Below are positions 1 to 64,000 of a stretch of DNA of 64,000 nucleotides, in pieces (the first letter of the stretch is position 1; each line of letters starts with the position of its first letter). The position numbers and the translations under genes are program-made. Source of the DNA: Salinicoccus sp. Bachu38. GTDB taxonomy: Bacteria > Bacillota > Bacilli > Staphylococcales > Salinicoccaceae. The stretch is from positions 992,001 through 1,056,000 of the forward strand of contig NZ_CP138333.2 in assembly GCF_038561955.2 (NCBI RefSeq), written 5' to 3'. The notes under the pieces were generated by a model that saw only the letters and a program-made list of their open reading frames with translations, was not told where the DNA came from and did not search any database.

Positions 1-624
1 ACCGCCGGGCCGACGCAGGAGTCGATCGATCCAATCCGCTACATCACCAACCATTCCAGCGGCAGGATGGGCTATGCAATCGCCGAAGCGGCACAAAAGC
101 GCGGTGCGGAAGTCGTGCTCGTCAGCGGTCCCGTCGATCTGGCACAGCCGGCGGGGGTCGACGTCATCGATGCCGTTTCCACCGAAGAGATGTTCACGGC
201 GGTGAAGTCGCATATGGATGCGGACCTCGGCATATTCACAGCCGCCGTCAGCGATTTTACCCCCATCTCGAGGATGGAAGGCAAAATGAAGAAGGAAAAG
301 GGTCAGGAGACCGTCTCCATCGATTTGAAGAAGACACCGGACATCCTCCAGCATGCCGGGGAAAACAGCACGAACATGTATGTCGTCGGATTTGCGGCGG
401 AGACCGATAATGTCGAGCAGTATGCACAGGACAAGCTGAAGCGCAAGAACGCCGACTGCATCGTGATGAACGATGTATCGGACACATCGATCGGCATGAA
501 CAGCGCCGACAATGAAGTGGTCATGCTGTTCAGGGAAGGGGAGCCGGTGCCATTCGAAAAGATGGACAAGCGGGCGCTTGCGGAGCAGATCATCGACACC
601 CTCGTCCAAAGGTGGCTCGGATGA
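1..624 (+). CDS. coaBC: CoaBC, C-terminal part (phosphopantothenoylcysteine synthetase domain), 5' truncated
   Basis: The reading frame is open from base 1, so the gene begins before the window and only the last 207 residues are seen. These form the CoaB domain, which joins phosphopantothenate to cysteine using CTP in coenzyme A synthesis. The first residues visible, TAGPTQE, followed by NHSSGRMG, are the nucleotide-binding start of this domain. GKMKKEKG carries the lysines of the CTP site, and VMNDVS near the end is also typical. The N-terminal CoaC decarboxylase domain must lie upstream. The stop overlaps the start of priA (ATGA), which suggests translational coupling, as in other Firmicutes. 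Confidence 0.95.
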   Translation, partial: TAGPTQESIDPIRYITNHSSGRMGYAIAEAAQKRGAEVVLVSGPVDLAQPAGVDVIDAVSTEEMFTAVKSHMDADLGIFTAAVSDFTPISRMEGKMKKEKGQETVSIDLKKTPDILQHAGENSTNMYVVGFAAETDNVEQYAQDKLKRKNADCIVMNDVSDTSIGMNSADNEVVMLFREGEPVPFEKMDKRALAEQIIDTLVQRWLG

Positions 625-3005
625 TGTTTGCTTCAGTCATTGTTGATATACCCAGCAAAAGTGTCAATCAGGTGTTCGACTACCGCATTCCGGATGGAAT
701 GGAGGATCTGATCAAAGTGGGCCACCGGGTGCTCGTCCCCTTCGGACGGCGGACGATACAGGGATATGTGATGAAATTGCAGGACACCACTGATTTTGAC
801 CCATCAAGAATCAAGGAGATCGCCCGCACGCTCGATATAGAACCCGTGCTGACCGAAGAGATGATCACCATTGCCAAGCATCTGGCGGACTATTACGTCG
901 ACCAGTACATCAGTGTGATCGAGACGATTCTGCCGGCTGCGCTGAAGGCGAACTACAGGAAGGTGCTCAAGCTCGCGGAAGGCCATACCACAGAAGCCGA
1001 AGCGGCACTTGCGGAGATTTCCGGCGGGGCTGAAGTCGAGCCGAAACGGCTGGACCCTGAGGAGCTGAGGAGGCTCTCCCCCCATCTGAAGTCGGGGGAT
1101 ATCCAGGAAGAGACCGTCATCAGGCAGCATACACGGAAGAAGACGGCACTCGCCGTCTATTCACTGAAGCAGCAGGGCGCCGACCTGTCGCGTGCCAAAA
1201 AGCAGCAGGAGCTCCTGGATGTGATCGACGGATCGTCCGAACCGCTTTTCGTCAGGGATCTCGTCAATGACGGATTCTCCAATCATCTGATCAATGCGCT
1301 GCATAAAAAAGGGTATATCGAAAAGGTTGAACGGGAAGTGGAACGGGACCCATACAGCGGACGCATCTTCACAAGTGATCCGCCGAAAGTGCTGAACCCC
1401 GAGCAGCAGCATGCCTACGGCAGGATCATGGAGGCGCTGGATGCACAGCAGGCGAAGACATTCCTTCTTCACGGCATTACGGGAAGCGGCAAGACGGAAG
1501 TCTATCTCCAGGTCATCCAGAAGGTGCTCGAAGAAGGGCGTACGGCAATCATGCTTGTGCCCGAAATTGCCCTGACGCCCCAGATGGTCAACCGCTTCAA
1601 GAGGCGGTTCGGTGATGATGTAGCAGTGCTGCATTCAGGGCTTTCCCATGGTGAAAAATACGATGAGTGGCGCAAGATCAAAGAGGGACGGGCGCGCGTT
1701 TCCGTCGGTGCAAGAAGCAGTATTTTTGCCCCGTTCGAAAACGTCGGTGCCATCATCGTCGATGAGGAGCATGAAACAACATACAAACAGGGTGACCGTC
1801 CGATGTATCATGCAATCGAAGTGGCGAAGTTCAGAAGCAGATACCACAAATGTCCACTGATACTGGGTACGGCCACACCAAGCCTTGAAACGTATGCACG
1901 GAGTGAAAAGGGTGTGTATGAACGTCTGGAGCTGACGGAACGGGCCGGCACGAAAGTGCTTCCGGAAATCAGTGTCGTGGACATGTCGGAAGAGCACCGG
2001 ACCGGCAACACATCAATCATCTCCAAGCCGCTCGAAGCGGCGATCCGTATACGGATCGAAAGAGGGGAGCAGGCGGTGCTGCTACTCAACAGGCGCGGCT
2101 ACTCCAACTTCCAGATCTGTCAGAACTGCGGACACGTACCGATGTGCCCAAACTGCGACATTTCCCTGACCTACCACAAGTCGAACCGGAGCCTGCTCTG
2201 CCACTACTGTGGATATGAAGGCGCCGTCCACCATACGTGCGACAACTGTCAGAGTGATGATGTGACATTCAGGGGGACGGGCACCGAGAAGGTCGAGGAG
2301 ATCCTCCGGGACATGTTCGATGCGGAAGTGGTCCGTATGGATAATGATACGACGAGAAGGAAAGGGATGCATGAAAAGCTGCTGGATCATTTTGAACGGG
2401 AGGAGATTCCGATTCTGCTCGGTACACAGATGATCGCCAAAGGGCTGGATTATCCCAAAGTGACCCTTGTCGGCGTACTGAATGCCGATACGATGCTCAA
2501 CCTCCCTGATTTCAGGGCCAATGAGAAGACATACCAGCTGCTGACACAGGTTTCAGGCCGGGCAGGGCGTCATGAACTGACGGGGGAAGTCATTTTCCAG
2601 ACATACAACCCGACCCATTACGCAATACAGCTGGCGAAGGAAAACGACTATCGGCGCTTCTATGAGAAGGAGATGGCATTCAGGCGTCTGGCCCGCTATT
2701 CACCATACTTTTTCCATGTCCTGTTCACCGTTTCAAGCGAGGACATCAGAAAGTGCCTGAAGGCGACAAGCCATATCCATGATACACTGATCCAGAAAGT
2801 TTCAGACCAGTCGATCATCGTCGGTCCATCACCGAGCCCGCTCGAACGCATCAACCGGCAGTACCGCTTCCAGATACTGCTCAAGTACAAAAGGGAGCCG
2901 GAACTGCTTGAAATGCTCAATTCACTGGATGAACACTACCACGAGGCATACAGGACCGAAGGCATTTCGCTCCGGATCGACGTAGATCCGCTCGTGATCA
3001 TGTAG
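621..3005 (+). CDS. priA: Primosomal protein N' (replication restart helicase PriA)
   Basis: A 3'-to-5' superfamily 2 helicase that recognises stalled forks and reloads the replisome. From the start used here (794 aa), the N-terminal DNA-binding region covers about residues 1-110. Walker A GITGSGKT is at 285-292, followed by a DEEH box. A cysteine-rich zinc insertion (CQNCGHVPMCPNC, CHYC, CDNC) precedes the second helicase lobe. I chose ATG 621 because AAAGGTGG lies 6 bases upstream and it overlaps the coaBC stop; GTG 612 would add three residues. In Staphylococcus, as I recall, a peptide deformylase gene lies between priA and fmt; here the next gene is fmt, 12 bases on. Confidence 0.97.
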   Translation: MMFASVIVDIPSKSVNQVFDYRIPDGMEDLIKVGHRVLVPFGRRTIQGYVMKLQDTTDFDPSRIKEIARTLDIEPVLTEEMITIAKHLADYYVDQYISVIETILPAALKANYRKVLKLAEGHTTEAEAALAEISGGAEVEPKRLDPEELRRLSPHLKSGDIQEETVIRQHTRKKTALAVYSLKQQGADLSRAKKQQELLDVIDGSSEPLFVRDLVNDGFSNHLINALHKKGYIEKVEREVERDPYSGRIFTSDPPKVLNPEQQHAYGRIMEALDAQQAKTFLLHGITGSGKTEVYLQVIQKVLEEGRTAIMLVPEIALTPQMVNRFKRRFGDDVAVLHSGLSHGEKYDEWRKIKEGRARVSVGARSSIFAPFENVGAIIVDEEHETTYKQGDRPMYHAIEVAKFRSRYHKCPLILGTATPSLETYARSEKGVYERLELTERAGTKVLPEISVVDMSEEHRTGNTSIISKPLEAAIRIRIERGEQAVLLLNRRGYSNFQICQNCGHVPMCPNCDISLTYHKSNRSLLCHYCGYEGAVHHTCDNCQSDDVTFRGTGTEKVEEILRDMFDAEVVRMDNDTTRRKGMHEKLLDHFEREEIPILLGTQMIAKGLDYPKVTLVGVLNADTMLNLPDFRANEKTYQLLTQVSGRAGRHELTGEVIFQTYNPTHYAIQLAKENDYRRFYEKEMAFRRLARYSPYFFHVLFTVSSEDIRKCLKATSHIHDTLIQKVSDQSIIVGPSPSPLERINRQYRFQILLKYKREPELLEMLNSLDEHYHEAYRTEGISLRIDVDPLVIM

Positions 3006-3017
3006 GAGGAATAATTT

Positions 3018-3962
3018 ATGACAGATACAATCATTTTTATGGGGACACCGGATTTTTCAGTGCCGATACTGGAAAAGCTCCACGGCGAGTACAATGTCGC
3101 AATGGTCATCAGCCAGCCGGACAAGCCGGTGGGCAGGAAACGGGTGATGACGCCCCCGCCTGTCGCGAAGGCGGCAAAAGCACTCGGCATCCCGCTGTTC
3201 CAGCCGGACCGCATACGGGACGAAGCGGCCATCGGAGAGATTGAAAGCATAGGGCCGGACCTGATCATTACGGCGGCCTATGGACAGATACTGCCGAAGG
3301 CATTGCTCGAGGTGCCGCGCCTCGGCGCAGTCAATGTCCACGCCTCCCTCCTGCCGAGGCACAGGGGCGGCGCGCCGATCCATCGTGCCATCATGGAAGG
3401 GGACGATGAGACCGGTGTGACCCTCATGTACATGGCCGAAGGCCTGGACAGCGGAGATATCATCAGCAGCACGGCTACACAGATCAGGGATTCCGATGAT
3501 ACAGGGATGCTGCACGACAGACTGTCTCAGATGGGCGCAGAGCTGCTCATGGAGGCATTGCCGGACATCCTCGCAGGAAGGAACGCCCGCACCCCGCAGG
3601 ATGAATCTTCCGTTACGGTGAGCCCCAACATTTCAAAACAAGATGAACGGCTCGAATGGTCGAAGGACGCCCGCACTGTATTCAACCATATCCGGGGGCT
3701 GTCGCCGTGGCCGGGCGCCTATACGGAAATCGACGGGAAGCGCCTCAAGATCTATGGCGCGAATCCACCGGAGGGTACCTCAAAAGATGCACCTGGCACG
3801 ATCGTCGGGATGACTCCGGACGGCATGAAGATCGCATGTGGAGACGGTGGCATGATAGAGGTTACAGAAGTGCAGCTGGCCGGCAAGAAGCGCACAGACG
3901 CATCAGAATTCGCAGCAGGCAGGCAGAACATCGCCGGCACTGTGCTCGGGCAGGTGGAGTAG
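3018..3962 (+). CDS. fmt: Methionyl-tRNA formyltransferase
   Basis: Transfers a formyl group from 10-formyltetrahydrofolate to initiator Met-tRNA. The 314-residue length is normal for the family. The N-terminal formyltransferase fold contains HASLLPRHRGGAPI, with the catalytic Asn-His-Asp environment (NVHASLLP, then GVTLMYM and LDSGD). The C-terminal tRNA-binding domain follows from about residue 205. The start has a strong AGGAGG 8 bases upstream. The stop TAG directly abuts the ATG of rsmB, so translation is probably coupled. Confidence 0.97.
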   Translation: MTDTIIFMGTPDFSVPILEKLHGEYNVAMVISQPDKPVGRKRVMTPPPVAKAAKALGIPLFQPDRIRDEAAIGEIESIGPDLIITAAYGQILPKALLEVPRLGAVNVHASLLPRHRGGAPIHRAIMEGDDETGVTLMYMAEGLDSGDIISSTATQIRDSDDTGMLHDRLSQMGAELLMEALPDILAGRNARTPQDESSVTVSPNISKQDERLEWSKDARTVFNHIRGLSPWPGAYTEIDGKRLKIYGANPPEGTSKDAPGTIVGMTPDGMKIACGDGGMIEVTEVQLAGKKRTDASEFAAGRQNIAGTVLGQVE

Positions 3963-5261
3963 ATGACAGTACGTGAACTGGCGCTGGATGCCTACAGCCG
4001 AGTGGTGGACGAAGGCAGCTACAGCAATATCATACTGAACGACATGATCAGCAGGGAAGACTTGCCGGCCAACGATCGGGGGCTGCTTACCGAGGTCGTC
4101 TATGGTACAATTTCCAGGCAGCTGACCATACACTTCTACATCAGACCGTTCATCCGTACAAAGCTGAAGCGCTGGCAGAAGAATCTGCTGGATATCACCG
4201 TCTATCAGATTGTGTGGCTTGAACGTGTGCCGAACTATGCTGCAATAAACGAAGCGGTGGAAATCGCGAAAAACCGCGGCGGACCGCAGGCTGCCAATGC
4301 AGTCAATGGCATACTCCGCAATTTTGAGCGGAAACCGCTCCGGAGCTTCGATGATATCAGGAGTGATGTCGTCCGCCTGTCGATTGAAGCGAGCATACCG
4401 GAATGGATCATTTCACATTGGAAGACCCATCACGGCATGGACGGGGCACGGGACATCGCCATGGCGCTCGGCAGCAGGCCGAAGATGTATATACGTACGA
4501 ACACTTCACGCATCAGCCGGCCGGCACTCGTCGAAAGGCTGCATGAGGAAGGGTTCGGCGCGGTGCCTTCCGAAATACAGGCGGATGCCATCGAAGTGGG
4601 TGGCGAGGTGATCCAGTCGAGGTTCTATCAGGAGGGCCTCTTCAGCATCCAGGATGTCAGTTCCATGCTTGTCAATGATGCACTTGCACCGCAAGCGGAC
4701 GACACCATCCTCGATGCATGCAGCGCCCCCGGCGGAAAAGGGCTGCATGCGCTGGAGAAGACGCCTTCCGGCCATGTTGACCTGTCGGATATACATGACC
4801 ACAAGATCCCATTGATAGAGGAGCAGGCCCGGCGCCTTGGCCTTTCCAACCATGAAGCATTCCAGGGGGATGCCACACAGAAGGCATACCCAAGAAAATA
4901 TGACCGCATCATCGTAGATGCGCCGTGCTCCGGTCTCGGTGTAATCCGCAGAAAACCGGAAATAAGATATGAACGGAAAGCGGAGGATATAGACAGTCTT
5001 GTCGCCCTCCAGCTGGAAATCCTATCCAACGTAAAAAATTATTTGAAGCCTGGCGGCGTACTCGTCTATTCGACGTGCACCATCCATCAGATGGAAAATG
5101 AAAATGTCGCCTACACATTCATGAAGGAGAATGAAGATATCGAGTTTGATCCGTTCACCCTCGAGGCATTTGATTTTGAAGGTCCATACCGGCAGATCCT
5201 GCCCCAGGAGGCAGGAACCGACGGGTTCTTCATAGCCAGGTTCAGAAAGAAGGAAAAATAA
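3963..5261 (+). CDS. rsmB: 16S rRNA (cytosine-967-C5)-methyltransferase
   Basis: Methylates C967 of 16S rRNA using S-adenosylmethionine. Of 432 residues, about the first 125 form a NusB-like RNA-binding domain. The rest is a Rossmann methyltransferase with [10 protein letters not shown] for SAM binding and the two conserved cysteines in DAPCSGLG and YSTCTI, one catalytic and one for product release. It starts immediately after the fmt stop without spacing, and its own stop overlaps the rlmN start (TAATG). It was formerly called Sun/Fmu. Confidence 0.96.
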
Positions 5262-6364
5262 TGATTCAAAGACCACCAAAAAAACCGATAAAGAACAACA
5301 GACAGCCCGATTTCGACCGCCCGTCCATCTACTCGCTATCCCTTTCGGATCTTGAAGATCTCGCCATCGGATGGGGAGAGGAGAAGTATCGCGGCGGACA
5401 GATATTCGAATGGCTCTACACACACCGTGCCGACCATTTCGATGATATGTTGAATCTGCCGAAGGCAATGCGGGAGGCACTGGCTGAAAACTACAGCATC
5501 GACCCCCTCGAGACCGTCGTCAGACAGGAGAGCGAGGACGGCACAATGAAATTCCTGTTCCGTCTGCGGGACGGCTATACGATTGAAACGGTGCTGATGC
5601 GCCATGACTACGGCAATTCAGTATGTGTGACGACCCAGGTCGGCTGCCAGATCGGCTGCAGCTTCTGCGCCTCCACACTTGGAGGATTGAAGCGTAACCT
5701 GGAGGCGGGTGAAATCGTCTCGCAGGTCGTACAGATACAGAAGGCACTGGACGAAACGAACGAACGTGTCAGCAGCATTGTCATCATGGGCATCGGAGAA
5801 CCGTTCGAAAACTACGTCCAGATGATGCAGTTCATAAGGATCATCAACCACGACGCGGGGCTGAACATCGGCGCACGCCACATCACAGTCTCCACAAGCG
5901 GCATCGTGCCGAGGATCTACGATTTTGCAGATGAGGACATCCAGATCAACTTTGCCGTCAGCCTGCATGCAGCGGACAATGAGACACGTACAAGGCTGAT
6001 GCCGATCAATAAAGCCTATGACATCGACAAGCTGATGGACTCGCTCAAGTACTATCAGCAGCAGACGAACCGGAGAGTCACTTTCGAATACGGCCTGTTC
6101 GGTGGCGTCAACGACCAGCCGGAACATGCGAAGGCATTGAGCGAACTGATCAGCGATCTGAAATGCCATGTCAATCTGATTCCGGTCAACCACGTGCCGG
6201 AACGCAACTATGTCCGGACGAGCAAAGACGATATATTCGATTTTCTTGAAACATTGAATGAATGCGGTGTGAATGCCACACTCCGGAGAGAGCAGGGCAC
6301 TGACATCGATGCGGCCTGCGGACAGCTCAGGGCAAAAGAATCCAAACAGGAGACGGGGGAGTAG
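5261..6364 (+). CDS. rlmN: Dual-specificity rRNA/tRNA adenine-C2 methyltransferase RlmN
   Basis: A radical-SAM enzyme that methylates C2 of A2503 in 23S rRNA and of A37 in some tRNAs. The [4Fe-4S] cysteines are C129, C133 and C136 (CQIGCSFC). The second catalytic cysteine, which forms the methyl-carrying thiyl intermediate, is C353 in DAACGQL near the C terminus. The GIGEP motif that binds SAM is also present. The length of 367 aa fits the family. Because A2503 is retained as the target and there is a single copy, I read it as housekeeping RlmN and not the resistance enzyme Cfr. Confidence 0.97.
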
Positions 6365-6366
6365 TC

Positions 6367-7113
6367 TTGAAAGTCATCGATCAGAGTATTCGGGGGGATT
6401 ACAGGGATCTCAACGAAGATGTTACAGGTATTTTCCAGAATGGCACGGGGCAGACGCTGATGCTCGTATCGGATGGCATGGGTGGCCACCGGTACGGGGA
6501 TGTCGCAAGCCGGTTTGTACATGACGAGATAGGGGCGGCATGGAAAAATGAAAACTTGCTGAATGTTGAAGATGGTGTGGAATTCCTGCGCCATCTGGTG
6601 ATGGACGTCAATAGGAAGATGTTCGACTACCAACAGGAAAATCCGGAATACCAGGGCATGGGTACGACGCTCGTGCTGGCAGCTGTGATCGAAGAGACAA
6701 TCATCATTCTCAACGTAGGCGATTCAAGGGCCTATGCCATGAATGACCGCATGATCGAACAGGTGACGAAGGACCACTCCTTCGTCAATATGCTGGTTGA
6801 TGCGGGGGAGATCACCGAAGCCGAGGCCAAGGTGCATCCGAAGCGCAATATCATCACAAAGGCGATGGGCACCGACCGTCTGATCCAGGCGGACGTCTTC
6901 AGGCTGAGGAACAGGCAGTACGACTATCTGCTGCTTGCTTCCGATGGGCTGACGGACGACCCCGAGGACAGTGAACTGCACGCCATTATCACCCGGGGCG
7001 GGCGGACACTTGAAGAGAAGGCTTCGCAGCTGGTGGACCAGGCGTTGAAAAGCGGATCCACCGACAATATCAGCCTCGTTCTGGCCGATCTGAAAGTGAG
7101 TGAAGGGGATTGA
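6367..7113 (+). CDS. stp: PP2C-family serine/threonine phosphatase (Stp/PrpC)
   Basis: Removes phosphate from Ser/Thr of PrkC and its substrates. At 248 aa it carries the PP2C metal-binding signature SDGMGGH around D36-G37, then GMGTT, GDSRAY, and the late SDGLTD and GSTDNISL motifs. The start is TTG at 6367, with a purine-rich GGGGGAG site about 7 bases upstream. Its last codons overlap the TTG start of the kinase gene by four bases, so phosphatase and kinase are made together. This is the standard pair in Gram-positive bacteria. Confidence 0.95.
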   Translation: MKVIDQSIRGDYRDLNEDVTGIFQNGTGQTLMLVSDGMGGHRYGDVASRFVHDEIGAAWKNENLLNVEDGVEFLRHLVMDVNRKMFDYQQENPEYQGMGTTLVLAAVIEETIIILNVGDSRAYAMNDRMIEQVTKDHSFVNMLVDAGEITEAEAKVHPKRNIITKAMGTDRLIQADVFRLRNRQYDYLLLASDGLTDDPEDSELHAIITRGGRTLEEKASQLVDQALKSGSTDNISLVLADLKVSEGD

Positions 7114-9059
7114 TCGGCCGGATCGTCTCCGATCGCTATGAAGTGATGAAGTATCTGGGCGGCGGAATGAGTTCCGTCTATCTGGCCCGGGACATCATCC
7201 TGGATCGGGAAGTGGTCGTAAAGCTGATCAAAGTGGACCATCATAATCGTGAAAAGTCGAAGGCGCGCTTCCAGCGTGAAGTGGAAAGCACCATCCACCT
7301 TGCCCATCCGAACATCGTCAGTGTACTGGATGTCGACGAATCCGAGGAATACCATCTGCTGGTGACGGAAGTCGTCCATGGACCGACGCTCAAGGAGTTC
7401 ATCCGGGACAATCATCCGGTCGCAGTCGAGGAAGCCATCAGGATCAGTGAAATGACGCTGAGGGGCATCAGGCATGCACACAATGCCGGAATCATCCACA
7501 GGGACATAAAGCCGCAGAACATACTTATGAATGAAGCGCAGCAGATCAAAATCACCGATTTCGGCATCGCCAAAGCGCTCAGCGACACGAAGATGACGGA
7601 AACCAACCAGGTGATGGGATCCGTCCAGTACATCTCCCCGGAACAGGCCAAGGGACAGAAGACGGACGAGCGGACGGATATATACTCATTCGGCATCGTC
7701 CTCTATGAGCTTCTTACAGGGACGCTGCCATTCGATGGAGAGACGGCTGTGTCGGTCGCCCTGAAGCACATATCGGAACCCCTGCCGGAAATCTCGCATC
7801 ATCGGCAGATTCCCGAGGATCTCGCCCATATCGTCTACAGGTGTACAAAGAAGGATCCATATGACCGCTATCGCCAGGTGGATGAGATCCTCCATGACCT
7901 GAACGATTTCAAGGAGGGGCGGACTATAGGCAAAGTGCCTGAAGGGAAAGATGAGGAGAAGACGGCCGGGACCGCCGCGGCCGTACCCGCTGCTTCCGAT
8001 GTGGACGATGACGTGGAAGCGGAGCCCCGCAGAAAAAAGCGGCGTGCACTTTTGTGGACGGTTCCGTTGTTCCTGATCATGGCTGCCCTTCTGATGGCCG
8101 GATTCATGCTGTGGCAGGGCAATAATACGGTGATGATGCCGGACATGCAGGAGATGACCATGGAGGAGGCGGAGCCGCTGCTCGAGGAGAACGGACTGGT
8201 CCTTGGAGATGTCACCGAGGAATACAGCAGTACCTTTGAAGCCGACAGGATCATTGAAACATCACCGAAGGCCGGCATCGAGATGGAGAAGGGATCGACA
8301 GTGGATTTTGTTGTCAGCATGGGCGAAGAACCATACGTGATGGAGGATTTCACCGGTGAACAGTACAACAGTGTGAGGGGCTCGATCGATGCCATCGGGC
8401 TCAGTTCGGTGGAGATTGATGAAATCTATGATGATTCTGAACCGGGAACCATCCTATCGCAGTCCATCGAGGCTGGAGATGAGGTGGATCCGGCGGAGGA
8501 AGCCCTGAGGCTCGAGATTTCACAGGGACTTGAGACTGTGGAAATACAGGACTACATGGGCCAGCCCTACGAGACAGCGGAAAGCGCACTCACTGCCCAA
8601 GGGTTTAATGTCGAAGTGATACAGGAGTCCTACAGCAGTGAAGTGGAGAGCGGCCATGTCATCAGCCAGGATCCGAGCTACGGCAATTTCGTACCGGGGT
8701 CTACAATCCGCATGATCGTCTCCCTCGGTGAAGAGCCACCGGATGAAAAGCAGTTTGCCAAAGAGATCACCATACCTTATGAGCCGGAAGCGGATTCCGA
8801 AGAGGAGCCGACCGGGGAAGGAAGTGGGGATGGGGCGGAAGACGAAGGCAGCGAAGAGGAAGAGGAAGCCGAGGCTAAAACTGTGGAAGTCTACGTCGAT
8901 GACAAGGACCATTCTATCGATGAGGTATTTGATACTCTGGAGATTACAGAGGATACCGAGTATACGCTCAATCTCATCATCCAGGAAGGCGGGACGGCTT
9001 CCTACCGCATTGAAGTCGACGGGGAAACCGTGCGTGAAGAAGAGATTCCATATGAGTAA
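7110..9059 (+). CDS. prkC: PASTA-domain serine/threonine kinase (PrkC/PknB/Stk1)
   Basis: A membrane kinase that senses muropeptides or lipid II and controls wall growth and dormancy exit. It has 649 residues and a TTG start overlapping stp. The cytoplasmic kinase domain covers about 1-270: glycine loop LGGGMSSVYLA, lysine K38, HRD at 130-132, DFG at 150-152. A basic stretch (RRKKRR) precedes one membrane helix, about 313-335. Outside are three PASTA repeats (about 339-406, 407-474, 475-541), a very acidic linker (about 558-590) and a small C-terminal domain resembling the Ig-like end of staphylococcal PknB. In relatives the next gene is rsgA; here an inserted block follows. Confidence 0.96.
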   Translation: MIGRIVSDRYEVMKYLGGGMSSVYLARDIILDREVVVKLIKVDHHNREKSKARFQREVESTIHLAHPNIVSVLDVDESEEYHLLVTEVVHGPTLKEFIRDNHPVAVEEAIRISEMTLRGIRHAHNAGIIHRDIKPQNILMNEAQQIKITDFGIAKALSDTKMTETNQVMGSVQYISPEQAKGQKTDERTDIYSFGIVLYELLTGTLPFDGETAVSVALKHISEPLPEISHHRQIPEDLAHIVYRCTKKDPYDRYRQVDEILHDLNDFKEGRTIGKVPEGKDEEKTAGTAAAVPAASDVDDDVEAEPRRKKRRALLWTVPLFLIMAALLMAGFMLWQGNNTVMMPDMQEMTMEEAEPLLEENGLVLGDVTEEYSSTFEADRIIETSPKAGIEMEKGSTVDFVVSMGEEPYVMEDFTGEQYNSVRGSIDAIGLSSVEIDEIYDDSEPGTILSQSIEAGDEVDPAEEALRLEISQGLETVEIQDYMGQPYETAESALTAQGFNVEVIQESYSSEVESGHVISQDPSYGNFVPGSTIRMIVSLGEEPPDEKQFAKEITIPYEPEADSEEEPTGEGSGDGAEDEGSEEEEEAEAKTVEVYVDDKDHSIDEVFDTLEITEDTEYTLNLIIQEGGTASYRIEVDGETVREEEIPYE

Positions 9060-9062
9060 TTA

Positions 9063-9092
9063 TTGGCATATATGCAATGATTTATATATAAT
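9063..9092 (+). promoter_or_regulatory. Promoter of the oleT-like gene
   Basis: TTGGCA (9063-9068), an 18-base spacer and a perfect TATAAT (9087-9092) form a strong sigma-A promoter 33 bases before the P450 start. The gene therefore does not depend on read-through from prkC. A perfect 10-bp palindrome, GCATATATGC (9066-9075), overlaps the -35 element and could be an operator. Confidence 0.75.
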
Positions 9093-9124
9093 GAGATAGG
9101 AATACTGAAATTGGAGGAAAATTT

Positions 9125-10396
9125 ATGAGCACAATCAAGAAGCACAAGGGTCTCGATAACACTCTGAAGGTCATGAAAGAGGGCTATCTCTATACAACGA
9201 ACCAAAGAAGGCGCCTTGGATCAGAAAACATCTTTGAAACAAGGGTGCTTGGCGGAAAACGCGCTGTCATCATCAGCGGCAAAAAAGCTGCCGAATTATT
9301 TTATGACAATGACAAGACGGAACGTTCGGGGACGCTACCAAAACGTCTGGTGAACACACTGTTTGGGAAAGGCGCCATCCATACGACGACAGGGAAGAAG
9401 CACGTCGACAGAAAAGCGCTCTTCATGTCCCTGATGACGGAAGGCAACCTGAAGCATCTCAGGGAACTGACGCGCAATCACTGGTATATGAATACCCACA
9501 GGATGGAACAGATGGACCAGATCAACATCTACAGGGAATCCATCATCCTATTGACCAAAGTCGGCACTAAATGGGCAGGTGTGCAGGCACCGGAAGAGAA
9601 AATCGAAGAAATCGCCACTGATATGGACATCATGATCGACTCCTTCAAAGGACTGGGTACTGCCTACAAAGGCTATAAAGCTTCTGTAGCTGCACGCCGC
9701 CGTGTTGAGGACTGGCTCGAAGACCAGATCATCCAGACGCGGAAAGGGAAAATATTCCCTCCGGAAGGGACTGCACTCTACGAGTTTGCCCATTGGGAAG
9801 ACTACAAAGGCAATCCGATGGATTCCAGACTCTGTGCAATCGACCTCATGAATACATTCCGTCCACTGATCGCAATCAACCGTTTCGTGTCATTCGGTCT
9901 GCTTGCCATGCATGAACATCCAATTTCAAAAGAGAAAATCAAAAATGAACCGGACTATGCCTACATGTTCTCCCAGGAAGTCAGACGCTTCTATCCATTC
10001 GTCCCGTTCCTCCCTGGAAAGGCCAAAACGGATATCCAGTTTGAGGGCCATGAAATCGAGAAGGACACGATGCTGGTTCTGGACATCTACGGTACAATGC
10101 ACCGGGATGACGTTTTTGAAAATGCAGATGAGTTCTATCCGGAACGCTTCCGCGACTGGGATGGCAGTCCATTCGACCTCATTCCACAAGGTGGCGGGGA
10201 CTATTATACGAACCACCGCTGTGCAGGCGAGTGGATGACCATCATCATCATGGAAGAGACGATGAAATACTTCGCCGACAGAATCACCTATGATGTGCCT
10301 GAACAGGATCTTACAGTGGATCTCAACAGCATCCCGGGATATATCAAGAGCGGATTCGTCATCGAGAATGTCCAGGAGAACGTCGACCGCGGATAG
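9125..10396 (+). CDS. oleT: CYP152-family P450 peroxygenase, OleT-like fatty acid decarboxylase
   Basis: A heme-thiolate enzyme of the CYP152 family, which uses hydrogen peroxide to oxidise free fatty acids. The 423-residue sequence matches, by recall, Jeotgalicoccus OleT nearly end to end with one extra residue near position 34. Heme-ligand cysteine is C366 (NHRCAGEW). R246, which holds the substrate carboxylate, matches OleT R245. H86 matches OleT H85, where hydroxylating relatives such as BioI-unrelated P450 BSbeta have Gln; F80 matches F79. This pattern favours decarboxylation to 1-alkenes over hydroxylation, although OleT does both. It has its own promoter and a GGAGG site, and a terminator follows. 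Its codon use resembles that of highly expressed genes in this window. Olefin production itself is inferred. Confidence 0.93.
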   Translation: MSTIKKHKGLDNTLKVMKEGYLYTTNQRRRLGSENIFETRVLGGKRAVIISGKKAAELFYDNDKTERSGTLPKRLVNTLFGKGAIHTTTGKKHVDRKALFMSLMTEGNLKHLRELTRNHWYMNTHRMEQMDQINIYRESIILLTKVGTKWAGVQAPEEKIEEIATDMDIMIDSFKGLGTAYKGYKASVAARRRVEDWLEDQIIQTRKGKIFPPEGTALYEFAHWEDYKGNPMDSRLCAIDLMNTFRPLIAINRFVSFGLLAMHEHPISKEKIKNEPDYAYMFSQEVRRFYPFVPFLPGKAKTDIQFEGHEIEKDTMLVLDIYGTMHRDDVFENADEFYPERFRDWDGSPFDLIPQGGGDYYTNHRCAGEWMTIIIMEETMKYFADRITYDVPEQDLTVDLNSIPGYIKSGFVIENVQENVDRG

Positions 10397-10410
10397 TCAT
10401 AATCAGAATG

Positions 10411-10445
10411 AAAACCTTCCACAGCCTGGCTGTGGAAGGTTTTTT
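10411..10445. terminator. Terminator between the oleT-like gene and the minus-strand gene
   Basis: AACCTTCCACAG and its exact complement CTGTGGAAGGTT enclose a five-base loop, with six T on the plus side and four on the minus side. It probably ends both converging transcripts. Confidence 0.9.
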
Positions 10446-10462
10446 GATGCATGAAATGAAGA

Positions 10463-11236
10463 TCATGCCCCCGGCGGGGTATATTTGAAGCGCTTGGTGC
10501 TGTCGGCGGCCACGGAGACTTCGAAACCCGGAACGGGGGTCTGGTCCAGCCGGTTGATGACACTCTGCAGGACGCCGACACGGAAGCGATCCTGATCGGG
10601 ATCGTGCAGTTCCGGTACGGCTCCAGCGAGTGCAGTGAGCAGCGCAGAAAAGGTGTATTCATCTCCCGGAACCATCACTTCCGGAATGTTCCGCCTCACT
10701 TTTTCCACGATCGGCTGCAGATTGCCGCTTTCCTGGCTGCCCGGGATGTAGAAATACCTTTTATTCTCAATGACGGTCTGGTTGAAATTCGTTTTGGGGT
10801 CAAGTTCCAGCTGTTTAACGGCACCTTCCAGTACAGCAGTCCGGTCCTTCTTGTCCGATGCATCGAACAGTTCGGGGATGACCGTCTTCAGGAGTGCGAA
10901 CAGCTCGCTGAAAGTGTAATAGCGTCCCGGCTCCATCATCGTCGCCAGTTCGGTGATCACCTTGTCCCTTATGCTGAAGTAGCGTTCCTCACCCTCATAC
11001 TCCCCATATTGTATGTCCTGCATGAATATGGAACGGAAGATGGAGTTGAAGAGCGGGGACGACTCGACCCAGGCGATCACCCGGCTGCCGCTGTTGAGTC
11101 CCCGGACGAACCAGTCCTTGACGTGGGCATTCCACATGTACTCGTATACTTTTGCGATAAAGAAGTCGATCAGCTTGGCTCCAAGGTACGCAATCATGCC
11201 CAGAAAGAATATGAGCAGGGGATTCGAAATTGTCAC
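10463..11236 (-). CDS. Membrane-anchored protein of unknown function with two tandem repeat domains
   Basis: I do not recognise this 257-residue protein. One hydrophobic helix (about residues 5-28) at the N terminus should anchor it. Residues 91-166 and 177-256 are two copies of one domain at an exact offset of 87 residues. Shared positions include PG (103-104 / 190-191), YTFS (107-110 / 194-197), PEL (121-123 / 208-210), D125/D212, VL (135-136 / 222-223), L143/L230 and F151/F238. The alternating helix-like pattern suggests a small winged-helix-type fold, but that is a guess. The start is GTG at 11236 with GGAGG 9 bases upstream; an out-of-frame ATG lies closer to the GGAGG. It converges on the oleT-like gene and is divergent from the chelatase gene. 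Confidence 0.8.
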   Translation of the reverse strand: MTISNPLLIFFLGMIAYLGAKLIDFFIAKVYEYMWNAHVKDWFVRGLNSGSRVIAWVESSPLFNSIFRSIFMQDIQYGEYEGEERYFSIRDKVITELATMMEPGRYYTFSELFALLKTVIPELFDASDKKDRTAVLEGAVKQLELDPKTNFNQTVIENKRYFYIPGSQESGNLQPIVEKVRRNIPEVMVPGDEYTFSALLTALAGAVPELHDPDQDRFRVGVLQSVINRLDQTPVPGFEVSVAADSTKRFKYTPPGA

Positions 11237-11304
11237 TCGGCATCACCTCCCTCTCCACATACCCTTTTAGGACAGAATTGCCACATGGAAAAATAAAGGA
11301 CAAC

Positions 11305-11313
11305 TGCTATAAT
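11305..11313 (+). promoter_or_regulatory. Extended -10 promoter of the chelatase gene
   Basis: TGCTATAAT is a perfect extended -10 element. No good -35 lies at 17 bases, which is tolerated with an extended -10. The start site would fall near 11320, just before the ribosome binding site, so the 5' leader would be very short. Confidence 0.6.
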
Positions 11314-11332
11314 GCAGTTGAGGAGGGATGGA

Positions 11333-12031
11333 ATGGCACACGATGTCATCGTCATGCATGGTTCAAGGCAAGAGGAGCGCAACGCGGTGCTGGCCGGCCG
11401 TCTTGAGGCACTGCTCGGCGCACGCAGGAATTACAGTGTAGCATTCATAGAAAGCGGTGAACGCAGCATCTGCCGGGTGGTCGGCAGGCTGGCAAGGGAA
11501 GGGGAGCGCGACTTCAACATCATACCGGTCCTCTTTTTCTCGGCCTCGCACTATTCCCGTGACATACCGGAGGCACTCCAGCATCTGGAAGCGGAATATG
11601 GGAATATGCGCTGGACTGTCGCCCCTCCCATGGGCACCCATCATCTGATGGTGCGGTTTGTGGAAAGGCGGGTGGCGGAGACTGGGGTGGAAGGTGGCAC
11701 AGTCATCGTGATGGCGCATGGTAACGCCCGCTATCCGCAGGCGGACCGTGAGTTGGAGCGGCTTGTGTCACAGCTTGATATCGGCATTCCGATTCATCCG
11801 GCAACCCTCTATGGCGAGCTGGCCGCAGAAGGCCTGCCGGAGCGGCTGGACAAGGAGAAGGATTTCATCATTGTTCCAATCGCCCTGGAAGATGGTTTTT
11901 TGACCGGAAAGATGAAGGACGCGATTCTGGCGGTTCTGCCGGAGGGTTCCACAACTTTCGCACCATCCGTCAATTTCGATCCCGTACTGGAGGATATCAT
12001 CCTGGAGCATATGAAGTCCGGGAAGGGATAG
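11333..12031 (+). CDS. CbiX/SirB-family chelatase-like protein
   Basis: Resembles the two-domain sirohydrochlorin chelatases, which insert Fe or Co into a tetrapyrrole. In 232 residues the N-terminal half has both family histidines: H9 in MHGSRQ and H73 in SASHYSRDIP. The C-terminal half repeats the fold with MAHGN but has LEDGFLTGKM where a second histidine motif would be, so only the first half should be active. I chose ATG 11333 because AGGAGG ends 6 bases before it; the upstream in-frame ATG 11312 lies inside the -10 promoter element. No other siroheme or cobalamin genes are nearby, so its metal and substrate are unknown. Confidence 0.75.
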   Translation: MAHDVIVMHGSRQEERNAVLAGRLEALLGARRNYSVAFIESGERSICRVVGRLAREGERDFNIIPVLFFSASHYSRDIPEALQHLEAEYGNMRWTVAPPMGTHHLMVRFVERRVAETGVEGGTVIVMAHGNARYPQADRELERLVSQLDIGIPIHPATLYGELAAEGLPERLDKEKDFIIVPIALEDGFLTGKMKDAILAVLPEGSTTFAPSVNFDPVLEDIILEHMKSGKG

Positions 12032-12037
12032 AAGTAC

Positions 12038-12065
12038 AAAAAAAGGCGCCCGGGCGGGCGCCTTT
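12038..12065 (-). terminator. Terminator of the rhodanese gene
   Basis: AAAGGCGCCC and GGGCGCCTTT form a 10-bp stem. On the minus strand it is followed by seven T, on the plus strand by only three, so it mainly ends the minus-strand rhodanese transcript. Confidence 0.8.
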
Positions 12066-12075
12066 GGTGCGGATG

Positions 12076-12381
12076 CTACAGGTGGTTGACCGGTCCGTCG
12101 TAGTCCAGTATGCCGCCTTCGACATTCACAGCATCATAGCCGTTGTCGAGAAGATAGTTCTGCACCTGTGCGCTCCTCTTGCCGGAGCGGCACATGACAT
12201 AGTACTTCTTGTCCTTGTCAAGGTTCGGCAAGGCACTGTCGATGGCGGACATCGGATAGTGCTGGGCGCCGGGTACGAATCCCGTCTCTTCCAGTTCATC
12301 GCGCTCCCTTACATCGATCAGTACATTGCCGTCATCCTGCGTGACGTTCTGTACTTCGCTTGCCTGAATTGATTCTGCCAT
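12076..12381 (-). CDS. Single-domain rhodanese-like sulfurtransferase
   Basis: A 101-residue rhodanese domain. The active-site loop CRSGKRS, with the persulfide-carrying C64, is intact, and LIDVRERDEL and GFVPGAQHYP are the usual conserved blocks. Such proteins carry sulfane sulfur in the cytoplasm and act in thiol homeostasis or sulfur delivery; the donor and acceptor here cannot be told from sequence. GGAGGA lies before the start. It is convergent with the chelatase gene and divergent from rsgA. Confidence 0.9.
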   Translation of the reverse strand: MAESIQASEVQNVTQDDGNVLIDVRERDELEETGFVPGAQHYPMSAIDSALPNLDKDKKYYVMCRSGKRSAQVQNYLLDNGYDAVNVEGGILDYDGPVNHL

Positions 12382-12435
12382 AATGATTCCTCCTTAGTGA
12401 AAGTGCTAGTCATATTTTATCATAAAGAGGGTAAC

Positions 12436-12444
12436 TGTTATAAT
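12436..12444 (+). promoter_or_regulatory. Extended -10 promoter of rsgA operon
   Basis: TGTTATAAT is an extended -10 with a weak TTTATC -35 17 bases upstream. It lies 26 bases before rsgA. In relatives lacking the inserted block, rsgA can be read from the prkC operon; here it needs its own promoter. Confidence 0.6.
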
Positions 12445-12470
12445 GGAGAAAAACTATTTCGGGGTGAGAT

Positions 12471-13337
12471 ATGCTAAAAGGTAGGATTACAAAAGCGCTC
12501 AGCGGTTTCTATTATGTGGAATCGGAGGGGGCGCTCTATGAAACAAGAGCCCGCGGGCTGTTCAGGAAAACGAAGGAATCACCGTTGGTGGGGGACATCG
12601 TCACTTTCCAGGTTGAAAATGAAGATGAGGGATATATCGGGGAGATACATGAGCGTAAAAATGCACTCATGCGGCCGCCGGTCGCCAATATCGATCAGGT
12701 GCTGATCACGATGAGCATGAAATCTCCCGAGTTCAGCTACTATCTTCTCGACCGTTTCCTTGCCTATGCCGAAGCACATGACATCGAACCGGTCATCGTC
12801 ATCACGAAGACGGATCTTCTGGAAGATGAAGCATTTCTGAAAGAGATTGAAGCAGTCTACCGGCCCATATATGACATCCATTTTACGGACCGGTACCACA
12901 TCAATGAAGACCTGCAGGGAATATTCAAGGACAAGATCAGTGTCCTGGCAGGGCAGTCCGGCGTTGGCAAGTCCACGCTGCTGAATACGCTCGTACCGGA
13001 ACTTGAACTGAATACTGCCGAAATATCCAATGCACTGAACCGGGGCAAGCATACGACGCGGCATGTCGAGCTTGTGGAGATTGCAGGCGGTCTGATTGCA
13101 GACACCCCCGGTTTCAGCACGATAGAATTCAGTGAACTCGACAAATATAACCTGAAGTTCTGCTTCCCGGACTTCAACCATTTCAGTGAAGCGTGCAAAT
13201 TCAGGGAGTGCCAGCACATCAACGAGCCGAAATGCGGCGTGAAGCAGGCGGTGGCCGATGGCAGGCTTGCGGCCAGCCGTCATGAGAGCTACCTGTCCAT
13301 CTATCAGGAAATCGAAAACAGAAAGGCGAGGTATTGA
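12471..13337 (+). CDS. rsgA: Ribosome small subunit-dependent GTPase RsgA (YloQ)
   Basis: A circularly permuted GTPase that checks the decoding centre of the 30S subunit late in assembly. In 288 residues: an OB-fold at about 1-65, then the G4 motif TKTD (112-115) ahead of the P loop GQSGVGKST (161-169) and DTPG, which is the permuted order. The C-terminal zinc finger has C-x4-C-x-H-x5-C (KFRECQHINEPKCG region). GGGGTGAG precedes the ATG. It is followed at once by rpe and thiN. Confidence 0.96.
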   Translation: MLKGRITKALSGFYYVESEGALYETRARGLFRKTKESPLVGDIVTFQVENEDEGYIGEIHERKNALMRPPVANIDQVLITMSMKSPEFSYYLLDRFLAYAEAHDIEPVIVITKTDLLEDEAFLKEIEAVYRPIYDIHFTDRYHINEDLQGIFKDKISVLAGQSGVGKSTLLNTLVPELELNTAEISNALNRGKHTTRHVELVEIAGGLIADTPGFSTIEFSELDKYNLKFCFPDFNHFSEACKFRECQHINEPKCGVKQAVADGRLAASRHESYLSIYQEIENRKARY

Positions 13338-13338
13338 T

Positions 13339-13983
13339 ATGACAAAAGTACTTCCATCACTACTGGCGAGTGATTTTACAAGACTCGGACACGACATCGA
13401 AAAAATGGAGGCGGCAGGCGCGGACATCTTCCATCTGGATATCATGGACGGACAGTTCGTACCGAACATCTCCTATGGCATGCCGGTCGTCGAAGCCATC
13501 AGCCGAACTGCCTCCATCCCGCTCGATGTGCACCTGATGACGCTCGATCCGGAGCAGTTCATCGATGCCCTCGCTGCACTCGGCATCGACATGGTGTCCT
13601 TCCATATTGAAGCGACCAACCATCCCCACAGGCTGATGCAACGCATCCAGCAGAGCGGTATGAAGGCGGGGATTGCACTGAACCCGCATACCCCGGTCGC
13701 GCACATCCAGCATCTGCTGGCGGAAATCGACTTCATACTGATCATGACGGTCAATCCAGGATTCGGCGGACAGAAGTTCATCGACACCTGTGTGGACAAG
13801 GTCCGCACGCTGGACGCGCTGAGGGCCGAGAAAGGATATGGATATGAGATTGAAGTGGATGGCGGCATCAACCAGGAGACTGCAGAAATATGCAGGGAAG
13901 CAGGGGCGGACCTGTTCGTCAGCGGTTCCCATCTGTTCAAATCGGAGGATTGGCAGGAAGCGGTCAGGGAGATGAAGCAGTGA
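13339..13983 (+). CDS. rpe: Ribulose-phosphate 3-epimerase
   Basis: Interconverts ribulose 5-phosphate and xylulose 5-phosphate in the pentose phosphate pathway. The 214-residue TIM barrel shows the standard motifs: PSLLASDF at the N terminus, HLDIMDGQFVPN with metal-binding His and catalytic Asp, DVHLM, TVNPGFGGQ and EVDGGIN with the second Asp. I chose ATG 13339, one base after the rsgA stop and preceded by GCGAGG; the in-frame codons further upstream lie inside rsgA. The stop overlaps the GTG start of thiN. Confidence 0.96.
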   Translation: MTKVLPSLLASDFTRLGHDIEKMEAAGADIFHLDIMDGQFVPNISYGMPVVEAISRTASIPLDVHLMTLDPEQFIDALAALGIDMVSFHIEATNHPHRLMQRIQQSGMKAGIALNPHTPVAHIQHLLAEIDFILIMTVNPGFGGQKFIDTCVDKVRTLDALRAEKGYGYEIEVDGGINQETAEICREAGADLFVSGSHLFKSEDWQEAVREMKQ

Positions 13984-14606
13984 AGCACATCAATGTCCTG
14001 ATCCGGGAGGACAGCCCCGGCATCCCAAATGAAAGAAGAAATGAAAGATGGGCAGGGGTGGACCGCGGTGTCTACCTCCTGCTCAAGGAAGGCATCGTCC
14101 CCGATTTTACATATGGGGACTTCGACTCCGTGGACGAAGCGGAGTGGGCGTTCATAAAGCGACATATGGAAGTGGCGCCCGTGCCTTCCAGGAAAGACGA
14201 TACAGACCTTGAGATGTGCCTGAAGGATCTCGTAGGGCGGGGCTATCAGTCGATAGATGTGTATGGTGCGATCGGAGGCCGGCTGGACCACACCCTCGGC
14301 AACATATTCCTGCTGATGCATGGGGATTTCAGGGATACCGATATTACGCTGATCGACGCCCAGAACATCATGCGGCGGCTCGATGCCGGCACACACCATG
14401 TCGAAAAGGTCGAACCGCTCAAATATGTATCATTCATCCCCTTTGTCGAAGGCACTTCGCTGACACTTGAAGGGTTTGAATACAATCTTGAAAAACAGCT
14501 TCTGAATCTCGGTGCAACACTTACGATCAGCAATGAGTTTCTTGACACAAGGGCCACTGTGCATACAGATGAACCGATAATTATGATACAATCCAGAGAT
14601 GAATAG
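13980..14606 (+). CDS. thiN: Thiamine pyrophosphokinase
   Basis: Transfers pyrophosphate from ATP to thiamine to give the cofactor. The 208 residues contain AGVDRGVYLLL, TYGDFDSV, the DDTDLEMCL metal and nucleotide site and GAIGGRLDHTLGN, all typical of the family. The start is GTG 13980, overlapping the rpe stop by four bases and preceded by AGGGAGATG; the frame is open further upstream, but that part lies within rpe. Confidence 0.93.
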   Translation: MKHINVLIREDSPGIPNERRNERWAGVDRGVYLLLKEGIVPDFTYGDFDSVDEAEWAFIKRHMEVAPVPSRKDDTDLEMCLKDLVGRGYQSIDVYGAIGGRLDHTLGNIFLLMHGDFRDTDITLIDAQNIMRRLDAGTHHVEKVEPLKYVSFIPFVEGTSLTLEGFEYNLEKQLLNLGATLTISNEFLDTRATVHTDEPIIMIQSRDE

Positions 14607-14621
14607 AAAAGGGGGGGTCGA

Positions 14622-15323
14622 ATGATATTAACAGGTGCATTTGTCAACGGCATGGCCATCATCATCGGCGGCCTGCTCGGGCTGGTATTCACCTTCATAC
14701 CGGATGCAATCAAGGACTCCATCATGAAGATACAGGGGCTCATCATCGTGACGCTCGGCATCCAGATGGTGGTGCAGACGGAGGACATCATCATCACCCT
14801 GCTCAGCCTGATCGTCGGGGTGGTCATCGGAGAAATCATACGTCTTGAGGAAGCACTCAACCGGTTCGGCCACTGGATGGAGTTCAAGCTCGGCGACAAG
14901 CACGCCGGGAACCTCTCCCAAGGTTTCGTCTCGGGTACACTTGTTTTCATCGTGGGGGCCATGGCGATTGTGGGCGGGCTTGATGCCGGACTCAGAGGGT
15001 CCAACGAAGTGCTCTTCACCAAAGCGATCATGGATTTCTTCATTGCAATCGTAATGACCACTACATATGGTCTCGGTGTCATCATCTCAGGGATTCCTAC
15101 TTTCTTCTATGAATCAGGCATCATTCTCTCTGCCCAGCAGATTGCCCGTGTGATCCCCGAATTCATACTGGATGAGATGATTGAACAGGTGACGAGTACA
15201 GGCGGCGTCATACTGCTCGCCATCGGACTCAACATGCTGAATGTCACGCACATGCGTGTCGGCAATATGATTCCGGCCATCTTCACAGCAATGATCATGG
15301 TCTATCTGATCAATATATTCTAA
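14622..15323 (+). CDS. DUF554 family membrane protein
   Basis: A 233-residue, highly hydrophobic protein with about six or seven membrane helices. The GAFVNGMAIIIGGLLG start and the later GALDAGLRGSNE-like region (VGGLDAGLRGSNEVLF) are characteristic of DUF554 (Bacillus YdfK-like). The biochemical function of the family is not established. It lies 15 bases after thiN with a GGGGGG ribosome site, so it is probably the last gene of the rsgA operon, and a strong terminator follows. Confidence 0.88.
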   Translation: MILTGAFVNGMAIIIGGLLGLVFTFIPDAIKDSIMKIQGLIIVTLGIQMVVQTEDIIITLLSLIVGVVIGEIIRLEEALNRFGHWMEFKLGDKHAGNLSQGFVSGTLVFIVGAMAIVGGLDAGLRGSNEVLFTKAIMDFFIAIVMTTTYGLGVIISGIPTFFYESGIILSAQQIARVIPEFILDEMIEQVTSTGGVILLAIGLNMLNVTHMRVGNMIPAIFTAMIMVYLINIF

Positions 15324-15359
15324 AAAAAAAACCATCCGACAGGGTCGGATGGTTTTTTT
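15322..15359. terminator. Bidirectional terminator between DUF554 gene and rpmB
   Basis: AAACCATCCGAC and GTCGGATGGTTT form a 12-bp stem with a three-base loop, flanked by an A-run and a T-run. It can end both the rightward operon and leftward rpmB. Confidence 0.92.
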
Positions 15360-15372
15360 CGGTTATCGGTGG

Positions 15373-15561
15373 TTAGACGCGTTCAACTTTGCCGGATTTG
15401 AGGGCACGGGCTGAAACCCAGACTTTTTTAGGTCTGCCGTCAACCATAACTCTTACCTTCTGCAGGTTCGCACCGAATTTTCTCTTGTTGGCATTCATTG
15501 CGTGTGAACGATTGTTGCCTGAAGTCGCCTTGCGACCAGTGAAAAAGCATTCTTTAGCCAT
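15373..15561 (-). CDS. rpmB: 50S ribosomal protein L28
   Basis: A 62-residue ribosomal protein with the L28 features [17 protein letters not shown] at the N terminus and [14 protein letters not shown] at the C terminus. Only one cysteine (C5) is present, so this is the zinc-free form. It is transcribed opposite to its neighbours, as in Bacillus and Staphylococcus, from a promoter about 90 bases upstream. Confidence 0.97.
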
Positions 15562-15627
15562 GTTGTCATCTCCCTTTTATAAATATTACCATAAACATTG
15601 ATTGTAGGTTTAATTGCATACTATAAT

Positions 15628-15656
15628 ATAATACATGATAAGAAAAATTTTTACAA
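15628..15656 (-). promoter_or_regulatory. Promoter of rpmB
   Basis: On the minus strand, TTGTAA (15656-15651) and TATTAT (15633-15628) are separated by 17 bases. The leader to the rpmB start would be about 60 bases. Confidence 0.6.
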
Positions 15657-15698
15657 GCAATTTTCTGCAGGAGCCGCATTATGCCCAATTGAATTCAC

Positions 15699-15728
15699 TT
15701 GTATTTATATGTTGTTTCTGCTTATAAT
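15699..15728 (+). promoter_or_regulatory. Promoter of the asp23-like/fakA operon
   Basis: TTGTAT (15699-15704), an 18-base spacer and a perfect TATAAT (15723-15728) lie 26 bases before the Asp23-like gene. It is back to back with the rpmB promoter. Confidence 0.7.
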
Positions 15729-15754
15729 AAAATGATGTGTCAGGGGGAAAAATA

Positions 15755-16123
15755 ATGGCTCTTGAAATTAAAAATGAATTGGGAAGCATCGATATCGCCA
15801 TGGATGTCATCGCGAACATCGCCGGCGGAGCGGTAGTGGAAAGCTACGGCGTGGTCGGCATGGCTTCGAAGCACCAGGTCAGGGACGGCTTTGCCGAACT
15901 GCTTGGCAAGGAGAACTATGCGCGGGGTGTCATCGTCGAAAATACTGAGGGCGATATCGATATCGACCTGTATATCATCGTCGGCTATGGAATAAAAATA
16001 TCAGAAGTGGCGACGAATGTGCAATCAACTGTAAAATACAAACTTGAAAAGACACTTGGACTCAATATCAAATCTGTGAATATACATGTCCAAGGGGTCA
16101 GAATCATCAATACCGAGGACTGA
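15755..16123 (+). CDS. Asp23/Gls24 family envelope stress protein (YloU-like)
   Basis: A 122-residue protein of the Asp23/Gls24 family (DUF322). The GSIDIAMDVIANIAGGAVVE start and the IDLYIIVGYG and VNIHVQGV segments are conserved in it. Members sit at the membrane and respond to alkaline or wall stress; in Bacillus the copy at this position is YloU. I chose ATG 15755, 7 bases after GGGGG; an in-frame ATG 18 bases upstream has no ribosome site. It is probably cotranscribed with fakA, 21 bases on. Confidence 0.93.
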   Translation: MALEIKNELGSIDIAMDVIANIAGGAVVESYGVVGMASKHQVRDGFAELLGKENYARGVIVENTEGDIDIDLYIIVGYGIKISEVATNVQSTVKYKLEKTLGLNIKSVNIHVQGVRIINTED

Positions 16124-16144
16124 TCAGGGAGGATTTACTAAGCG

Positions 16145-17794
16145 ATGGATAAGATAGATGGAAAAATGTTTAGGAATATGATTTTAAGCGGGGCCGAGAA
16201 TCTTCGGCAGCATGCTGAATATGTGGATTCATTGAACGTCTTCCCTGTTCCCGACGGTGATACGGGTACGAATATGAACCTTTCCATGACTTCAGGTGCA
16301 AATGAGATCGAAGACAGGGAAGATGAACATATCGGTACGGTGGGCAGACACTTCTCAAAAGGCCTGCTGATGGGGGCGCGCGGCAATTCTGGCGTCATAC
16401 TCTCCCAACTGTTCAGAGGTTTTTCCAAAGCAATCGAGGATCAGGATGAAATCGGTGCGGAAGAATTTTCCGCTGCTTTCGAGGCCGGCGTGAAGACGGC
16501 ATACAAAGCAGTGATGAAACCTGTTGAAGGGACGATACTGACAGTGGCCAAGGATTCCGCAGACAGGGCCGGAGAGGCCGCCGGGAAAGAATCTTCCATC
16601 ATCTCCATCATGGAAGCAGTCATCGAAGAGGCGGAAGCTTCCCTGAAAAGGACGCCTGACCTGCTCCCCGTCCTGAAGGAAGTCGGTGTGGTCGATTCAG
16701 GCGGACAGGGCCTTGTCTATGTGTATGAAGGATTCCTTTCCGCCCTGAAGGGCGAAGCCGTTGAAGCCGGCAGCAAGCCGGCCGGCAAGGATACTTTCGT
16801 CAATGATGTCCATGAGTTCGATGATTTCATGTCGGCAGAAGACATCGATTATGGTTTCTGTACGGAATTCATGGTCCGCTTCGAAGCGGACAAGCGGGAG
16901 TTTGACGAAGATGCTTTCCGGCAGGACATGAGTGAATTCGGAGACTCCCTCCTGGTCATCTCGGACGATGAGATCGTCAAGGTACATGTCCACACGGAGA
17001 CGCCTGGCGAAGCGATGACATATGGCGCAAAATATGGTGAACTGATCAAGATGAAGATTGAAAACATGCGTGAACAGTTCAGAGAAATCCAGGAGAAGAA
17101 GGATGCATCCGCAGGCAGAAAGCAGGAAGGGCAGGCCTATGACACCGCCATCATCACTGTTTCTTCAGGCGAAGGCATCAATGAGCTCTTCAGGAGCATC
17201 GGTGCAACGCACATCATCAATGGCGGCCAGACGATGAACCCATCGACGGAGGACATTCTCCGGACCATCGAAGACGAAGATGTGAAGCAGGTCATCATCC
17301 TGCCGAATAACAAGAACATCATCATGGCGGCTGAACAGGCCCGTGATATGCTTGAAATTCCGGCAGTGGTCATTCCGACACGTTCCATACCGGAAGGGCT
17401 GTCGAGCCTCCTCGTCTATTCTCCGGATGAGGATCTTGAGCAGGTCAGGGAAGCGATGGAGGCATCCCTCGAGCATGTGAAGACGGGGCAGGTCACCTAT
17501 GCGGTGAGGGATACGAAGATAGACGGCATGGAAATAAGGAAAAACCAGCATATGGGCATTAAAGATGGTAAAATAACTGGAGCGGACGATTCCCGTGAAG
17601 CAACATTGAAGCAACTGATAGAATCCATGCTTGATGAGGAATCTGAAATTGTAACTGTACTGATTGGTGAGGAAGGTGACGCCGAAGAAGTGGAGCGCAT
17701 CATCTCATCGATTGAACCAGAACATGACGAAGTTGAATTTGAAGTTCATGACGGACAGCAGCCGGTGTATAGTTATCTACTATCTGTAGAATAG
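16145..17794 (+). CDS. fakA: Fatty acid kinase, ATP-binding subunit FakA (YloV)
   Basis: FakA phosphorylates fatty acids held by a FakB protein, giving acyl-phosphate for PlsX/PlsY. The 549 residues begin with a Dak phosphatase-like (DhaL) nucleotide domain: NVFPVPDGDTGTNM carries the Mg-ATP aspartates and GARGNSGVILSQ is its second hallmark. The middle and C-terminal domains are the DAK1-like and EDD-like parts of the YloV family. GGAGGA lies upstream of the ATG. No fakB gene is in this window. Its neighbours Asp23-like, sdaAB and recG are in the Bacillus order. Confidence 0.95.
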   Translation: MDKIDGKMFRNMILSGAENLRQHAEYVDSLNVFPVPDGDTGTNMNLSMTSGANEIEDREDEHIGTVGRHFSKGLLMGARGNSGVILSQLFRGFSKAIEDQDEIGAEEFSAAFEAGVKTAYKAVMKPVEGTILTVAKDSADRAGEAAGKESSIISIMEAVIEEAEASLKRTPDLLPVLKEVGVVDSGGQGLVYVYEGFLSALKGEAVEAGSKPAGKDTFVNDVHEFDDFMSAEDIDYGFCTEFMVRFEADKREFDEDAFRQDMSEFGDSLLVISDDEIVKVHVHTETPGEAMTYGAKYGELIKMKIENMREQFREIQEKKDASAGRKQEGQAYDTAIITVSSGEGINELFRSIGATHIINGGQTMNPSTEDILRTIEDEDVKQVIILPNNKNIIMAAEQARDMLEIPAVVIPTRSIPEGLSSLLVYSPDEDLEQVREAMEASLEHVKTGQVTYAVRDTKIDGMEIRKNQHMGIKDGKITGADDSREATLKQLIESMLDEESEIVTVLIGEEGDAEEVERIISSIEPEHDEVEFEVHDGQQPVYSYLLSVE

Positions 17795-17801
17795 TCATAA
17801 G

Positions 17802-17836
17802 GATCTCATCGGTCGAAGGCGCCGGTGGGGTCTTTT
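17802..17836 (+). terminator. Terminator after fakA
   Basis: GATCTCATCGGT and GCCGGTGGGGTC pair over 12 bases, four of them G-U, followed by five T. The sdaAB ribosome site comes directly after it, so it may only partly stop transcription. Confidence 0.65.
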
Positions 17837-17855
17837 TAAAATTGGAGGCGATTGT

Positions 17856-18521
17856 ATGAAGTATAAAAGTGTATTCGATATCATCGGGCCGGTAATGGTG
17901 GGCCCTTCCTCTTCACATACGGCGGGCGCAGCAAGGATCGGACTGCTTGCACGCAGTTTGTTCGGTGGCCAGCCGGATCATGCAGACATATACCTGTATG
18001 GATCTTTCAAAGATACATACAAAGGGCATGGTACAGATGTTGCGCTCATCGGGGGACTGCTCGGATTCGACACGGATGATGACCGGATCATTACTGCAGA
18101 GGCGCTTGCCAAGGAAGCGTCCATGCAGTACCAGTTCATCGAAATGGAGGAGGAGCGTTCCCATCCGAACACTGCGCTGCTTCACCTTGTGAAGGGCCAG
18201 GAACAGCTGACGGTCGAAGGCATCTCAATCGGCGGCGGCAAAATCGAAGTGGTCAGCATCAATGATTATCCGATCAACCTATCCGGAAACTATCCGGCAC
18301 TGCTGGTGTTCCATAAGGACACTTTCGGAACGATTGCCCGGGTGACGACCATACTGGGAAACAACGAGATCAACGTCAGCCAGATGAATGTGGCCCGCAA
18401 GGAAAAAGGCGATGTTGCCCTGATGACGATCGAGCTCGATGATACAATCGATGGAGCAGTGATAGAAGAGGTGCGCGCGGCATCCGGTGTGGACAGAGTA
18501 ATCGAAATGAAGGAAAGCTAG
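17856..18521 (+). CDS. sdaAB: L-serine dehydratase, iron-sulfur type, beta subunit
   Basis: With SdaAA it deaminates L-serine to pyruvate and ammonia using a [4Fe-4S] cluster. The 221 residues start with FDIIGPVMVGPSSSHTAGAAR, the signature of the subunit, and end with an ACT domain (about 148-221; FGTIARVTTILG). It precedes sdaAA by 10 bases. TTGGAGGCG supports the ATG start. Confidence 0.96.
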   Translation: MKYKSVFDIIGPVMVGPSSSHTAGAARIGLLARSLFGGQPDHADIYLYGSFKDTYKGHGTDVALIGGLLGFDTDDDRIITAEALAKEASMQYQFIEMEEERSHPNTALLHLVKGQEQLTVEGISIGGGKIEVVSINDYPINLSGNYPALLVFHKDTFGTIARVTTILGNNEINVSQMNVARKEKGDVALMTIELDDTIDGAVIEEVRAASGVDRVIEMKES

Positions 18522-18531
18522 GGGGTCAATC

Positions 18532-19404
18532 ATGTTTAAAAGTATTCAGGAATTGATAGATCAGGCAGCATCGGAGAACAAGGCGATTTCAGACGTGATG
18601 ATGGAGCAGGAGATGGCAGTGACGGGCAGGTCCTACCTCGATATCTACAAGGATATGGAGCGGAACCTCGAAGTGATGGAGTCTGCTGTCGAAGAGGGCA
18701 TCGGCGGGGTGGAGAGCACCACCGGCCTGACCGGCATGGACGCGGTCAAGATGAAGAAGTATATCGACAGCGGCAAAGGTCTGAGTGGGGAACTGACACT
18801 TTATGCGATTGCGCATGCAGTCAGCACGAACGAAGTGAATGCGGCCATGGGCAAGATATGTGCCACACCGACCGCCGGATCGGCAGGTGTCGTGCCCGGG
18901 GTCCTATTCGCGATGCGCGAGAAGCATGATATCTCCCGTGAAGAAATGGTGAAGTTCCTCTTCACCTCCGGTGCCTTCGGCTTTGTCGTGGCGAATAATG
19001 CAAGCATCTCCGGTGCGGCCGGCGGATGCCAGGCAGAGGTGGGCAGCGCAAGTGCGATGGCTGCCGCGGCCCTTGTGGAAATGGCCGGGGGGACGCCGGA
19101 GATGAGCGCCCATGGATTTGCGATTGCACTCAAGAATATGCTCGGACTGGTCTGCGACCCCGTTGCCGGACTTGTGGAAGTGCCGTGTGTAAAAAGGAAT
19201 GCCGCAGGGGCAAGCAATGCATTGACGGCAGCAGACATGGCGCTGGCCGGAATCGAATCCAGGATTCCTGCAGACGAAGTGGTCGAAGCGATGTACAAGA
19301 TTGGTCTGACGATGCCTTCTGCGCTCCGGGAGACCGGCCGCGGCGGATTGGCCGGTACACCGACAGGGGAGCGCATCAAGGCCGAGCTTTTCGGTGAACA
19401 GTAA
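18532..19404 (+). CDS. sdaAA: L-serine dehydratase, iron-sulfur type, alpha subunit
   Basis: The catalytic subunit, 290 residues. Conserved pieces include the CATPTAGSAGVVPG region, NASISGAAGGCQAEVG and LGLVCDPVAGLVEVPC, which supply cysteines for the [4Fe-4S] cluster that binds the serine hydroxyl. GGGGGTC precedes the ATG. Its stop TAA overlaps the recG ATG (TAATG), so recG is translated by coupling. Confidence 0.96.
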   Translation: MFKSIQELIDQAASENKAISDVMMEQEMAVTGRSYLDIYKDMERNLEVMESAVEEGIGGVESTTGLTGMDAVKMKKYIDSGKGLSGELTLYAIAHAVSTNEVNAAMGKICATPTAGSAGVVPGVLFAMREKHDISREEMVKFLFTSGAFGFVVANNASISGAAGGCQAEVGSASAMAAAALVEMAGGTPEMSAHGFAIALKNMLGLVCDPVAGLVEVPCVKRNAAGASNALTAADMALAGIESRIPADEVVEAMYKIGLTMPSALRETGRGGLAGTPTGERIKAELFGEQ

Positions 19405-21377
19405 TGCCCGTCATGTACCAGGTGGTCACACCCCCGACACCGATTGAAGACCTGAAGGGTGTCGGTCCAAAACTCCGGGATAAACTTTTGGAACTGGATA
19501 TCAAAGACGTGAATGATGTCGTATTCAACCTTCCGAGCGGGCATGAGAACCTGACAGTCATGGACCTGACGGAAGCTGGACATAATGACAAGGTCACAGT
19601 TTCCGGCACCGTCCAGACGGAACCGGCGCTTGCCTATTTCAGGGGCGGCAAAAACCGGCTGACGGTGTTCATGGAGATCAACGGCATGTATGTCAAGGTT
19701 GTATTCTTCAACCAGCCCTACCTGAAGGACAAACTGAAGGTGGGGGAGACGGTCAAAGTTTCAGGAAAGTTCCAGCGGCACAAGCTTGAGATCAACGCCC
19801 AGAGGCTTGTCTACGATACTTCCGGCGGCTACCGCGTGAAATATTCCCTGGGCGGCGTCATGCACTCGAAGACGTTCCATAAGATTGTTGCGGAAGTATT
19901 CGCAAACTGCATCTTCAATTATGACCTGCCCGAGGACCTGAAGGAGAAATACCGGCTGCTGTCGGTCCGGGAGGCGCTCCGGAGACTTCATTTTCCACAG
20001 AGTCCGCATGATATCAATGAGGCGCGCCGGACGATAAAGTTCTACGAACTTTTCATCTTCCAGCTCCAGCTGATGGAGAAGCGCAAGCGGGAGCGCGTAA
20101 GGAATGAACGGTATATTGTGGACTATGATATCGAGGCGCTGCGCACATTCATCGACACACTGCCTTTTGAACTGACGGACGACCAGAAGAGAAGTGTGAA
20201 CGAGATATGCCGGGACCTCAAGCAGAACGTCTCCATGCACCGCCTGCTGCAGGGGGATGTCGGCAGCGGAAAGACGATTGTTGCGGGAATCGCAAGCTTT
20301 GCGGTGAAGACGATTCAGGAGCAGACGGCGCTGATGGTGCCGACTGAAGTGCTTGCAAACCAGCACTACCAGTCATTCCTTGAAATCTTCGACGGTCTCC
20401 TGAATATCGCCAAGCTGACCGGCAATACATCGAGGAAAGAAAAGATTGGCATACTGGCAGCGCTCGAATCGGGCGAAATCGATCTGATCATCGGGACCCA
20501 TGCACTGATAGAAGAGGACGTCGTCTTCAACAGGCTGTCCCTCATCATCACCGACGAGCAGCACCGTTTCGGCGTCAACCAGAGGAAGCGCCTGAACGAT
20601 CGGGCATATCGGAAGAATGTGCTCTACATGACCGCGACACCGATTCCGAGGACCCTCTCCATCACCACATTCGGTGATATGGACATCTCCATCATCAAGG
20701 AGATGCCGAAGGGCCGGAAACCGGTAGAGACATACTGGCGCCGCTTCGATGAAACGAATGAAGTGCTCAATGCACTGGCGGCCGAAATAAAGAAAGGTCA
20801 CAATGCCTATATCGTGGCACCACTGATAGAGGAGTCGGAAACGCTGGATCTGAAGAATGTCCAGGAGATCTTCCAGTTGTTCACCGACCGCTTCGGCGAG
20901 GAGAACGTCGAACTGGTGCACGGGCGGATGAAACCGGATGAGAAGGATGCCGGCATGCGCCGCTTCGAATCGCACGAGAAGCCGGTGCTCGTGTCGACGA
21001 CGGTCATAGAAGTGGGCATCAATGTACCGAATGCCACCTTCATGGTCATATTCAATGCCGAGCGGTTCGGCCTTTCCACGCTCCATCAGCTGAGGGGCCG
21101 CGTCGGCCGGAGCGACAAGCAGAGCTACTGCGTGCTGATCAGTGATCCGAAGACCGAGAATGCGAAACTCCGCATGGACATCATGACGAGTACGACGGAT
21201 GGTTTCGAACTGAGCGAGCGGGATCTTGAAATGCGTGGGCCGGGGGATTATTTCGGCGTCCGCCAGAGCGGACTGCCCCAGTTCAAGGTGGCGGACCTGG
21301 CCGAGGATTACCGCGTGCTTGAGCATGCCAGGATGAGCGCGATAGAATACAGTGCGAAAATGGAGGCGGACGGATGA
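19404..21377 (+). CDS. recG: ATP-dependent DNA helicase RecG
   Basis: A branched-DNA helicase that rewinds stalled forks and Holliday junctions. In 657 residues: an N-terminal wedge/OB domain (about 10-240), Walker A GDVGSGKT, DEQHRFG for motif II, MTATPIPRTL for motif III, and QLRGRVGRSDKQSYC for motif VI, followed by GDYFGVRQSGLPQF of the TRG region. It is some 25-30 residues shorter at the C terminus than most RecG proteins, where it runs into the next gene with a four-base overlap (ATGA). The key motifs are complete, so I take it to be functional. Confidence 0.95.
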   Translation: MPVMYQVVTPPTPIEDLKGVGPKLRDKLLELDIKDVNDVVFNLPSGHENLTVMDLTEAGHNDKVTVSGTVQTEPALAYFRGGKNRLTVFMEINGMYVKVVFFNQPYLKDKLKVGETVKVSGKFQRHKLEINAQRLVYDTSGGYRVKYSLGGVMHSKTFHKIVAEVFANCIFNYDLPEDLKEKYRLLSVREALRRLHFPQSPHDINEARRTIKFYELFIFQLQLMEKRKRERVRNERYIVDYDIEALRTFIDTLPFELTDDQKRSVNEICRDLKQNVSMHRLLQGDVGSGKTIVAGIASFAVKTIQEQTALMVPTEVLANQHYQSFLEIFDGLLNIAKLTGNTSRKEKIGILAALESGEIDLIIGTHALIEEDVVFNRLSLIITDEQHRFGVNQRKRLNDRAYRKNVLYMTATPIPRTLSITTFGDMDISIIKEMPKGRKPVETYWRRFDETNEVLNALAAEIKKGHNAYIVAPLIEESETLDLKNVQEIFQLFTDRFGEENVELVHGRMKPDEKDAGMRRFESHEKPVLVSTTVIEVGINVPNATFMVIFNAERFGLSTLHQLRGRVGRSDKQSYCVLISDPKTENAKLRMDIMTSTTDGFELSERDLEMRGPGDYFGVRQSGLPQFKVADLAEDYRVLEHARMSAIEYSAKMEADG

Positions 21378-21988
21378 GACATGTCCTGAGACTCTCCGGA
21401 GCCTTGCTGATTGTGGCAGGGCTCCTGCTGTTCTTCTGGCAGGATATCCGGGAGATCTTCATCGACAGGGTAAATGAGCGGGTGATCGAGTCCTACCATG
21501 ATGACGGCAGGCCGGTCGAGGTGAACAGGCTGGAATCTTTTGTCACGGGGGTCGGGGAATCTGCGGCGTATGAAACGGCGGATGTCGCCGGTGTCCTGAG
21601 GATCGGATCTGCGGATATAGCGGAGCCCGTCTTCCGGGGTCCGGTGACCGAAGAAAAGCTGAAGGCCGGGCTGTCGTTCGTCGACGGTACCGATCACGCC
21701 GGGATGCAGAACATCCCCATCGCGGGGCACCGTGTGGAAGGTGCCGGCATCCGCTTCAACCATCTTGACCGGGCCGCCATCGGAGACATCGTCGAGTTTG
21801 AAACTGCAGATGAAGTGCGCAGCTATGAAATTACGGATATATTCGAAGTCGAGCCCTCCCGGGTCGATGTTCTGGACCAGAAGAGGGACCATCCCCAGCA
21901 GCTGACCCTGATCACATGTGAGGACTACAACCCGGAGACGCTCCTTTTTGAAAAGCGTCTGATTGTAAAGGCGACGATAACTGAATAG
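21374..21988 (+). CDS. Class A sortase
   Basis: A transpeptidase that links surface proteins bearing an LPxTG-type signal to the wall. The 204-residue protein has an uncleaved N-terminal membrane helix (about 6-24) and a sortase fold with catalytic H119 (PIAGHR), C182 in the class A TLITC motif, and R195 (FEKRLIV). Y185 also fits the class A pattern. It overlaps the end of recG by four bases, so it is part of that operon. In S. aureus srtA lies elsewhere. No LPxTG substrate is encoded nearby. It could be the housekeeping SrtA or an extra copy. Confidence 0.9.
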   Translation: MRHVLRLSGALLIVAGLLLFFWQDIREIFIDRVNERVIESYHDDGRPVEVNRLESFVTGVGESAAYETADVAGVLRIGSADIAEPVFRGPVTEEKLKAGLSFVDGTDHAGMQNIPIAGHRVEGAGIRFNHLDRAAIGDIVEFETADEVRSYEITDIFEVEPSRVDVLDQKRDHPQQLTLITCEDYNPETLLFEKRLIVKATITE

Positions 21989-21994
21989 CATGCC

Positions 21995-22029
21995 GGCGCA
22001 TGGGCCTTTGGGCACAGCGCCATTTTTTT
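21995..22029 (+). terminator. Terminator after the sortase gene
   Basis: GGCGC and GCGCC close an imperfect hairpin (with a further TG/CA pair) followed by seven T. It separates the recG-sortase operon from the fapR promoter. Confidence 0.6.
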
Positions 22030-22051
22030 GCCATGATATGCTATAAAGTGT

Positions 22052-22080
22052 TTGAAATCGCCAATGCAGTTATATATACT
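22052..22080 (+). promoter_or_regulatory. Promoter of the fapR operon
   Basis: TTGAAA (22052-22057), a 17-base spacer and TATACT (22075-22080) make a good sigma-A promoter. The FapR operator begins five bases downstream, over the expected start site. Confidence 0.8.
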
Positions 22081-22084
22081 GATG

Positions 22085-22101
22085 TTAGTACCAACTACTA
22101 A
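22085..22101 (+). promoter_or_regulatory. FapR operator
   Basis: TTAGTACCAACTACTAA is an inverted repeat (TTAGTA / TACTAA, five-base centre) matching the known 17-bp FapR site. Placed just after the -10 element, it would block the promoter until malonyl-CoA or malonyl-ACP releases FapR. Confidence 0.88.
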
Positions 22102-22114
22102 ATGAGGATGACAT

Positions 22115-22687
22115 ATGGCGAAATATAAAAAAAGAGAACGCCAGGAACTTCTGCTCGAGAAAGTATCGACAGACCCTTTCCTGACTGATGAACGATTGGC
22201 GGAAATGTTTGATGTCAGTATACAGACGATTCGGCTGGATCGGCTCGAGTTGAACATCCCCGAGCTGAGGGAGCGCATCAAGCACGTGGCCCGGGAGGAG
22301 ACGGATAAGATCAGAAGCCTCTCCCTGCAGGAAGTGATCGGGGAAATCATCGATCTGGAGCTCAATCACCATGCACTTTCGCTCTTCATTGTTGAAGAGG
22401 GCCACGTCTTCCAGAAGAACCGGATCGCCCGGGGGCATTATCTGTTCGCCCAGGCCAACTCCCTGTGTGTTGCGGTCATTGATGAGCCGCTGGCACTGAC
22501 GAAGTCGGCCCAGATAGAATTCATCAGGCCGGCCAGACTCGGGGACAAGGTGATTTCAAAGGCGGTCGTCGAAAAGATGGACGGCAGGATTGCCGTCATT
22601 GCGGTCGAATCGAAAATAGAACAGCGCCTCATATTCAAAGGGCGTTTTGAAATGTATTATACAGGTGAAGGTGAAGAGAATGGTTAA
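22115..22687 (+). CDS. fapR: Transcriptional repressor of lipid synthesis FapR
   Basis: A repressor of fatty acid and phospholipid genes that lets go of DNA on binding malonyl-CoA. In 190 residues, a helix-turn-helix lies at about 18-45 (LTDERLAEMFDVSIQTIRLD) and a hot-dog effector domain follows from about 75 to the end. The start has ATGAGGATG upstream. A FapR site overlaps the transcription start, so it should repress itself and the downstream plsX, fabD and fabG. It overlaps plsX by eight bases. Confidence 0.97.
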   Translation: MAKYKKRERQELLLEKVSTDPFLTDERLAEMFDVSIQTIRLDRLELNIPELRERIKHVAREETDKIRSLSLQEVIGEIIDLELNHHALSLFIVEEGHVFQKNRIARGHYLFAQANSLCVAVIDEPLALTKSAQIEFIRPARLGDKVISKAVVEKMDGRIAVIAVESKIEQRLIFKGRFEMYYTGEGEENG

Positions 22688-23663
22688 AATTGCAGTCGAT
22701 CTGATGGGTGGGGACAATGCACCGGAAGAAATCGAAAAAGGCGTACTCCAGGCAGTCGAAGAAGACGGGAGCCTCGAAGTACTATTATTTGGCCTGAAAG
22801 ATGCGTATTCCGGAGATCATCCGCGAGTGGAATTCATAGAAGTCACTGAAAAAATCGAGTCGGAGGACGATCCCGTCCGCTCGGTGAGAAGGAAGAAGGA
22901 CAGCTCACTCGTACGGGCGTGCCGGGCGGTGAAGGACGGTGAGGCGGATGCCTGCATTTCCGCCGGCAACACCGGTGCACTGATGAGCGCAGGGCTGTTC
23001 GTTGTCGGGCGCATCAAAGGTGTGGAGCGCCCTGCAATCGCCACACTGCTGCCGACTACAGGCAAAAGCAAAGAGGGCATGATGCTGCTTGACATGGGTG
23101 CGAATGCCGACAACAAGCCGCAGCATCTCTACCAGTTTGCAGTCATGGCCGACCTCTATATGAGGGAGAATGAGGGACGGAGCAATCCGACCATCGGCCT
23201 GGTAAACAACGGCAGTGAAGCGAACAAGGGAAGCGAACTGACGAAGGAGACGTTCAAACTGCTGGACGAAAGCGGGTTGAACTTCATCGGCAACTTCGAG
23301 ACGCGGGACATACTTTCAGGCAAGGTGGACATAGCAGTGACGGACGGATTCACAGGAAACGTCATCCTGAAGACACTGGAAGGGACCGCGATGGCACTGA
23401 TGGGAGAAGTGAAGCAGGCCTTCCTCAAGAATACGAAGAACAAGCTGGCGGCCCTGGTCCTCAGGAAGGATGTGCAGTCCATCCGGAATCTTCTGGATTA
23501 CCGCCAATATGGCGGTGCGCCGCTGCTCGGTCTGGAGGGCAATGTATTGAAAGCCCATGGGTCGAGCGACAGGGTGGCAATCGTTTCCGCCATCAGGCAG
23601 GCAAAACGCATGGCGGAATCGGACGCGATCACAAAGATAAAAGAAAGAGTGGGGGAAGCATGA
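22680..23663 (+). CDS. plsX: Phosphate acyltransferase PlsX
   Basis: Converts acyl-ACP to acyl-phosphate (and the reverse), feeding PlsY at the first step of phosphatidic acid synthesis. The 327-residue protein opens with IAVDLMGGDNAPE, the family signature, and has SAGNTGALMSAG and DGFTGNV. I chose ATG 22680, within the end of fapR and after GGTGAAGAG; the frame continues 33 bases upstream inside fapR. It overlaps fabD by four bases. Confidence 0.97.
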   Translation: MVKIAVDLMGGDNAPEEIEKGVLQAVEEDGSLEVLLFGLKDAYSGDHPRVEFIEVTEKIESEDDPVRSVRRKKDSSLVRACRAVKDGEADACISAGNTGALMSAGLFVVGRIKGVERPAIATLLPTTGKSKEGMMLLDMGANADNKPQHLYQFAVMADLYMRENEGRSNPTIGLVNNGSEANKGSELTKETFKLLDESGLNFIGNFETRDILSGKVDIAVTDGFTGNVILKTLEGTAMALMGEVKQAFLKNTKNKLAALVLRKDVQSIRNLLDYRQYGGAPLLGLEGNVLKAHGSSDRVAIVSAIRQAKRMAESDAITKIKERVGEA

Positions 23664-24565
23664 AGAAACTGATTCTATTTCCAGGGCAGGGTGCCCAATA
23701 TGGTGGGATGGCAAAAGACATCTATGAAAACTCACCGGAAGGGCGGACGCTCCTCGATGAAGTATTCATGAATGTGGACTTCGACCTCAAGTCGATCATG
23801 TTCGAGGAGGACGAGCGGCTGAACCAGACGGAATATACACAGCCGGCACTGTTTGCCCACAGTCTGGCGGTACTCGCCGCCACGGGCCTGAAGGGTGACA
23901 TCGTCCTTGGCCACAGCCTCGGCGAGCTGCCGGCACTGGTCCATGCAGGCGTCATCAGCGTCAAGGATGGCGTCAGGATCGTTGCAAAGCGCGGTGAACT
24001 GATGTCCCAGAGTACGGGCGGCGGCATGGCGGCTGTCATCGGCATGGAATATGATGCCCTTGTCCGTCTGTGCGAATCGATGTCCGATGCGGAGCGGAAG
24101 ATCCAGCCTGCAAACATCAACGCGCCCGATCAGATCGTCGTATCCGGCGACCGCACGCTGGTCGACGCCTTCGCCGCTGAAGCGAAGGAGAACGGCGCAA
24201 GGCGGGTCATGCCGCTGAACGTTTCCGGCGCCTTCCACTCCCATCTGATGGAACCGGCAAAGGCGGAATTCAGGAAATTCGTCGAAGGCATCACATTCAA
24301 TGAACCGGCCATTCCCGTCATACAGAATGTTTCAGCCAGGGCAGAAACGGATCCGGAAACGATCAAAAGCCAGCTGATCGAGCAGCTGACCAGTCCGGTA
24401 CGCTTCGTCGAATGCATCGAGGCGGCTGCGGAAGCCGGTGTGACGGAAGCGGTCGAAGTGGGTCCGAAGAAAGTATTGAACGGTTTGGTCAGAAAAATAG
24501 ACCGCTCCATCACGACAACGAACATTGATACGATGGAGCAGGTAAAGGAGTTTCAAAATGGGTAG
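23660..24565 (+). CDS. fabD: Malonyl-CoA:ACP transacylase
   Basis: Loads malonate onto ACP for fatty acid elongation. In 301 residues: [11 protein letters not shown] at the start, the nucleophile S86 in GHSLGE, and the catalytic His in [16 protein letters not shown] precedes the ATG, which overlaps the plsX stop. The last codons overlap the fabG start. Confidence 0.97.
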
Positions 24566-25295
24566 CATCGCACTAGTTACAGGTGCCTCACGCGGCATCG
24601 GGAGAAGCATCGCACTGAAGCTTGGCAAAGAGGGATATACGGTCATCGTGAACTATTCCGGTTCGAAGGACAGGGCAGAAGCGGTCGTGTCGGAGATCGA
24701 GGCGGCAGGCGGCAGCGCAGAAGCACTCCAGTGCCAGGTCCAGAATTTCGATGAAGTGAAATCGATGGTCAAGCACATCACGGATACGCACGGTTCCATC
24801 GATCTTGTCGTCAATAATGCAGGTGTCACGAAGGACAACCTGCTGATGCGCATGAAGGAGGCGGAATGGGACCAGGTGGTCGACGTCAACCTCAAGGGGA
24901 CATTCAATGTCATCCAGAACGTCGCCCGTCCGATGATCCGCCAGAAGGGCGGCAGGATCATCAACATCTCAAGCATCGTCGGGTCCCTCGGCAATGCGGG
25001 ACAGACGAACTATGTCGCCTCCAAGGCGGGCATCGACGGTATGACGAAATCCGTTGCGAGGGAGCTGGCACCGAAAGGCATCACGGTGAATTCAGTCGCA
25101 CCGGGCTTCATCGAAAGCGACATGACCGATGTCCTGTCCGATGATGTAAAGTCACAGATGCTTGCACAGATTCCGTTGAACCATTTCGGCAATACTGATG
25201 ATATTGCGGAGACGGTGGCATTCCTTGCATCCGGGTCGGCGCGCTACATCACCGGCCAGACGATTCATGTAAATGGTGGTATGTACATGGGCTAG
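24558..25295 (+). CDS. fabG: 3-oxoacyl-ACP reductase
   Basis: The NADPH-dependent ketoreductase of type II fatty acid synthesis. The 245-residue short-chain dehydrogenase has TGASRGIG (8-15) for cofactor binding, NNAGVT, the catalytic Ser in INISSIVG, and YxxxK in NYVASKAG. The C-terminal NGGMYMG ending is typical of FabG. AAAGGAG lies upstream. Confidence 0.97.
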
Positions 25296-25329
25296 ACCCT
25301 ATGGTACCATTGGAGGGAGGTGAAGAATA

Positions 25330-25569
25330 ATGGCAAAAAACTTTGACAAAGTAAAAGACATCATCGTGGACAAACTTGGAATCGATGAAGAAAAAGTGAC
25401 GAGAGAAGCATCTTTCAAGGATGACCTTGGTGCGGACTCTTTAGATATCGCTGAGCTTGTCATGGAACTTGAAGATGAGTTCGAAATGGAAATTCCGGAT
25501 GAGGAAGCTGAAAAGATCAACACTGTAGGCGACGCTCTGGATTACATCGACAAACTGGAAGCGAAGTAA
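25330..25569 (+). CDS. acpP: Acyl carrier protein
   Basis: A 79-residue, very acidic carrier. The phosphopantetheine attachment serine is S37 in GADSLDIAE. It carries acyl chains for FabD, FabG and PlsX encoded just upstream. GGAGGGAGGTG is a very strong ribosome site, in keeping with the high level of ACP needed. A terminator follows. Confidence 0.98.
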
Positions 25570-25571
25570 TG

Positions 25572-25606
25572 ATAAAATCCACTTTTCGGAGTGGATTTTA
25601 TTTTTG
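25572..25606 (+). terminator. Terminator after acpP
   Basis: ATAAAATCCACT and AGTGGATTTTAT pair across a short TTTCGG-type loop, followed by T-rich sequence. It ends the FapR-regulated operon. Confidence 0.9.
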
Positions 25607-25664
25607 TGTCAAAACTTTTATTCACATGGATAATCGTATAAAATGAATGGAATGGGAGGCGGAA

Positions 25665-26435
25665 ATGATGACATTCAATGAAATAGAACAACGGATCAGA
25701 AAGGACAGGCATGCAAAGCGCGGACTTGAAAAATTCCGTGGGGCATTCCAGTCATTCGTCAAAAGGACCGGCATAACAATCGATGACGAGGGGCTGTATA
25801 TCCAGGCGTTCATGCACAGTTCCTATATAAATGATCTGCAGATGGACAAGATATACAATAACGAACGGTTGGAATTCCTCGGCGATGCTGTACTAGAATT
25901 GATGGTTTCAGATTATATATACAATCGCTTCCAGAGCCTGCCGGAAGGCGACCTGACCAAGCTCAGGGCCAATATAGTATGTGAACCCTCACTTGTAGTA
26001 TTCGCATCCAAACTTGAAATGCAGCCGCTGATCCTGCTTGGCAGGGGGGAGGAGAAGACCGGCGGCAGGGGACGCCCGTCGATCGTCTCCGACACATTCG
26101 AAGCGTTCCTCGGTGCCCTCTACCTCGACCGGGGGACCGACGAGGCACGGCAGTTCCTCGAACGGCATGTCTTTCCCGAGGTCCAAAACAGCGACTACAA
26201 CGCGGTCATCGACTACAAGACGGGACTTCAGGAGAAGATGCACAAGACCGAGCGGAAAAGTGTGGAATATCAGCTGCTTGAAGCCACCGGGCCGAGCCAT
26301 GACAAGACGTTTGTCACAGGTGTATTTGCGGATGGCGACATGATCGGCAGAGGCGCCGGCCGGTCCAAAAAGGAATCGGAGCAGAAGGCGGCACAGCATG
26401 CCTTGAGTGAAATGGAGAATAGGGAGAAGCGCTGA
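25665..26435 (+). CDS. rnc: Ribonuclease III
   Basis: A double-strand RNA endonuclease that processes rRNA and regulates mRNAs. The signature NERLEFLGDAVLEL contains the Mg-binding Glu and Asp, and the second acidic site lies in DTFEAFLGALYLD. The C-terminal double-strand RNA-binding domain covers about 180-250 (AGRSKKESEQKAAQHAL). I placed the start at ATG 25665, five bases after GGGAGG; ATG 25668 is equally possible. Its stop overlaps the smc ATG. Confidence 0.95.
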   Translation: MMTFNEIEQRIRKDRHAKRGLEKFRGAFQSFVKRTGITIDDEGLYIQAFMHSSYINDLQMDKIYNNERLEFLGDAVLELMVSDYIYNRFQSLPEGDLTKLRANIVCEPSLVVFASKLEMQPLILLGRGEEKTGGRGRPSIVSDTFEAFLGALYLDRGTDEARQFLERHVFPEVQNSDYNAVIDYKTGLQEKMHKTERKSVEYQLLEATGPSHDKTFVTGVFADGDMIGRGAGRSKKESEQKAAQHALSEMENREKR

Positions 26436-29400
26436 TGGTATATTTGAAGGCAATAGAAGCACACGGTTTCAAATCATTTGCGGATAAGGTGAACATCAAA
26501 TTCGATGCCGGCGTCACTGCAGTGGTCGGCCCCAACGGCAGCGGGAAAAGCAACATCACCGATGCGATACGCTGGGTGCTGGGTGAGCAGTCCGCCCGCT
26601 CCATCCGCGGCGTCAAGATGGAGGATGTCATATTCAACGGTACATCGGGCAGGAAGCCGATGAATTTTGCGTTCGTCAGGCTGGTGCTCGACAACCGTTC
26701 GAAGACACTCCAGCTCGATGCGGAAGAAGTGCACATCACACGGAAACTCTACCGCAATGGTGACAGTGAATACTACATCAATAATGAGAAGAGCCGCCTC
26801 AAGGAGATCAATGAGCTTTTCCTGGATTCCGGTCTCGGCAGGAACGCATACAACATCATTTCACAGGGCGAAGTGGACGAGGTGCTGAAGGCGAAGCCCG
26901 ACCAGCGTCGCGGGCTCATCGAAGAGGCTGCAGGGGTGATGAAGTACAAGCTGCGCAAAAAGGAGTCCGAGAAACGGCTTGAAGATACGGCAGCAAACCT
27001 CAGCCGCGTCCACGACATCATCCATGAACTCGAATCGAGGGTGGGCAGGCTGGAGAAGGAAAGTGCAAATGCCAAGGAATACCTTGCCCTGAAAGAGGAG
27101 ATGCGCCATAGTGATATCGAAGTGACGGTCTATGACCTGAATGCACTGATGGGTCTGCTTGAAGCGGAGGAGAAGGCGCTTTCGGAAACGGAGGGGCATA
27201 TCGAACAGAACCGCCGGAAGCTTGCGGAAACCGAACGCCGCATGGCCGAAGTGGCGGAAAAAAGGGATGCCCACGACCGCCGGAACCGGGAGCTGAACCG
27301 TGAACTTGTGGAACTGTCCAAAAAACTGGAACAGACCAATGGCCGCATCGCGCTGTACAATGAACGCAGGAACAACCGGGGGCAGGCGAGCGAAGACCTC
27401 TCCCAGCGTCTGGCATCTGCAGAACAGCGCCGGGATGGCGTACGCGCCCGGCAGGCGGAGGCCGAGGAGAACCTCACACAGCTGAAACGTACAGCAGAGC
27501 GACTCGGACAGGCTTTGAAGGAGACGGAGAATGAACGCCGGGAGCTGCTCGAGGACCAGAGTGAAGAGATCGAAAAGCTGAAGGACCAGTATTATGACCT
27601 GATGGTCGAGAAGACGACGCTCGAGAATGAACATCGACGTGCAGAAACGGAGAAGGAGCGGCTGGATGACAGCATCCGCCAGAAGTCGGAACGTCTGCGG
27701 TCGCTGAAGGCGTCCCAGGAAGGGGAGACCAGGACCTCCAGGCAGCTTCAGGAGAAGCATGAAAAGCTCAAAGTGGAACTCTCTTCCACACGGACAGCCT
27801 ACAGGGAAGCGAAGGAAAGCCTGCAGGCGCTCGAGGCACAGTATGACAGGGAGAAGGAGAACCTGGATACGGCCAGACGGTATATAGAACAGCAGTCGTC
27901 GAAGCTTGAGATGCTGACCGCCATGCAGAACGAATACCGCGGGTACTATCCAGGCGCCCGCTTCATCCTCAAAAACCGGAAGGATCCGGATGGCATCGTC
28001 GGCTCCGTCGGGGAACTGCTTTCCGCAGAAAGCCGGTATGTCAAAGCACTGGATACGGCACTGGGGGCACAATCCCAGAACATCGTCACACAGGATGAGG
28101 ATAGTGCCAAGCGCGCCATAAGGCGCCTGAAGGATGCCAAAGCCGGCTTTGCAACCTTCCTCCCGGCCGACATCATCCGTCATAAGCACATCCATTCCGA
28201 TATCCGGGAGATTCTCAGCCGCTCGTCGATCGATGCGGAAGTGATGTCGGAAGTGGTCGGATATGAAGCGGATATAGACAACATCGTCTCCCATCTGCTC
28301 GGCACGACACTCGTCACCGCGACGGTGGATGAAGCGGCGGTACTGGCAAGGGAGATCCGCCATAGGCTGCGCATCGTCACACTGGATGGCGAGACGATCA
28401 TGCCCGGCGGTGCCATGTCGGGCGGTTCCAAAAACTCCAAAAGTTCCATCATCGAAAGCCAGCGCGAACATCTCGAAACGAAACAGAAGCTTGAAGCCTA
28501 CCGGAAGCGTACGGCTGAAATCGAAAAGTCCGTCAAGGCCCTTGGCGAAAGGCTGGCTGACCATATGGTGGAATATGAGCGGCTGGAGTCTGCGGGCAGG
28601 GAACTGTCTGAACAGAATGATGCAGTCGAAAGTGAACGCAGGCGTCTCGAATACCAGCTCGAGGCAAGGCAGGAGAACATATCGCTGCTCGAAGCGGAGC
28701 TCGAGACCCATGATGCTGCAGGCGGAGACGAAGATTATGCCGAACGCATCAGGAGAGCTGATGAAGCCCTTGAAGCGCTCGATGCACGCATCCGGAGAAT
28801 GAGTGCGTCCGACAAGGACAAGAAGGAGACGCTCCGTCAGCTGACGGATGAGAGCCGTGCCATGGAAAGGGAATACGCGACGGTCAGGGAGCGCCTTGCC
28901 CATGGCGAAGACGAAACGGAGCGGCTGGCCGCGGAACTCGAGGAGGCAAGCGGGCTGGTGGAGGATATCGTCAGCCAGCAGCGGCTGGTCGAACAGGATC
29001 TCGGCAGCATTGATGTGGATGCGCTGGAAGCCGAAAGGGAGGAACTCTCAGTCCGGGTCGAGCGCCTCCATGAAGCGACGGAAGAAGCGGCAACACTTCA
29101 GCATGAGATGAAAAGGGAGTATAATATACTGCAGGAGACAAAAGCTGCATATCTGAAACAGCTGGATGAGCTGCAGGAAGGACTGCGCCAGCATACCGGC
29201 AGGAAGGAAAAGCTGGACGTGCAGATCGAACAGAAGATCGAATATCTGTCGGAAACATACAAAACGACGTATGATAGGGCCAAAGAGGAATATCGGGACT
29301 TTGCCAATATCGATCAGAAGAGGATGAAGATATCCCTGAACAGGAAGAGCATCGAAGAGCTTGGGCCTGTAAACCTCGGCGCCATCGAGGAGTTCGACCG

Positions 29401-29989
29401 GGTGAATGAACGCTACCAGTTCCTGAAATCCCAGGAGAATGATCTGCTCGAGGCCAGGGGCACACTGCTCGAAGTCATTGAAGAAATGGACGAGGCCGTG
29501 GCCATCCGCTTCCAATCCTCATTCGAACAGATCAACCAGCATTTCGGTGAAGTATTCAGCACAATGTTCGGCGGCGGTCAGGCGGAACTCAGGTTGACCG
29601 AACCCGGAAACTATCTGGAGTCGGGGGTCGAAATCTATGCACAGCCACCGGGCAAGAAGCTGTCCACACTCTCCCTCCTGTCGGGAGGCGAACGTGCATT
29701 GACAGCCATCAGCCTGCTCTTCAGCCTTCTGAAAGTGCGTGCGAGTCCATTCATCATACTGGATGAAGTGGAGGCGGCACTCGATGAAGCGAACGTCATC
29801 CGCTATGCCCGGTATCTGAAGCAGCTGGCCTCAGACACCCAGTTCATCGTCATCACCCACCGCAAGGGGACGATGGAGGAGAGCGACCGGCTGTTTGGCG
29901 TGACGATGCAGGAACGCGGCGTGAGCCAGCTGATCAGCGTGGATCTGAAAGAATACGAAGATAATATCAGAGAGGAAGAGACAGTGTGA
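26435..29989 (+). CDS. smc: Chromosome segregation protein SMC
   Basis: The condensin ATPase that organises sister chromosomes with ScpA and ScpB. In 1184 residues: N-terminal Walker A GPNGSGKSN (32-40), a long coiled coil (about 170-500), a hinge around 510-660 with glycine-rich MPGGAMSGGS, a second coiled coil (about 670-1000), then the ABC signature LSGGERALTA (about 1083) and Walker B IILDEVEAALDEAN. The length is usual. It starts on the last base of the rnc stop and overlaps ftsY. Confidence 0.98.
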   Translation: MVYLKAIEAHGFKSFADKVNIKFDAGVTAVVGPNGSGKSNITDAIRWVLGEQSARSIRGVKMEDVIFNGTSGRKPMNFAFVRLVLDNRSKTLQLDAEEVHITRKLYRNGDSEYYINNEKSRLKEINELFLDSGLGRNAYNIISQGEVDEVLKAKPDQRRGLIEEAAGVMKYKLRKKESEKRLEDTAANLSRVHDIIHELESRVGRLEKESANAKEYLALKEEMRHSDIEVTVYDLNALMGLLEAEEKALSETEGHIEQNRRKLAETERRMAEVAEKRDAHDRRNRELNRELVELSKKLEQTNGRIALYNERRNNRGQASEDLSQRLASAEQRRDGVRARQAEAEENLTQLKRTAERLGQALKETENERRELLEDQSEEIEKLKDQYYDLMVEKTTLENEHRRAETEKERLDDSIRQKSERLRSLKASQEGETRTSRQLQEKHEKLKVELSSTRTAYREAKESLQALEAQYDREKENLDTARRYIEQQSSKLEMLTAMQNEYRGYYPGARFILKNRKDPDGIVGSVGELLSAESRYVKALDTALGAQSQNIVTQDEDSAKRAIRRLKDAKAGFATFLPADIIRHKHIHSDIREILSRSSIDAEVMSEVVGYEADIDNIVSHLLGTTLVTATVDEAAVLAREIRHRLRIVTLDGETIMPGGAMSGGSKNSKSSIIESQREHLETKQKLEAYRKRTAEIEKSVKALGERLADHMVEYERLESAGRELSEQNDAVESERRRLEYQLEARQENISLLEAELETHDAAGGDEDYAERIRRADEALEALDARIRRMSASDKDKKETLRQLTDESRAMEREYATVRERLAHGEDETERLAAELEEASGLVEDIVSQQRLVEQDLGSIDVDALEAEREELSVRVERLHEATEEAATLQHEMKREYNILQETKAAYLKQLDELQEGLRQHTGRKEKLDVQIEQKIEYLSETYKTTYDRAKEEYRDFANIDQKRMKISLNRKSIEELGPVNLGAIEEFDRVNERYQFLKSQENDLLEARGTLLEVIEEMDEAVAIRFQSSFEQINQHFGEVFSTMFGGGQAELRLTEPGNYLESGVEIYAQPPGKKLSTLSLLSGGERALTAISLLFSLLKVRASPFIILDEVEAALDEANVIRYARYLKQLASDTQFIVITHRKGTMEESDRLFGVTMQERGVSQLISVDLKEYEDNIREEETV

Positions 29990-31110
29990 GCTTTTTAAAA
30001 CGACTGAAAGATAAATTCCAGCCCAAAACCGATCAGCCCCAATCTGAAGAACAGGAATCGCTCGCGTCCCAGAGCGAAGCCCTGGATGACGGGCTGATCA
30101 GCATAGAAGAGTTCGAGGAATGGGAACAGGAGCAGATCGGCTATAAATTCAAGGCCGGACTCGAAAAGAGCCGGGAGAAGTTCCAGAATGAAATCAATGA
30201 ACTGATGGCGCGCTACCGTACAGTCGATGAAGATTTCTTCGAAGCCTTGGAAGAAGTGCTGATTTCGGCCGACGTCGGCTTCAATACGGTGATGGAGCTC
30301 ACCGATGAACTCCGTCACGAGGCGAAGGTGAAGAACATTACGGAAACTGCCGATCTCAGGGAGACGATCGTCGAAAAGATGGTCGAAATCTATGAGCGCA
30401 ATGACGACCTGCCCGAAACGGTGAATATGCAGGAAGATGAACTCACTGTCATCCTCGTCGTCGGTGTCAACGGCGTCGGTAAGACGACGAGCATCGGCAA
30501 GCTTGCCCACAAGTACAGGCAGGAAGGCAAAAGTGTCATGCTGGCCGCCGGGGACACATTCCGTGCAGGGGCGATCAACCAGCTGCAGATATGGGGTGAC
30601 CGTGTCGGCGTCGATGTCATCCGCCAAGCGGAGGGCAGTGATCCCGCAGCGGTGATGTTCGATGCCGTCAATGCAGCGAAAAAACGCAACGCGGATGTGC
30701 TGATCTGCGATACCGCCGGTCGTCTCCAGAATAAGGGCAACCTGATGAATGAGCTGTCAAAAATCAAGAAGGTCATCCAGAAAGTCGTTCCAAGCGCACC
30801 GCATGAATCCCTGCTCGTACTGGATGCGACGACCGGGCAGAATGCGCTGAGCCAGGCAAAGGCATTCAAGGAGGTCACGGACGTTTCAGGCATCGTCCTG
30901 ACCAAGCTCGACGGTACGGCCAAGGGGGGCATCGTCCTTGCGATCAAGAACGAACTGGGCATCCCGGTGAAGTTCGTCGGCCTCGGCGAGCAGCTGGATG
31001 ATCTCCAGGAATTCAGTGCCGAGAACTATGTATACGGACTGTTTGCCGATATGATCTCCAATGCCGCGGAGGAAGCGGACGCCAAAGAGGAAGGTGACAG
31101 GAGTGATTGA
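29986..31110 (+). CDS. ftsY: Signal recognition particle receptor FtsY
   Basis: The membrane-associated SRP GTPase that docks ribosome-nascent chain complexes. Of 374 residues, the first ~65 form a short acidic A domain; the NG domain has P loop [10 protein letters not shown] (about 160), DTAGR, and [10 protein letters not shown]. The start is GTG overlapping the smc stop (GTGA). Its closest neighbours in the operon, ylxM and ffh, belong to the same targeting system. Confidence 0.97.
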
Positions 31111-31438
31111 GGGTCTCGAGCGCACGATGCGCATGAACTATCTCTATGACTTCTATCATACGCTGCTGACGGACAAGCAGCGCAAGTATATAGAACTCTA
31201 CTATCTGGAGGATTTCGCCTTCAGTGAGATCGCCGAAGAACTTGAAGTGACAAGGCAGGCGGTATATGATAATTTAAAGCGGTCGAAGGATCTCCTGGAG
31301 CACTATGAGGAGAATCTGGGCATGTATAAAAATTTTGTGTCGAGACAGTCCCTGATGAAACGTCTGAGGGAGAAGCTTGACCATTACGGAGATAAAGAAA
31401 TCGCAATAATTTTAGATGAGCTTGAAGCGCTCGATTAG
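31103..31438 (+). CDS. ylxM: YlxM/p13-family helix-turn-helix protein
   Basis: A 111-residue sigma-4-like helix-turn-helix protein found next to ffh throughout Firmicutes. [18 protein letters not shown] and [13 protein letters not shown] are the family marks. It is thought to help SRP function, and streptococcal YlxM binds Ffh and the SRP RNA. The start I prefer is GTG 31103, overlapping the end of ftsY and preceded by AGGTGACAGGA; ATG 31127 would give a shorter form. Confidence 0.9.
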
Positions 31439-31450
31439 GAGGAGAAGATT

Positions 31451-32797
31451 ATGGCTTTTGAAGGTTTAGGAGAACGCCTCCAAGCGACAATGGACCGCAT
31501 AAAGAGCAAGGGGAAGGTCACAGAATCCGATGTGAAGGTGATGATGCGTGAAGTCCGTCTTGCACTGCTCGAAGCAGACGTCAACTTCAAGGTCGTCAAG
31601 CAGTTCGTCAACCAGGTGAAGGAGCGGGCACTGGGGTCGGACGTGATGCAGTCGCTGACTCCCGGCCAGCAGGTCATCAAGATCGTCAAGGAAGAGCTGA
31701 CCGAGCTGATGGGTGGAGAGAACCAGAAGATCACCCTCGCTAACAAGCCGCCGACCGTCATCATGATGGTGGGCCTGCAGGGTGCAGGTAAAACGACGAC
31801 AGCAGGGAAACTCGCCCTGCATCTGCGCAAGAATTTCAACAAGAAGCCGATGCTCGTGGCCGGCGATATCTATCGTCCCGCAGCCATCGATCAGCTGGAG
31901 ACTGTCGGCAGGCAGATCGACGTACCGGTGTTCTCACTTGGAGACCAGGTCAAGCCGCAGCAGATCGTCACAGAAGCGATGGATCATGCCAAGGCGGAGC
32001 ATCTGGATACGGTCATCATCGATACGGCAGGCCGTTTGCATATCGATGAGAACCTCATGAATGAACTCAAGGACATCAAGAAGATAGCAGATCCGCATGA
32101 AATCATGCTCGTCGTCGATGCGATGACCGGGCAGGATGCCGTCAACGTTGCAGAATCGTTCAATGAACTGCTCGACATCACGGGCGTCACGTTGACGAAA
32201 CTCGACGGGGATACACGTGGTGGGGCAGCGCTCTCCATCCGTTCCGTCACTGAGAAGCCGATCAAATTCGTCGGTATGTCGGAGAAGATGGATGGACTGG
32301 AAGCATTCCACCCGGATCGCATGGCTCAGCGCATACTCGGCATGGGCGATGTGCTCTCCATCATCGAGAAGGCCCAGGCGAATGTGGACGAAACGGATCA
32401 GAAGGAGCTCGAGAAGAAGATCAAGGACCAGAGCTTCACACTGGATGATTTCCTGGCCCAGATGGACCAGGTGAAGGATCTCGGCCCGCTGGATGAACTG
32501 CTGAAGATGATGCCTGGGGCCAACAAGATCAAGGGGCTCGACAAGATGCAGATGAGCGGCAAGGAAATCGATCACGTCCAGGCGATCATCCGCTCCATGA
32601 CGATGCAGGAGCGTGAAAACCCATCCGTCATCAATGCAAGCCGCAAGAAAAGGATAGCGAGAGGTTCGGGCCGCAGTCTGCAGGAAGTCAACCGTCTGCT
32701 CAAGCAGTTCAACGAGATGAAGAAGATGATGAAGCAGATGACCAGTCAGAAGGGCAAGAAGAAGAATCCATTCGGAAACATGGGCTTGCCGTTCTAA
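31451..32797 (+). CDS. ffh: Signal recognition particle protein Ffh
   Basis: The SRP54 GTPase that binds signal peptides on the ribosome together with the 4.5S/6S RNA. The 448 residues hold an N domain, a G domain with GLQGAGKTTTAGKLA (about 107), DTAGR and TKLDGDTRGG, and a methionine-rich M domain (about 300-448) with SGKEIDHV and RRIARGSGR-type RNA-binding sequence. TAGGAGGAG precedes the ATG. A terminator follows. Confidence 0.98.
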   Translation: MAFEGLGERLQATMDRIKSKGKVTESDVKVMMREVRLALLEADVNFKVVKQFVNQVKERALGSDVMQSLTPGQQVIKIVKEELTELMGGENQKITLANKPPTVIMMVGLQGAGKTTTAGKLALHLRKNFNKKPMLVAGDIYRPAAIDQLETVGRQIDVPVFSLGDQVKPQQIVTEAMDHAKAEHLDTVIIDTAGRLHIDENLMNELKDIKKIADPHEIMLVVDAMTGQDAVNVAESFNELLDITGVTLTKLDGDTRGGAALSIRSVTEKPIKFVGMSEKMDGLEAFHPDRMAQRILGMGDVLSIIEKAQANVDETDQKELEKKIKDQSFTLDDFLAQMDQVKDLGPLDELLKMMPGANKIKGLDKMQMSGKEIDHVQAIIRSMTMQERENPSVINASRKKRIARGSGRSLQEVNRLLKQFNEMKKMMKQMTSQKGKKKNPFGNMGLPF

Positions 32798-32802
32798 AAT
32801 CG

Positions 32803-32839
32803 AAACTCTGTAAAGGAAAAGGTCTTTACAGAGTTTTTT
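32803..32839 (+). terminator. Terminator after ffh
   Basis: AACTCTGTAAAG and CTTTACAGAGTT form a 12-bp stem with an eight-base loop, followed by six T. The 3' arm also holds the -35 element of the rpsP promoter. Confidence 0.92.
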
Positions 32840-32853
32840 CTATCTGTTATAGT
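32825..32853 (+). promoter_or_regulatory. Promoter of the rpsP operon
   Basis: TTTACA (32825-32830), a 17-base spacer and TATAGT (32848-32853), the latter with an extended TG. The -35 lies within the ffh terminator stem. Confidence 0.65.
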
Positions 32854-32894
32854 AGTAAAAGTGAAATTGAGAAATTGGAAGGAGCTAATATAAC

Positions 32895-33170
32895 ATGGCA
32901 GTTAAACTCAGATTGACACGCATGGGTTCAAATAAGAAACCTTACTACCGTATCGTCGTTGCGGATTCCCGCAGCCCAAGGGACGGTCGTATCATCGAAC
33001 AGATCGGTTCATACAACCCGGTTACAAAAAATGATGACAACGTAACACTGGACGAGGACAAAGCACTTGAATGGTTGCAGAATGGTGCAAAACCAAGTGA
33101 TACAGTACGTAACATCCTCAGCCAAAAAGGTGTTATGGAACGTTATCATAATGCAAAGCACGGGAAATAA
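32895..33170 (+). CDS. rpsP: 30S ribosomal protein S16
   Basis: A 91-residue ribosomal protein. [20 protein letters not shown] at the N terminus, DSRSPRDGR and IEQIGSYNP are diagnostic of S16. TTGGAAGGAG precedes the ATG. It heads an operon with a KH protein, rimM and trmD. Confidence 0.98.
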
Positions 33171-33176
33171 TCCCGG

Positions 33177-33404
33177 ATGAAACAATTGCTTCAAACAATT
33201 CTTGAACCGATGCTTGAACATCCCGAGGCGCTTGAGATCGAAGTGGAGGAAACGAAATACAACGTTTCCTATAAGATCAGGGTCCATGAGGACGATGTCG
33301 GCCGTGTGATCGGCAAGCGTGGCCGCATGATCAAGGCGGTGCGCACAATCATGTCGAATGCGAATCACGGCAGTTCAAAGAAAGTGTTTGTTGATGTCGA
33401 TTAG
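33177..33404 (+). CDS. khpA: KH-domain RNA-binding protein (KhpA/YlqC-like)
   Basis: A 75-residue single KH domain. The RNA-binding loop reads GRVIGKRGRMIKAVRT, a clear GxxG motif. Family members (KhpA) pair with KhpB/Jag and bind RNA in Firmicutes, affecting cell elongation and division. It sits six bases after rpsP with no good ribosome site of its own, so translation probably depends on rpsP. The position rpsP-khpA-rimM is that of Bacillus ylqC. A terminator-like hairpin starts in its stop codon. Confidence 0.88.
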   Translation: MKQLLQTILEPMLEHPEALEIEVEETKYNVSYKIRVHEDDVGRVIGKRGRMIKAVRTIMSNANHGSSKKVFVDVD

Positions 33405-33429
33405 GCACACCGGGTGGTGTGCCTTTTTT
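33403..33429 (+). terminator. Terminator-like hairpin between the KH gene and rimM
   Basis: AGGCACACC and GGTGTGCCT pair around a GGGT loop, followed by six T. It overlaps the stop codon of the KH gene. With rimM starting 32 bases later and no clear promoter between, it may reduce but not abolish read-through. Confidence 0.85.
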
Positions 33430-33460
33430 GTATCATCCCATTACCGTAAGGAGGCATATA

Positions 33461-33955
33461 ATGAAAATCAGTATCGGCCGTCTTGTCAATTTCCATGGTG
33501 TCCGCGGGGAAGTCAAAGTGATGAGTGACTCCGATTTCGCAGAATCAAGATTCTCACCCGGCAGCACTGTGGAAGTGGACGGCACAGACTATATAATCGA
33601 AAGCTATCGCACCCATAAGAATTTCCACATGCTGAAGTTCGAAGGTGTTGGAAACATCAATGAAGTGGAGCACCTGAAGGGTGCTGAAATCATCCAGGAA
33701 GTGGATGCAGTGGAGATTCCCCTGGCTGAAGGGGAGTACCACTACCGGGAGATCATCGGGCTCGAGGTGAAGCTTGAGGACAGCCTTGAGGTGATCGGCA
33801 CAATTGAGGACATATTCGAGACAGGGGCCAATGATGTTTGGGTGGTCAAAGGCGAAAAGCAGTACATGGTCCCATATATAGAAGATGTGGTGAAGGATGT
33901 CGACCTTGAGCAGGGTCATGTCATCATCCATCCGATGGAGGGGCTGCTGGAGTGA
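33461..33955 (+). CDS. rimM: Ribosome maturation factor RimM
   Basis: Binds S19 and helps mature the 16S 3' domain. The 164-residue protein has the N-terminal RimM domain ([18 protein letters not shown]) and a PRC-barrel domain from about residue 95 ([18 protein letters not shown]). TAAGGAGGC supports ATG 33461; the frame is open earlier, but into the terminator. Its stop overlaps the trmD GTG start. Confidence 0.96.
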
Positions 33956-34623
33956 ACATTCATTATTTGACGCTGTTCCCTGAAATGTATGAAGGTGTGC
34001 TCGGCACATCCATCCTCGGGCGTGCGAAGGAGAAGGGCATCGTGGACTACCATACGGTGAATTTCCGGGACTATTCCGGAAACAAGCACAACAAGGTGGA
34101 TGACTATCCGTATGGCGGGGGTGCCGGAATGGTGCTGAAACCGGAGCCCGTCTTCAATGCGATGGACGCGATGGACCTCGAGAATCCCAGGGTCATCCTG
34201 ATGTGCCCGCAGGGCCGGCCGTTCGACCAGAAGATGGCCGAGGAGCTGAGCCAAGAGGAGGACATCGTCTTCATCTGCGGCCACTACGAGGGATATGATG
34301 AACGCATCCGTACGCTGGTGACGGATGAAGTGTCGATCGGCGACTACGTGCTTACCGGCGGCGAGCTGGCAAGCATGACGATGACCGATGCCATCGTGCG
34401 CCTGATCCCGGGCGTGCTCAGCCGTGAGGAAAGCCACCAGGAGGACTCCTTCAGCACGGGACTGCTCGAACACCCGCATTATACGAGGCCCCGGGAATAC
34501 CGGGGCATGGAAGTGCCTGAAGTGCTTCTGAACGGCAACCATAAGCTGATTGAAGAGTGGCGCCGTGAGGAAAGCATGAAGCGGACCCGTGAAAGAAGGC
34601 CCGACCTGCTCGAAGGCGAGTAG
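33952..34623 (+). CDS. trmD: tRNA (guanine-37-N1)-methyltransferase
   Basis: A SPOUT-class enzyme that makes m1G37 and prevents frameshifting. [15 protein letters not shown], the trefoil-knot segment [22 protein letters not shown] and IPGVL are all family motifs. The start is GTG overlapping rimM. At 223 residues it is some 20 shorter at the C terminus than the S. aureus protein as I recall it, but the catalytic core is whole. Confidence 0.96.
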
Positions 34624-34642
34624 ACAGGTTTCATTTTACCCG

Positions 34643-34671
34643 TTGAAAGCGCGGGAGTATTATGGTAATAT
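34643..34671 (+). promoter_or_regulatory. Promoter of rplS
   Basis: TTGAAA (34643-34648), a 17-base spacer and TAATAT (34666-34671). The transcript would have a leader of about 70 bases before rplS, beginning with a small GTGTC/GACAC hairpin (34679-34691). Confidence 0.65.
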
Positions 34672-34750
34672 TATACGAGTGTCAAGGACACATATACACA
34701 ATCATCCGCTGCTATGATGGGCAAGATAATTGGAAGAAGGAGAAGATAAC

Positions 34751-35098
34751 ATGTCACAGCAATTAATCAATGAGCTGACAAAAGAACAGCTTAAAACTGA
34801 TCTGCCGGACTTCAAAGCCGGAGATACAGTACGTGTACACGTACGTATCGTCGAGGGCTCACGCGAGCGTATCCAGGTCTTCGAAGGTGTAGTAATCAAA
34901 CGTCGCGGAGGCGGCATTTCCGAAACGTTTACAGTACGTAAGATCTCTTACGGTGTAGGTGTTGAGCGTACCTTCCCGGTACACACGCCTAAAATCGAAA
35001 AGATCGAAGTGACACGCCGTGGTCGTGTACGTCGTGCGAAACTCTACTACCTGCGTAACCTGCGCGGTAAAGCTGCACGTATCAGAGAAATCCGATAG
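34751..35098 (+). CDS. rplS: 50S ribosomal protein L19
   Basis: A 115-residue ribosomal protein. [34 protein letters not shown] and [14 protein letters not shown] are typical of L19. I chose ATG 34751, after AAGGAG; an in-frame ATG 21 bases upstream overlaps that site. It has its own promoter in addition to possible read-through from trmD. Confidence 0.98.
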
Positions 35099-35105
35099 AA
35101 CCACG

Positions 35106-35143
35106 AAAATCGCCTGACAGTTTGACTGTCAGGCGATTTTTTT
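35106..35143. terminator. Bidirectional terminator between rplS and the yfhO-like gene
   Basis: AAAATCGCCTGACAG and CTGTCAGGCGATTTT form a 15-bp stem with a five-base loop and a T-run on the plus side and A-rich flank on the other. It can serve both converging transcripts. Confidence 0.92.
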
Positions 35144-35147
35144 CTGT

Positions 35148-37763
35148 CTATTTCCTTTTTGGACCGAGGCGCCTTCTGAGGCTGAAGACATCCAGGTAGA
35201 TGAGGCTGGCGAGAATGGAGAGGATGCTGATGGCGAGTGTCAGCCAGTAGTATGGCGGTGAGTAGGAGAACGTGATGATGCGGTCCTCCTCCACGGTCTC
35301 AAAACCGGTCATCAGGTAGTTCGTCCGGAAGGACTTCAGTTCTCCTGACACATTCCCCGAGACCGTCATGCCGTCGCGATATATGATCGGCACGGAAGCG
35401 ATGCCGGCACGCGGTTCGGCAAGTTCAACTTCGTATGAATTCGCATGCGCTTCCACAGTATATTCGGGATCCTGCTCCAGGCTTTCCTGTTCGAGCACTT
35501 CGTAGTCCTCGGTGTAGATGCCCTGTATATCGACTGCATATCTGCCTTCCGGGAAGGTGATGGGTACGCTATCCTTCAGTTCGACACGGTACAGCAGGTC
35601 ATCTGCATATGTCCGGTATTTGCTCGAGGCGAACAGCCTTTCATTCGGGTAGCCGTCGACATTGATGGTGAACCGCTTTTCGGGTTCGATCAGCTCGACG
35701 TGCATTTCGATGTAGACATCAGTATCTTCAGGCATGCCGGCGAAGGCATCGAAATTGAAGTTCAATCCGCCGCCGGCTTCCCCGACTTCCAGGATGCCGT
35801 CCGTATATGCAGCATTCTCCGTTTCGACACCCACTTCATCCAGACGGTTTTCGGGCGGTTCGGGTGCCGCCGTCGGTGCGAGCGCCTCCGTCACCGCCCC
35901 CTGCAGCATCGCATGCTCCCTGTGCAGCGGATGCACGAGGTCATCCGGGTCATACACCTCGGAAGCATATCTGATGAAGGGGAGCGGCGCTTCATTTTCA
36001 TATACCGTATAGGTGCCGTCCGACAATATTGGAGTGAACTTCGAAGGGATTCCGTATGCCTCGTCCTGCCGCATCATGTAGTCCACATTGAACAGGGAGA
36101 ACAGGTTGCTCCTCGTCTGGAAGCTCGAATATCGGCTGATTGACTCGTACCGGATGTTCACCTTCAGCTCATTGTAGTAGAAGTCGATGATGTTGCCGTC
36201 GATGATGCTGGAATAGATGCTCGTCCCGCTGAAGTCCATGTACATGGGTGTATTGTCCTGTTCCCTGACCTTATAGTCGATCTTCTGTTCCGGTGCCTTG
36301 AGTCCTTTTATCTCTTCGATGCTGTATTCCTGCCGGTCGCTCGCGTAGTGGTTGCTGTTGATGTAGAACAGGTGGTTGCGGTCGGTGATGCCGTCATGGT
36401 AGATCTGAGTATTCGTATGGGACGCGCTGACCATCATAGTGAAGATGACAATCAGTGCAGCGTATATGCCTGAAGCCAGCTGACGCTTTGATCCTGTCAG
36501 CAGCACGAGTCCCACCACGTGGATTACGGGGATCAGGGGGACCCAGACGACCATCTCCCCCTTGAGGTAGATGGAGACGGCCATGATGACATATACCGGG
36601 ATCAGGCTCATGAGGTACTGCCTGGCACCAATTTCCCTGAAGCGCGACAGGTACTGTGCGATGAGTACGGCATGGAAGAACACGAGCATGTAGTGCCAGC
36701 GTTTCTGCGGCTGCTGGAAGCCGTTGAAGAACATGTCGATGTAGGGCGACAGTGTGAACAGCATGAAAATGATGGTCAGTATCGCAAAAAGCCTGTAGAA
36801 ATAGCGGTCATACAGCTGTCTCGTGAACAGGGCCTGGACGGCGAGGAACAGGATGATGACGAGATAGTTTTCATAGAAGATGTTATCCTGCCAGCCGAGA
36901 TCTTCAAACAGCGGCACATCGACTTCGTACTCCCTGTCGTCGTTGTTCAGAAACCCGCGGACGGCATGGAAGAATGCAGCGGCTGAAATGCCGGCCCCGA
37001 GAAGTGCGGAAGGGATGGCGAGCTTCAGCGTCTCCGTGCGGGGCAGGTCGCCTTTGCGGATGAAGATGAGCCGGACCACAAGATAGATGAGTGCGATGAT
37101 CAGCTGATAGTAGGCAAAATAGAAGTTGTTGATCAGCGTGACGGCGACGGCGAATACGAAGAGGCCGGGCTTTCTTTTTCGAATCAGCAGTTCCAGCGCC
37201 CACAGTGTAAGCGGAAGCCAGATGAATACATCGCTGAAGAACGACCAGAATATCGTGAATCTGAAGTAGGTCGGCGAGGCGGCGAAGATGAAGCCGCCGA
37301 GTATCGCGGGAACCGGCCTGACTCCAATGCTCCCCAGGAAGCGGTATGTAAAGTAGATGATGAGGAATGATTTCAGGATTGATATGAAGAATGCATTCTG
37401 CGCCCAGAAATCGATGGTGGACGGGTCGAATCCCATGATCAGCTCCCCGGTCCTGACGAAGATGATATTCATATAGTAGATGATGTTCGTCGAATAGTAG
37501 TAGGCGAGATCCGTATAGAAATCGCCGCCGAGGCCAAAGTCCATATCATAGAACCATGTGCCCTCCCTGAACTGTTCATACAGGTAGAGCTGCATCGGCA
37601 GCATCTGCTCCAGACCGTCGTTGGCGCCGGTCATGAATACTTTGTCCTTCCGGTCTTCCGGCATGATGAAGCGCCATAATACATAAAAGTGGGAAAGGAT
37701 CGACAGGAAGGCGATGAGTATGAGATGGCGGCATGCATATATTCTGGATTTCAATGTCTGCAT
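35148..37763 (-). CDS. yfhO: YfhO-family membrane glycosyltransferase (GT-C-like)
   Basis: An 871-residue membrane protein with about a dozen N-terminal helices, a large outside domain (about residues 440-835) and a last helix near the C terminus (YYWLTLAISILSILASLIYL) before a basic tail. The early DGLEQMLPMQLYLYEQF and GLGGDFYTDLAYY segments match the YfhO family, in which acidic residues of the first outside loop are thought catalytic. Bacillus YfhO moves sugar from undecaprenyl phosphate to lipoteichoic acid. I chose ATG 37763 after GGAAGGATG; the frame is open upstream into the gtrA gene. Its position between rplS and rbgA matches, as I recall, the S. aureus yfhO locus. Confidence 0.85.
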   Translation of the reverse strand: MQTLKSRIYACRHLILIAFLSILSHFYVLWRFIMPEDRKDKVFMTGANDGLEQMLPMQLYLYEQFREGTWFYDMDFGLGGDFYTDLAYYYSTNIIYYMNIIFVRTGELIMGFDPSTIDFWAQNAFFISILKSFLIIYFTYRFLGSIGVRPVPAILGGFIFAASPTYFRFTIFWSFFSDVFIWLPLTLWALELLIRKRKPGLFVFAVAVTLINNFYFAYYQLIIALIYLVVRLIFIRKGDLPRTETLKLAIPSALLGAGISAAAFFHAVRGFLNNDDREYEVDVPLFEDLGWQDNIFYENYLVIILFLAVQALFTRQLYDRYFYRLFAILTIIFMLFTLSPYIDMFFNGFQQPQKRWHYMLVFFHAVLIAQYLSRFREIGARQYLMSLIPVYVIMAVSIYLKGEMVVWVPLIPVIHVVGLVLLTGSKRQLASGIYAALIVIFTMMVSASHTNTQIYHDGITDRNHLFYINSNHYASDRQEYSIEEIKGLKAPEQKIDYKVREQDNTPMYMDFSGTSIYSSIIDGNIIDFYYNELKVNIRYESISRYSSFQTRSNLFSLFNVDYMMRQDEAYGIPSKFTPILSDGTYTVYENEAPLPFIRYASEVYDPDDLVHPLHREHAMLQGAVTEALAPTAAPEPPENRLDEVGVETENAAYTDGILEVGEAGGGLNFNFDAFAGMPEDTDVYIEMHVELIEPEKRFTINVDGYPNERLFASSKYRTYADDLLYRVELKDSVPITFPEGRYAVDIQGIYTEDYEVLEQESLEQDPEYTVEAHANSYEVELAEPRAGIASVPIIYRDGMTVSGNVSGELKSFRTNYLMTGFETVEEDRIITFSYSPPYYWLTLAISILSILASLIYLDVFSLRRRLGPKRK

Positions 37764-37767
37764 CGTA

Positions 37768-38154
37768 TCATCCTTCCTTGTCCTTGAGCACCCACCTGGT
37801 GATGCCGTATGTGATCGGTACGGTGATGACCAGTACGGGCAGTGGTGCGAGTATTTCATTCCACTCCCACTGGTCCACCAGAATATACAGCAGCAGCGTC
37901 TGCATGCCCATGTTGATGACCTGGGTCAGGGGGAATTTCAGGAATTTGGACAGTGTCGGCCGGACCCGGTAGACCACATAGCAGTTCAGGAAGTAGGAAA
38001 TGACGAACGCGATGATGAATCCTGCCAGATGCGCGATGATGTAGGGGACGCCGAGTAGGAAGAGCAGGGTATAGGCTGCGTAGTAGTTTGCCGTATTCAA
38101 TAGGCCGATGGCCACGAAACGTATGAATTCACTGGTGATACTGCTTTGTCTCAT
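37768..38154 (-). CDS. GtrA/GtcA-family membrane protein (lipid-linked sugar flippase candidate)
   Basis: A 128-residue protein with four membrane helices and the GtrA family start FIRFVAIGLLNTANYYAAY and later FLNCYVVYRV. GtrA/GtcA proteins are believed to flip undecaprenyl-phosphate sugar to the outer face. It overlaps the upstream glycosyltransferase gene by 26 bases and is followed after four bases by yfhO, so the three are made together. Confidence 0.9.
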   Translation of the reverse strand: MRQSSITSEFIRFVAIGLLNTANYYAAYTLLFLLGVPYIIAHLAGFIIAFVISYFLNCYVVYRVRPTLSKFLKFPLTQVINMGMQTLLLYILVDQWEWNEILAPLPVLVITVPITYGITRWVLKDKEG

Positions 38155-39085
38155 GCTGGCCTCCCTGCTCCGCTTCAGATTCGGATGATTCCCTTACGAT
38201 ATACTTGGGCCGGTTTTTGGTCTCGACATAGATGCGGCCGACATATTCGCCGATCATGCCGAGTGAGAACAGCTGGATGCTGCCGAGCAGCAGAAGGCTT
38301 GCGATGATGGAGAAATACCCGGGCACCTCGACGCCATTGATGAGGATGTTCACGAACATGTACAGTATATAGGCGATTGATGTCACCAGTACGCCCAACC
38401 CGAGATAGAAGCAGATCCTGAGCGGGCGGTGGTTGAATGCACTGATGCCGTCGATTGCGTAGTCCAGAAGTTTCAGGGGGTTGAATGTGGACCTGCCGGA
38501 TTCGCGGCTGATGTGATCAAATTCAATCACCGTCTTGTTGAAGCCGACCCATTCGAATATCCCTTTTGAAAACCGGTTGTTTTCGCTGAGGAGCAGTATG
38601 GCGTCGACCACCTTCCTCGAAATCAGCCTGAAGTCGCCCTCGCCATCGACGAGGCGGACGGTGCTCGTAAAGTTCATCAGCCGGTAGAAGAGGTTGGATG
38701 GCAGGCGGCGTGAGAGGGGTTCCCCCGCCCGGTTCCTTTTTGCGACCACCTGGTCGAATCCCGCCTCGAACTGCTCTATCATCTCCGAAATCAGCGATGG
38801 GGGGTGCTGCATGTCACCATCCATGATGATCACAGCCTCTCCCTGTGCATTTTCAAGGCCGGCGATGATGGCCGCCTCCTTCCCGAAATTTCTGGAGAAT
38901 GAGAGGTATCTGACGGGGCTTCCGGCAATGCGCTTCAGTTCATCGAGCGTTCCATCCGTCGATCCGTCGTCGATGAATATGACTTCATACTGCCGATCAA
39001 GAACAGTCATGACCGAATCGATTTCAGTGACGAGTCCTGCGATGTTCCCGGCTTCATTGAATACAGGAATAACAATCGAAATCAT
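38129..39085 (-). CDS. csbB: GT2 polyprenyl-phosphate glycosyltransferase (CsbB-like)
   Basis: Charges undecaprenyl phosphate with a sugar on the inner membrane face. The 318 residues have a GT-A domain with VIPVFNEAGN, FIDDGSTDGT, the DGDMQHPP metal site and a DGEGDFRLISRKV region, then two membrane helices (about 228-255 and 265-290) and a short tail. This is the layout of CsbB, GtrB and dolichol-P-mannose synthase-like proteins. CsbB in Bacillus uses UDP-GlcNAc; the sugar here is not decided by sequence. It is the first gene of the minus-strand cassette. Confidence 0.88.
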   Translation of the reverse strand: MISIVIPVFNEAGNIAGLVTEIDSVMTVLDRQYEVIFIDDGSTDGTLDELKRIAGSPVRYLSFSRNFGKEAAIIAGLENAQGEAVIIMDGDMQHPPSLISEMIEQFEAGFDQVVAKRNRAGEPLSRRLPSNLFYRLMNFTSTVRLVDGEGDFRLISRKVVDAILLLSENNRFSKGIFEWVGFNKTVIEFDHISRESGRSTFNPLKLLDYAIDGISAFNHRPLRICFYLGLGVLVTSIAYILYMFVNILINGVEVPGYFSIIASLLLLGSIQLFSLGMIGEYVGRIYVETKNRPKYIVRESSESEAEQGGQHETKQYHQ

Positions 39086-39194
39086 TTTCCCACCCCCTGT
39101 CGTTTTATTAAAGATTGATTGTATTATATAATATGGAAATAAAATAATGAACCCAAACAGGCAAAGACTTATAAATGAATAGGAGCGCTATACA

Positions 39195-40049
39195 ATGAGC
39201 ATCAACTGGTTTCCAGGACATATGGCAAAAGCAAGAAGGGAAGTCGAGGAGAATCTGAAGAAGGTGGACGTCGTGATCGAGATACTCGATGCACGCATAC
39301 CGCACTCGAGCCACAACCCGATGATGGATGAAATCACCCAGCACAAGCCGAGGGTCGTCGTGCTGAACAAGGTCGACATGGCCGATCCGAAGGCGACGGA
39401 GGCGTGGGTCTCAAAGTTCAAAAGCGAGGGCAAGTATCCCGTCGCGCTCGATGGCAGGAACAACCAGATCATCAAAAAGATCGAACCGCTGGCAGTCAGG
39501 GCCACTGCAGACATCTTTGAACGGATGGAGAAGAAGGGCATCGGCAGGCGGGCCATCCGCGCCATGATCATCGGCATACCGAATGTCGGCAAATCAACGG
39601 TAATCAACAACATCGCCAGGAAGAAGGGGGCAAAGACGGGGAACACCCCAGGTGTGACGAAACAGCAGCAGTGGATCAAGGCCGGGGAGCGCATGGAACT
39701 GCTCGATACCCCAGGAATCCTATGGCCGAAGTTCGAAGATGAAACGACGGGCAGGAAGCTGTCGCTGACGGGTGCCATCAAGGATACGGTCGTCCCTCTG
39801 GATGAGGTGGCCATCTATGGCATGGAATTTCTGATGGAGAATGACTTGGAGCGTTTCAACCGCTTCTACAACATCGATGTGTCGCCGGAAGACGGGATCG
39901 TGGAGGTGTTCGATGCCATTGGCAGGTCCAGGGGACTCAAGGCCGGCGGCAACGAAATCAACTATGAAGCCGTCACCAACCGTCTGATATATGACATCCG
40001 CAACGGCAAGATCGGCAGGTACACATTCGACGTGGTGGAAGGGTCATGA
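39195..40049 (+). CDS. rbgA: Ribosome biogenesis GTPase RbgA (YlqF)
   Basis: A permuted GTPase needed for late 50S assembly. In 284 residues the G4 motif NKVD (about 56-59) precedes the P loop GIPNVGKST and the G3 DTPG, which is the permuted order; the C-terminal ANTAR-like RNA-binding part follows. The start [14 protein letters not shown] is a family signature. AGGAGC lies before the ATG. It overlaps rnhB by four bases. Confidence 0.97.
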
Positions 40050-40810
40050 AGACGCTGCGGGAAATAGAAGCGGAACTCTCCGCCTGCACTGCGTTGGATG
40101 AGCTCTCCGCCTCCCCGCATGCCGCGGATGGACGCAAAGGGGTGGCGAAACTGCTCGGCAAGCACAGGCGGCGCCTTGAGAAGGAGGCGGTGCTCAGGGA
40201 GAAGTTCGAAACCATGAGCCGGTACGAAAAAGAAGTGAAGCAGACCGTCCGTTTTGTCGCCGGGGTGGATGAGGCCGGACGCGGTCCGATCGCCGGGGAA
40301 GTGGTGGCCGCTGCAGTCATTCTGCCGGAAGGCTTCCTCCTGCCGGGGCTTGATGATTCCAAGAAGCTTTCCCTCAAAAAACGGCTTGAGTTCCGTGAAA
40401 TCATCATGCAGGAGGCGGACTATGGCATCGGCATCGCAAGTGTCGGGGAGATCGACACGCTCAATATATACCAGGCAAGCAGGCTCGCCATGGAACGCGC
40501 GGTGGCAAGCCTCGGCGAAAAACCCGGACACCTCCTTGTGGATGCGATGACGATTGATGTAGGCATCCCTGAAACTTCAATCATCAAAGGGGACGCGCAC
40601 TCCGTCTCCATCGCAGCGGCGAGCGTCATCGCCAAGACGGAGCGGGACAGGCGCATGGCGGCATATGACACCATGTACCCGGGATATGGGTTTGCCGCCC
40701 ACAAGGGGTACGGCACGAAGGACCACCTCGAGGCGCTCGAAGCCCTTGGCCCGTGTGAAATCCACCGGGAAACGTTCGAACCGGTGAAAAACATGGTCCT
40801 CACGCAATGA
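40046..40810 (+). CDS. rnhB: Ribonuclease HII
   Basis: Removes ribonucleotides and RNA primers from DNA-RNA hybrids. In 254 residues, an N-terminal extension of about 70 residues typical of Firmicutes precedes the catalytic domain, which has GVDEAGRGP with two of the acidic residues, DDSKKLS, DAMTID and [12 protein letters not shown]. The start overlaps the rbgA stop (ATGA). Confidence 0.97.
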
Positions 40811-40825
40811 ATTTAATCAATGCAG

Positions 40826-40854
40826 TTTACTTTGATGAATACCTTTTCTATAAT
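40826..40854 (+). promoter_or_regulatory. Promoter of sucCD
   Basis: TTTACT (40826-40831), a 17-base spacer and a perfect TATAAT (40849-40854), 38 bases before sucC. Confidence 0.7.
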
Positions 40855-40891
40855 TGAAGGGTAAGGTTTAAAAAAGCTTAGGAGGATGAAC

Positions 40892-42061
40892 ATGAATATC
40901 CATGAGTATCAAGGGAAAGAAATCTTTCGCTCCATGAGCGTAGCTGTGCCCAACGGAAGTGTGGCCTATACACCTGAGGAAGCAGTGGAAGCAGCAAAGA
41001 CACTCGACTCCGATGTATATGTCGTAAAAGCACAGATCCACGCCGGTGGCCGCGGCAAGGCGGGCGGCGTCAAGATCGCCAAATCACTTGATGAAGTGAG
41101 GGAATACGCCAAGGAACTTCTCGGCAAAGTCCTCGTCACACACCAGACTGGTCCGGAAGGCAAGGAAGTCAAGCGTCTCCTGATTGAAGAGGGCTGCGAC
41201 ATCCAGAAGGAATACTACATCGGCTTCGTCATCGATCGTGCGACAGACCGCGTGGTATTGATGGGTTCTGAAGAAGGCGGTACGGAAATCGAGGAAGTTG
41301 CTGCTGAAACGCCTGAGAAAATCTTCAAGGAAGTCATCGATCCTGTAGTCGGCCTCATGCCGTACCAGGCGAGAAGACTGGCGTTCAATATCAACATTCC
41401 GAAGGAATCCGTGGGCAAAGCAGCCAAACTCATGCTTTCCCTCTATAATGTATTCACAGAAAAGGATTGTTCCATCGTGGAAATCAACCCGCTTGTAACT
41501 ACAGGCGAGGGAAGTGTACTTGCACTCGATGCGAAAGTCAACTTCGATGCAAATGCACTCTTCAGAAACAAGGATATCGTGGAACTCCGTGACCTGGATG
41601 AAGAAGATCCGAAGGAAATCCAGGCCTCCAAATATGATCTTTCATATGTTGCACTGGACGGAAACATCGGCTGCATGGTAAACGGTGCAGGTCTTGCAAT
41701 GGCAACGATGGATACGATCAACCACTTCGGCGGCAGACCGGCGAACTTCCTCGACGTAGGGGGCGGCGCGACAACGGAAAAGGTGACCGAAGCATTCAAG
41801 ATCATCCTAGGCGATGAGGGTGTCGAAGGCATCTTCGTCAACATTTTCGGCGGTATCATGAAGTGTGATGTCATCGCTGAAGGTGTAGTCGAAGCCGTCA
41901 GGAATGTCGGACTTGAAATTCCACTTGTTGTGCGTCTTGAAGGTACGAATGTGGACAGGGGCAAGGAAATCCTTGCTGAATCCGATTTCGACATCATCCC
42001 TGCAAGCACGATGGCTGAAGGTGCCCAGAAGATCATCGAAGCGGTCAACGAAAATAAATAA
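40892..42061 (+). CDS. sucC: Succinyl-CoA synthetase beta subunit (ADP-forming)
   Basis: With SucD it converts succinyl-CoA to succinate with formation of ATP in the citric acid cycle. The 389-residue ATP-grasp protein begins [12 protein letters not shown] and contains [27 protein letters not shown] and [12 protein letters not shown], with [15 protein letters not shown] near the end. I chose ATG 40892 because AGGAGG ends six bases before it; the ATG at 40886 directly abuts the ribosome site. Codon use is that of a well-expressed gene. Confidence 0.97.
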
Positions 42062-42078
42062 TAACGGAGGAATCTACT

Positions 42079-42987
42079 GTGGGTGTATTTATTGATAAGG
42101 ATACGAAAGTCCTAGTTCAAGGTATTACTGGATCAACGGCACTGTTCCATACTAAACAGATGCTGGAATATGGTACTCAGATCGTGGCTGGTGTCACACC
42201 AGGCAAAGGCGGCCAGGACGTCGAAGGTGTGCCTGTATTCAATACGGTCGAAGAGGCAAAAGAAAAAACGGGAGCATCCGTCTCCGTCATCTACGTCCCT
42301 GCACCATTTGCTGCAGATGCGATCGTGGAATGTGCAGATGCGGAGCTGGATCTCGCCATCTGCATCACTGAGCATATCCCTGTACTCGATATGGTCAAAG
42401 TGAAACGCTATCTGGAAGGCAAGAAGACACGCCTTGTCGGCCCAAACTGCCCAGGCGTCATCACTGCAGACGAATGCAAGATCGGCATCATGCCGGGATA
42501 CATTCATAAGAAGGGCCACGTCGGTGTAGTCAGCCGTTCAGGCACACTGACCTATGAAGCGGTACATCAGCTGACTGAAGCCGGCATCGGCCAGACGACA
42601 GCTGTCGGAATCGGCGGCGACCCTGTCAACGGTACGGACTTCATCGATGCGCTGAAAGCATTCAATGAAGACCCTGAAACCGAAGCGGTTGTAATGATTG
42701 GTGAAATTGGTGGTACGGCTGAAGAAGAGGCGGCAGAATGGGTCAGGGACAATATGACCAAACCTGTTGTCGGATTCATCGGCGGTGTGACGGCCCCTCC
42801 TGGAAAACGCATGGGCCACGCAGGCGCCATCATCTCCGGCGGCAAGGGTACTGCAGACGAAAAGATCAAAACAATGAACGAATGTGGCATTGAAACTGCA
42901 GATACTCCGTCTGAAATCGGTGAAACATTGATTTCCCGCATCAAAAAAGAAGATGGTCTCTACGAGAAATGCCTCACTGTAAAATAA
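42079..42987 (+). CDS. sucD: Succinyl-CoA synthetase alpha subunit
   Basis: Binds CoA and carries the phosphohistidine. In 302 residues: [16 protein letters not shown] for CoA binding, [18 protein letters not shown], and the phosphorylated His of MGHAGAII (about residue 247). The start is GTG 42079 with GGAGG upstream. It lies 17 bases after sucC and ends in a terminator. Confidence 0.97.
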
Positions 42988-43016
42988 ATGTTACATGGTT
43001 CATGGAACCGGTTGGG

Positions 43017-43052
43017 AAACACGGAATCTCACATGAGATTCCGTGTTTTTTT
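43017..43052 (+). terminator. Terminator after sucD
   Basis: AAACACGGAATCTC and GAGATTCCGTGTTT form a perfect 14-bp stem with an ACAT loop, followed by a T-run. Confidence 0.93.
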
Positions 43053-43140
43053 GCATTTTATTCCATTATATTTAACTGAATGGTAAACAGGGCGGTGGCC
43101 GATTTCTTCTATAATTATAATAATGAACAGGAGGGATCGG

Positions 43141-43938
43141 ATGGATCTATTAAGTTTGAGTTTTGCAGGAGTGACGCCGCACGAATACAAGGTTCTGGCC
43201 CATCACGGGAACATGGGGATGACACGCAGGATTCGGGAAAAGGTTTCCCGGGCCGGAAGAATGGATAGAAAGAGGATAACAGGAATGCTCAAAGCAAAGG
43301 GGATTGGCCATATCACCATGGAGGACGCGGCATATCCGTCCCTATTGAAACAGATCTACGATCCGCCGCTCGTTCTATATTATCGCGGAGATACCAGTCT
43401 GCTCGAAAACCCGATGCTCGGCATCGTCGGCAGCAGAAAGGCGACTGGATATACCCGGCTCGTGCTCCAGAACATCATTCCGGATTTAGGCGGCATGGTG
43501 GTCGTCTCGGGGCTTGCCTACGGTGCTGATGACATGGCACACAATGCGGCAATGACGAACGGACTCGGCACGGTGGGGGTGCTCGCTTTCGGTCATGACG
43601 TCCATTATCCGCGGAGTACGGCGGGTACGCGGGACAGGATGGAACGGGAAGGACTCGTGATCAGTGAGTATCCGCCGGACGTACAGATAGCCAAATGGCG
43701 CTTCGTCGCACGCAACAGAATCATTGCCGGCTTGTCTTCCGGCGTCCTCGTCACCGAAGCGGAGGCGTCGAGCGGCAGTCTGATCACACTGGATATGGCC
43801 CTCAATGAGAACCGGAATGCGTACTGCATCCCGGGGAACATCCATGCACCCCAGTCGGCCGGCACAAACGAAAGGCTCCGGGAAGGGGCGAAAATGGTCC
43901 TGTCGGGGGCGGATATAATGGAAGATTTCAGAAGCTGA
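43141..43938 (+). CDS. dprA: DNA processing protein DprA
   Basis: Loads RecA onto incoming single strands during natural transformation. The 265 residues carry the Rossmann DNA_processg_A domain: GIVGSRKATGYTR, VSGLAYGADDMAH, LAFGHDVHYP, ISEYPP, RNRIIAGLS and EASSGSLITLDMALNENR. I chose ATG 43141, five bases after AGGAGGG; an ATG 18 bases upstream is in frame but lies before the ribosome site. The gene is complete. Whether the organism is competent is not shown here. Confidence 0.95.
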   Translation: MDLLSLSFAGVTPHEYKVLAHHGNMGMTRRIREKVSRAGRMDRKRITGMLKAKGIGHITMEDAAYPSLLKQIYDPPLVLYYRGDTSLLENPMLGIVGSRKATGYTRLVLQNIIPDLGGMVVVSGLAYGADDMAHNAAMTNGLGTVGVLAFGHDVHYPRSTAGTRDRMEREGLVISEYPPDVQIAKWRFVARNRIIAGLSSGVLVTEAEASSGSLITLDMALNENRNAYCIPGNIHAPQSAGTNERLREGAKMVLSGADIMEDFRS

Positions 43939-43975
43939 TTTTCATGAATACAAGAAAATTTAAAATATATTATAG

Positions 43976-44005
43976 TTGACAAACAATTTTACTTCACTGT
44001 ATTAT
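43976..44005 (+). promoter_or_regulatory. Promoter of topA
   Basis: A perfect TTGACA (43976-43981), an 18-base spacer and TATTAT (44000-44005), 38 bases before the topA start. Confidence 0.8.
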
Positions 44006-44043
44006 TTGGATTTGAAAACACAAACGAAGGAGGCAATCGGCCT

Positions 44044-46110
44044 GTGGCAGATAATCTGGTTATTGTAGAATCGCCTGCGAAAGCTAAGACGATAGAAAAA
44101 TACCTCGGCAAACGATACAAAGTCGTTGCTTCGATGGGTCACGTACGCGATTTGCCTCGCAGTCAAACGGGGATAGACACCGACAACAATTATGAGCCCA
44201 AATACATCACCATTCGTGGAAAGGGGCCTCTTCTCAAGGATTTGAAGAAAGAAGCCAAAAAAGCGAAAAAGATATTCTTGGCAAGTGACCCGGACCGCGA
44301 AGGCGAAGCAATTGCATGGCACCTGAGCCATGCGCTTGGAGATGACAAGGAATACTACAGGGTGGTATTCAATGAAATTACGAAAGATGCAGTGAAGGAG
44401 AGCTTCAAGCATCCCGGAACGATCAATCAGAGGCTTGTGGATGCCCAGCAGGCGCGTCGGATACTCGACCGGCTCGTTGGCTACAACATTTCACCCGTGC
44501 TGTGGAAAAAAGTGAAAAAAGGACTGTCGGCAGGGCGTGTCCAGTCTGTAGCACTGAAGATGGTCATCGACCGTGAAAATGAAATCAGAAAGTTCAAGCC
44601 TGAAGAATACTGGACGATTACAGGCCTTTTCAAATATGGCAAAAGCAGCTTCGAAGGCAAATTCAACCGGCTCGCCAAGGAAAAGATCAAGCTGAAGGCA
44701 AAGGAAGATGTCGATCACGTGCTGTCACAGCTTGAAGGCGACCAGTTCAATGTGGATTCGGTTGAGAAGAAGGAGAAGAAACGCTATCCATCGAAACCGT
44801 TCACTACATCCTCCCTCCAGCAGGAAGCTGCAAGGAAGCTGAACTTCAAGGCGCGCAAGACGATGATGGTCGCCCAGCAGCTTTATGAAGGGATAGACAT
44901 CAAGAAGGCCGGCACAGTGGGTCTGATCACCTATATGAGGACGGATTCCACGAGGATTTCCCCGGTGGCCCAGAAGGAAGCCGTCGACTATATAGAAGAG
45001 GAATTCGGCAATAACTTCGTCGGAGCAAAACCTTCCGGGAAAAAGACGGAAGGCAGCCAGGATGCGCACGAGGCAGTACGTCCGACAAGCGCAAACCGGA
45101 CGCCGGCGAACATGAAGCAGTACCTCTCCCGCGACCAGTACAGACTGTATAAGCTGATCTGGGACCGTTTCATCGCCAGCATGATGGCACCGGCCATTCT
45201 GGATACCGTCCGGATGGAACTGTCGAACAACGGTGTCATTTTCAGAAGCAATGGACAGACGATCAAGTTCAAAGGCTTCATGCAGATCTATGTCGAAGGC
45301 AGGGACGACGAAGAGGAAGATCTGAACAACCGCCTGCCGGAAATCGCAGAAGGGGAGACGGTCAAGTCGGACAAGATCGATCCGAAACAGCACTTCACCC
45401 AGCCGCCGCCGCGATATACGGAGGCCAGGCTTGTAAAGACCCTGGAAGAGCAGGGGATCGGCCGGCCATCCACATATGCGCCGACATTGGACACGATCCA
45501 GAAAAGAAATTATGTCAAAATCGATCAGAAACGTTTCATTCCTACCGAACTCGGGGAAATTGTCAACCAGTCGGTGACTCAGTACTTCCCGGATATCATA
45601 GATGTGGAATTCACACGGACGATGGAGAAGAGCCTGGATGACATCGCCGAGGGCGAAGCTTCATGGGTTGCGGTCATAGATGATTTCTACAAGGATTTCG
45701 AGCCACAGGTGGAACGTGCCGATGAAGAGATGGAAAAAATCGAAATCAAGGACGAACCGGCCGGTGAGGACTGCGAGAAATGCGGTTCGCCGATGGTCTA
45801 CAAGATGGGGCGCTATGGAAAGTTCATGGCCTGCTCGAACTTCCCGGACTGCCGCAATACAAAGGCGATCGTCAAAACGATCGGCGTAAAATGTCCGAAG
45901 TGCAATGAAGGGGATGTCGTCGAGAGGAAATCCAAAAAGAACCGGATCTTCTACGGCTGCGACCGCTATCCGGAATGTGACTTCATTTCCTGGGATCGCC
46001 CGATCGGCAGGGACTGTCCGAAATGTGAACACTATCTTGTGGAAACCAAAAAAGGCAAGAAAGCCAAAGTGAAATGTACAAATTGCGATTATGAAGAGAA
46101 AGCGGAGTAG
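44044..46110 (+). CDS. topA: DNA topoisomerase I
   Basis: A type IA enzyme that relaxes negative supercoils. In 688 residues: the Toprim domain ([33 protein letters not shown]), the active tyrosine in [11 protein letters not shown] (about 297), and GRPSTYAPT. The C terminus has three four-cysteine zinc ribbons (CEKCGSP...CSNFPDC, CPKCNEG...CDRYPEC, CPKCEHY...CTNC). The start is GTG 44044 with GGAGGC upstream. In relatives trmFO follows; it does not here. Confidence 0.97.
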
Positions 46111-46116
46111 TACAGG

Positions 46117-46143
46117 TACCCATATCCTGATATGGGTATTTTT
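46117..46143 (+). terminator. Terminator after topA
   Basis: TACCCATAT and ATATGGGTA pair around a CCTG loop, followed by five T. Confidence 0.85.
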
Positions 46144-46319
46144 GTTGGGAAGAGAACAAAATATTATAAATATTCATGTTATTCTGTGTAAATTACAGCC
46201 AAATAGGTTATTATATATTATTGGATGCTGAAGAAAATATCGGAACGCCGATGGCAATGGCATCAGTTGATGTATTTTTTGGAATTGTGATAAGATTCTG
46301 ATAAAAGGGGGGTGGTGGT
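46144..46319. other. AT-rich gap between topA and xerC
   Basis: About 176 bases, noticeably richer in A and T than the surroundings. It holds a likely xerC promoter and a leader of about 90 bases. In Bacillus and Staphylococcus the trmFO gene occupies this place. I see no remnant of it: no open frame and no recognisable protein pieces in either direction. Confidence 0.6.
46193..46221 (+). promoter_or_regulatory. Likely promoter of xerC-hslVU-codY
   Basis: TTACAG (46193-46198), a 17-base spacer and TATTAT (46216-46221), about 100 bases before xerC. The AT-rich surroundings make chance matches easier, so this is moderate evidence. Confidence 0.5.
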
Positions 46320-47201
46320 ATGGATCACCTTGGAAATTTCACGGAACAGCTCAAATATCAACGCAACCTTTCATCCCACACAGTCAGCAACTATGAGCGG
46401 GATATCGATGAGTTTCTCCGGTTCCTTGGACAGGAGGGGCTGGACATTGAAACTTTCAAGTATATGGATGCAAGAAACTACCTCAACACGCTTTATCAGA
46501 AAGAGCTGAAAAAATCTACAGTATCCAGAAAAATATCAGCACTCAGAAGCTTTTACAACTATCTGATCGACAAGGGGGCCTGTACTTCGAATCCGTTTAC
46601 GAGTCTGCCCAATCCGAAGAAGGAGAAACCTCTGCCAGGCTTTTTGTACGAGAACGAAATACGCAAGCTTTTTGACTCCCTGGATCAGGATTCGAAAATG
46701 TATGAACGGGATAGGGCAATCCTGGAGCTGCTGTATGCGACAGGCATGCGCGCTTCCGAACTCCTTGGCCTCACATTGTCCCACATCGATTTCGATCACG
46801 GCCTGCTGAAGGTGCGCGGGAAGGGCAACAAGGAGAGGGTGCTGCCTTTCGGCAGCCACGCTTCCCAAGCCATGAAAGACTATATCGACAAGCACCATCA
46901 GGCGATCGAAACGAATGGAACTTTATGGATCAATCAGAGGAACGGCCCTCTGACGGACAGGGGGCTCCGGTACGTCATCGATATGATGGTCAAGAAGAGT
47001 GCGAGTGATTTCCATCTCCATCCGCACAAGATCAGGCACAGTTTTGCGACCCATATGCTGAACAATGGTGCTGATCTCAGGGCAGTCCAGGAACTGCTCG
47101 GCCATGAATCGCTGTCGACCACCCAGAAGTATACCCATGTGTCCAAGGAGCAGCTCAGAAAAACCTATCTCAAGCACCATCCAGCTAATCAGAAGAGGTG
47201 A
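46320..47201 (+). CDS. xerC: Tyrosine recombinase XerC
   Basis: Resolves chromosome dimers at dif with XerD. In 293 residues, the N-terminal SAM-like DNA-binding domain (about 1-90) precedes the catalytic domain with Arg in [10 protein letters not shown], Lys in VRGKGNKER, HxxR in [12 protein letters not shown], and [16 protein letters not shown] with the nucleophile Tyr. The context xerC-hslV-hslU-codY is the standard CodV locus, which argues against a phage integrase. AGGGGGG precedes the ATG. Confidence 0.95.
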
Positions 47202-47205
47202 GATC

Positions 47206-47745
47206 ATGGCAATAAAAGGTACAACGATATTCGCCATCCGCCATAAAGACAAGATGGCAATGGCAGGGGACGGCCAGGTGACGCTTGGCAACCAGGTGGT
47301 GATGAAGCATTCCGCACGCAAAGTCAGACGCCTTTTCGACGATAAGGTCGTTGCAGGGTTTGCCGGCAGCGTCGCAGATGCTTTCACATTGTTTGAGAAG
47401 TTCGAAGCAAACCTGTATGCCTATAATGGCAACCTGACGCGGGCGGCTGTCGAACTTGCCAAGGAATGGAGAGGCGACAAGATCCTCAGGCAGCTTGAAG
47501 CCATGCTTATTGTCATGGATAAGGAGACATTGCTGCTGGTCAGCGGTACAGGGGAGGTCATCGAACCGGATGACGGCATCCTTGCCATCGGCAGCGGCGG
47601 GAACTTTGCCCTGAGCGCCGGCCGCGCCATGAAGCTTCATGGCGACAGTCTGGATGCTGAAACGATAGCGAAGGACAGCCTGCTCATCGCAAGTGAAATC
47701 TGCGTCTTCACAAATGACCATATAATTGTAGAAACGATTGAGTAA
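47206..47745 (+). CDS. hslV: ATP-dependent protease subunit HslV (ClpQ)
   Basis: The proteolytic core of the HslVU machine. The 179-residue protein has the proteasome-like start [21 protein letters not shown]; processing after Gly would expose a catalytic Thr. [17 protein letters not shown] and [13 protein letters not shown] are also conserved. AGAGGTGAG lies before ATG 47206, four bases after the xerC stop; the frame is open further up inside xerC. Confidence 0.96.
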
Positions 47746-47759
47746 AAGGAGCGTTTGAA

Positions 47760-49130
47760 TTGAGACAAAATCTTACTCCGAGGGAGATCACTGCCAAACT
47801 CGATGACGATATCATCGGCCAGCAGGAAGCCAAGCGCAAAGTGGCGATTGCGATGCGCAACCGATATCGGCGCATGCAGCTCGAGTCTTCATTGAAGGAT
47901 GAAGTCGTACCGAAGAACATACTGATGATCGGACCAACAGGGGTCGGCAAGACCGAGATCGCCAGAAGAATGGCCAAGCTGACAGGTGCACCATTTTCAA
48001 AAGTGGAAGCGACGAAGTTCACTGAAGTTGGATATGTCGGCAGGGACGTCGAGAGCATGGTCCGCGACCTGGTCGAAGCAAGCGTCCGCATGGTCAAGGA
48101 AGAAAAGATGAAGATGGTGGAAGATGACGCTCGAAAGCTTGCCGAGGAGCGTCTTGTCGGCCTGCTCGCACCGGGTGAGAAGCGCAGGCAGACAAACTCG
48201 AATCCTTTCGAAATGTTCATGAACCAGCAATCCGAGGGCGAGTATGAGGAAGTGACGTCCGAAGTCAGGGCGAAGCGTATGAATCTGAGGGAGAAGTTGG
48301 CCTCCGGCCTGCTGGAAGATGACGAGGTCACCATTGAAGTCGAGCAGGAACAGAATCCGATGGGCATGATGATGCCGGGAATGGATGAGGGCGGCATGCA
48401 GGACATGCTCAAGCAGTTCATGCCGAAGAAGAAGCACAAGCGTACCATGCCGGTCAAAAAGGCGAGGGAATACCTGAAGCGTGAAGAGGCTGAGAAGATC
48501 GTCGATACCGACAATGTGAATGACGAGGCGATATCGCTTGCCGAGACGATGGGCATCATCTTCATTGATGAAATGGACAAGATCGCCAAGGGCGGCCAGA
48601 ATACGGGGGACGTCTCCCGGGAAGGTGTGCAGAGGGATATCCTGCCGATAGTCGAAGGCAGCACCGTCCAGACGAAGTATGGACCGATAGATACCGAGCA
48701 TATTCTCTTCATCGGTGCGGGAGCATTCCATGTCGCCAAGCCGAGCGACCTGATTCCGGAACTCCAGGGGCGCTTCCCGATCCGTGTCGAACTCGACAAG
48801 CTCAAGGCGGAGGACTTCGTCAAAATACTGCAGGAGCCGAAAAGTTCGCTGCTCAGGCAGTACGAAGCACTCCTCAAAACAGAGGATGTGACCATTTCCT
48901 TCACGGATGAAGCCATCACGGAGATTGCCAAGATCGCCTTTGAGGTGAACAGTGACACGGATGATATCGGTGCAAGGCGTCTCCATACCATCCTTGAGAC
49001 CCTGCTCGAGGAGCTGCTCTTCGAAGCAAGCGGCATGCAGGGTGCGCACGTGGAGATAACCCGGCAATATGTGGAATCGAAACTGAACAATATCAAGTCC
49101 GACAAGAATTTGAGTGCATTTATTTTATAA
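47760..49130 (+). CDS. hslU: ATP-dependent protease ATPase subunit HslU (ClpY)
   Basis: The unfoldase partner of HslV. In 456 residues: [17 protein letters not shown] at the start, Walker [10 protein letters not shown] (about 59-67), a long I domain (about 110-240) and Walker [10 protein letters not shown] (about 266), then DIGARRLHT of sensor 2. The last residues SAFIL are the tail that inserts into HslV. The start is TTG with AAAGGAG upstream. Confidence 0.97.
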
Positions 49131-49148
49131 CCTAAAAGGAGAATTACC

Positions 49149-49919
49149 ATGAGCAACCTATTACAGAAAACAAGAGAGATCAACAAGCTTATCCAGAGTC
49201 ATCAAGGCGTCAAAGTGGACTTCAAGGAAGTATCGGAAAAGGTGAGTGGTGTACTGGAGTGCAATGTATTCATCGTTTCCCGCAAAGGGAAGCTGCTGGG
49301 ATACGGCATCAACCAGAAGATTGAGAACGAACGTATTGTTGAAATGCTGGAAGCGAGAAGGTTCCCTGAGGAATATGTTGAAAAGATCATGAGTATCAAT
49401 GAAACCCAGGAGAACATCGCGTTCGAAGACAAACTGACTGTATTCCCTACGGAAGATTCCTTCCAGGATTCCGAAACTTGCATCCTGCCAATCTTCGGCG
49501 GTGGAGAGCGTCTCGGCACACTCGTGCTCGGCCGTGTATCCAAACAGTTCGAAGATGATGACCTGGTACTTGCAGAATACGCAGGCACTGTTGTAGGAAT
49601 GGAAATTCTCCGTGAAAAGCAGGAGGAAATAGAGCAGAAGGCACGCGACAAGGCGAGCATCGCCATGGCAATCCGCTCCCTTTCCTATTCCGAACGTGAA
49701 GCGATAGAGCATATCTTCGATGAGCTCGATGCGGACGAAGGACTTCTCGTCGCCTCCAAAGTCGCAGACCGGGTGGGCATCACACGTTCGGTCATCGTCA
49801 ACGCACTGCGCAAGCTGGAAAGTGCCGGCGTCATCGAATCGCGTTCCCTCGGCATGAAAGGGACGTTCATCAAGGTCAAAAAAGAGGACTTCCTGCCGGA
49901 ACTCAGAAAAGAAAGCTGA
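49149..49919 (+). CDS. codY: GTP-sensing transcriptional regulator CodY
   Basis: A global repressor of nutrient and virulence genes that responds to branched-chain amino acids and GTP. In 256 residues, an N-terminal GAF domain (about 1-155) is followed by a winged helix-turn-helix with [23 protein letters not shown] (about 203-225). It is the last gene of the xerC-hslVU-codY operon, with AAAGGAG before the ATG. I see no convincing CodY box within the window. Confidence 0.98.
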
Positions 49920-49937
49920 TCAGGCCGAATCAGGGGT

Positions 49938-49966
49938 TTGATTTAACGGCTGAAATGTGGTATATT
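49938..49966 (+). promoter_or_regulatory. Promoter of rpsB
   Basis: TTGATT (49938-49943), a 17-base spacer and TATATT (49961-49966). The leader to rpsB would be about 100 bases, with a GGCTG-AAAA-CAGCC hairpin (49973-49986) at its 5' end. Confidence 0.65.
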
Positions 49967-50074
49967 ATTCAAGGCTGAAAACAGCCCATCACACACAGTA
50001 TGGTGAATTGGAGACAGGTGCCTCACGGTCGTTTCCACAGCTGTACTGGAGGAAAAACCAAAGGAGGAAATATC

Positions 50075-50845
50075 ATGGCAGTAATTACAATGAAGCAACT
50101 GCTTGAAGCTGGTGTACACTTCGGTCACCAGACACGTCGTTGGAACCCGAAAATGAAGAGATACATCTTCACGGAAAGAAACGGCATCTACATCATCGAT
50201 CTACAGAAAACAGTCAAAAAAGTAGGAGAGGCATACGATTTCGTAAAAAGCATCTCTGAAGAAGGCGGAAAAGTCCTTTTTGTCGGTACCAAAAAACAGG
50301 CTCAGGACGCAATCAAGGAAGAAGCGGAGCGCGCTGGTCAACTTTACGTCAACCAGAGATGGCTCGGTGGTATCCTTACCAACTACAAAACAATTTCAAA
50401 GCGTATCAGACGCATCTCTGAAATCGAGAAAATGGAAGCAGACGGCATCTTCGATGTACTTCCGAAGAAGGAAGTCATGGAACTCCGCAAAGAGTATAAC
50501 CGTCTGAACAAATTCCTCGGCGGTATCCGTGAGATGAAGGAAATGCCGAAGGCACTCTTCATCGTCGATCCAAGAAAAGAGCGCAACGCAATCATGGAAG
50601 CCAAGAAACTCAACATTCCAATCGTTGCGATGGTCGATACAAACTGTGATCCAGACGAAATCGACTATGTCATCCCTGCGAACGACGACGCAATCCGTGC
50701 TGTCAGACTGATGACAAGCAAAATGGCGGATGCGGTACTCGAAGGACAGCAGGGCGTTTCCGATCAGGAAATCGCTGCAGAGCAGAACATCGACATGGAA
50801 GAAGGCTCCGAAGAGGAGACTGTCGAAGCGGGCGAAAGCAAATAA
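50075..50845 (+). CDS. rpsB: 30S ribosomal protein S2
   Basis: A 256-residue ribosomal protein. [36 protein letters not shown] and AIRAVRLMT are diagnostic of S2. The acidic C-terminal tail is extended. AAAGGAGGAAA precedes ATG 50075; the in-frame codons upstream lie in the leader. Confidence 0.98.
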
Positions 50846-50858
50846 AGCATTAAACAAC

Positions 50859-50891
50859 GGTGATAAGTTCCTTATTCTTATCACCTTTTTT
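50859..50891 (+). terminator. Terminator between rpsB and tsf
   Basis: GGTGATAAG and CTTATCACC form a 9-bp stem with a nine-base loop, followed by six T. It probably lowers tsf expression relative to rpsB. Confidence 0.85.
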
Positions 50892-50946
50892 AAAGACTGG
50901 GGAATGTTCCCAGCCTCTATAAAATATGATTCCAGGAGGATGGAAA

Positions 50947-51825
50947 ATGGCTATTTCTGCAAAATTGGTTAAAGAACTACGTGAAAAAACTGGTGCTGGA
51001 ATGATGGACTGCAAGAAAGCACTCCAGGAAACTGATGGTGACATCGACAAAGCGGCAGACTATCTCCGTGAAAAAGGCATCTCCAAAGCTGCCAAGAAAG
51101 CGGACCGCATCGCTGCTGAAGGCATCGTGCATGTCGCTTCCAAAGGCAACGATGGTGTCATTGTCGAAATCAATTCCGAAACCGACTTCGTTGCACGCAA
51201 CGAAGAATTCCAAAAACTCGTCAAAGATGTCGCAGAGCACATCCTTGACACTAAACCTGCTGATATCGAAGCACTCAATGCTTCCGAAATGAATGGCAAA
51301 AAAGTCGAAGACGTCATGAATGAAGCAGTGGCTAAAATCGGTGAGAAACTCACTCTGAGAAGGTTCGCCCTTGCTGAAAAGACGGACAATGATGCATTCG
51401 GCGAATACCTCCACATGGGTGGACGCATCGGTGTCCTGACACTTGTGGAAGGTTCCACTGACGACGCTGCAGCGAAAGATGTTGCAATGCACGCAGCGGC
51501 ACTGAACCCTAAATATGTCTCCAAAGATGAAGTATCCCAGGAAGAGCTCGAGCATGAAAGGGAAGTTCTCAAACAACAGGCACTGAACGAAGGCAAGCCT
51601 GAAAAGATCGTCGACAAGATGGTGGAAGGCAGAATGCGCAAGTATCTCGAAGAGATCTGCATCGTCGACCAGCCGTTCGTCAAGGATTCCGATCAGACTG
51701 TGGAACAGTTCCTGAAATCCAAAGGCGGTACACTTAAAACTTTCATCCGCTTCGAAGTGGGCGAAGGTCTTGAGAAAAGACAGGAAAACTTTGCTGATGA
51801 AGTGATGGGGCAAGTGAATAAATAA
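50947..51825 (+). CDS. tsf: Elongation factor Ts
   Basis: The nucleotide exchange factor of EF-Tu. In 292 residues: the UBA-like N-terminal domain with [27 protein letters not shown]-type sequence ([14 protein letters not shown]), and the dimerisation core. GGAGGATGG precedes ATG 50947; the upstream in-frame ATG 50926 lies before the ribosome site. Confidence 0.97.
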
Positions 51826-51826
51826 T

Positions 51827-51852
51827 AAAAAGACACTTCGGTGTCTTTTTTT
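51827..51852 (+). terminator. Terminator after tsf
   Basis: AAAAAGACAC and GTGTCTTTTT pair around a TTCG tetraloop, followed by T. Confidence 0.92.
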
Positions 51853-51886
51853 CAGATAAGAAAAATTTATTCTTCTTGTCATCAGA

Positions 51887-51902
51887 TGCCACCATGGTGG
51901 CA
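51887..51902. promoter_or_regulatory. 16-bp perfect palindrome upstream of pyrH
   Basis: TGCCACCATGGTGGCA is its own reverse complement without a spacer. It lies 57 bases before the pyrH start and some 25 bases before a TAGAAT -10-like element (51927-51932). It has no T-run, so it is not a terminator, and looks more like a site for a dimeric DNA-binding protein. Its binder is unknown. Confidence 0.45.
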
Positions 51903-51958
51903 AACAAGCATTTCCGACTGAATGGATAGAATATTAAATTATGTAAGGATGGAGACAT

Positions 51959-52681
51959 ATGCCTGAGACTTCCAAATACAAACGTATTGTACTGAAATTG
52001 AGTGGTGAGGCCCTGGCTGGTGAAGATGGCTTCGGCATCAATCCGGTCGTAATCAAGAATATCGCCGAGCAGGTGAAGGGAGCCAAGGATCTGGGTGTGG
52101 AGATCGCAGTCATCGTCGGCGGCGGAAACATATGGCGGGGGAAGGTCGGCAGTGACCTCGGCATGGACAGGGGCACAGCAGACTACATGGGCATGCTCGC
52201 CACCGTCATGAATTCACTTGCACTTCAGGACAGCCTGGAACAGCTCGATTGTGAAACACGTGTGCTCACGTCAATAGAAATGAAACAGGTGGCTGAGCCC
52301 TATATAAGAAGACGTGCAATCAGGCATCTCGAAAAGGGGCGTATTGTGATCTTTGCAGCAGGCATAGGCAATCCGTACTTCTCCACCGATACGACCGCGG
52401 CACTTCGTGCAGCTGAGGTCGAGGCGGATGTCATCCTGATGGGCAAGAATAATGTGGATGGTGTCTATTCAGCTGATCCGAAGCTCGATGACAGTGCGCA
52501 CAAGTACGATACACTCACCTATATGGAAATGCTGCAGGAGAATCTGCAGGTCATGGATGCAACTGCTTCATCCTTTTGTATGGACAATGATATACCGCTT
52601 GTGGTATTTTCGATTACAGAAGACGGCAATATAAAACGTGCTGTATCAGGCGAGACAATCGGTACAGAAATCAAAAAGTAA
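51959..52681 (+). CDS. pyrH: UMP kinase
   Basis: Phosphorylates UMP to UDP in pyrimidine synthesis. The 240-residue amino acid kinase-fold protein has [34 protein letters not shown] and [21 protein letters not shown] precedes the ATG. It is followed by frr, the usual partner. Confidence 0.97.
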
Positions 52682-52696
52682 TGGGAGAGAAAGAAC

Positions 52697-53254
52697 ATGA
52701 GTGAATCAGTCTTAAAAGATGCCAAGGCAAAAATGCAGAAGTCTCTGGAAAGCTTGAGTAGGGAGCTTGCTTCAATCCGCACAGGCCGTGCGAACTCAAA
52801 CATGCTCGATCGTGTAACCGTGGACTACTATGGTGCCCCGACCCCTGTCAACCAGCTCGCAGGCATATCCGTGCCTGAAGCGCGGATGCTTACGGTGACA
52901 CCTTACGACAAAGGTTCGGTTGATGATGTCCTGAAAGCCATCCAGCAAGCTGATCTTGGCGTGAATCCTACAAGTGACGGCACGATGATCCGCATCACCG
53001 TACCGCAGCTGACAGAGGAACGCCGCAAGGAATTCGTCAAGGATGCCCGCAAGGAGGGCGAAAATGCCAAAGTAGCAATCCGCAACATCAGACGTGATGC
53101 CAATGACGAATTGAAACGTCTTCAAAAAGATGGGGAACTGACTGAAGACGATCTCAGAAGCTATACAGAAGATGTACAGCAGCTGACGAATGACTACATC
53201 GATCAGATTGACAAGGTGTGCGACGACAAAGAAAGCGACATCATGGAAGTCTGA
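52697..53254 (+). CDS. frr: Ribosome recycling factor
   Basis: Splits post-termination ribosomes with EF-G. The 185-residue protein has the normal length and motifs: [34 protein letters not shown] and [32 protein letters not shown] precedes the ATG. A terminator follows. Confidence 0.98.
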
Positions 53255-53264
53255 ATCATCATTC

Positions 53265-53293
53265 CAGGGCAGGATTTTCCTGCCTGTTTTTTT
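53265..53293 (+). terminator. Terminator after frr
   Basis: CAGG(G)CAGG and CCTGCCTG pair with a single bulged G around an ATTTT loop, followed by seven T. Confidence 0.88.
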
Positions 53294-53326
53294 ATGTTCT
53301 CTATATTATATGGTAGAATAAAGTGA

Positions 53327-53355
53327 TTGAGGACACGATATTATCAATGTATACT
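53327..53355 (+). promoter_or_regulatory. Promoter of the uppS operon
   Basis: TTGAGG (53327-53332), a 17-base spacer and TATACT (53350-53355), 29 bases before uppS. It probably drives uppS, cdsA, dxr, rseP and proS. Confidence 0.65.
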
Positions 53356-53384
53356 AATAATTATAATGCTTCAGGAGGATTGTT

Positions 53385-54137
53385 ATGTTTGGTTGGAAGA
53401 AGCAAAAGAGAACCGATTCCGAAAAAGAGCTGCCTGCACATATCGCTATCATCATGGATGGAAATGGAAGGTATGCCAAACAGAAAAATAAACCACGGGT
53501 AAACGGTCATTATGAAGGCATGCAGAATGTAAAAAGCATTACACGGCATGCTTCAGATCTCGGCATCAAGTATTTGACTCTATATGCTTTTTCCACGGAG
53601 AACTGGTCGCGGCCGAAAAGCGAAGTAAACTATCTGATGAAACTGCCGGGGGATTTCCTCGGAACGTTTCTGCCGGAACTCATAGAGAAGAATGTCAAGG
53701 TCGGCACCATCGGAAACCTTGACGCCCTGCCGATACATACGAAAAAAGCCGTACAGCAGGCGATTGATAAGACATCCCATAATACAGGACTGAATCTTAT
53801 CTTTGCACTCAACTACGGGGGGCGGGATGAACTGATCCAGGCATTTCGGACAATGGCCAATGAAGTTTCCAGCGGTGCTCTCGACCCGGAGGACATCACG
53901 GCTGAAATGGTGGACCAGAATCTCATGACATGTACAATCCCCGATCCTGAAATGCTCATCCGCACAAGCGGAGAATACAGGCTGAGCAACTTTCTGCTAT
54001 GGCAGTCGTCATACAGTGAGCTGTTTTTCACTGAAACACTGTGGCCTGAATTTTCGACAGAAGAACTCGATCAGATGATTTCCCAATACAGGAAGCGTGA
54101 GAGAAGGTTCGGGGGACTTACCAAAGAGGAGGAATGA
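53385..54137 (+). CDS. uppS: Undecaprenyl diphosphate synthase
   Basis: Makes the C55 lipid carrier for peptidoglycan and teichoic acid by cis-prenyl transfer. In 250 residues: [14 protein letters not shown] with the catalytic Asp, [23 protein letters not shown], and [15 protein letters not shown] near the end. A GGAGGA site precedes the ATG. cdsA follows after one base. Confidence 0.97.
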
Positions 54138-54138
54138 C

Positions 54139-54927
54139 ATGAAGACGAGGACGATAACTGCAATCATCGCCTTATTAATTTTTGTACCCATTGTCGTTTT
54201 AGGTTCATGGCCTCTGCTGATCACAGTCTTCCTTCTGGCCTATACTGCGCTTTATGAAATACTCAAGATGAACCGGATTCACATCTTCTCCATTCCCGGA
54301 ATGCTCTCCATGGTGGCTCTTTTCATCATCATGATGCCACAGGAGTCCTATATGCCATATATTTCGATGTTCCAGGTGGACCTGATCATCGTCATGGCAC
54401 TGCTCATGCTGAGTTTCACCGTCATCAGCAAGAACAGGTTCTCGTTTGTGGATATGGGATTCTGCGTGCTCGCAGTGGCCTATGTCGGCATCGGCTTCAT
54501 GTATTTCTACGAAACGCGGGAAGAGGGCATCATCTACATACTGTACGGCTTGCTGATCGTCTGGGTCACTGACACGGGCGCCTATCTTTTCGGCCGTGCA
54601 ACGGGCCGCAGGAAACTGTGGCCGCAAATCAGTCCGAACAAGACCGTCGAAGGCTTCCTCGGAGGCATATTCTGCAGCGTGCTGCTGGCCCTCCTGTTCT
54701 ATCTGACGGGCTGGATCGAAGGCGTCCATGTCCTTCTATTCCTGTTCCTGACAATGATTCTGAGCATGTTCGGACAACTGGGAGACCTCGTGGAATCCGC
54801 ACTGAAACGCCATTTCGACGTCAAGGATTCAGGGCGGCTGCTGCCGGGACACGGCGGTGTGCTCGACCGTTTCGACAGCTTCATCTTCGTTCTGCCCCTG
54901 ATGAACATATTACCGATAATAACTTAA
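54139..54927 (+). CDS. cdsA: Phosphatidate cytidylyltransferase
   Basis: Makes CDP-diacylglycerol, the precursor of phosphatidylglycerol and cardiolipin. The 262-residue protein has about seven or eight membrane helices and the C-terminal signature [14 protein letters not shown] followed by [15 protein letters not shown] chose ATG 54139 after AGGAGGAA; the frame is open upstream into uppS. Confidence 0.96.
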
Positions 54928-54948
54928 TCCAGAATACAGGTGAGTCAT

Positions 54949-56073
54949 ATGAAAAAAATTTCCATACTAGGTGCAACAGGCTCCATAGGGACACAGGCGC
55001 TGACAGTCATAGGAAACAATCCTGAGCAGTTCGAACTCGGCAGCATCTCGATAGGCACGAATATAAAAGCGCTTGAGAAGATTCTTGAATCATTCAGACC
55101 GAAACTGGTGAGCGTCATGAAGGAATCGGACCGCCTCCGCCTGAAAGACAGGTATCCTGACATCGAGTTCACTTATGGCCGGGAAGGACTGATGGCGGTT
55201 GCGACGGATGACTCGGACACCCTGCTTACAGCCATAATGGGCAGTGTCGGCCTGGAACCGACATTGGCTGCAATCGATGCGGGCAAGGACATTGCGCTTG
55301 CCAACAAGGAGACGCTTGTCGCTGCCGGGGAGATTGTAATGGCGAAAGCCAGGGAGAAGGATGTCTCCATCATCCCCGTCGATTCGGAGCATTCTGCAAT
55401 ATTCCAGTGCCTGAGAGGTGAGGACCTGCGTGAGATGAGGCGCATCATCCTGACCGCAAGCGGCGGTTCCTTCCGGGACCTTTCCCGGGATGAACTCCAG
55501 GATGTGACGCTCGAGCGTGCGCTCGATCATCCAAACTGGTCGATGGGCCGGAAGATCACGATCGACTCCGCAACGATGATGAACAAGGGACTCGAAGTCA
55601 TCGAGGCAAAATGGCTTTTTGATGCCCGGGTGGACCAGATTTCCACAATACTGCATCGGGAGAGCACGATCCACTCCATGGTCGAATTCGTCGACAACAG
55701 CGTCATGGCGCAGATGGGGACACCGGATATGAAGACGGCCATCCAGTTTGCATTCAGCCATCCAAAAAGGCTGCCGATGAACAATCCAATGGATTTCGAT
55801 GCACTCGGCCAGCTCAACTTCAAACCGATGGATATGGAGCGTTTCCGTATGCTTGCGCTCGCCTATGATGCGCTCCGGACAGGCGGCACGATGCCGGCTG
55901 TCATGAATGCTTCCAATGAATATGCAGTGAACCGCTTCCTCGAGGGGGAAATCTCCTTTCTGGAAATAGAGGAGATCGTCGAATCGCGCATGGACAGTCA
56001 TGAGGCGATCCAGAACCCGGATCTCGATACGGTCCTCTACTACGACCGGCTCTACAAGTCTGATATGAGGTGA
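54949..56073 (+). CDS. dxr: 1-deoxy-D-xylulose 5-phosphate reductoisomerase
   Basis: The first committed step of the MEP isoprenoid pathway, giving MEP with NADPH. In 374 residues: GATGSIGTQAL for NADPH, ANKETLVAAG, PVDSEHSAIFQCL and TASGGSF, with HPNWSMGRKITIDSATMMNKGLE split over the catalytic loop. It is of interest that S. aureus uses the mevalonate pathway instead, as I recall, so presence of dxr sets this organism apart. I preferred ATG 54949, placed after AGGTGAG, to GTG 54940. Confidence 0.95.
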   Translation: MKKISILGATGSIGTQALTVIGNNPEQFELGSISIGTNIKALEKILESFRPKLVSVMKESDRLRLKDRYPDIEFTYGREGLMAVATDDSDTLLTAIMGSVGLEPTLAAIDAGKDIALANKETLVAAGEIVMAKAREKDVSIIPVDSEHSAIFQCLRGEDLREMRRIILTASGGSFRDLSRDELQDVTLERALDHPNWSMGRKITIDSATMMNKGLEVIEAKWLFDARVDQISTILHRESTIHSMVEFVDNSVMAQMGTPDMKTAIQFAFSHPKRLPMNNPMDFDALGQLNFKPMDMERFRMLALAYDALRTGGTMPAVMNASNEYAVNRFLEGEISFLEIEEIVESRMDSHEAIQNPDLDTVLYYDRLYKSDMR

Positions 56074-56077
56074 TGAA

Positions 56078-57361
56078 ATGACCGGCATTTTAGCTTTTAT
56101 TGTTGTTTTCGGTGTGCTGGTGACGGTTCACGAACTCGGACACCTGATCTTTGCCAAACGGGCCGGCATCATGTGTCCCGAGTTTGCCATCGGCATGGGA
56201 CCGAAGATATTTTCATATAAATATAATGACACGCTCTATACCGTACGGCTGCTGCCCGTCGGCGGCTACGTGCGTATGGCTTCCGAAGAGATGGAAGTCA
56301 ATCCATTGAATGCTGGTATGCGGGTGCAGCTCAAGGTAGATGATAGGGATGAGATCACGCATATCATCCTCGATGACAAGCACAACTTTACACAGATAGA
56401 AGAAGTGGAAGTCATCGAATCCGATATTACGAAAGGGATGTATATCCGGGCGAGCCGTCTCCATGACGGCGAGGAGGTCACCTACGACCTTGCGCACGAA
56501 GCCTATTTTGTCGAGAACTCTCAGCTGGAACGCATTGCGCCGAAAGAGGCACGGTTCGAATCGAAGTCCGTTGGACATCGTTTCATGACGCTTGCTGCCG
56601 GACCGCTGATGAACTTCGTCCTGGCATTCGTCCTGTTCACGGTGCTGTTCTACGTCAATGGAAAACCGACAGATGAAGCGGTCGTCGGTTTTGTTGCGGA
56701 GGATACACCGGCAGAGGAAGCGGGGCTCCAGGAAGGGGACCGGCTCGAGACCATCAACGGCGAGACGGTGGATGGCTGGAATGACATGTCGGCCATCATC
56801 CAGGAGGAAGGGGAGCAGCCACTCGATATCGAGGTCACCAACGATGGTGAATCCCGGATGGTGGAAATGACCCCGGTTGTCGAAACGACGGAGCTTCCGG
56901 ACGGGGAAACGGCGGAACGCCTAATCATCGGCATCGGCGCTGAGATGGAACGCGGGGTATTCACCCCGATACTGTGGGGCGCTGAACAGACATATGAGAT
57001 GGGCACGCTGATATTCCGTCTTGTCGTCGAAATGTTTGCAAGCATCGTCAATGGGACGTTCTCGTTCGACATGCTGAACGGACCGGTCGGCATATACAAG
57101 GTGACTGAAGAGGTGGCGGCACAGGGGCTGATCACACTGGTCAATTTTACGGCCATCCTGAGCGTCAACCTCGGCATCATGAACCTGCTGCCGATTCCTG
57201 CATTGGACGGGGGACGCATCCTGTTCGTCCTCTATGAAGGCATATTCAGAAAACCGCTGAACAAGAAGGTTGAACTGAACATCCAGTTGATTGGCGTACT
57301 GTTCCTGCTGATGGTCATGATTCTAGTAACATGGAATGACATAAAGACATTTTTCCTTTAG
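56078..57361 (+). CDS. rseP: Site-2 zinc metalloprotease RseP (RasP)
   Basis: An intramembrane protease that cuts anti-sigma factors and leftover signal peptides. In 427 residues: HELGH zinc motif in the first helix, a cytoplasmic-loop insertion, a PDZ domain (about 195-280; FVAEDTPAEEAGLQEGD) and the second metal ligand region NLLPIPALDGGRI before the last helices. GAGGTGATG precedes the ATG, four bases after the dxr stop. Confidence 0.96.
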   Translation: MTGILAFIVVFGVLVTVHELGHLIFAKRAGIMCPEFAIGMGPKIFSYKYNDTLYTVRLLPVGGYVRMASEEMEVNPLNAGMRVQLKVDDRDEITHIILDDKHNFTQIEEVEVIESDITKGMYIRASRLHDGEEVTYDLAHEAYFVENSQLERIAPKEARFESKSVGHRFMTLAAGPLMNFVLAFVLFTVLFYVNGKPTDEAVVGFVAEDTPAEEAGLQEGDRLETINGETVDGWNDMSAIIQEEGEQPLDIEVTNDGESRMVEMTPVVETTELPDGETAERLIIGIGAEMERGVFTPILWGAEQTYEMGTLIFRLVVEMFASIVNGTFSFDMLNGPVGIYKVTEEVAAQGLITLVNFTAILSVNLGIMNLLPIPALDGGRILFVLYEGIFRKPLNKKVELNIQLIGVLFLLMVMILVTWNDIKTFFL

Positions 57362-57372
57362 GAGTGAAATGA

Positions 57373-59061
57373 ATGAGACAATCCAGAATGTTTATACCAA
57401 CAATGCGTGAAACGCCGCAGGACGCAGACAGCCTGAGCCACCGTCTGATGCTGAAGGCGGGCATGATCAAACAGATGGCGAGCGGCATCTACACCTACCT
57501 GCCGATCACGAAGCTCGTGCTGAACAACATCGAACAGATCGTCAGGGAAGAGATGAACGCCATCGACGGCGTGGAAATCCACATGCCCGTTCTGCATCCG
57601 AAGGAACTTTGGCAGGAATCCGGTCGCTGGGAGGCGTACGGCAGCGAACTGATGCGGATGAAGGATCGACACGAGCGTGATTTCGCCCTCGGACCGACAC
57701 ATGAGGAGATCGTGACGGCCCTGCTGCGCGACGAGCTGAAGAGCTACAAGAAGCTCCCGTTGACGCTGTTCCAGATCCAGACGAAATTCCGGGACGAACT
57801 GCGTCCACGGTTTGGGCTGCTGCGCGGCCGCGAGTTCATCATGAAGGATGCCTATTCCTTCCATAGCAATGAAGCTTCACTGGATGAGACATATCACGAT
57901 ATGTACAATGCCTATTCGAACATCTTCTCACGTGTCGGACTGAACTATCGTGCAGTCGAAGCGGATTCCGGGGCGATCGGCGGAAGCCACACCCATGAAT
58001 TCATGGCGCTCGCGGATATCGGTGAAGATACGATCGCATACACCGACGGCAGCAACTATGCAGCGAACATCGAGAAGGCGGGCTGTCCGGTACCGGAAGC
58101 GAAGGAGATCCACAGCGACAGGGAAATGGAGAAGGTGGCAACACCGGATGTATCCACATGCAGCTCCCTTGCGGAATTCCTGGACATCAATCTCGAGGAG
58201 ACGACGAAGACGATGGTCATGCGTGTCGACAACGACTACGTGATGATCCTGCTTCGGGGAGACCACGAGCTGAACGACGTGAAGGTCAAGTCCCATTTCG
58301 GCACCGATGACATCGACTTCGCGACGGATGAAGAGATGGAGAACCTGCTGAATGCTTCACCAGGCAGTCTTGGCCCGGTCGGAACCAGTCTGCCGGTATA
58401 TCTGGACCATCAGGTCAGGAATATGCAGGACTATCCGACAGGGGCGAACGAAAGCGGCCATCATTTCATCAATGTCAATCATGGACGCGACTTCGAGGTC
58501 AGGGCGTTCGGAGATTTCCGCTTCATCACAGAAGGGGAAATGGCACAGGATGACAGCGGACCGGTCAAGTTCATGAAGGGCATAGAAGTTGGACAGGTAT
58601 TCAAACTGGGTACCAAATATTCAGAAGCGATGAATCTGAATGTACTGGATGAGAACGGCAGGAGCGTGCCTGTACTCATGGGCTGCTACGGTGTCGGCAT
58701 TTCGAGGACACTGTCCGCCATCATTGAAAGCCACCATGACGACCGGGGCATCATCTGGCCGAAGGCCGTCACGCCTTTCGACGTGCATATCATCACCGCC
58801 AATCCGAAGGATGAGGAAGGTGCCGGCATTGCGGAGAGCCTCTATGAGGAGCTCGGCAAAAGGTATCGTGTGCTGTATGATGATAGGAAAGAGCGTGCAG
58901 GTGTAAAATTTGCGGACTCAGACCTTATTGGCCTGCCGTACAGAATCGTCGTCGGCCGTGCCGCCAAAGAGGGGAAAGTGGAAGTGAAGGCAAGAGGCAG
59001 TGAAGAATCCATGGATCTGCCGATAGATGACGTAATGCAGTATCTGGAAGTGAACTATTAA
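57373..59061 (+). CDS. proS: Prolyl-tRNA synthetase, bacterial type
   Basis: Charges tRNA-Pro. The 562-residue class II enzyme has [12 protein letters not shown]-like start ([17 protein letters not shown]), motif 2 around [22 protein letters not shown], a bacterial editing insertion (about 225-405), motif 3 [10 protein letters not shown] and a C-terminal anticodon-binding domain. TAGGAGTG precedes the ATG. It is the last gene of the uppS operon before a weak hairpin. Confidence 0.97.
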
Positions 59062-59071
59062 AAGAAGTTGG

Positions 59072-59100
59072 GCGCGTAAATCCTGGATTTACGCGCTTTT
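59072..59100 (+). terminator. Hairpin between proS and polC
   Basis: GCGCGTAAATCC and GGATTTACGCGC form a 12-bp stem around a single T, followed by only four T. polC begins at once and no promoter lies between, so substantial read-through is expected. Confidence 0.7.
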
Positions 59101-59115
59101 ATAGGAGTGTTGCAA

Positions 59116-62100
59116 GTGAAGGGAAAGGATCAGTTCAACATCCTGCTCGAACAGGCAGGTATCAGGGGGAATGAAAACTATCTGTCGACCGGCACATTGA
59201 AGAGGGTCGTGTCGGATGACGATAGAAGGCTGTGGGAATTCCATCTGCATTTTGAGCAGATGATACCTGCTTCATTAAGGAGCATGATGGAAAAAAGCGT
59301 CAAGGATGCCTTTTCGAATATCGCAGATACGAAATTGATCATTTCTGCAGATCATTACACGGACAAGGATATCATCGACTATCTGGAGTATGCCCTCATC
59401 AACATCAATGTCAATGAGAACATCCGCTTCCAGCTGCTCAACTGTGACAAGCAGTTCAAGGACGGCATTCTGATGTTTTCAGTACAGAATGAAATTGAAG
59501 TGGCGCATTTCAACAAGCACATCAACGGTAATCTGACTGCTGCCTACAACACGTATGGCATGCCGATCAGCGCGGTGGAATTCCATGCCGACAGGGCATT
59601 GGATACAGATCGACGGACAAAGCTCGAGGCACGTCTGAAAGAAGAGAAGACGGAACTTGTCCAGGGCTTCATCGAACAGCAGAAGGACAACGAAGCGGAT
59701 ATGAAGCAGCAGGAGGAAGCGGTCGTCAAGCAGATCGGCAAGTCCATGAACATGAGTGATATCCGGCCGCTTGAAACGGTCGTCGAGGAAGAGTTCAATG
59801 TCAAGGTGGAAGGGGTCATCTTCGATTCCGAAGTCAGGGAACTCCGGACCGGCCGCAAGATACTCCAGCTGAAGATCACCGACTATACCGACTCGATCGC
59901 CGCCAAGATGTTCTCCCGCCACGGCAAGAATGACGATGCAGTCTTCGATGCCTTGTCGAAGAACGACTGGGTGATCATCGAAGGTAATGTGGAATACGAT
60001 GAATTCTCAAGGGACATGGTGCTCATGATCCGCAACCTGAACGTCATCCACAAGCCCGAGAAGACGGACAGGAGTCCCGAGAAGCGGGTTGAATTGCACC
60101 TGCATTCAGAAATGAGCCAGATGGATGGGCTCAGGAATATCGGGGAATATGTCAAACGGGCGGCGGACTACGGCCACAAGGCAATTGCAGTGACCGATCA
60201 TAACAATGCCCAGGCCTATCCGGATGCCTATTATGCCGCCCAGTCGAACGGCATCAAGATGATCTATGGCATGGAAGGGCTGCTGGTCGATGATGGTGCA
60301 CCGATTGCCTACAGGCCGCAGGACATCGCTCTTGATACACATGAATATGTGGTGTTCGACGTCGAGACGACCGGCCTCTCTTCAAAATACGACAAGATCA
60401 TCGAACTTGCCGGCGTCAAGGTGAAGGACGGGGAGATCATCGACCGCTTCGAACGTTTCAGCAACCCGAATGAACCGCTGACGGAAACCATCAAGGAGAT
60501 TACGGGCATAACGGATGACATGCTGGTGGATGCACCGCCGATCTCGGAAGTGATCACAGATTTCAAGGAATGGGTGGATGATGCGATATTCGTTGCCCAC
60601 AACGCGAGCTTTGACATGGGCTTCATAGAAGCGGCCTACAGCAGGGAGGGCCTTGGCTCCTACACCAACGGGGTCATCGATACGCTCGAACTGTCACGCG
60701 CGATCAACAAGGATTTCAAGAAGCATGGACTGAACATACTGGCTAAGAAATACAGTGTGGAACTGACCCAGCACCACCGTGCCATCTATGATGCGGAGGC
60801 GACCGCCTACATCTTTATCAAAATGCTGTCGCAGATCAGGAAGCTCGGCATAGACAATCACAGCCATATCAATGAAAAGCTTGCCGATTCCGATTCCTAC
60901 AAACGGGCCATGCCGACGCACGTCACGCTGCTCGTCAGGAATCAGGAGGGGCTGAAGAACCTGTTCAAAATCGTGTCCTCATCACTGACCGACCACTTCT
61001 ATAAGACTCCCCGGATACGGAAGCAGGTGCTTGAGAAATACCGGTCAGGCCTTCTGGTCGGCAGTGCATGCGATTCCGGAGAAGTGTTTACGACCATGAT
61101 GCAGAAGTCCTATGAGCAGGCCAGGAAGGTTGCAGGCTTCTATGACTATCTCGAAATCTTCCCTAAAGCGCTCTACAGCCGTCTGCTCGACCGCGAAATC
61201 GTGCGGGACGAAGGGACGCTTGAGGAGATCATCACAAACATCATCACACTCGGCGAGGAACTGGACAAGCCGGTCGTCGCCACCGGCAATGTGCACTACC
61301 TGGACGAATCGGACAAGCTGTGCCGGGACATCCTTGTAAAAAGCAATCCGGGGAACCCGCTTTCCCGGGGTCGTCTGCCGGATGCACATTTCAGGACAAC
61401 GGATGAAATGATGGAAGGGTTCGCCTTCCTCGATGAAGAGACCAGAAAAGAAGTCGTCATCGATGCACCAAACCGGATTGCCGATAGCATCGATGAAGTC
61501 GTACCGATCAAGGACAAGCTCTATACGCCGAACATCGAGGGTGCAAACGATGAGATACGGGAAATGAGCTACAGCAATGCCCGCAGACTTTACGGGGATG
61601 ATCTTCCCGAGATCGTGGTCGAGCGGCTCGAAAAGGAACTCGACAGCATCATCGGGAATGGCTTCGCCGTCATCTATCTGATCAGTCAGAAGCTTGTCAA
61701 AAAATCCCTCGAAGACGGGTACCTCGTCGGGTCGCGTGGCTCCGTCGGTTCCAGCTTCGTTGCGACGATGACCGAAATCACCGAAGTGAACCCGCTGCCG
61801 CCGCACTATGTATGCCCGGAATGCCGGACAAGCGAGTTCTTCATGGATGGCAGCGTCAGCTCGGGCTATGATCTGCCCGACAAGGAATGCGGCACATGCG
61901 GCTCGGCCCTCATCAAGGAAGGTCAGGACATCCCGTTCGAGACCTTCCTCGGCTTCAAGGGGGACAAGGTGCCGGATATCGACCTGAACTTCAGCGGGGA
62001 CTATCAGCCGGTCGCCCACAACTATACGAAGGAACTCTTCGGCGAGGATAAGGTCTTCCGTGCGGGTACGATCGGCACCGTTGCAGAGAAGACGGCTTTC

Positions 62101-63399
62101 GGCTATGTCAAAGGATTCCTGAATGACAATGGACTCCACAGGCGGGGTGCCGAAATCGACCGCCTCGTCCTCGGATGCAGCGGGGTCAAGCGGACGACCG
62201 GACAGCACCCGGGTGGCATCATCGTCGTCCCGGACTATATGGACATCTTCGATTTCACCCCGATCCAGTATCCGGCGGATGACACGGAATCCGAATGGAA
62301 GACGACGCACTTCGATTTCCATTCCATCCATGATAATCTGCTCAAGCTGGACATACTCGGGCATGATGATCCGACGATGATCCGCATGCTGCAGGACCTC
62401 TCAGGCATCGATCCGAAGACCGTGCCCGTAGACGACCAGGAGACGATGTCACTCTTCAATTCCCCGGAAGTGCTCGGGGTCACGGAAGAGGATATCGTAT
62501 GCCGGACAGGAACGCTCGGCGTACCTGAATTCGGTACAGGATTTGTGCGGCAGATGCTCGAGGATACAAGGCCGTCGACATTTAGTGAGCTCGTCCAGAT
62601 CTCAGGACTGTCCCACGGGACGGATGTGTGGCTCGGCAATGCCCAGGACCTCATCAGAAGCGGCACATGCGACCTCAAGAACGTCATCGGCTGCCGTGAT
62701 GACATCATGGTCTATCTGATGTACCAGGGCCTGGAACCATCCCTCGCCTTCAACATCATGGAGAAGGTGAGGAAAGGGAAGGGGCTCTCAGAGGAGCATG
62801 AATCGGCGATGCGCGAACAGGGTGTGCCGGGATGGTACATCGAATCATGCAAGAAGATCAAATACATGTTCCCGAAAGCCCACGCGGCCGCCTATGTACT
62901 GATGGCCGTGAGGATTGCATACTTCAAGGTGCATTACCCGCTCTACTACTATGCAAGCTACTTCACCGTACGTGCCTCCGACTTCGACCTTCTGACGATG
63001 GTCAAGGACAGCACGACGATCAGACACAAGGTGAAGGAGATGAACCAGCGGTTCCAGGAGCTGACCAAAAAGGAGAAGGATACGCTCGTCGTACTGGAGC
63101 TTGCGAATGAGATGGCACAGCGCGGATACAAGATACTGCCGGTGGATGTCGAAAAGTCCGACAGCACCGAATTCAGGATCGAGGGGGATGCGCTCATCCC
63201 GCCATTCCTCGCTGTACCGGGACTTGGCGCCAGTGTCGCAAGGCGCATTGTCGAGGCGCGTGAAGAGGAGCCCTTCATTTCCAAGGAGGACCTGAACAAG
63301 CGTGCCGGCGTCTCTCCTAAGATCGTGGACTATCTGACCGAACTCGGCAGCCTCAACCATCTGCCGGACAAGGCCCAGCTGTCGATCTTCGACATGTAG
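59116..63399 (+). CDS. polC: DNA polymerase III alpha subunit, Gram-positive type PolC
   Basis: The main replicative polymerase with built-in proofreading. In about 1427 residues: an N-terminal domain, an OB domain (about 225-310), a PHP domain (ELHLHSEMSQMDG at about 326) interrupted by the 3'-5' exonuclease (VFDVETTGLSS at about 414), then the palm with CPECRTSEF...CGTCG zinc motif (about 900), DKVPDIDLNFSG and RTTGQHPGG. The end DKAQLSIFDM fits staphylococcal PolC and its clamp-binding motif. I placed the start at GTG 59116, eight bases after GGAG; GTG 59107 overlaps the ribosome site. Confidence 0.96.
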   Translation: MKGKDQFNILLEQAGIRGNENYLSTGTLKRVVSDDDRRLWEFHLHFEQMIPASLRSMMEKSVKDAFSNIADTKLIISADHYTDKDIIDYLEYALININVNENIRFQLLNCDKQFKDGILMFSVQNEIEVAHFNKHINGNLTAAYNTYGMPISAVEFHADRALDTDRRTKLEARLKEEKTELVQGFIEQQKDNEADMKQQEEAVVKQIGKSMNMSDIRPLETVVEEEFNVKVEGVIFDSEVRELRTGRKILQLKITDYTDSIAAKMFSRHGKNDDAVFDALSKNDWVIIEGNVEYDEFSRDMVLMIRNLNVIHKPEKTDRSPEKRVELHLHSEMSQMDGLRNIGEYVKRAADYGHKAIAVTDHNNAQAYPDAYYAAQSNGIKMIYGMEGLLVDDGAPIAYRPQDIALDTHEYVVFDVETTGLSSKYDKIIELAGVKVKDGEIIDRFERFSNPNEPLTETIKEITGITDDMLVDAPPISEVITDFKEWVDDAIFVAHNASFDMGFIEAAYSREGLGSYTNGVIDTLELSRAINKDFKKHGLNILAKKYSVELTQHHRAIYDAEATAYIFIKMLSQIRKLGIDNHSHINEKLADSDSYKRAMPTHVTLLVRNQEGLKNLFKIVSSSLTDHFYKTPRIRKQVLEKYRSGLLVGSACDSGEVFTTMMQKSYEQARKVAGFYDYLEIFPKALYSRLLDREIVRDEGTLEEIITNIITLGEELDKPVVATGNVHYLDESDKLCRDILVKSNPGNPLSRGRLPDAHFRTTDEMMEGFAFLDEETRKEVVIDAPNRIADSIDEVVPIKDKLYTPNIEGANDEIREMSYSNARRLYGDDLPEIVVERLEKELDSIIGNGFAVIYLISQKLVKKSLEDGYLVGSRGSVGSSFVATMTEITEVNPLPPHYVCPECRTSEFFMDGSVSSGYDLPDKECGTCGSALIKEGQDIPFETFLGFKGDKVPDIDLNFSGDYQPVAHNYTKELFGEDKVFRAGTIGTVAEKTAFGYVKGFLNDNGLHRRGAEIDRLVLGCSGVKRTTGQHPGGIIVVPDYMDIFDFTPIQYPADDTESEWKTTHFDFHSIHDNLLKLDILGHDDPTMIRMLQDLSGIDPKTVPVDDQETMSLFNSPEVLGVTEEDIVCRTGTLGVPEFGTGFVRQMLEDTRPSTFSELVQISGLSHGTDVWLGNAQDLIRSGTCDLKNVIGCRDDIMVYLMYQGLEPSLAFNIMEKVRKGKGLSEEHESAMREQGVPGWYIESCKKIKYMFPKAHAAAYVLMAVRIAYFKVHYPLYYYASYFTVRASDFDLLTMVKDSTTIRHKVKEMNQRFQELTKKEKDTLVVLELANEMAQRGYKILPVDVEKSDSTEFRIEGDALIPPFLAVPGLGASVARRIVEAREEEPFISKEDLNKRAGVSPKIVDYLTELGSLNHLPDKAQLSIFDM

Positions 63400-63404
63400 C
63401 GTAG

Positions 63405-63433
63405 TTGCAGGCACAATGGCTCTGTGATATAAT
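63405..63433 (+). promoter_or_regulatory. Promoter of the rimP operon
   Basis: TTGCAG (63405-63410), a 17-base spacer and a perfect TATAAT (63428-63433) with extended TG. It is among the best promoters in the window and lies directly after polC. Confidence 0.8.
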
Positions 63434-63462
63434 AGTTGTGATATTAAATACCCAGTCACAAG

Positions 63463-63490
63463 GAGAAGAACGGGCTAGCCCGTTCTTCTC
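63463..63490 (+). promoter_or_regulatory. Perfect 28-bp inverted repeat in the rimP leader
   Basis: GAGAAGAACGGGCT is followed at once by its exact complement AGCCCGTTCTTCTC. In RNA it gives a stem of about 12 bp with a short loop in the middle of the rimP leader. The bases after it (TTAGTTTT) are a poor T-run, so it may be an inefficient terminator, an attenuator or a processing site. Confidence 0.7.
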
Positions 63491-63516
63491 TTAGTTTTGA
63501 AGGAGGGGAATGGACA

Positions 63517-63984
63517 GTGAACCGTACAGAACAGGATGTCATGACCCATGCACAGCCACTGATCGAGGAGATGGGGTACAAGCTCATCGAAGTGGAATAT
63601 GTGAAAGAGGGTCCTGACTACTATTTGAGGCTGTATCTTGACAAGAAGGGTGGTATCACGCTCGAAGATTGTGCTCAGGCAAGTGAAGTGCTGAGTGAAA
63701 AACTCGATGAGTGGGATATCATCAGGGGGGGCTACTTCCTCGATGTCTCTTCTCCCGGCGCCGAACGTCCGATCAAAGATGATGACGACCTGGAAATGAC
63801 ATTGAACCAGGGCATATATGTAAAGACGTATCAGCAGATCGACGGCAACAAGGAATGGACAGGCATCCTGCAGGATTATGACTCTGATACAGTGACAATC
63901 GACTACAAGGAAAAAACACGCACAAAGACGGTTACGATTGGCCGGGATAGGATTGCGACCATACGCAAAGCGGTAATATTATGA
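63517..63984 (+). CDS. rimP: Ribosome maturation factor RimP
   Basis: Needed for 30S subunit maturation. The 155-residue protein has the typical N-terminal half (LIEEMGYKLIEVEYVKEGP, LRLYLDKKGGI) and the DVSSPGAERPIKDD segment before a C-terminal SH3-like domain. The start is GTG 63517, eight bases after AGGAGGGG; the nearer ATG at 63510 is in another frame. It should begin the rimP-nusA-infB operon. Confidence 0.95.
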   Translation: MNRTEQDVMTHAQPLIEEMGYKLIEVEYVKEGPDYYLRLYLDKKGGITLEDCAQASEVLSEKLDEWDIIRGGYFLDVSSPGAERPIKDDDDLEMTLNQGIYVKTYQQIDGNKEWTGILQDYDSDTVTIDYKEKTRTKTVTIGRDRIATIRKAVIL

Positions 63985-63986
63985 TT

Positions 63987-63991
63987 GGAGG
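63987..63991 (+). promoter_or_regulatory. Ribosome binding site of the next gene
   Basis: GGAGG three bases after the rimP stop, with no start codon yet at the window end. In relatives the next gene is nusA, which probably starts just outside the window. Confidence 0.5.
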
Positions 63992-64000
63992 CGCTTATTA

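Follow-up and report, generated by a model that had tools for sequence, protein, structure and literature searches.

A predicted OleT-type fatty acid decarboxylase gene at a fixed site behind prkC in Salinicoccus sp. Bachu38 and its family

The gene oleT of Salinicoccus sp. Bachu38 (9125..10396, + strand; an ORF with an ATG start, 423 aa) is predicted to encode a CYP152L-type fatty acid decarboxylase P450, and comparison with related genomes gives high confidence that it is a CYP152L OleT orthologue with its own promoter and a terminator-like site, passed on by vertical descent and belonging to the core gene set of its family, at a fixed site behind prkC. The protein is very likely a decarboxylase that makes 1-alkenes, and it is plausible, judging from sequence, that the organism makes terminal alkenes. 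The window, that is, the whole stretch of DNA that was analysed, is 64,000 nucleotides long and belongs to a 2.62-Mb genome in a single contig. The enzyme is a further CYP152L of an already known OleT type and is ordinary for its group; it is the genomic pattern, a fixed locus with family-wide retention, that appears to be new.

The window protein was matched to OleTJE (PDB 4l40) over residues 1-422 versus 1-421 with 753 bits, and a MAFFT alignment placed F79, H85, I170, R245, P246 and C365 of OleTJE at positions 80, 86, 171, 246, 247 and 366 of the window protein. Based on this alignment and on the tree described below, the key residues are Cys366 as heme ligand, Arg246/Pro247 as the carboxylate-binding pair, His86, Ile171 and Phe80. 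A sequence-only reading of this DNA had equated Phe80, His86, Arg246 and Cys366 with Phe79, His85, Arg245 and Cys365 of OleTJE, and all four pairings were exact; the near end-to-end match that it described also held, but the constant offset did not, as the offset is zero before a one-residue gap near positions 32-33 and one after it. Membership of the CYP152 family was indicated by R246, P247 and C366, by the Pfam p450 score (63.2 bits against a cut-off of 22.8) and by the PDB matches; according to a review, an Arg-Pro pair replaces the usual acid-alcohol pair of P450s in CYP152 enzymes. The score against the CypC equivalog model (NCBIfam NF053744) was 489.2 bits and did not reach the curated cut-off of 600.

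Phe79, Arg245, P246 and Cys365 (OleTJE numbering) are identical in BSbeta (CYP152A1), CYP152K6, CYP152N1 and the second CYP152 of this genome, and it is His85, and in part Ile170, that sets the OleT clade apart from these proteins. All 68 rows of the OleT clade carry F79, H85, R245, P246 and C365; position 170 is Ile in 63 of them and Val in 5. Gln85 was found in 13/13 paralogue rows as well as in BSbeta, K6 and N1. The window protein has both His85 and Ile170 (H86, I171), though His85 also occurs outside the OleT clade and Val170 within it. The earlier proposal that this histidine marks alkene formation was correct in that BSbeta has Gln at the position, but the residue is a weak marker alone, being dispensable in OleTJE and found outside the OleT clade. 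The H85Q variant of OleTJE is reported still to favour alkenes, so His85 is not necessary (PMC5377825); CYP-MP is reported to make mostly beta-hydroxy acid and little alkene, with His85 judged not to be the sole factor, and substitutions at His85 and Ile170 raised decarboxylation in CYP-Aa162 and BSbeta (PMC5588734). Given H85Q, CYP-MP and the occurrence of His85 outside the OleT clade, His86 was rejected as proof of alkene formation. The F-G loop of the window protein, GTAY-KGYKAS, is of the OleT type, as in OleTJE and OleTLA, and loops of this type are 3-4 residues longer than those of BSbeta, K6, N1 and the paralogue (3 against the references, 3-4 in the wider alignment); the F-G region is reported to guide selectivity (PMC13049924).

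An ML tree of 88 rows (99 assembled, 11 duplicates removed) placed the window protein in a 68-row OleT clade with support of 100/100, together with OleTJE and the proteins of Lacicoccus alkaliphilus, L. qingdaonensis and Nosocomiicoccus massiliensis, while BSbeta, K6, N1 and a 13-row Gln85 paralogue clade fell outside it. The tree was rooted at the midpoint and does not include SPalpha and CLA; L026, L041, L044 (partial or with N), L085, and the duplicate loci L045-L075, L083 and L084 were kept out. Identity of the window protein was 97.9% to the protein of Salinicoccus luteus DSM 17002, the nearest named relative, 81.3% to the L. alkaliphilus protein (L009, letter-for-letter OleTLA, PDB 9JQM), 80.9% to the L. 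qingdaonensis protein (L010, from the source species of OleTSQ and matched by species), 75.5% to OleTJE, 71.1% to the N. massiliensis protein (L027, from the source species of OleTNS and likewise matched by species), 68.9% to PDB 9rxh, 40.6% to BSbeta and 36.2% to its own paralogue. A tree of CYP152 enzymes had been proposed as a check together with the sequence-only reading, and placement in a hydroxylase-only clade was not found in it; the OleT-type assignment is supported by this position among characterised decarboxylases, not by the residues cited earlier. BSbeta and CYP152K6 belong to the same CYP152 family and have Phe79 and the Arg, Pro and Cys residues in common with the window protein, but differ from it in their identity of about 41%, Gln85, a shorter F-G loop and a position outside the OleT clade. 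A BSbeta-like hydroxylase misread as OleT through His86 is very improbable: His85 is not diagnostic by itself, yet such a misreading is contradicted by the clade, by the F-G loop and by 71-81% identity to decarboxylases or to proteins of their source species. Three second P450s of the Lacicoccus group (L125, L126 and L127, in genomes G012, G013 and G011) carry His85 with Leu79 and Val170 and are 41-43% identical to the window protein; they lie beside but outside the OleT clade, on a branch that is long, as is that of the OleT clade, so that the joining of the two may be false.

Among known systems, OleTLA (L. alkaliphilus, 9JQM) and OleTSQ (CYP152L8), the latter from L. qingdaonensis, formerly placed in Salinicoccus, agree with the window gene in their catalytic residues, in the F-G loop and in the genomic locus. 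OleTJE (CYP152L1, Jeotgalicoccus sp. ATCC 8456) has the same key residues, and the locus is the same in the Jeotgalicoccus genomes compared. The substrate pocket is different, as positions 46/176/317/402 (OleTJE numbering) are A/L/V/I in the window protein and I/I/A/L in OleTLA and OleTSQ, and relative to OleTJE the window protein has Ala for Phe46 and Val for Ala317. Among 42 aligned sequences the A46/L176/V317/I402 combination is common only to S. luteus, S. hispanicus and S. albus, and it does not occur in OleTJE, the OleTLA/OleTSQ proteins, the N. massiliensis protein or 9rxh. By our own mapping these four sites are those mutated in OleTSA, so the chain-length preference of the window protein may differ from that of characterised OleTs. 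At these sites 9rxh and Mammaliicoccus lentus have the residues that are reported for OleTSA ("Staphylococcus aureus"), and 9rxh adjoins a Mammaliicoccus-group row in the tree; the gene attributed to S. aureus as OleTSA may thus be of Mammaliicoccus type. OleTLA and OleTNS are published OleT decarboxylases (PMC12284513; PMC13049924), and the OleT of Salinicoccus qingdaonensis was published in 2019 with Salinicoccus named as source genus (PMC6452516).

Because the window protein is bracketed by characterised OleT enzymes, we infer an H2O2-driven oxidative decarboxylation. By analogy with the characterised orthologues and from general knowledge, a free fatty acid would bind with its carboxylate on Arg246, H2O2 would convert the Cys366-ligated heme to Compound I, and abstraction of the C-beta hydrogen with loss of CO2 would yield the (n-1) terminal alkene, with beta- and alpha-hydroxy acids expected as minor products. 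OleTJH, OleTSQ and OleTSA are reported to give 84-93% 1-tridecene among the products from C14 acid, the value for OleTSQ with myristic acid being 91% (PMC6452516). In the literature searched, neither an assay of the window protein nor accumulation of 1-alkenes by Salinicoccus was found. The enzyme could instead serve in the cell mainly to hydroxylate natural long or branched acids, with alkenes as a by-product, and the A/L/V/I pocket, which lies outside the characterised enzymes compared, would leave room for this, as would the report that OleTJE, OleTJH, OleTSQ and OleTSA favoured hydroxylation with a C20 acid (PMC6452516). However, the same source describes OleTJE, OleTJH and OleTSQ, and less strongly OleTSA, as decarboxylase-dominant with C12-C14 acids, 1-nonadecene was the sole significant product reported from a C20 acid with OleTJE H85Q and F79A (PMC5377825), and Jeotgalicoccus is a reported producer of 18-methyl-1-nonadecene (PMC5818669); we consider a mainly hydroxylating role improbable and retain decarboxylation to 1-alkenes as the predicted function.

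The gene order at the locus is rsmB-rlmN-prpC-prkC-oleT-...-rsgA-rpe, and the earlier description of a housekeeping locus was right, with rsmB-rlmN-prpC-prkC upstream of oleT and rsgA-rpe downstream; the names rsmB, rlmN, rsgA and rpe are presumptive. A PP2C phosphatase gene, prpC (6367..7113, +), and the PASTA-domain Ser/Thr kinase gene prkC (7110..9059, +) were assigned by domain match, and prkC, also by synteny, is the constant upstream neighbour of oleT; rsgA (12471..13337, +; synteny) forms the downstream boundary of the oleT interval. A 257-aa ORF (10463-11236, -) lies between oleT and rsgA; it matched no Pfam family, and among 42 named loci it was seen in S. luteus alone. A CbiX-like gene that evolves fast (11312-12031, +) lies in the same interval and was found, among these loci, in S. 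luteus and also in S. hispanicus and S. cyprini.

An oleT orthologue was present in 33/33 genomes of the family (f1), with a partial match of 311 residues in G010. Of the 157 genomes of the order, 74 gave a match of some kind and 71 carried the OleT type (at least 55% identity; G010 and G115 were matched over part of their length), the remaining three matches being one of 35%, one broken and one very weak. The OleT type occurred in the single f2 genome and in none of the 15 f3 genomes (two of these are only 66-72% complete), and in f4 it was found in genera g10 (9/9), g11 (6/6), g12 (8/8) and g13 (1/1) and in 13/84 genomes of g14 (Staphylococcus). A class sample of 398 genomes gave 38 matches at 1e-100 or better, 16 within the order and 22 outside it at 39-46% identity.

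The position of the gene was shared as well. On the same contig and strand as oleT, prkC was found in 68/71 carriers at 1977-4727 bp start to start (about 2.0-2.4 kb in the own family), with the exceptions of G029 and G063 (other contig) and G014 (not among the matches listed), and rsgA was found downstream in 67/71 carriers, 110-6501 bp away, with the exceptions of G010 and G058 (other contig), G065 (not among the matches listed) and G067 (other strand, far away). When all three genes were on one contig, oleT lay between prkC and rsgA in 64/65 carriers. A 288-aa ORF separates prkC from oleT in Macrococcus epidermidis, so intervening genes are possible outside the family. Within the DNA compared for the 42 named loci, which count two pieces of one S. 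sediminis genome, prkC was upstream in 40 and rsgA downstream in 35. In 68/71 f4 genomes lacking oleT, prkC and rsgA share a contig and strand at a median of 2303 bp start to start (61/68 below 3 kb), and this short interval fits an emptied site. Most simply, oleT has long occupied this site by vertical inheritance and disappeared from most Staphylococcus; repeated gain in separate lineages would be a less simple alternative. Recent acquisition into the housekeeping locus was rejected, since the site is common across the order and, among the matches at 1e-100 or better in the class sample, the 22 outside the order reach only 39-46% identity.

Purifying selection acts on oleT with strong constraint. 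Its dN/dS relative to S. luteus was 0.034, compared to 0.014 for rlmN, 0.020 for a DUF554 gene, 0.049 for prpC, 0.051 for rsgA, 0.121 for rpe, 0.124 for rsmB, 0.143 for prkC and 0.338 for the CbiX-like ORF; only the S. luteus values were relied on, and dS was high or undefined in several other pairs. An intein was considered for the S. massiliensis orthologue (L044:5989-7836), which has a 612-aa open frame, and was rejected: what mimics an insertion in this record is a long in-frame stretch of N, which represents a gap or masking.

Between the prkC stop and oleT, sequence scanning and recurrence in the family identified a putative sigma-A-type promoter, TTGGCA-18-TATAAT (9063..9092, +), composed of a -35 element at 9063-9068, an 18-nt spacer and a -10 element at 9087-9092, followed by a ribosome-binding site, GGAGG (9113..9117, +), read from the sequence 7 nt before the ATG. 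This was the sole sigma-70-type site found in a scan of 8900-10600, where the count was not above that of shuffled sequences (1 found versus a mean of 1.8); the site and its hexamers nevertheless recur across the family. In a comparison of the window with 28 family loci (L026 was omitted as a duplicate species), the pattern was matched in 26/29 loci with an invariant TTGG in those 26, and the other three, read by eye, each have one altered base in one hexamer. This comparison indicates that oleT has its own predicted promoter, conserved across the family. A terminator-like stem-loop of 15 pairs (10411..10443; no strand assigned) lies downstream. The scan gave it solely on the - strand; when the sequence is read on both strands, it is a probable terminator of oleT and of the convergent ORF alike. 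Codon adaptation ranked oleT 6th among 40 window genes, which were hand-picked from ORF lists (70 ORFs of at least 200 aa, some of them not genes), with 20 ORFs from the ribosomal-protein region as the reference. Good expression had been proposed from the perfect -10, the GGAGG and codon use, and as a prediction this is supported by the family-conserved promoter and the codon rank; oleT is probably well expressed.

GGGTAT after a GTTAA-like motif or GATTAA, ending 31-34 nt before the oleT start, was found in Macrococcoides and S. massiliensis (L085, L090, L119-L122), and these sites are a possible, statistically weak, sigma-B promoter. Scanning with an assumed sigma-B consensus gave a match with a shuffle fraction of at most 0.05, uncorrected, in 9/39 loci; several of the nine are mutually related, three have the match just 2-4 nt from the start codon, and the signal was absent in all 6 family loci tested. 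Sigma-B control of oleT was rejected, being suggestive in a few genera outside the own family only. These results bear on the possibility that the chemistry is the same but was selected for removal of toxic free fatty acids, with use of H2O2, and not for the alkene. The substrates are a free acid and H2O2, and a stress role would agree with the sigma-B-like matches upstream of some oleT orthologues in Macrococcoides and S. massiliensis; however, that signal is weak, the family instead has a conserved sigma-A-type promoter, and the gene is absent from 71/84 Staphylococcus-group genomes. We regard selection for detoxification as possible but doubtful.

The genome encodes a second CYP152 outside the window (G000:C1:2192302-2193549, - strand; L124:8300-9550), with Gln at the His85 position and CYP152K6 (6fyj) as best PDB match. 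Unlike oleT, it is patchy in the family: it has a stop codon in G002 and G018 and is fragmented in G009, while oleT is intact in these Jeotgalicoccus- and Nosocomiicoccus-group genomes. The Gln85-type gene lies directly upstream of, and on the same strand as, genes that we take to be csoR- and copA-like, and among eight genus loci csoR was found in 6/8 and a palindrome resembling a CsoR box, by an assumed consensus, in 6/8. Control of this paralogue by a copper operon was unsupported, as the palindrome lies just after the paralogue stop and before csoR, not upstream.

The presence of oleT in 33/33 family genomes, its fixed prkC-rsgA site, the purifying selection and the conserved promoter make alkene synthesis look like an ancestral core trait. 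In a limited search of the literature that covered few subscription journals, neither the fixed prkC-oleT-rsgA location nor the family-wide retention was found. That alkenes are ancestral, retained and envelope-active in Salinicoccaceae, Macrococcus and Mammaliicoccus, with the oleT site tied to envelope sensing by prpC-prkC, is a speculative and rather unlikely extension, and a functional tie between oleT and PrkC is a positional hint; if true, these groups would form, with Staphylococcus mostly without oleT, a natural experiment on the purpose of bacterial alkenes. The enzyme adds to a group mined for biofuel a predicted decarboxylase with a pocket combination unlike that of the characterised members compared. 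Its distribution matters more: a supposed biotechnology curiosity is present in all 33 family genomes examined, even those of 1.4-1.6 Mb, and the single locus and strong constraint would make the purpose of the alkenes testable by deletion and by comparing species with and without oleT.
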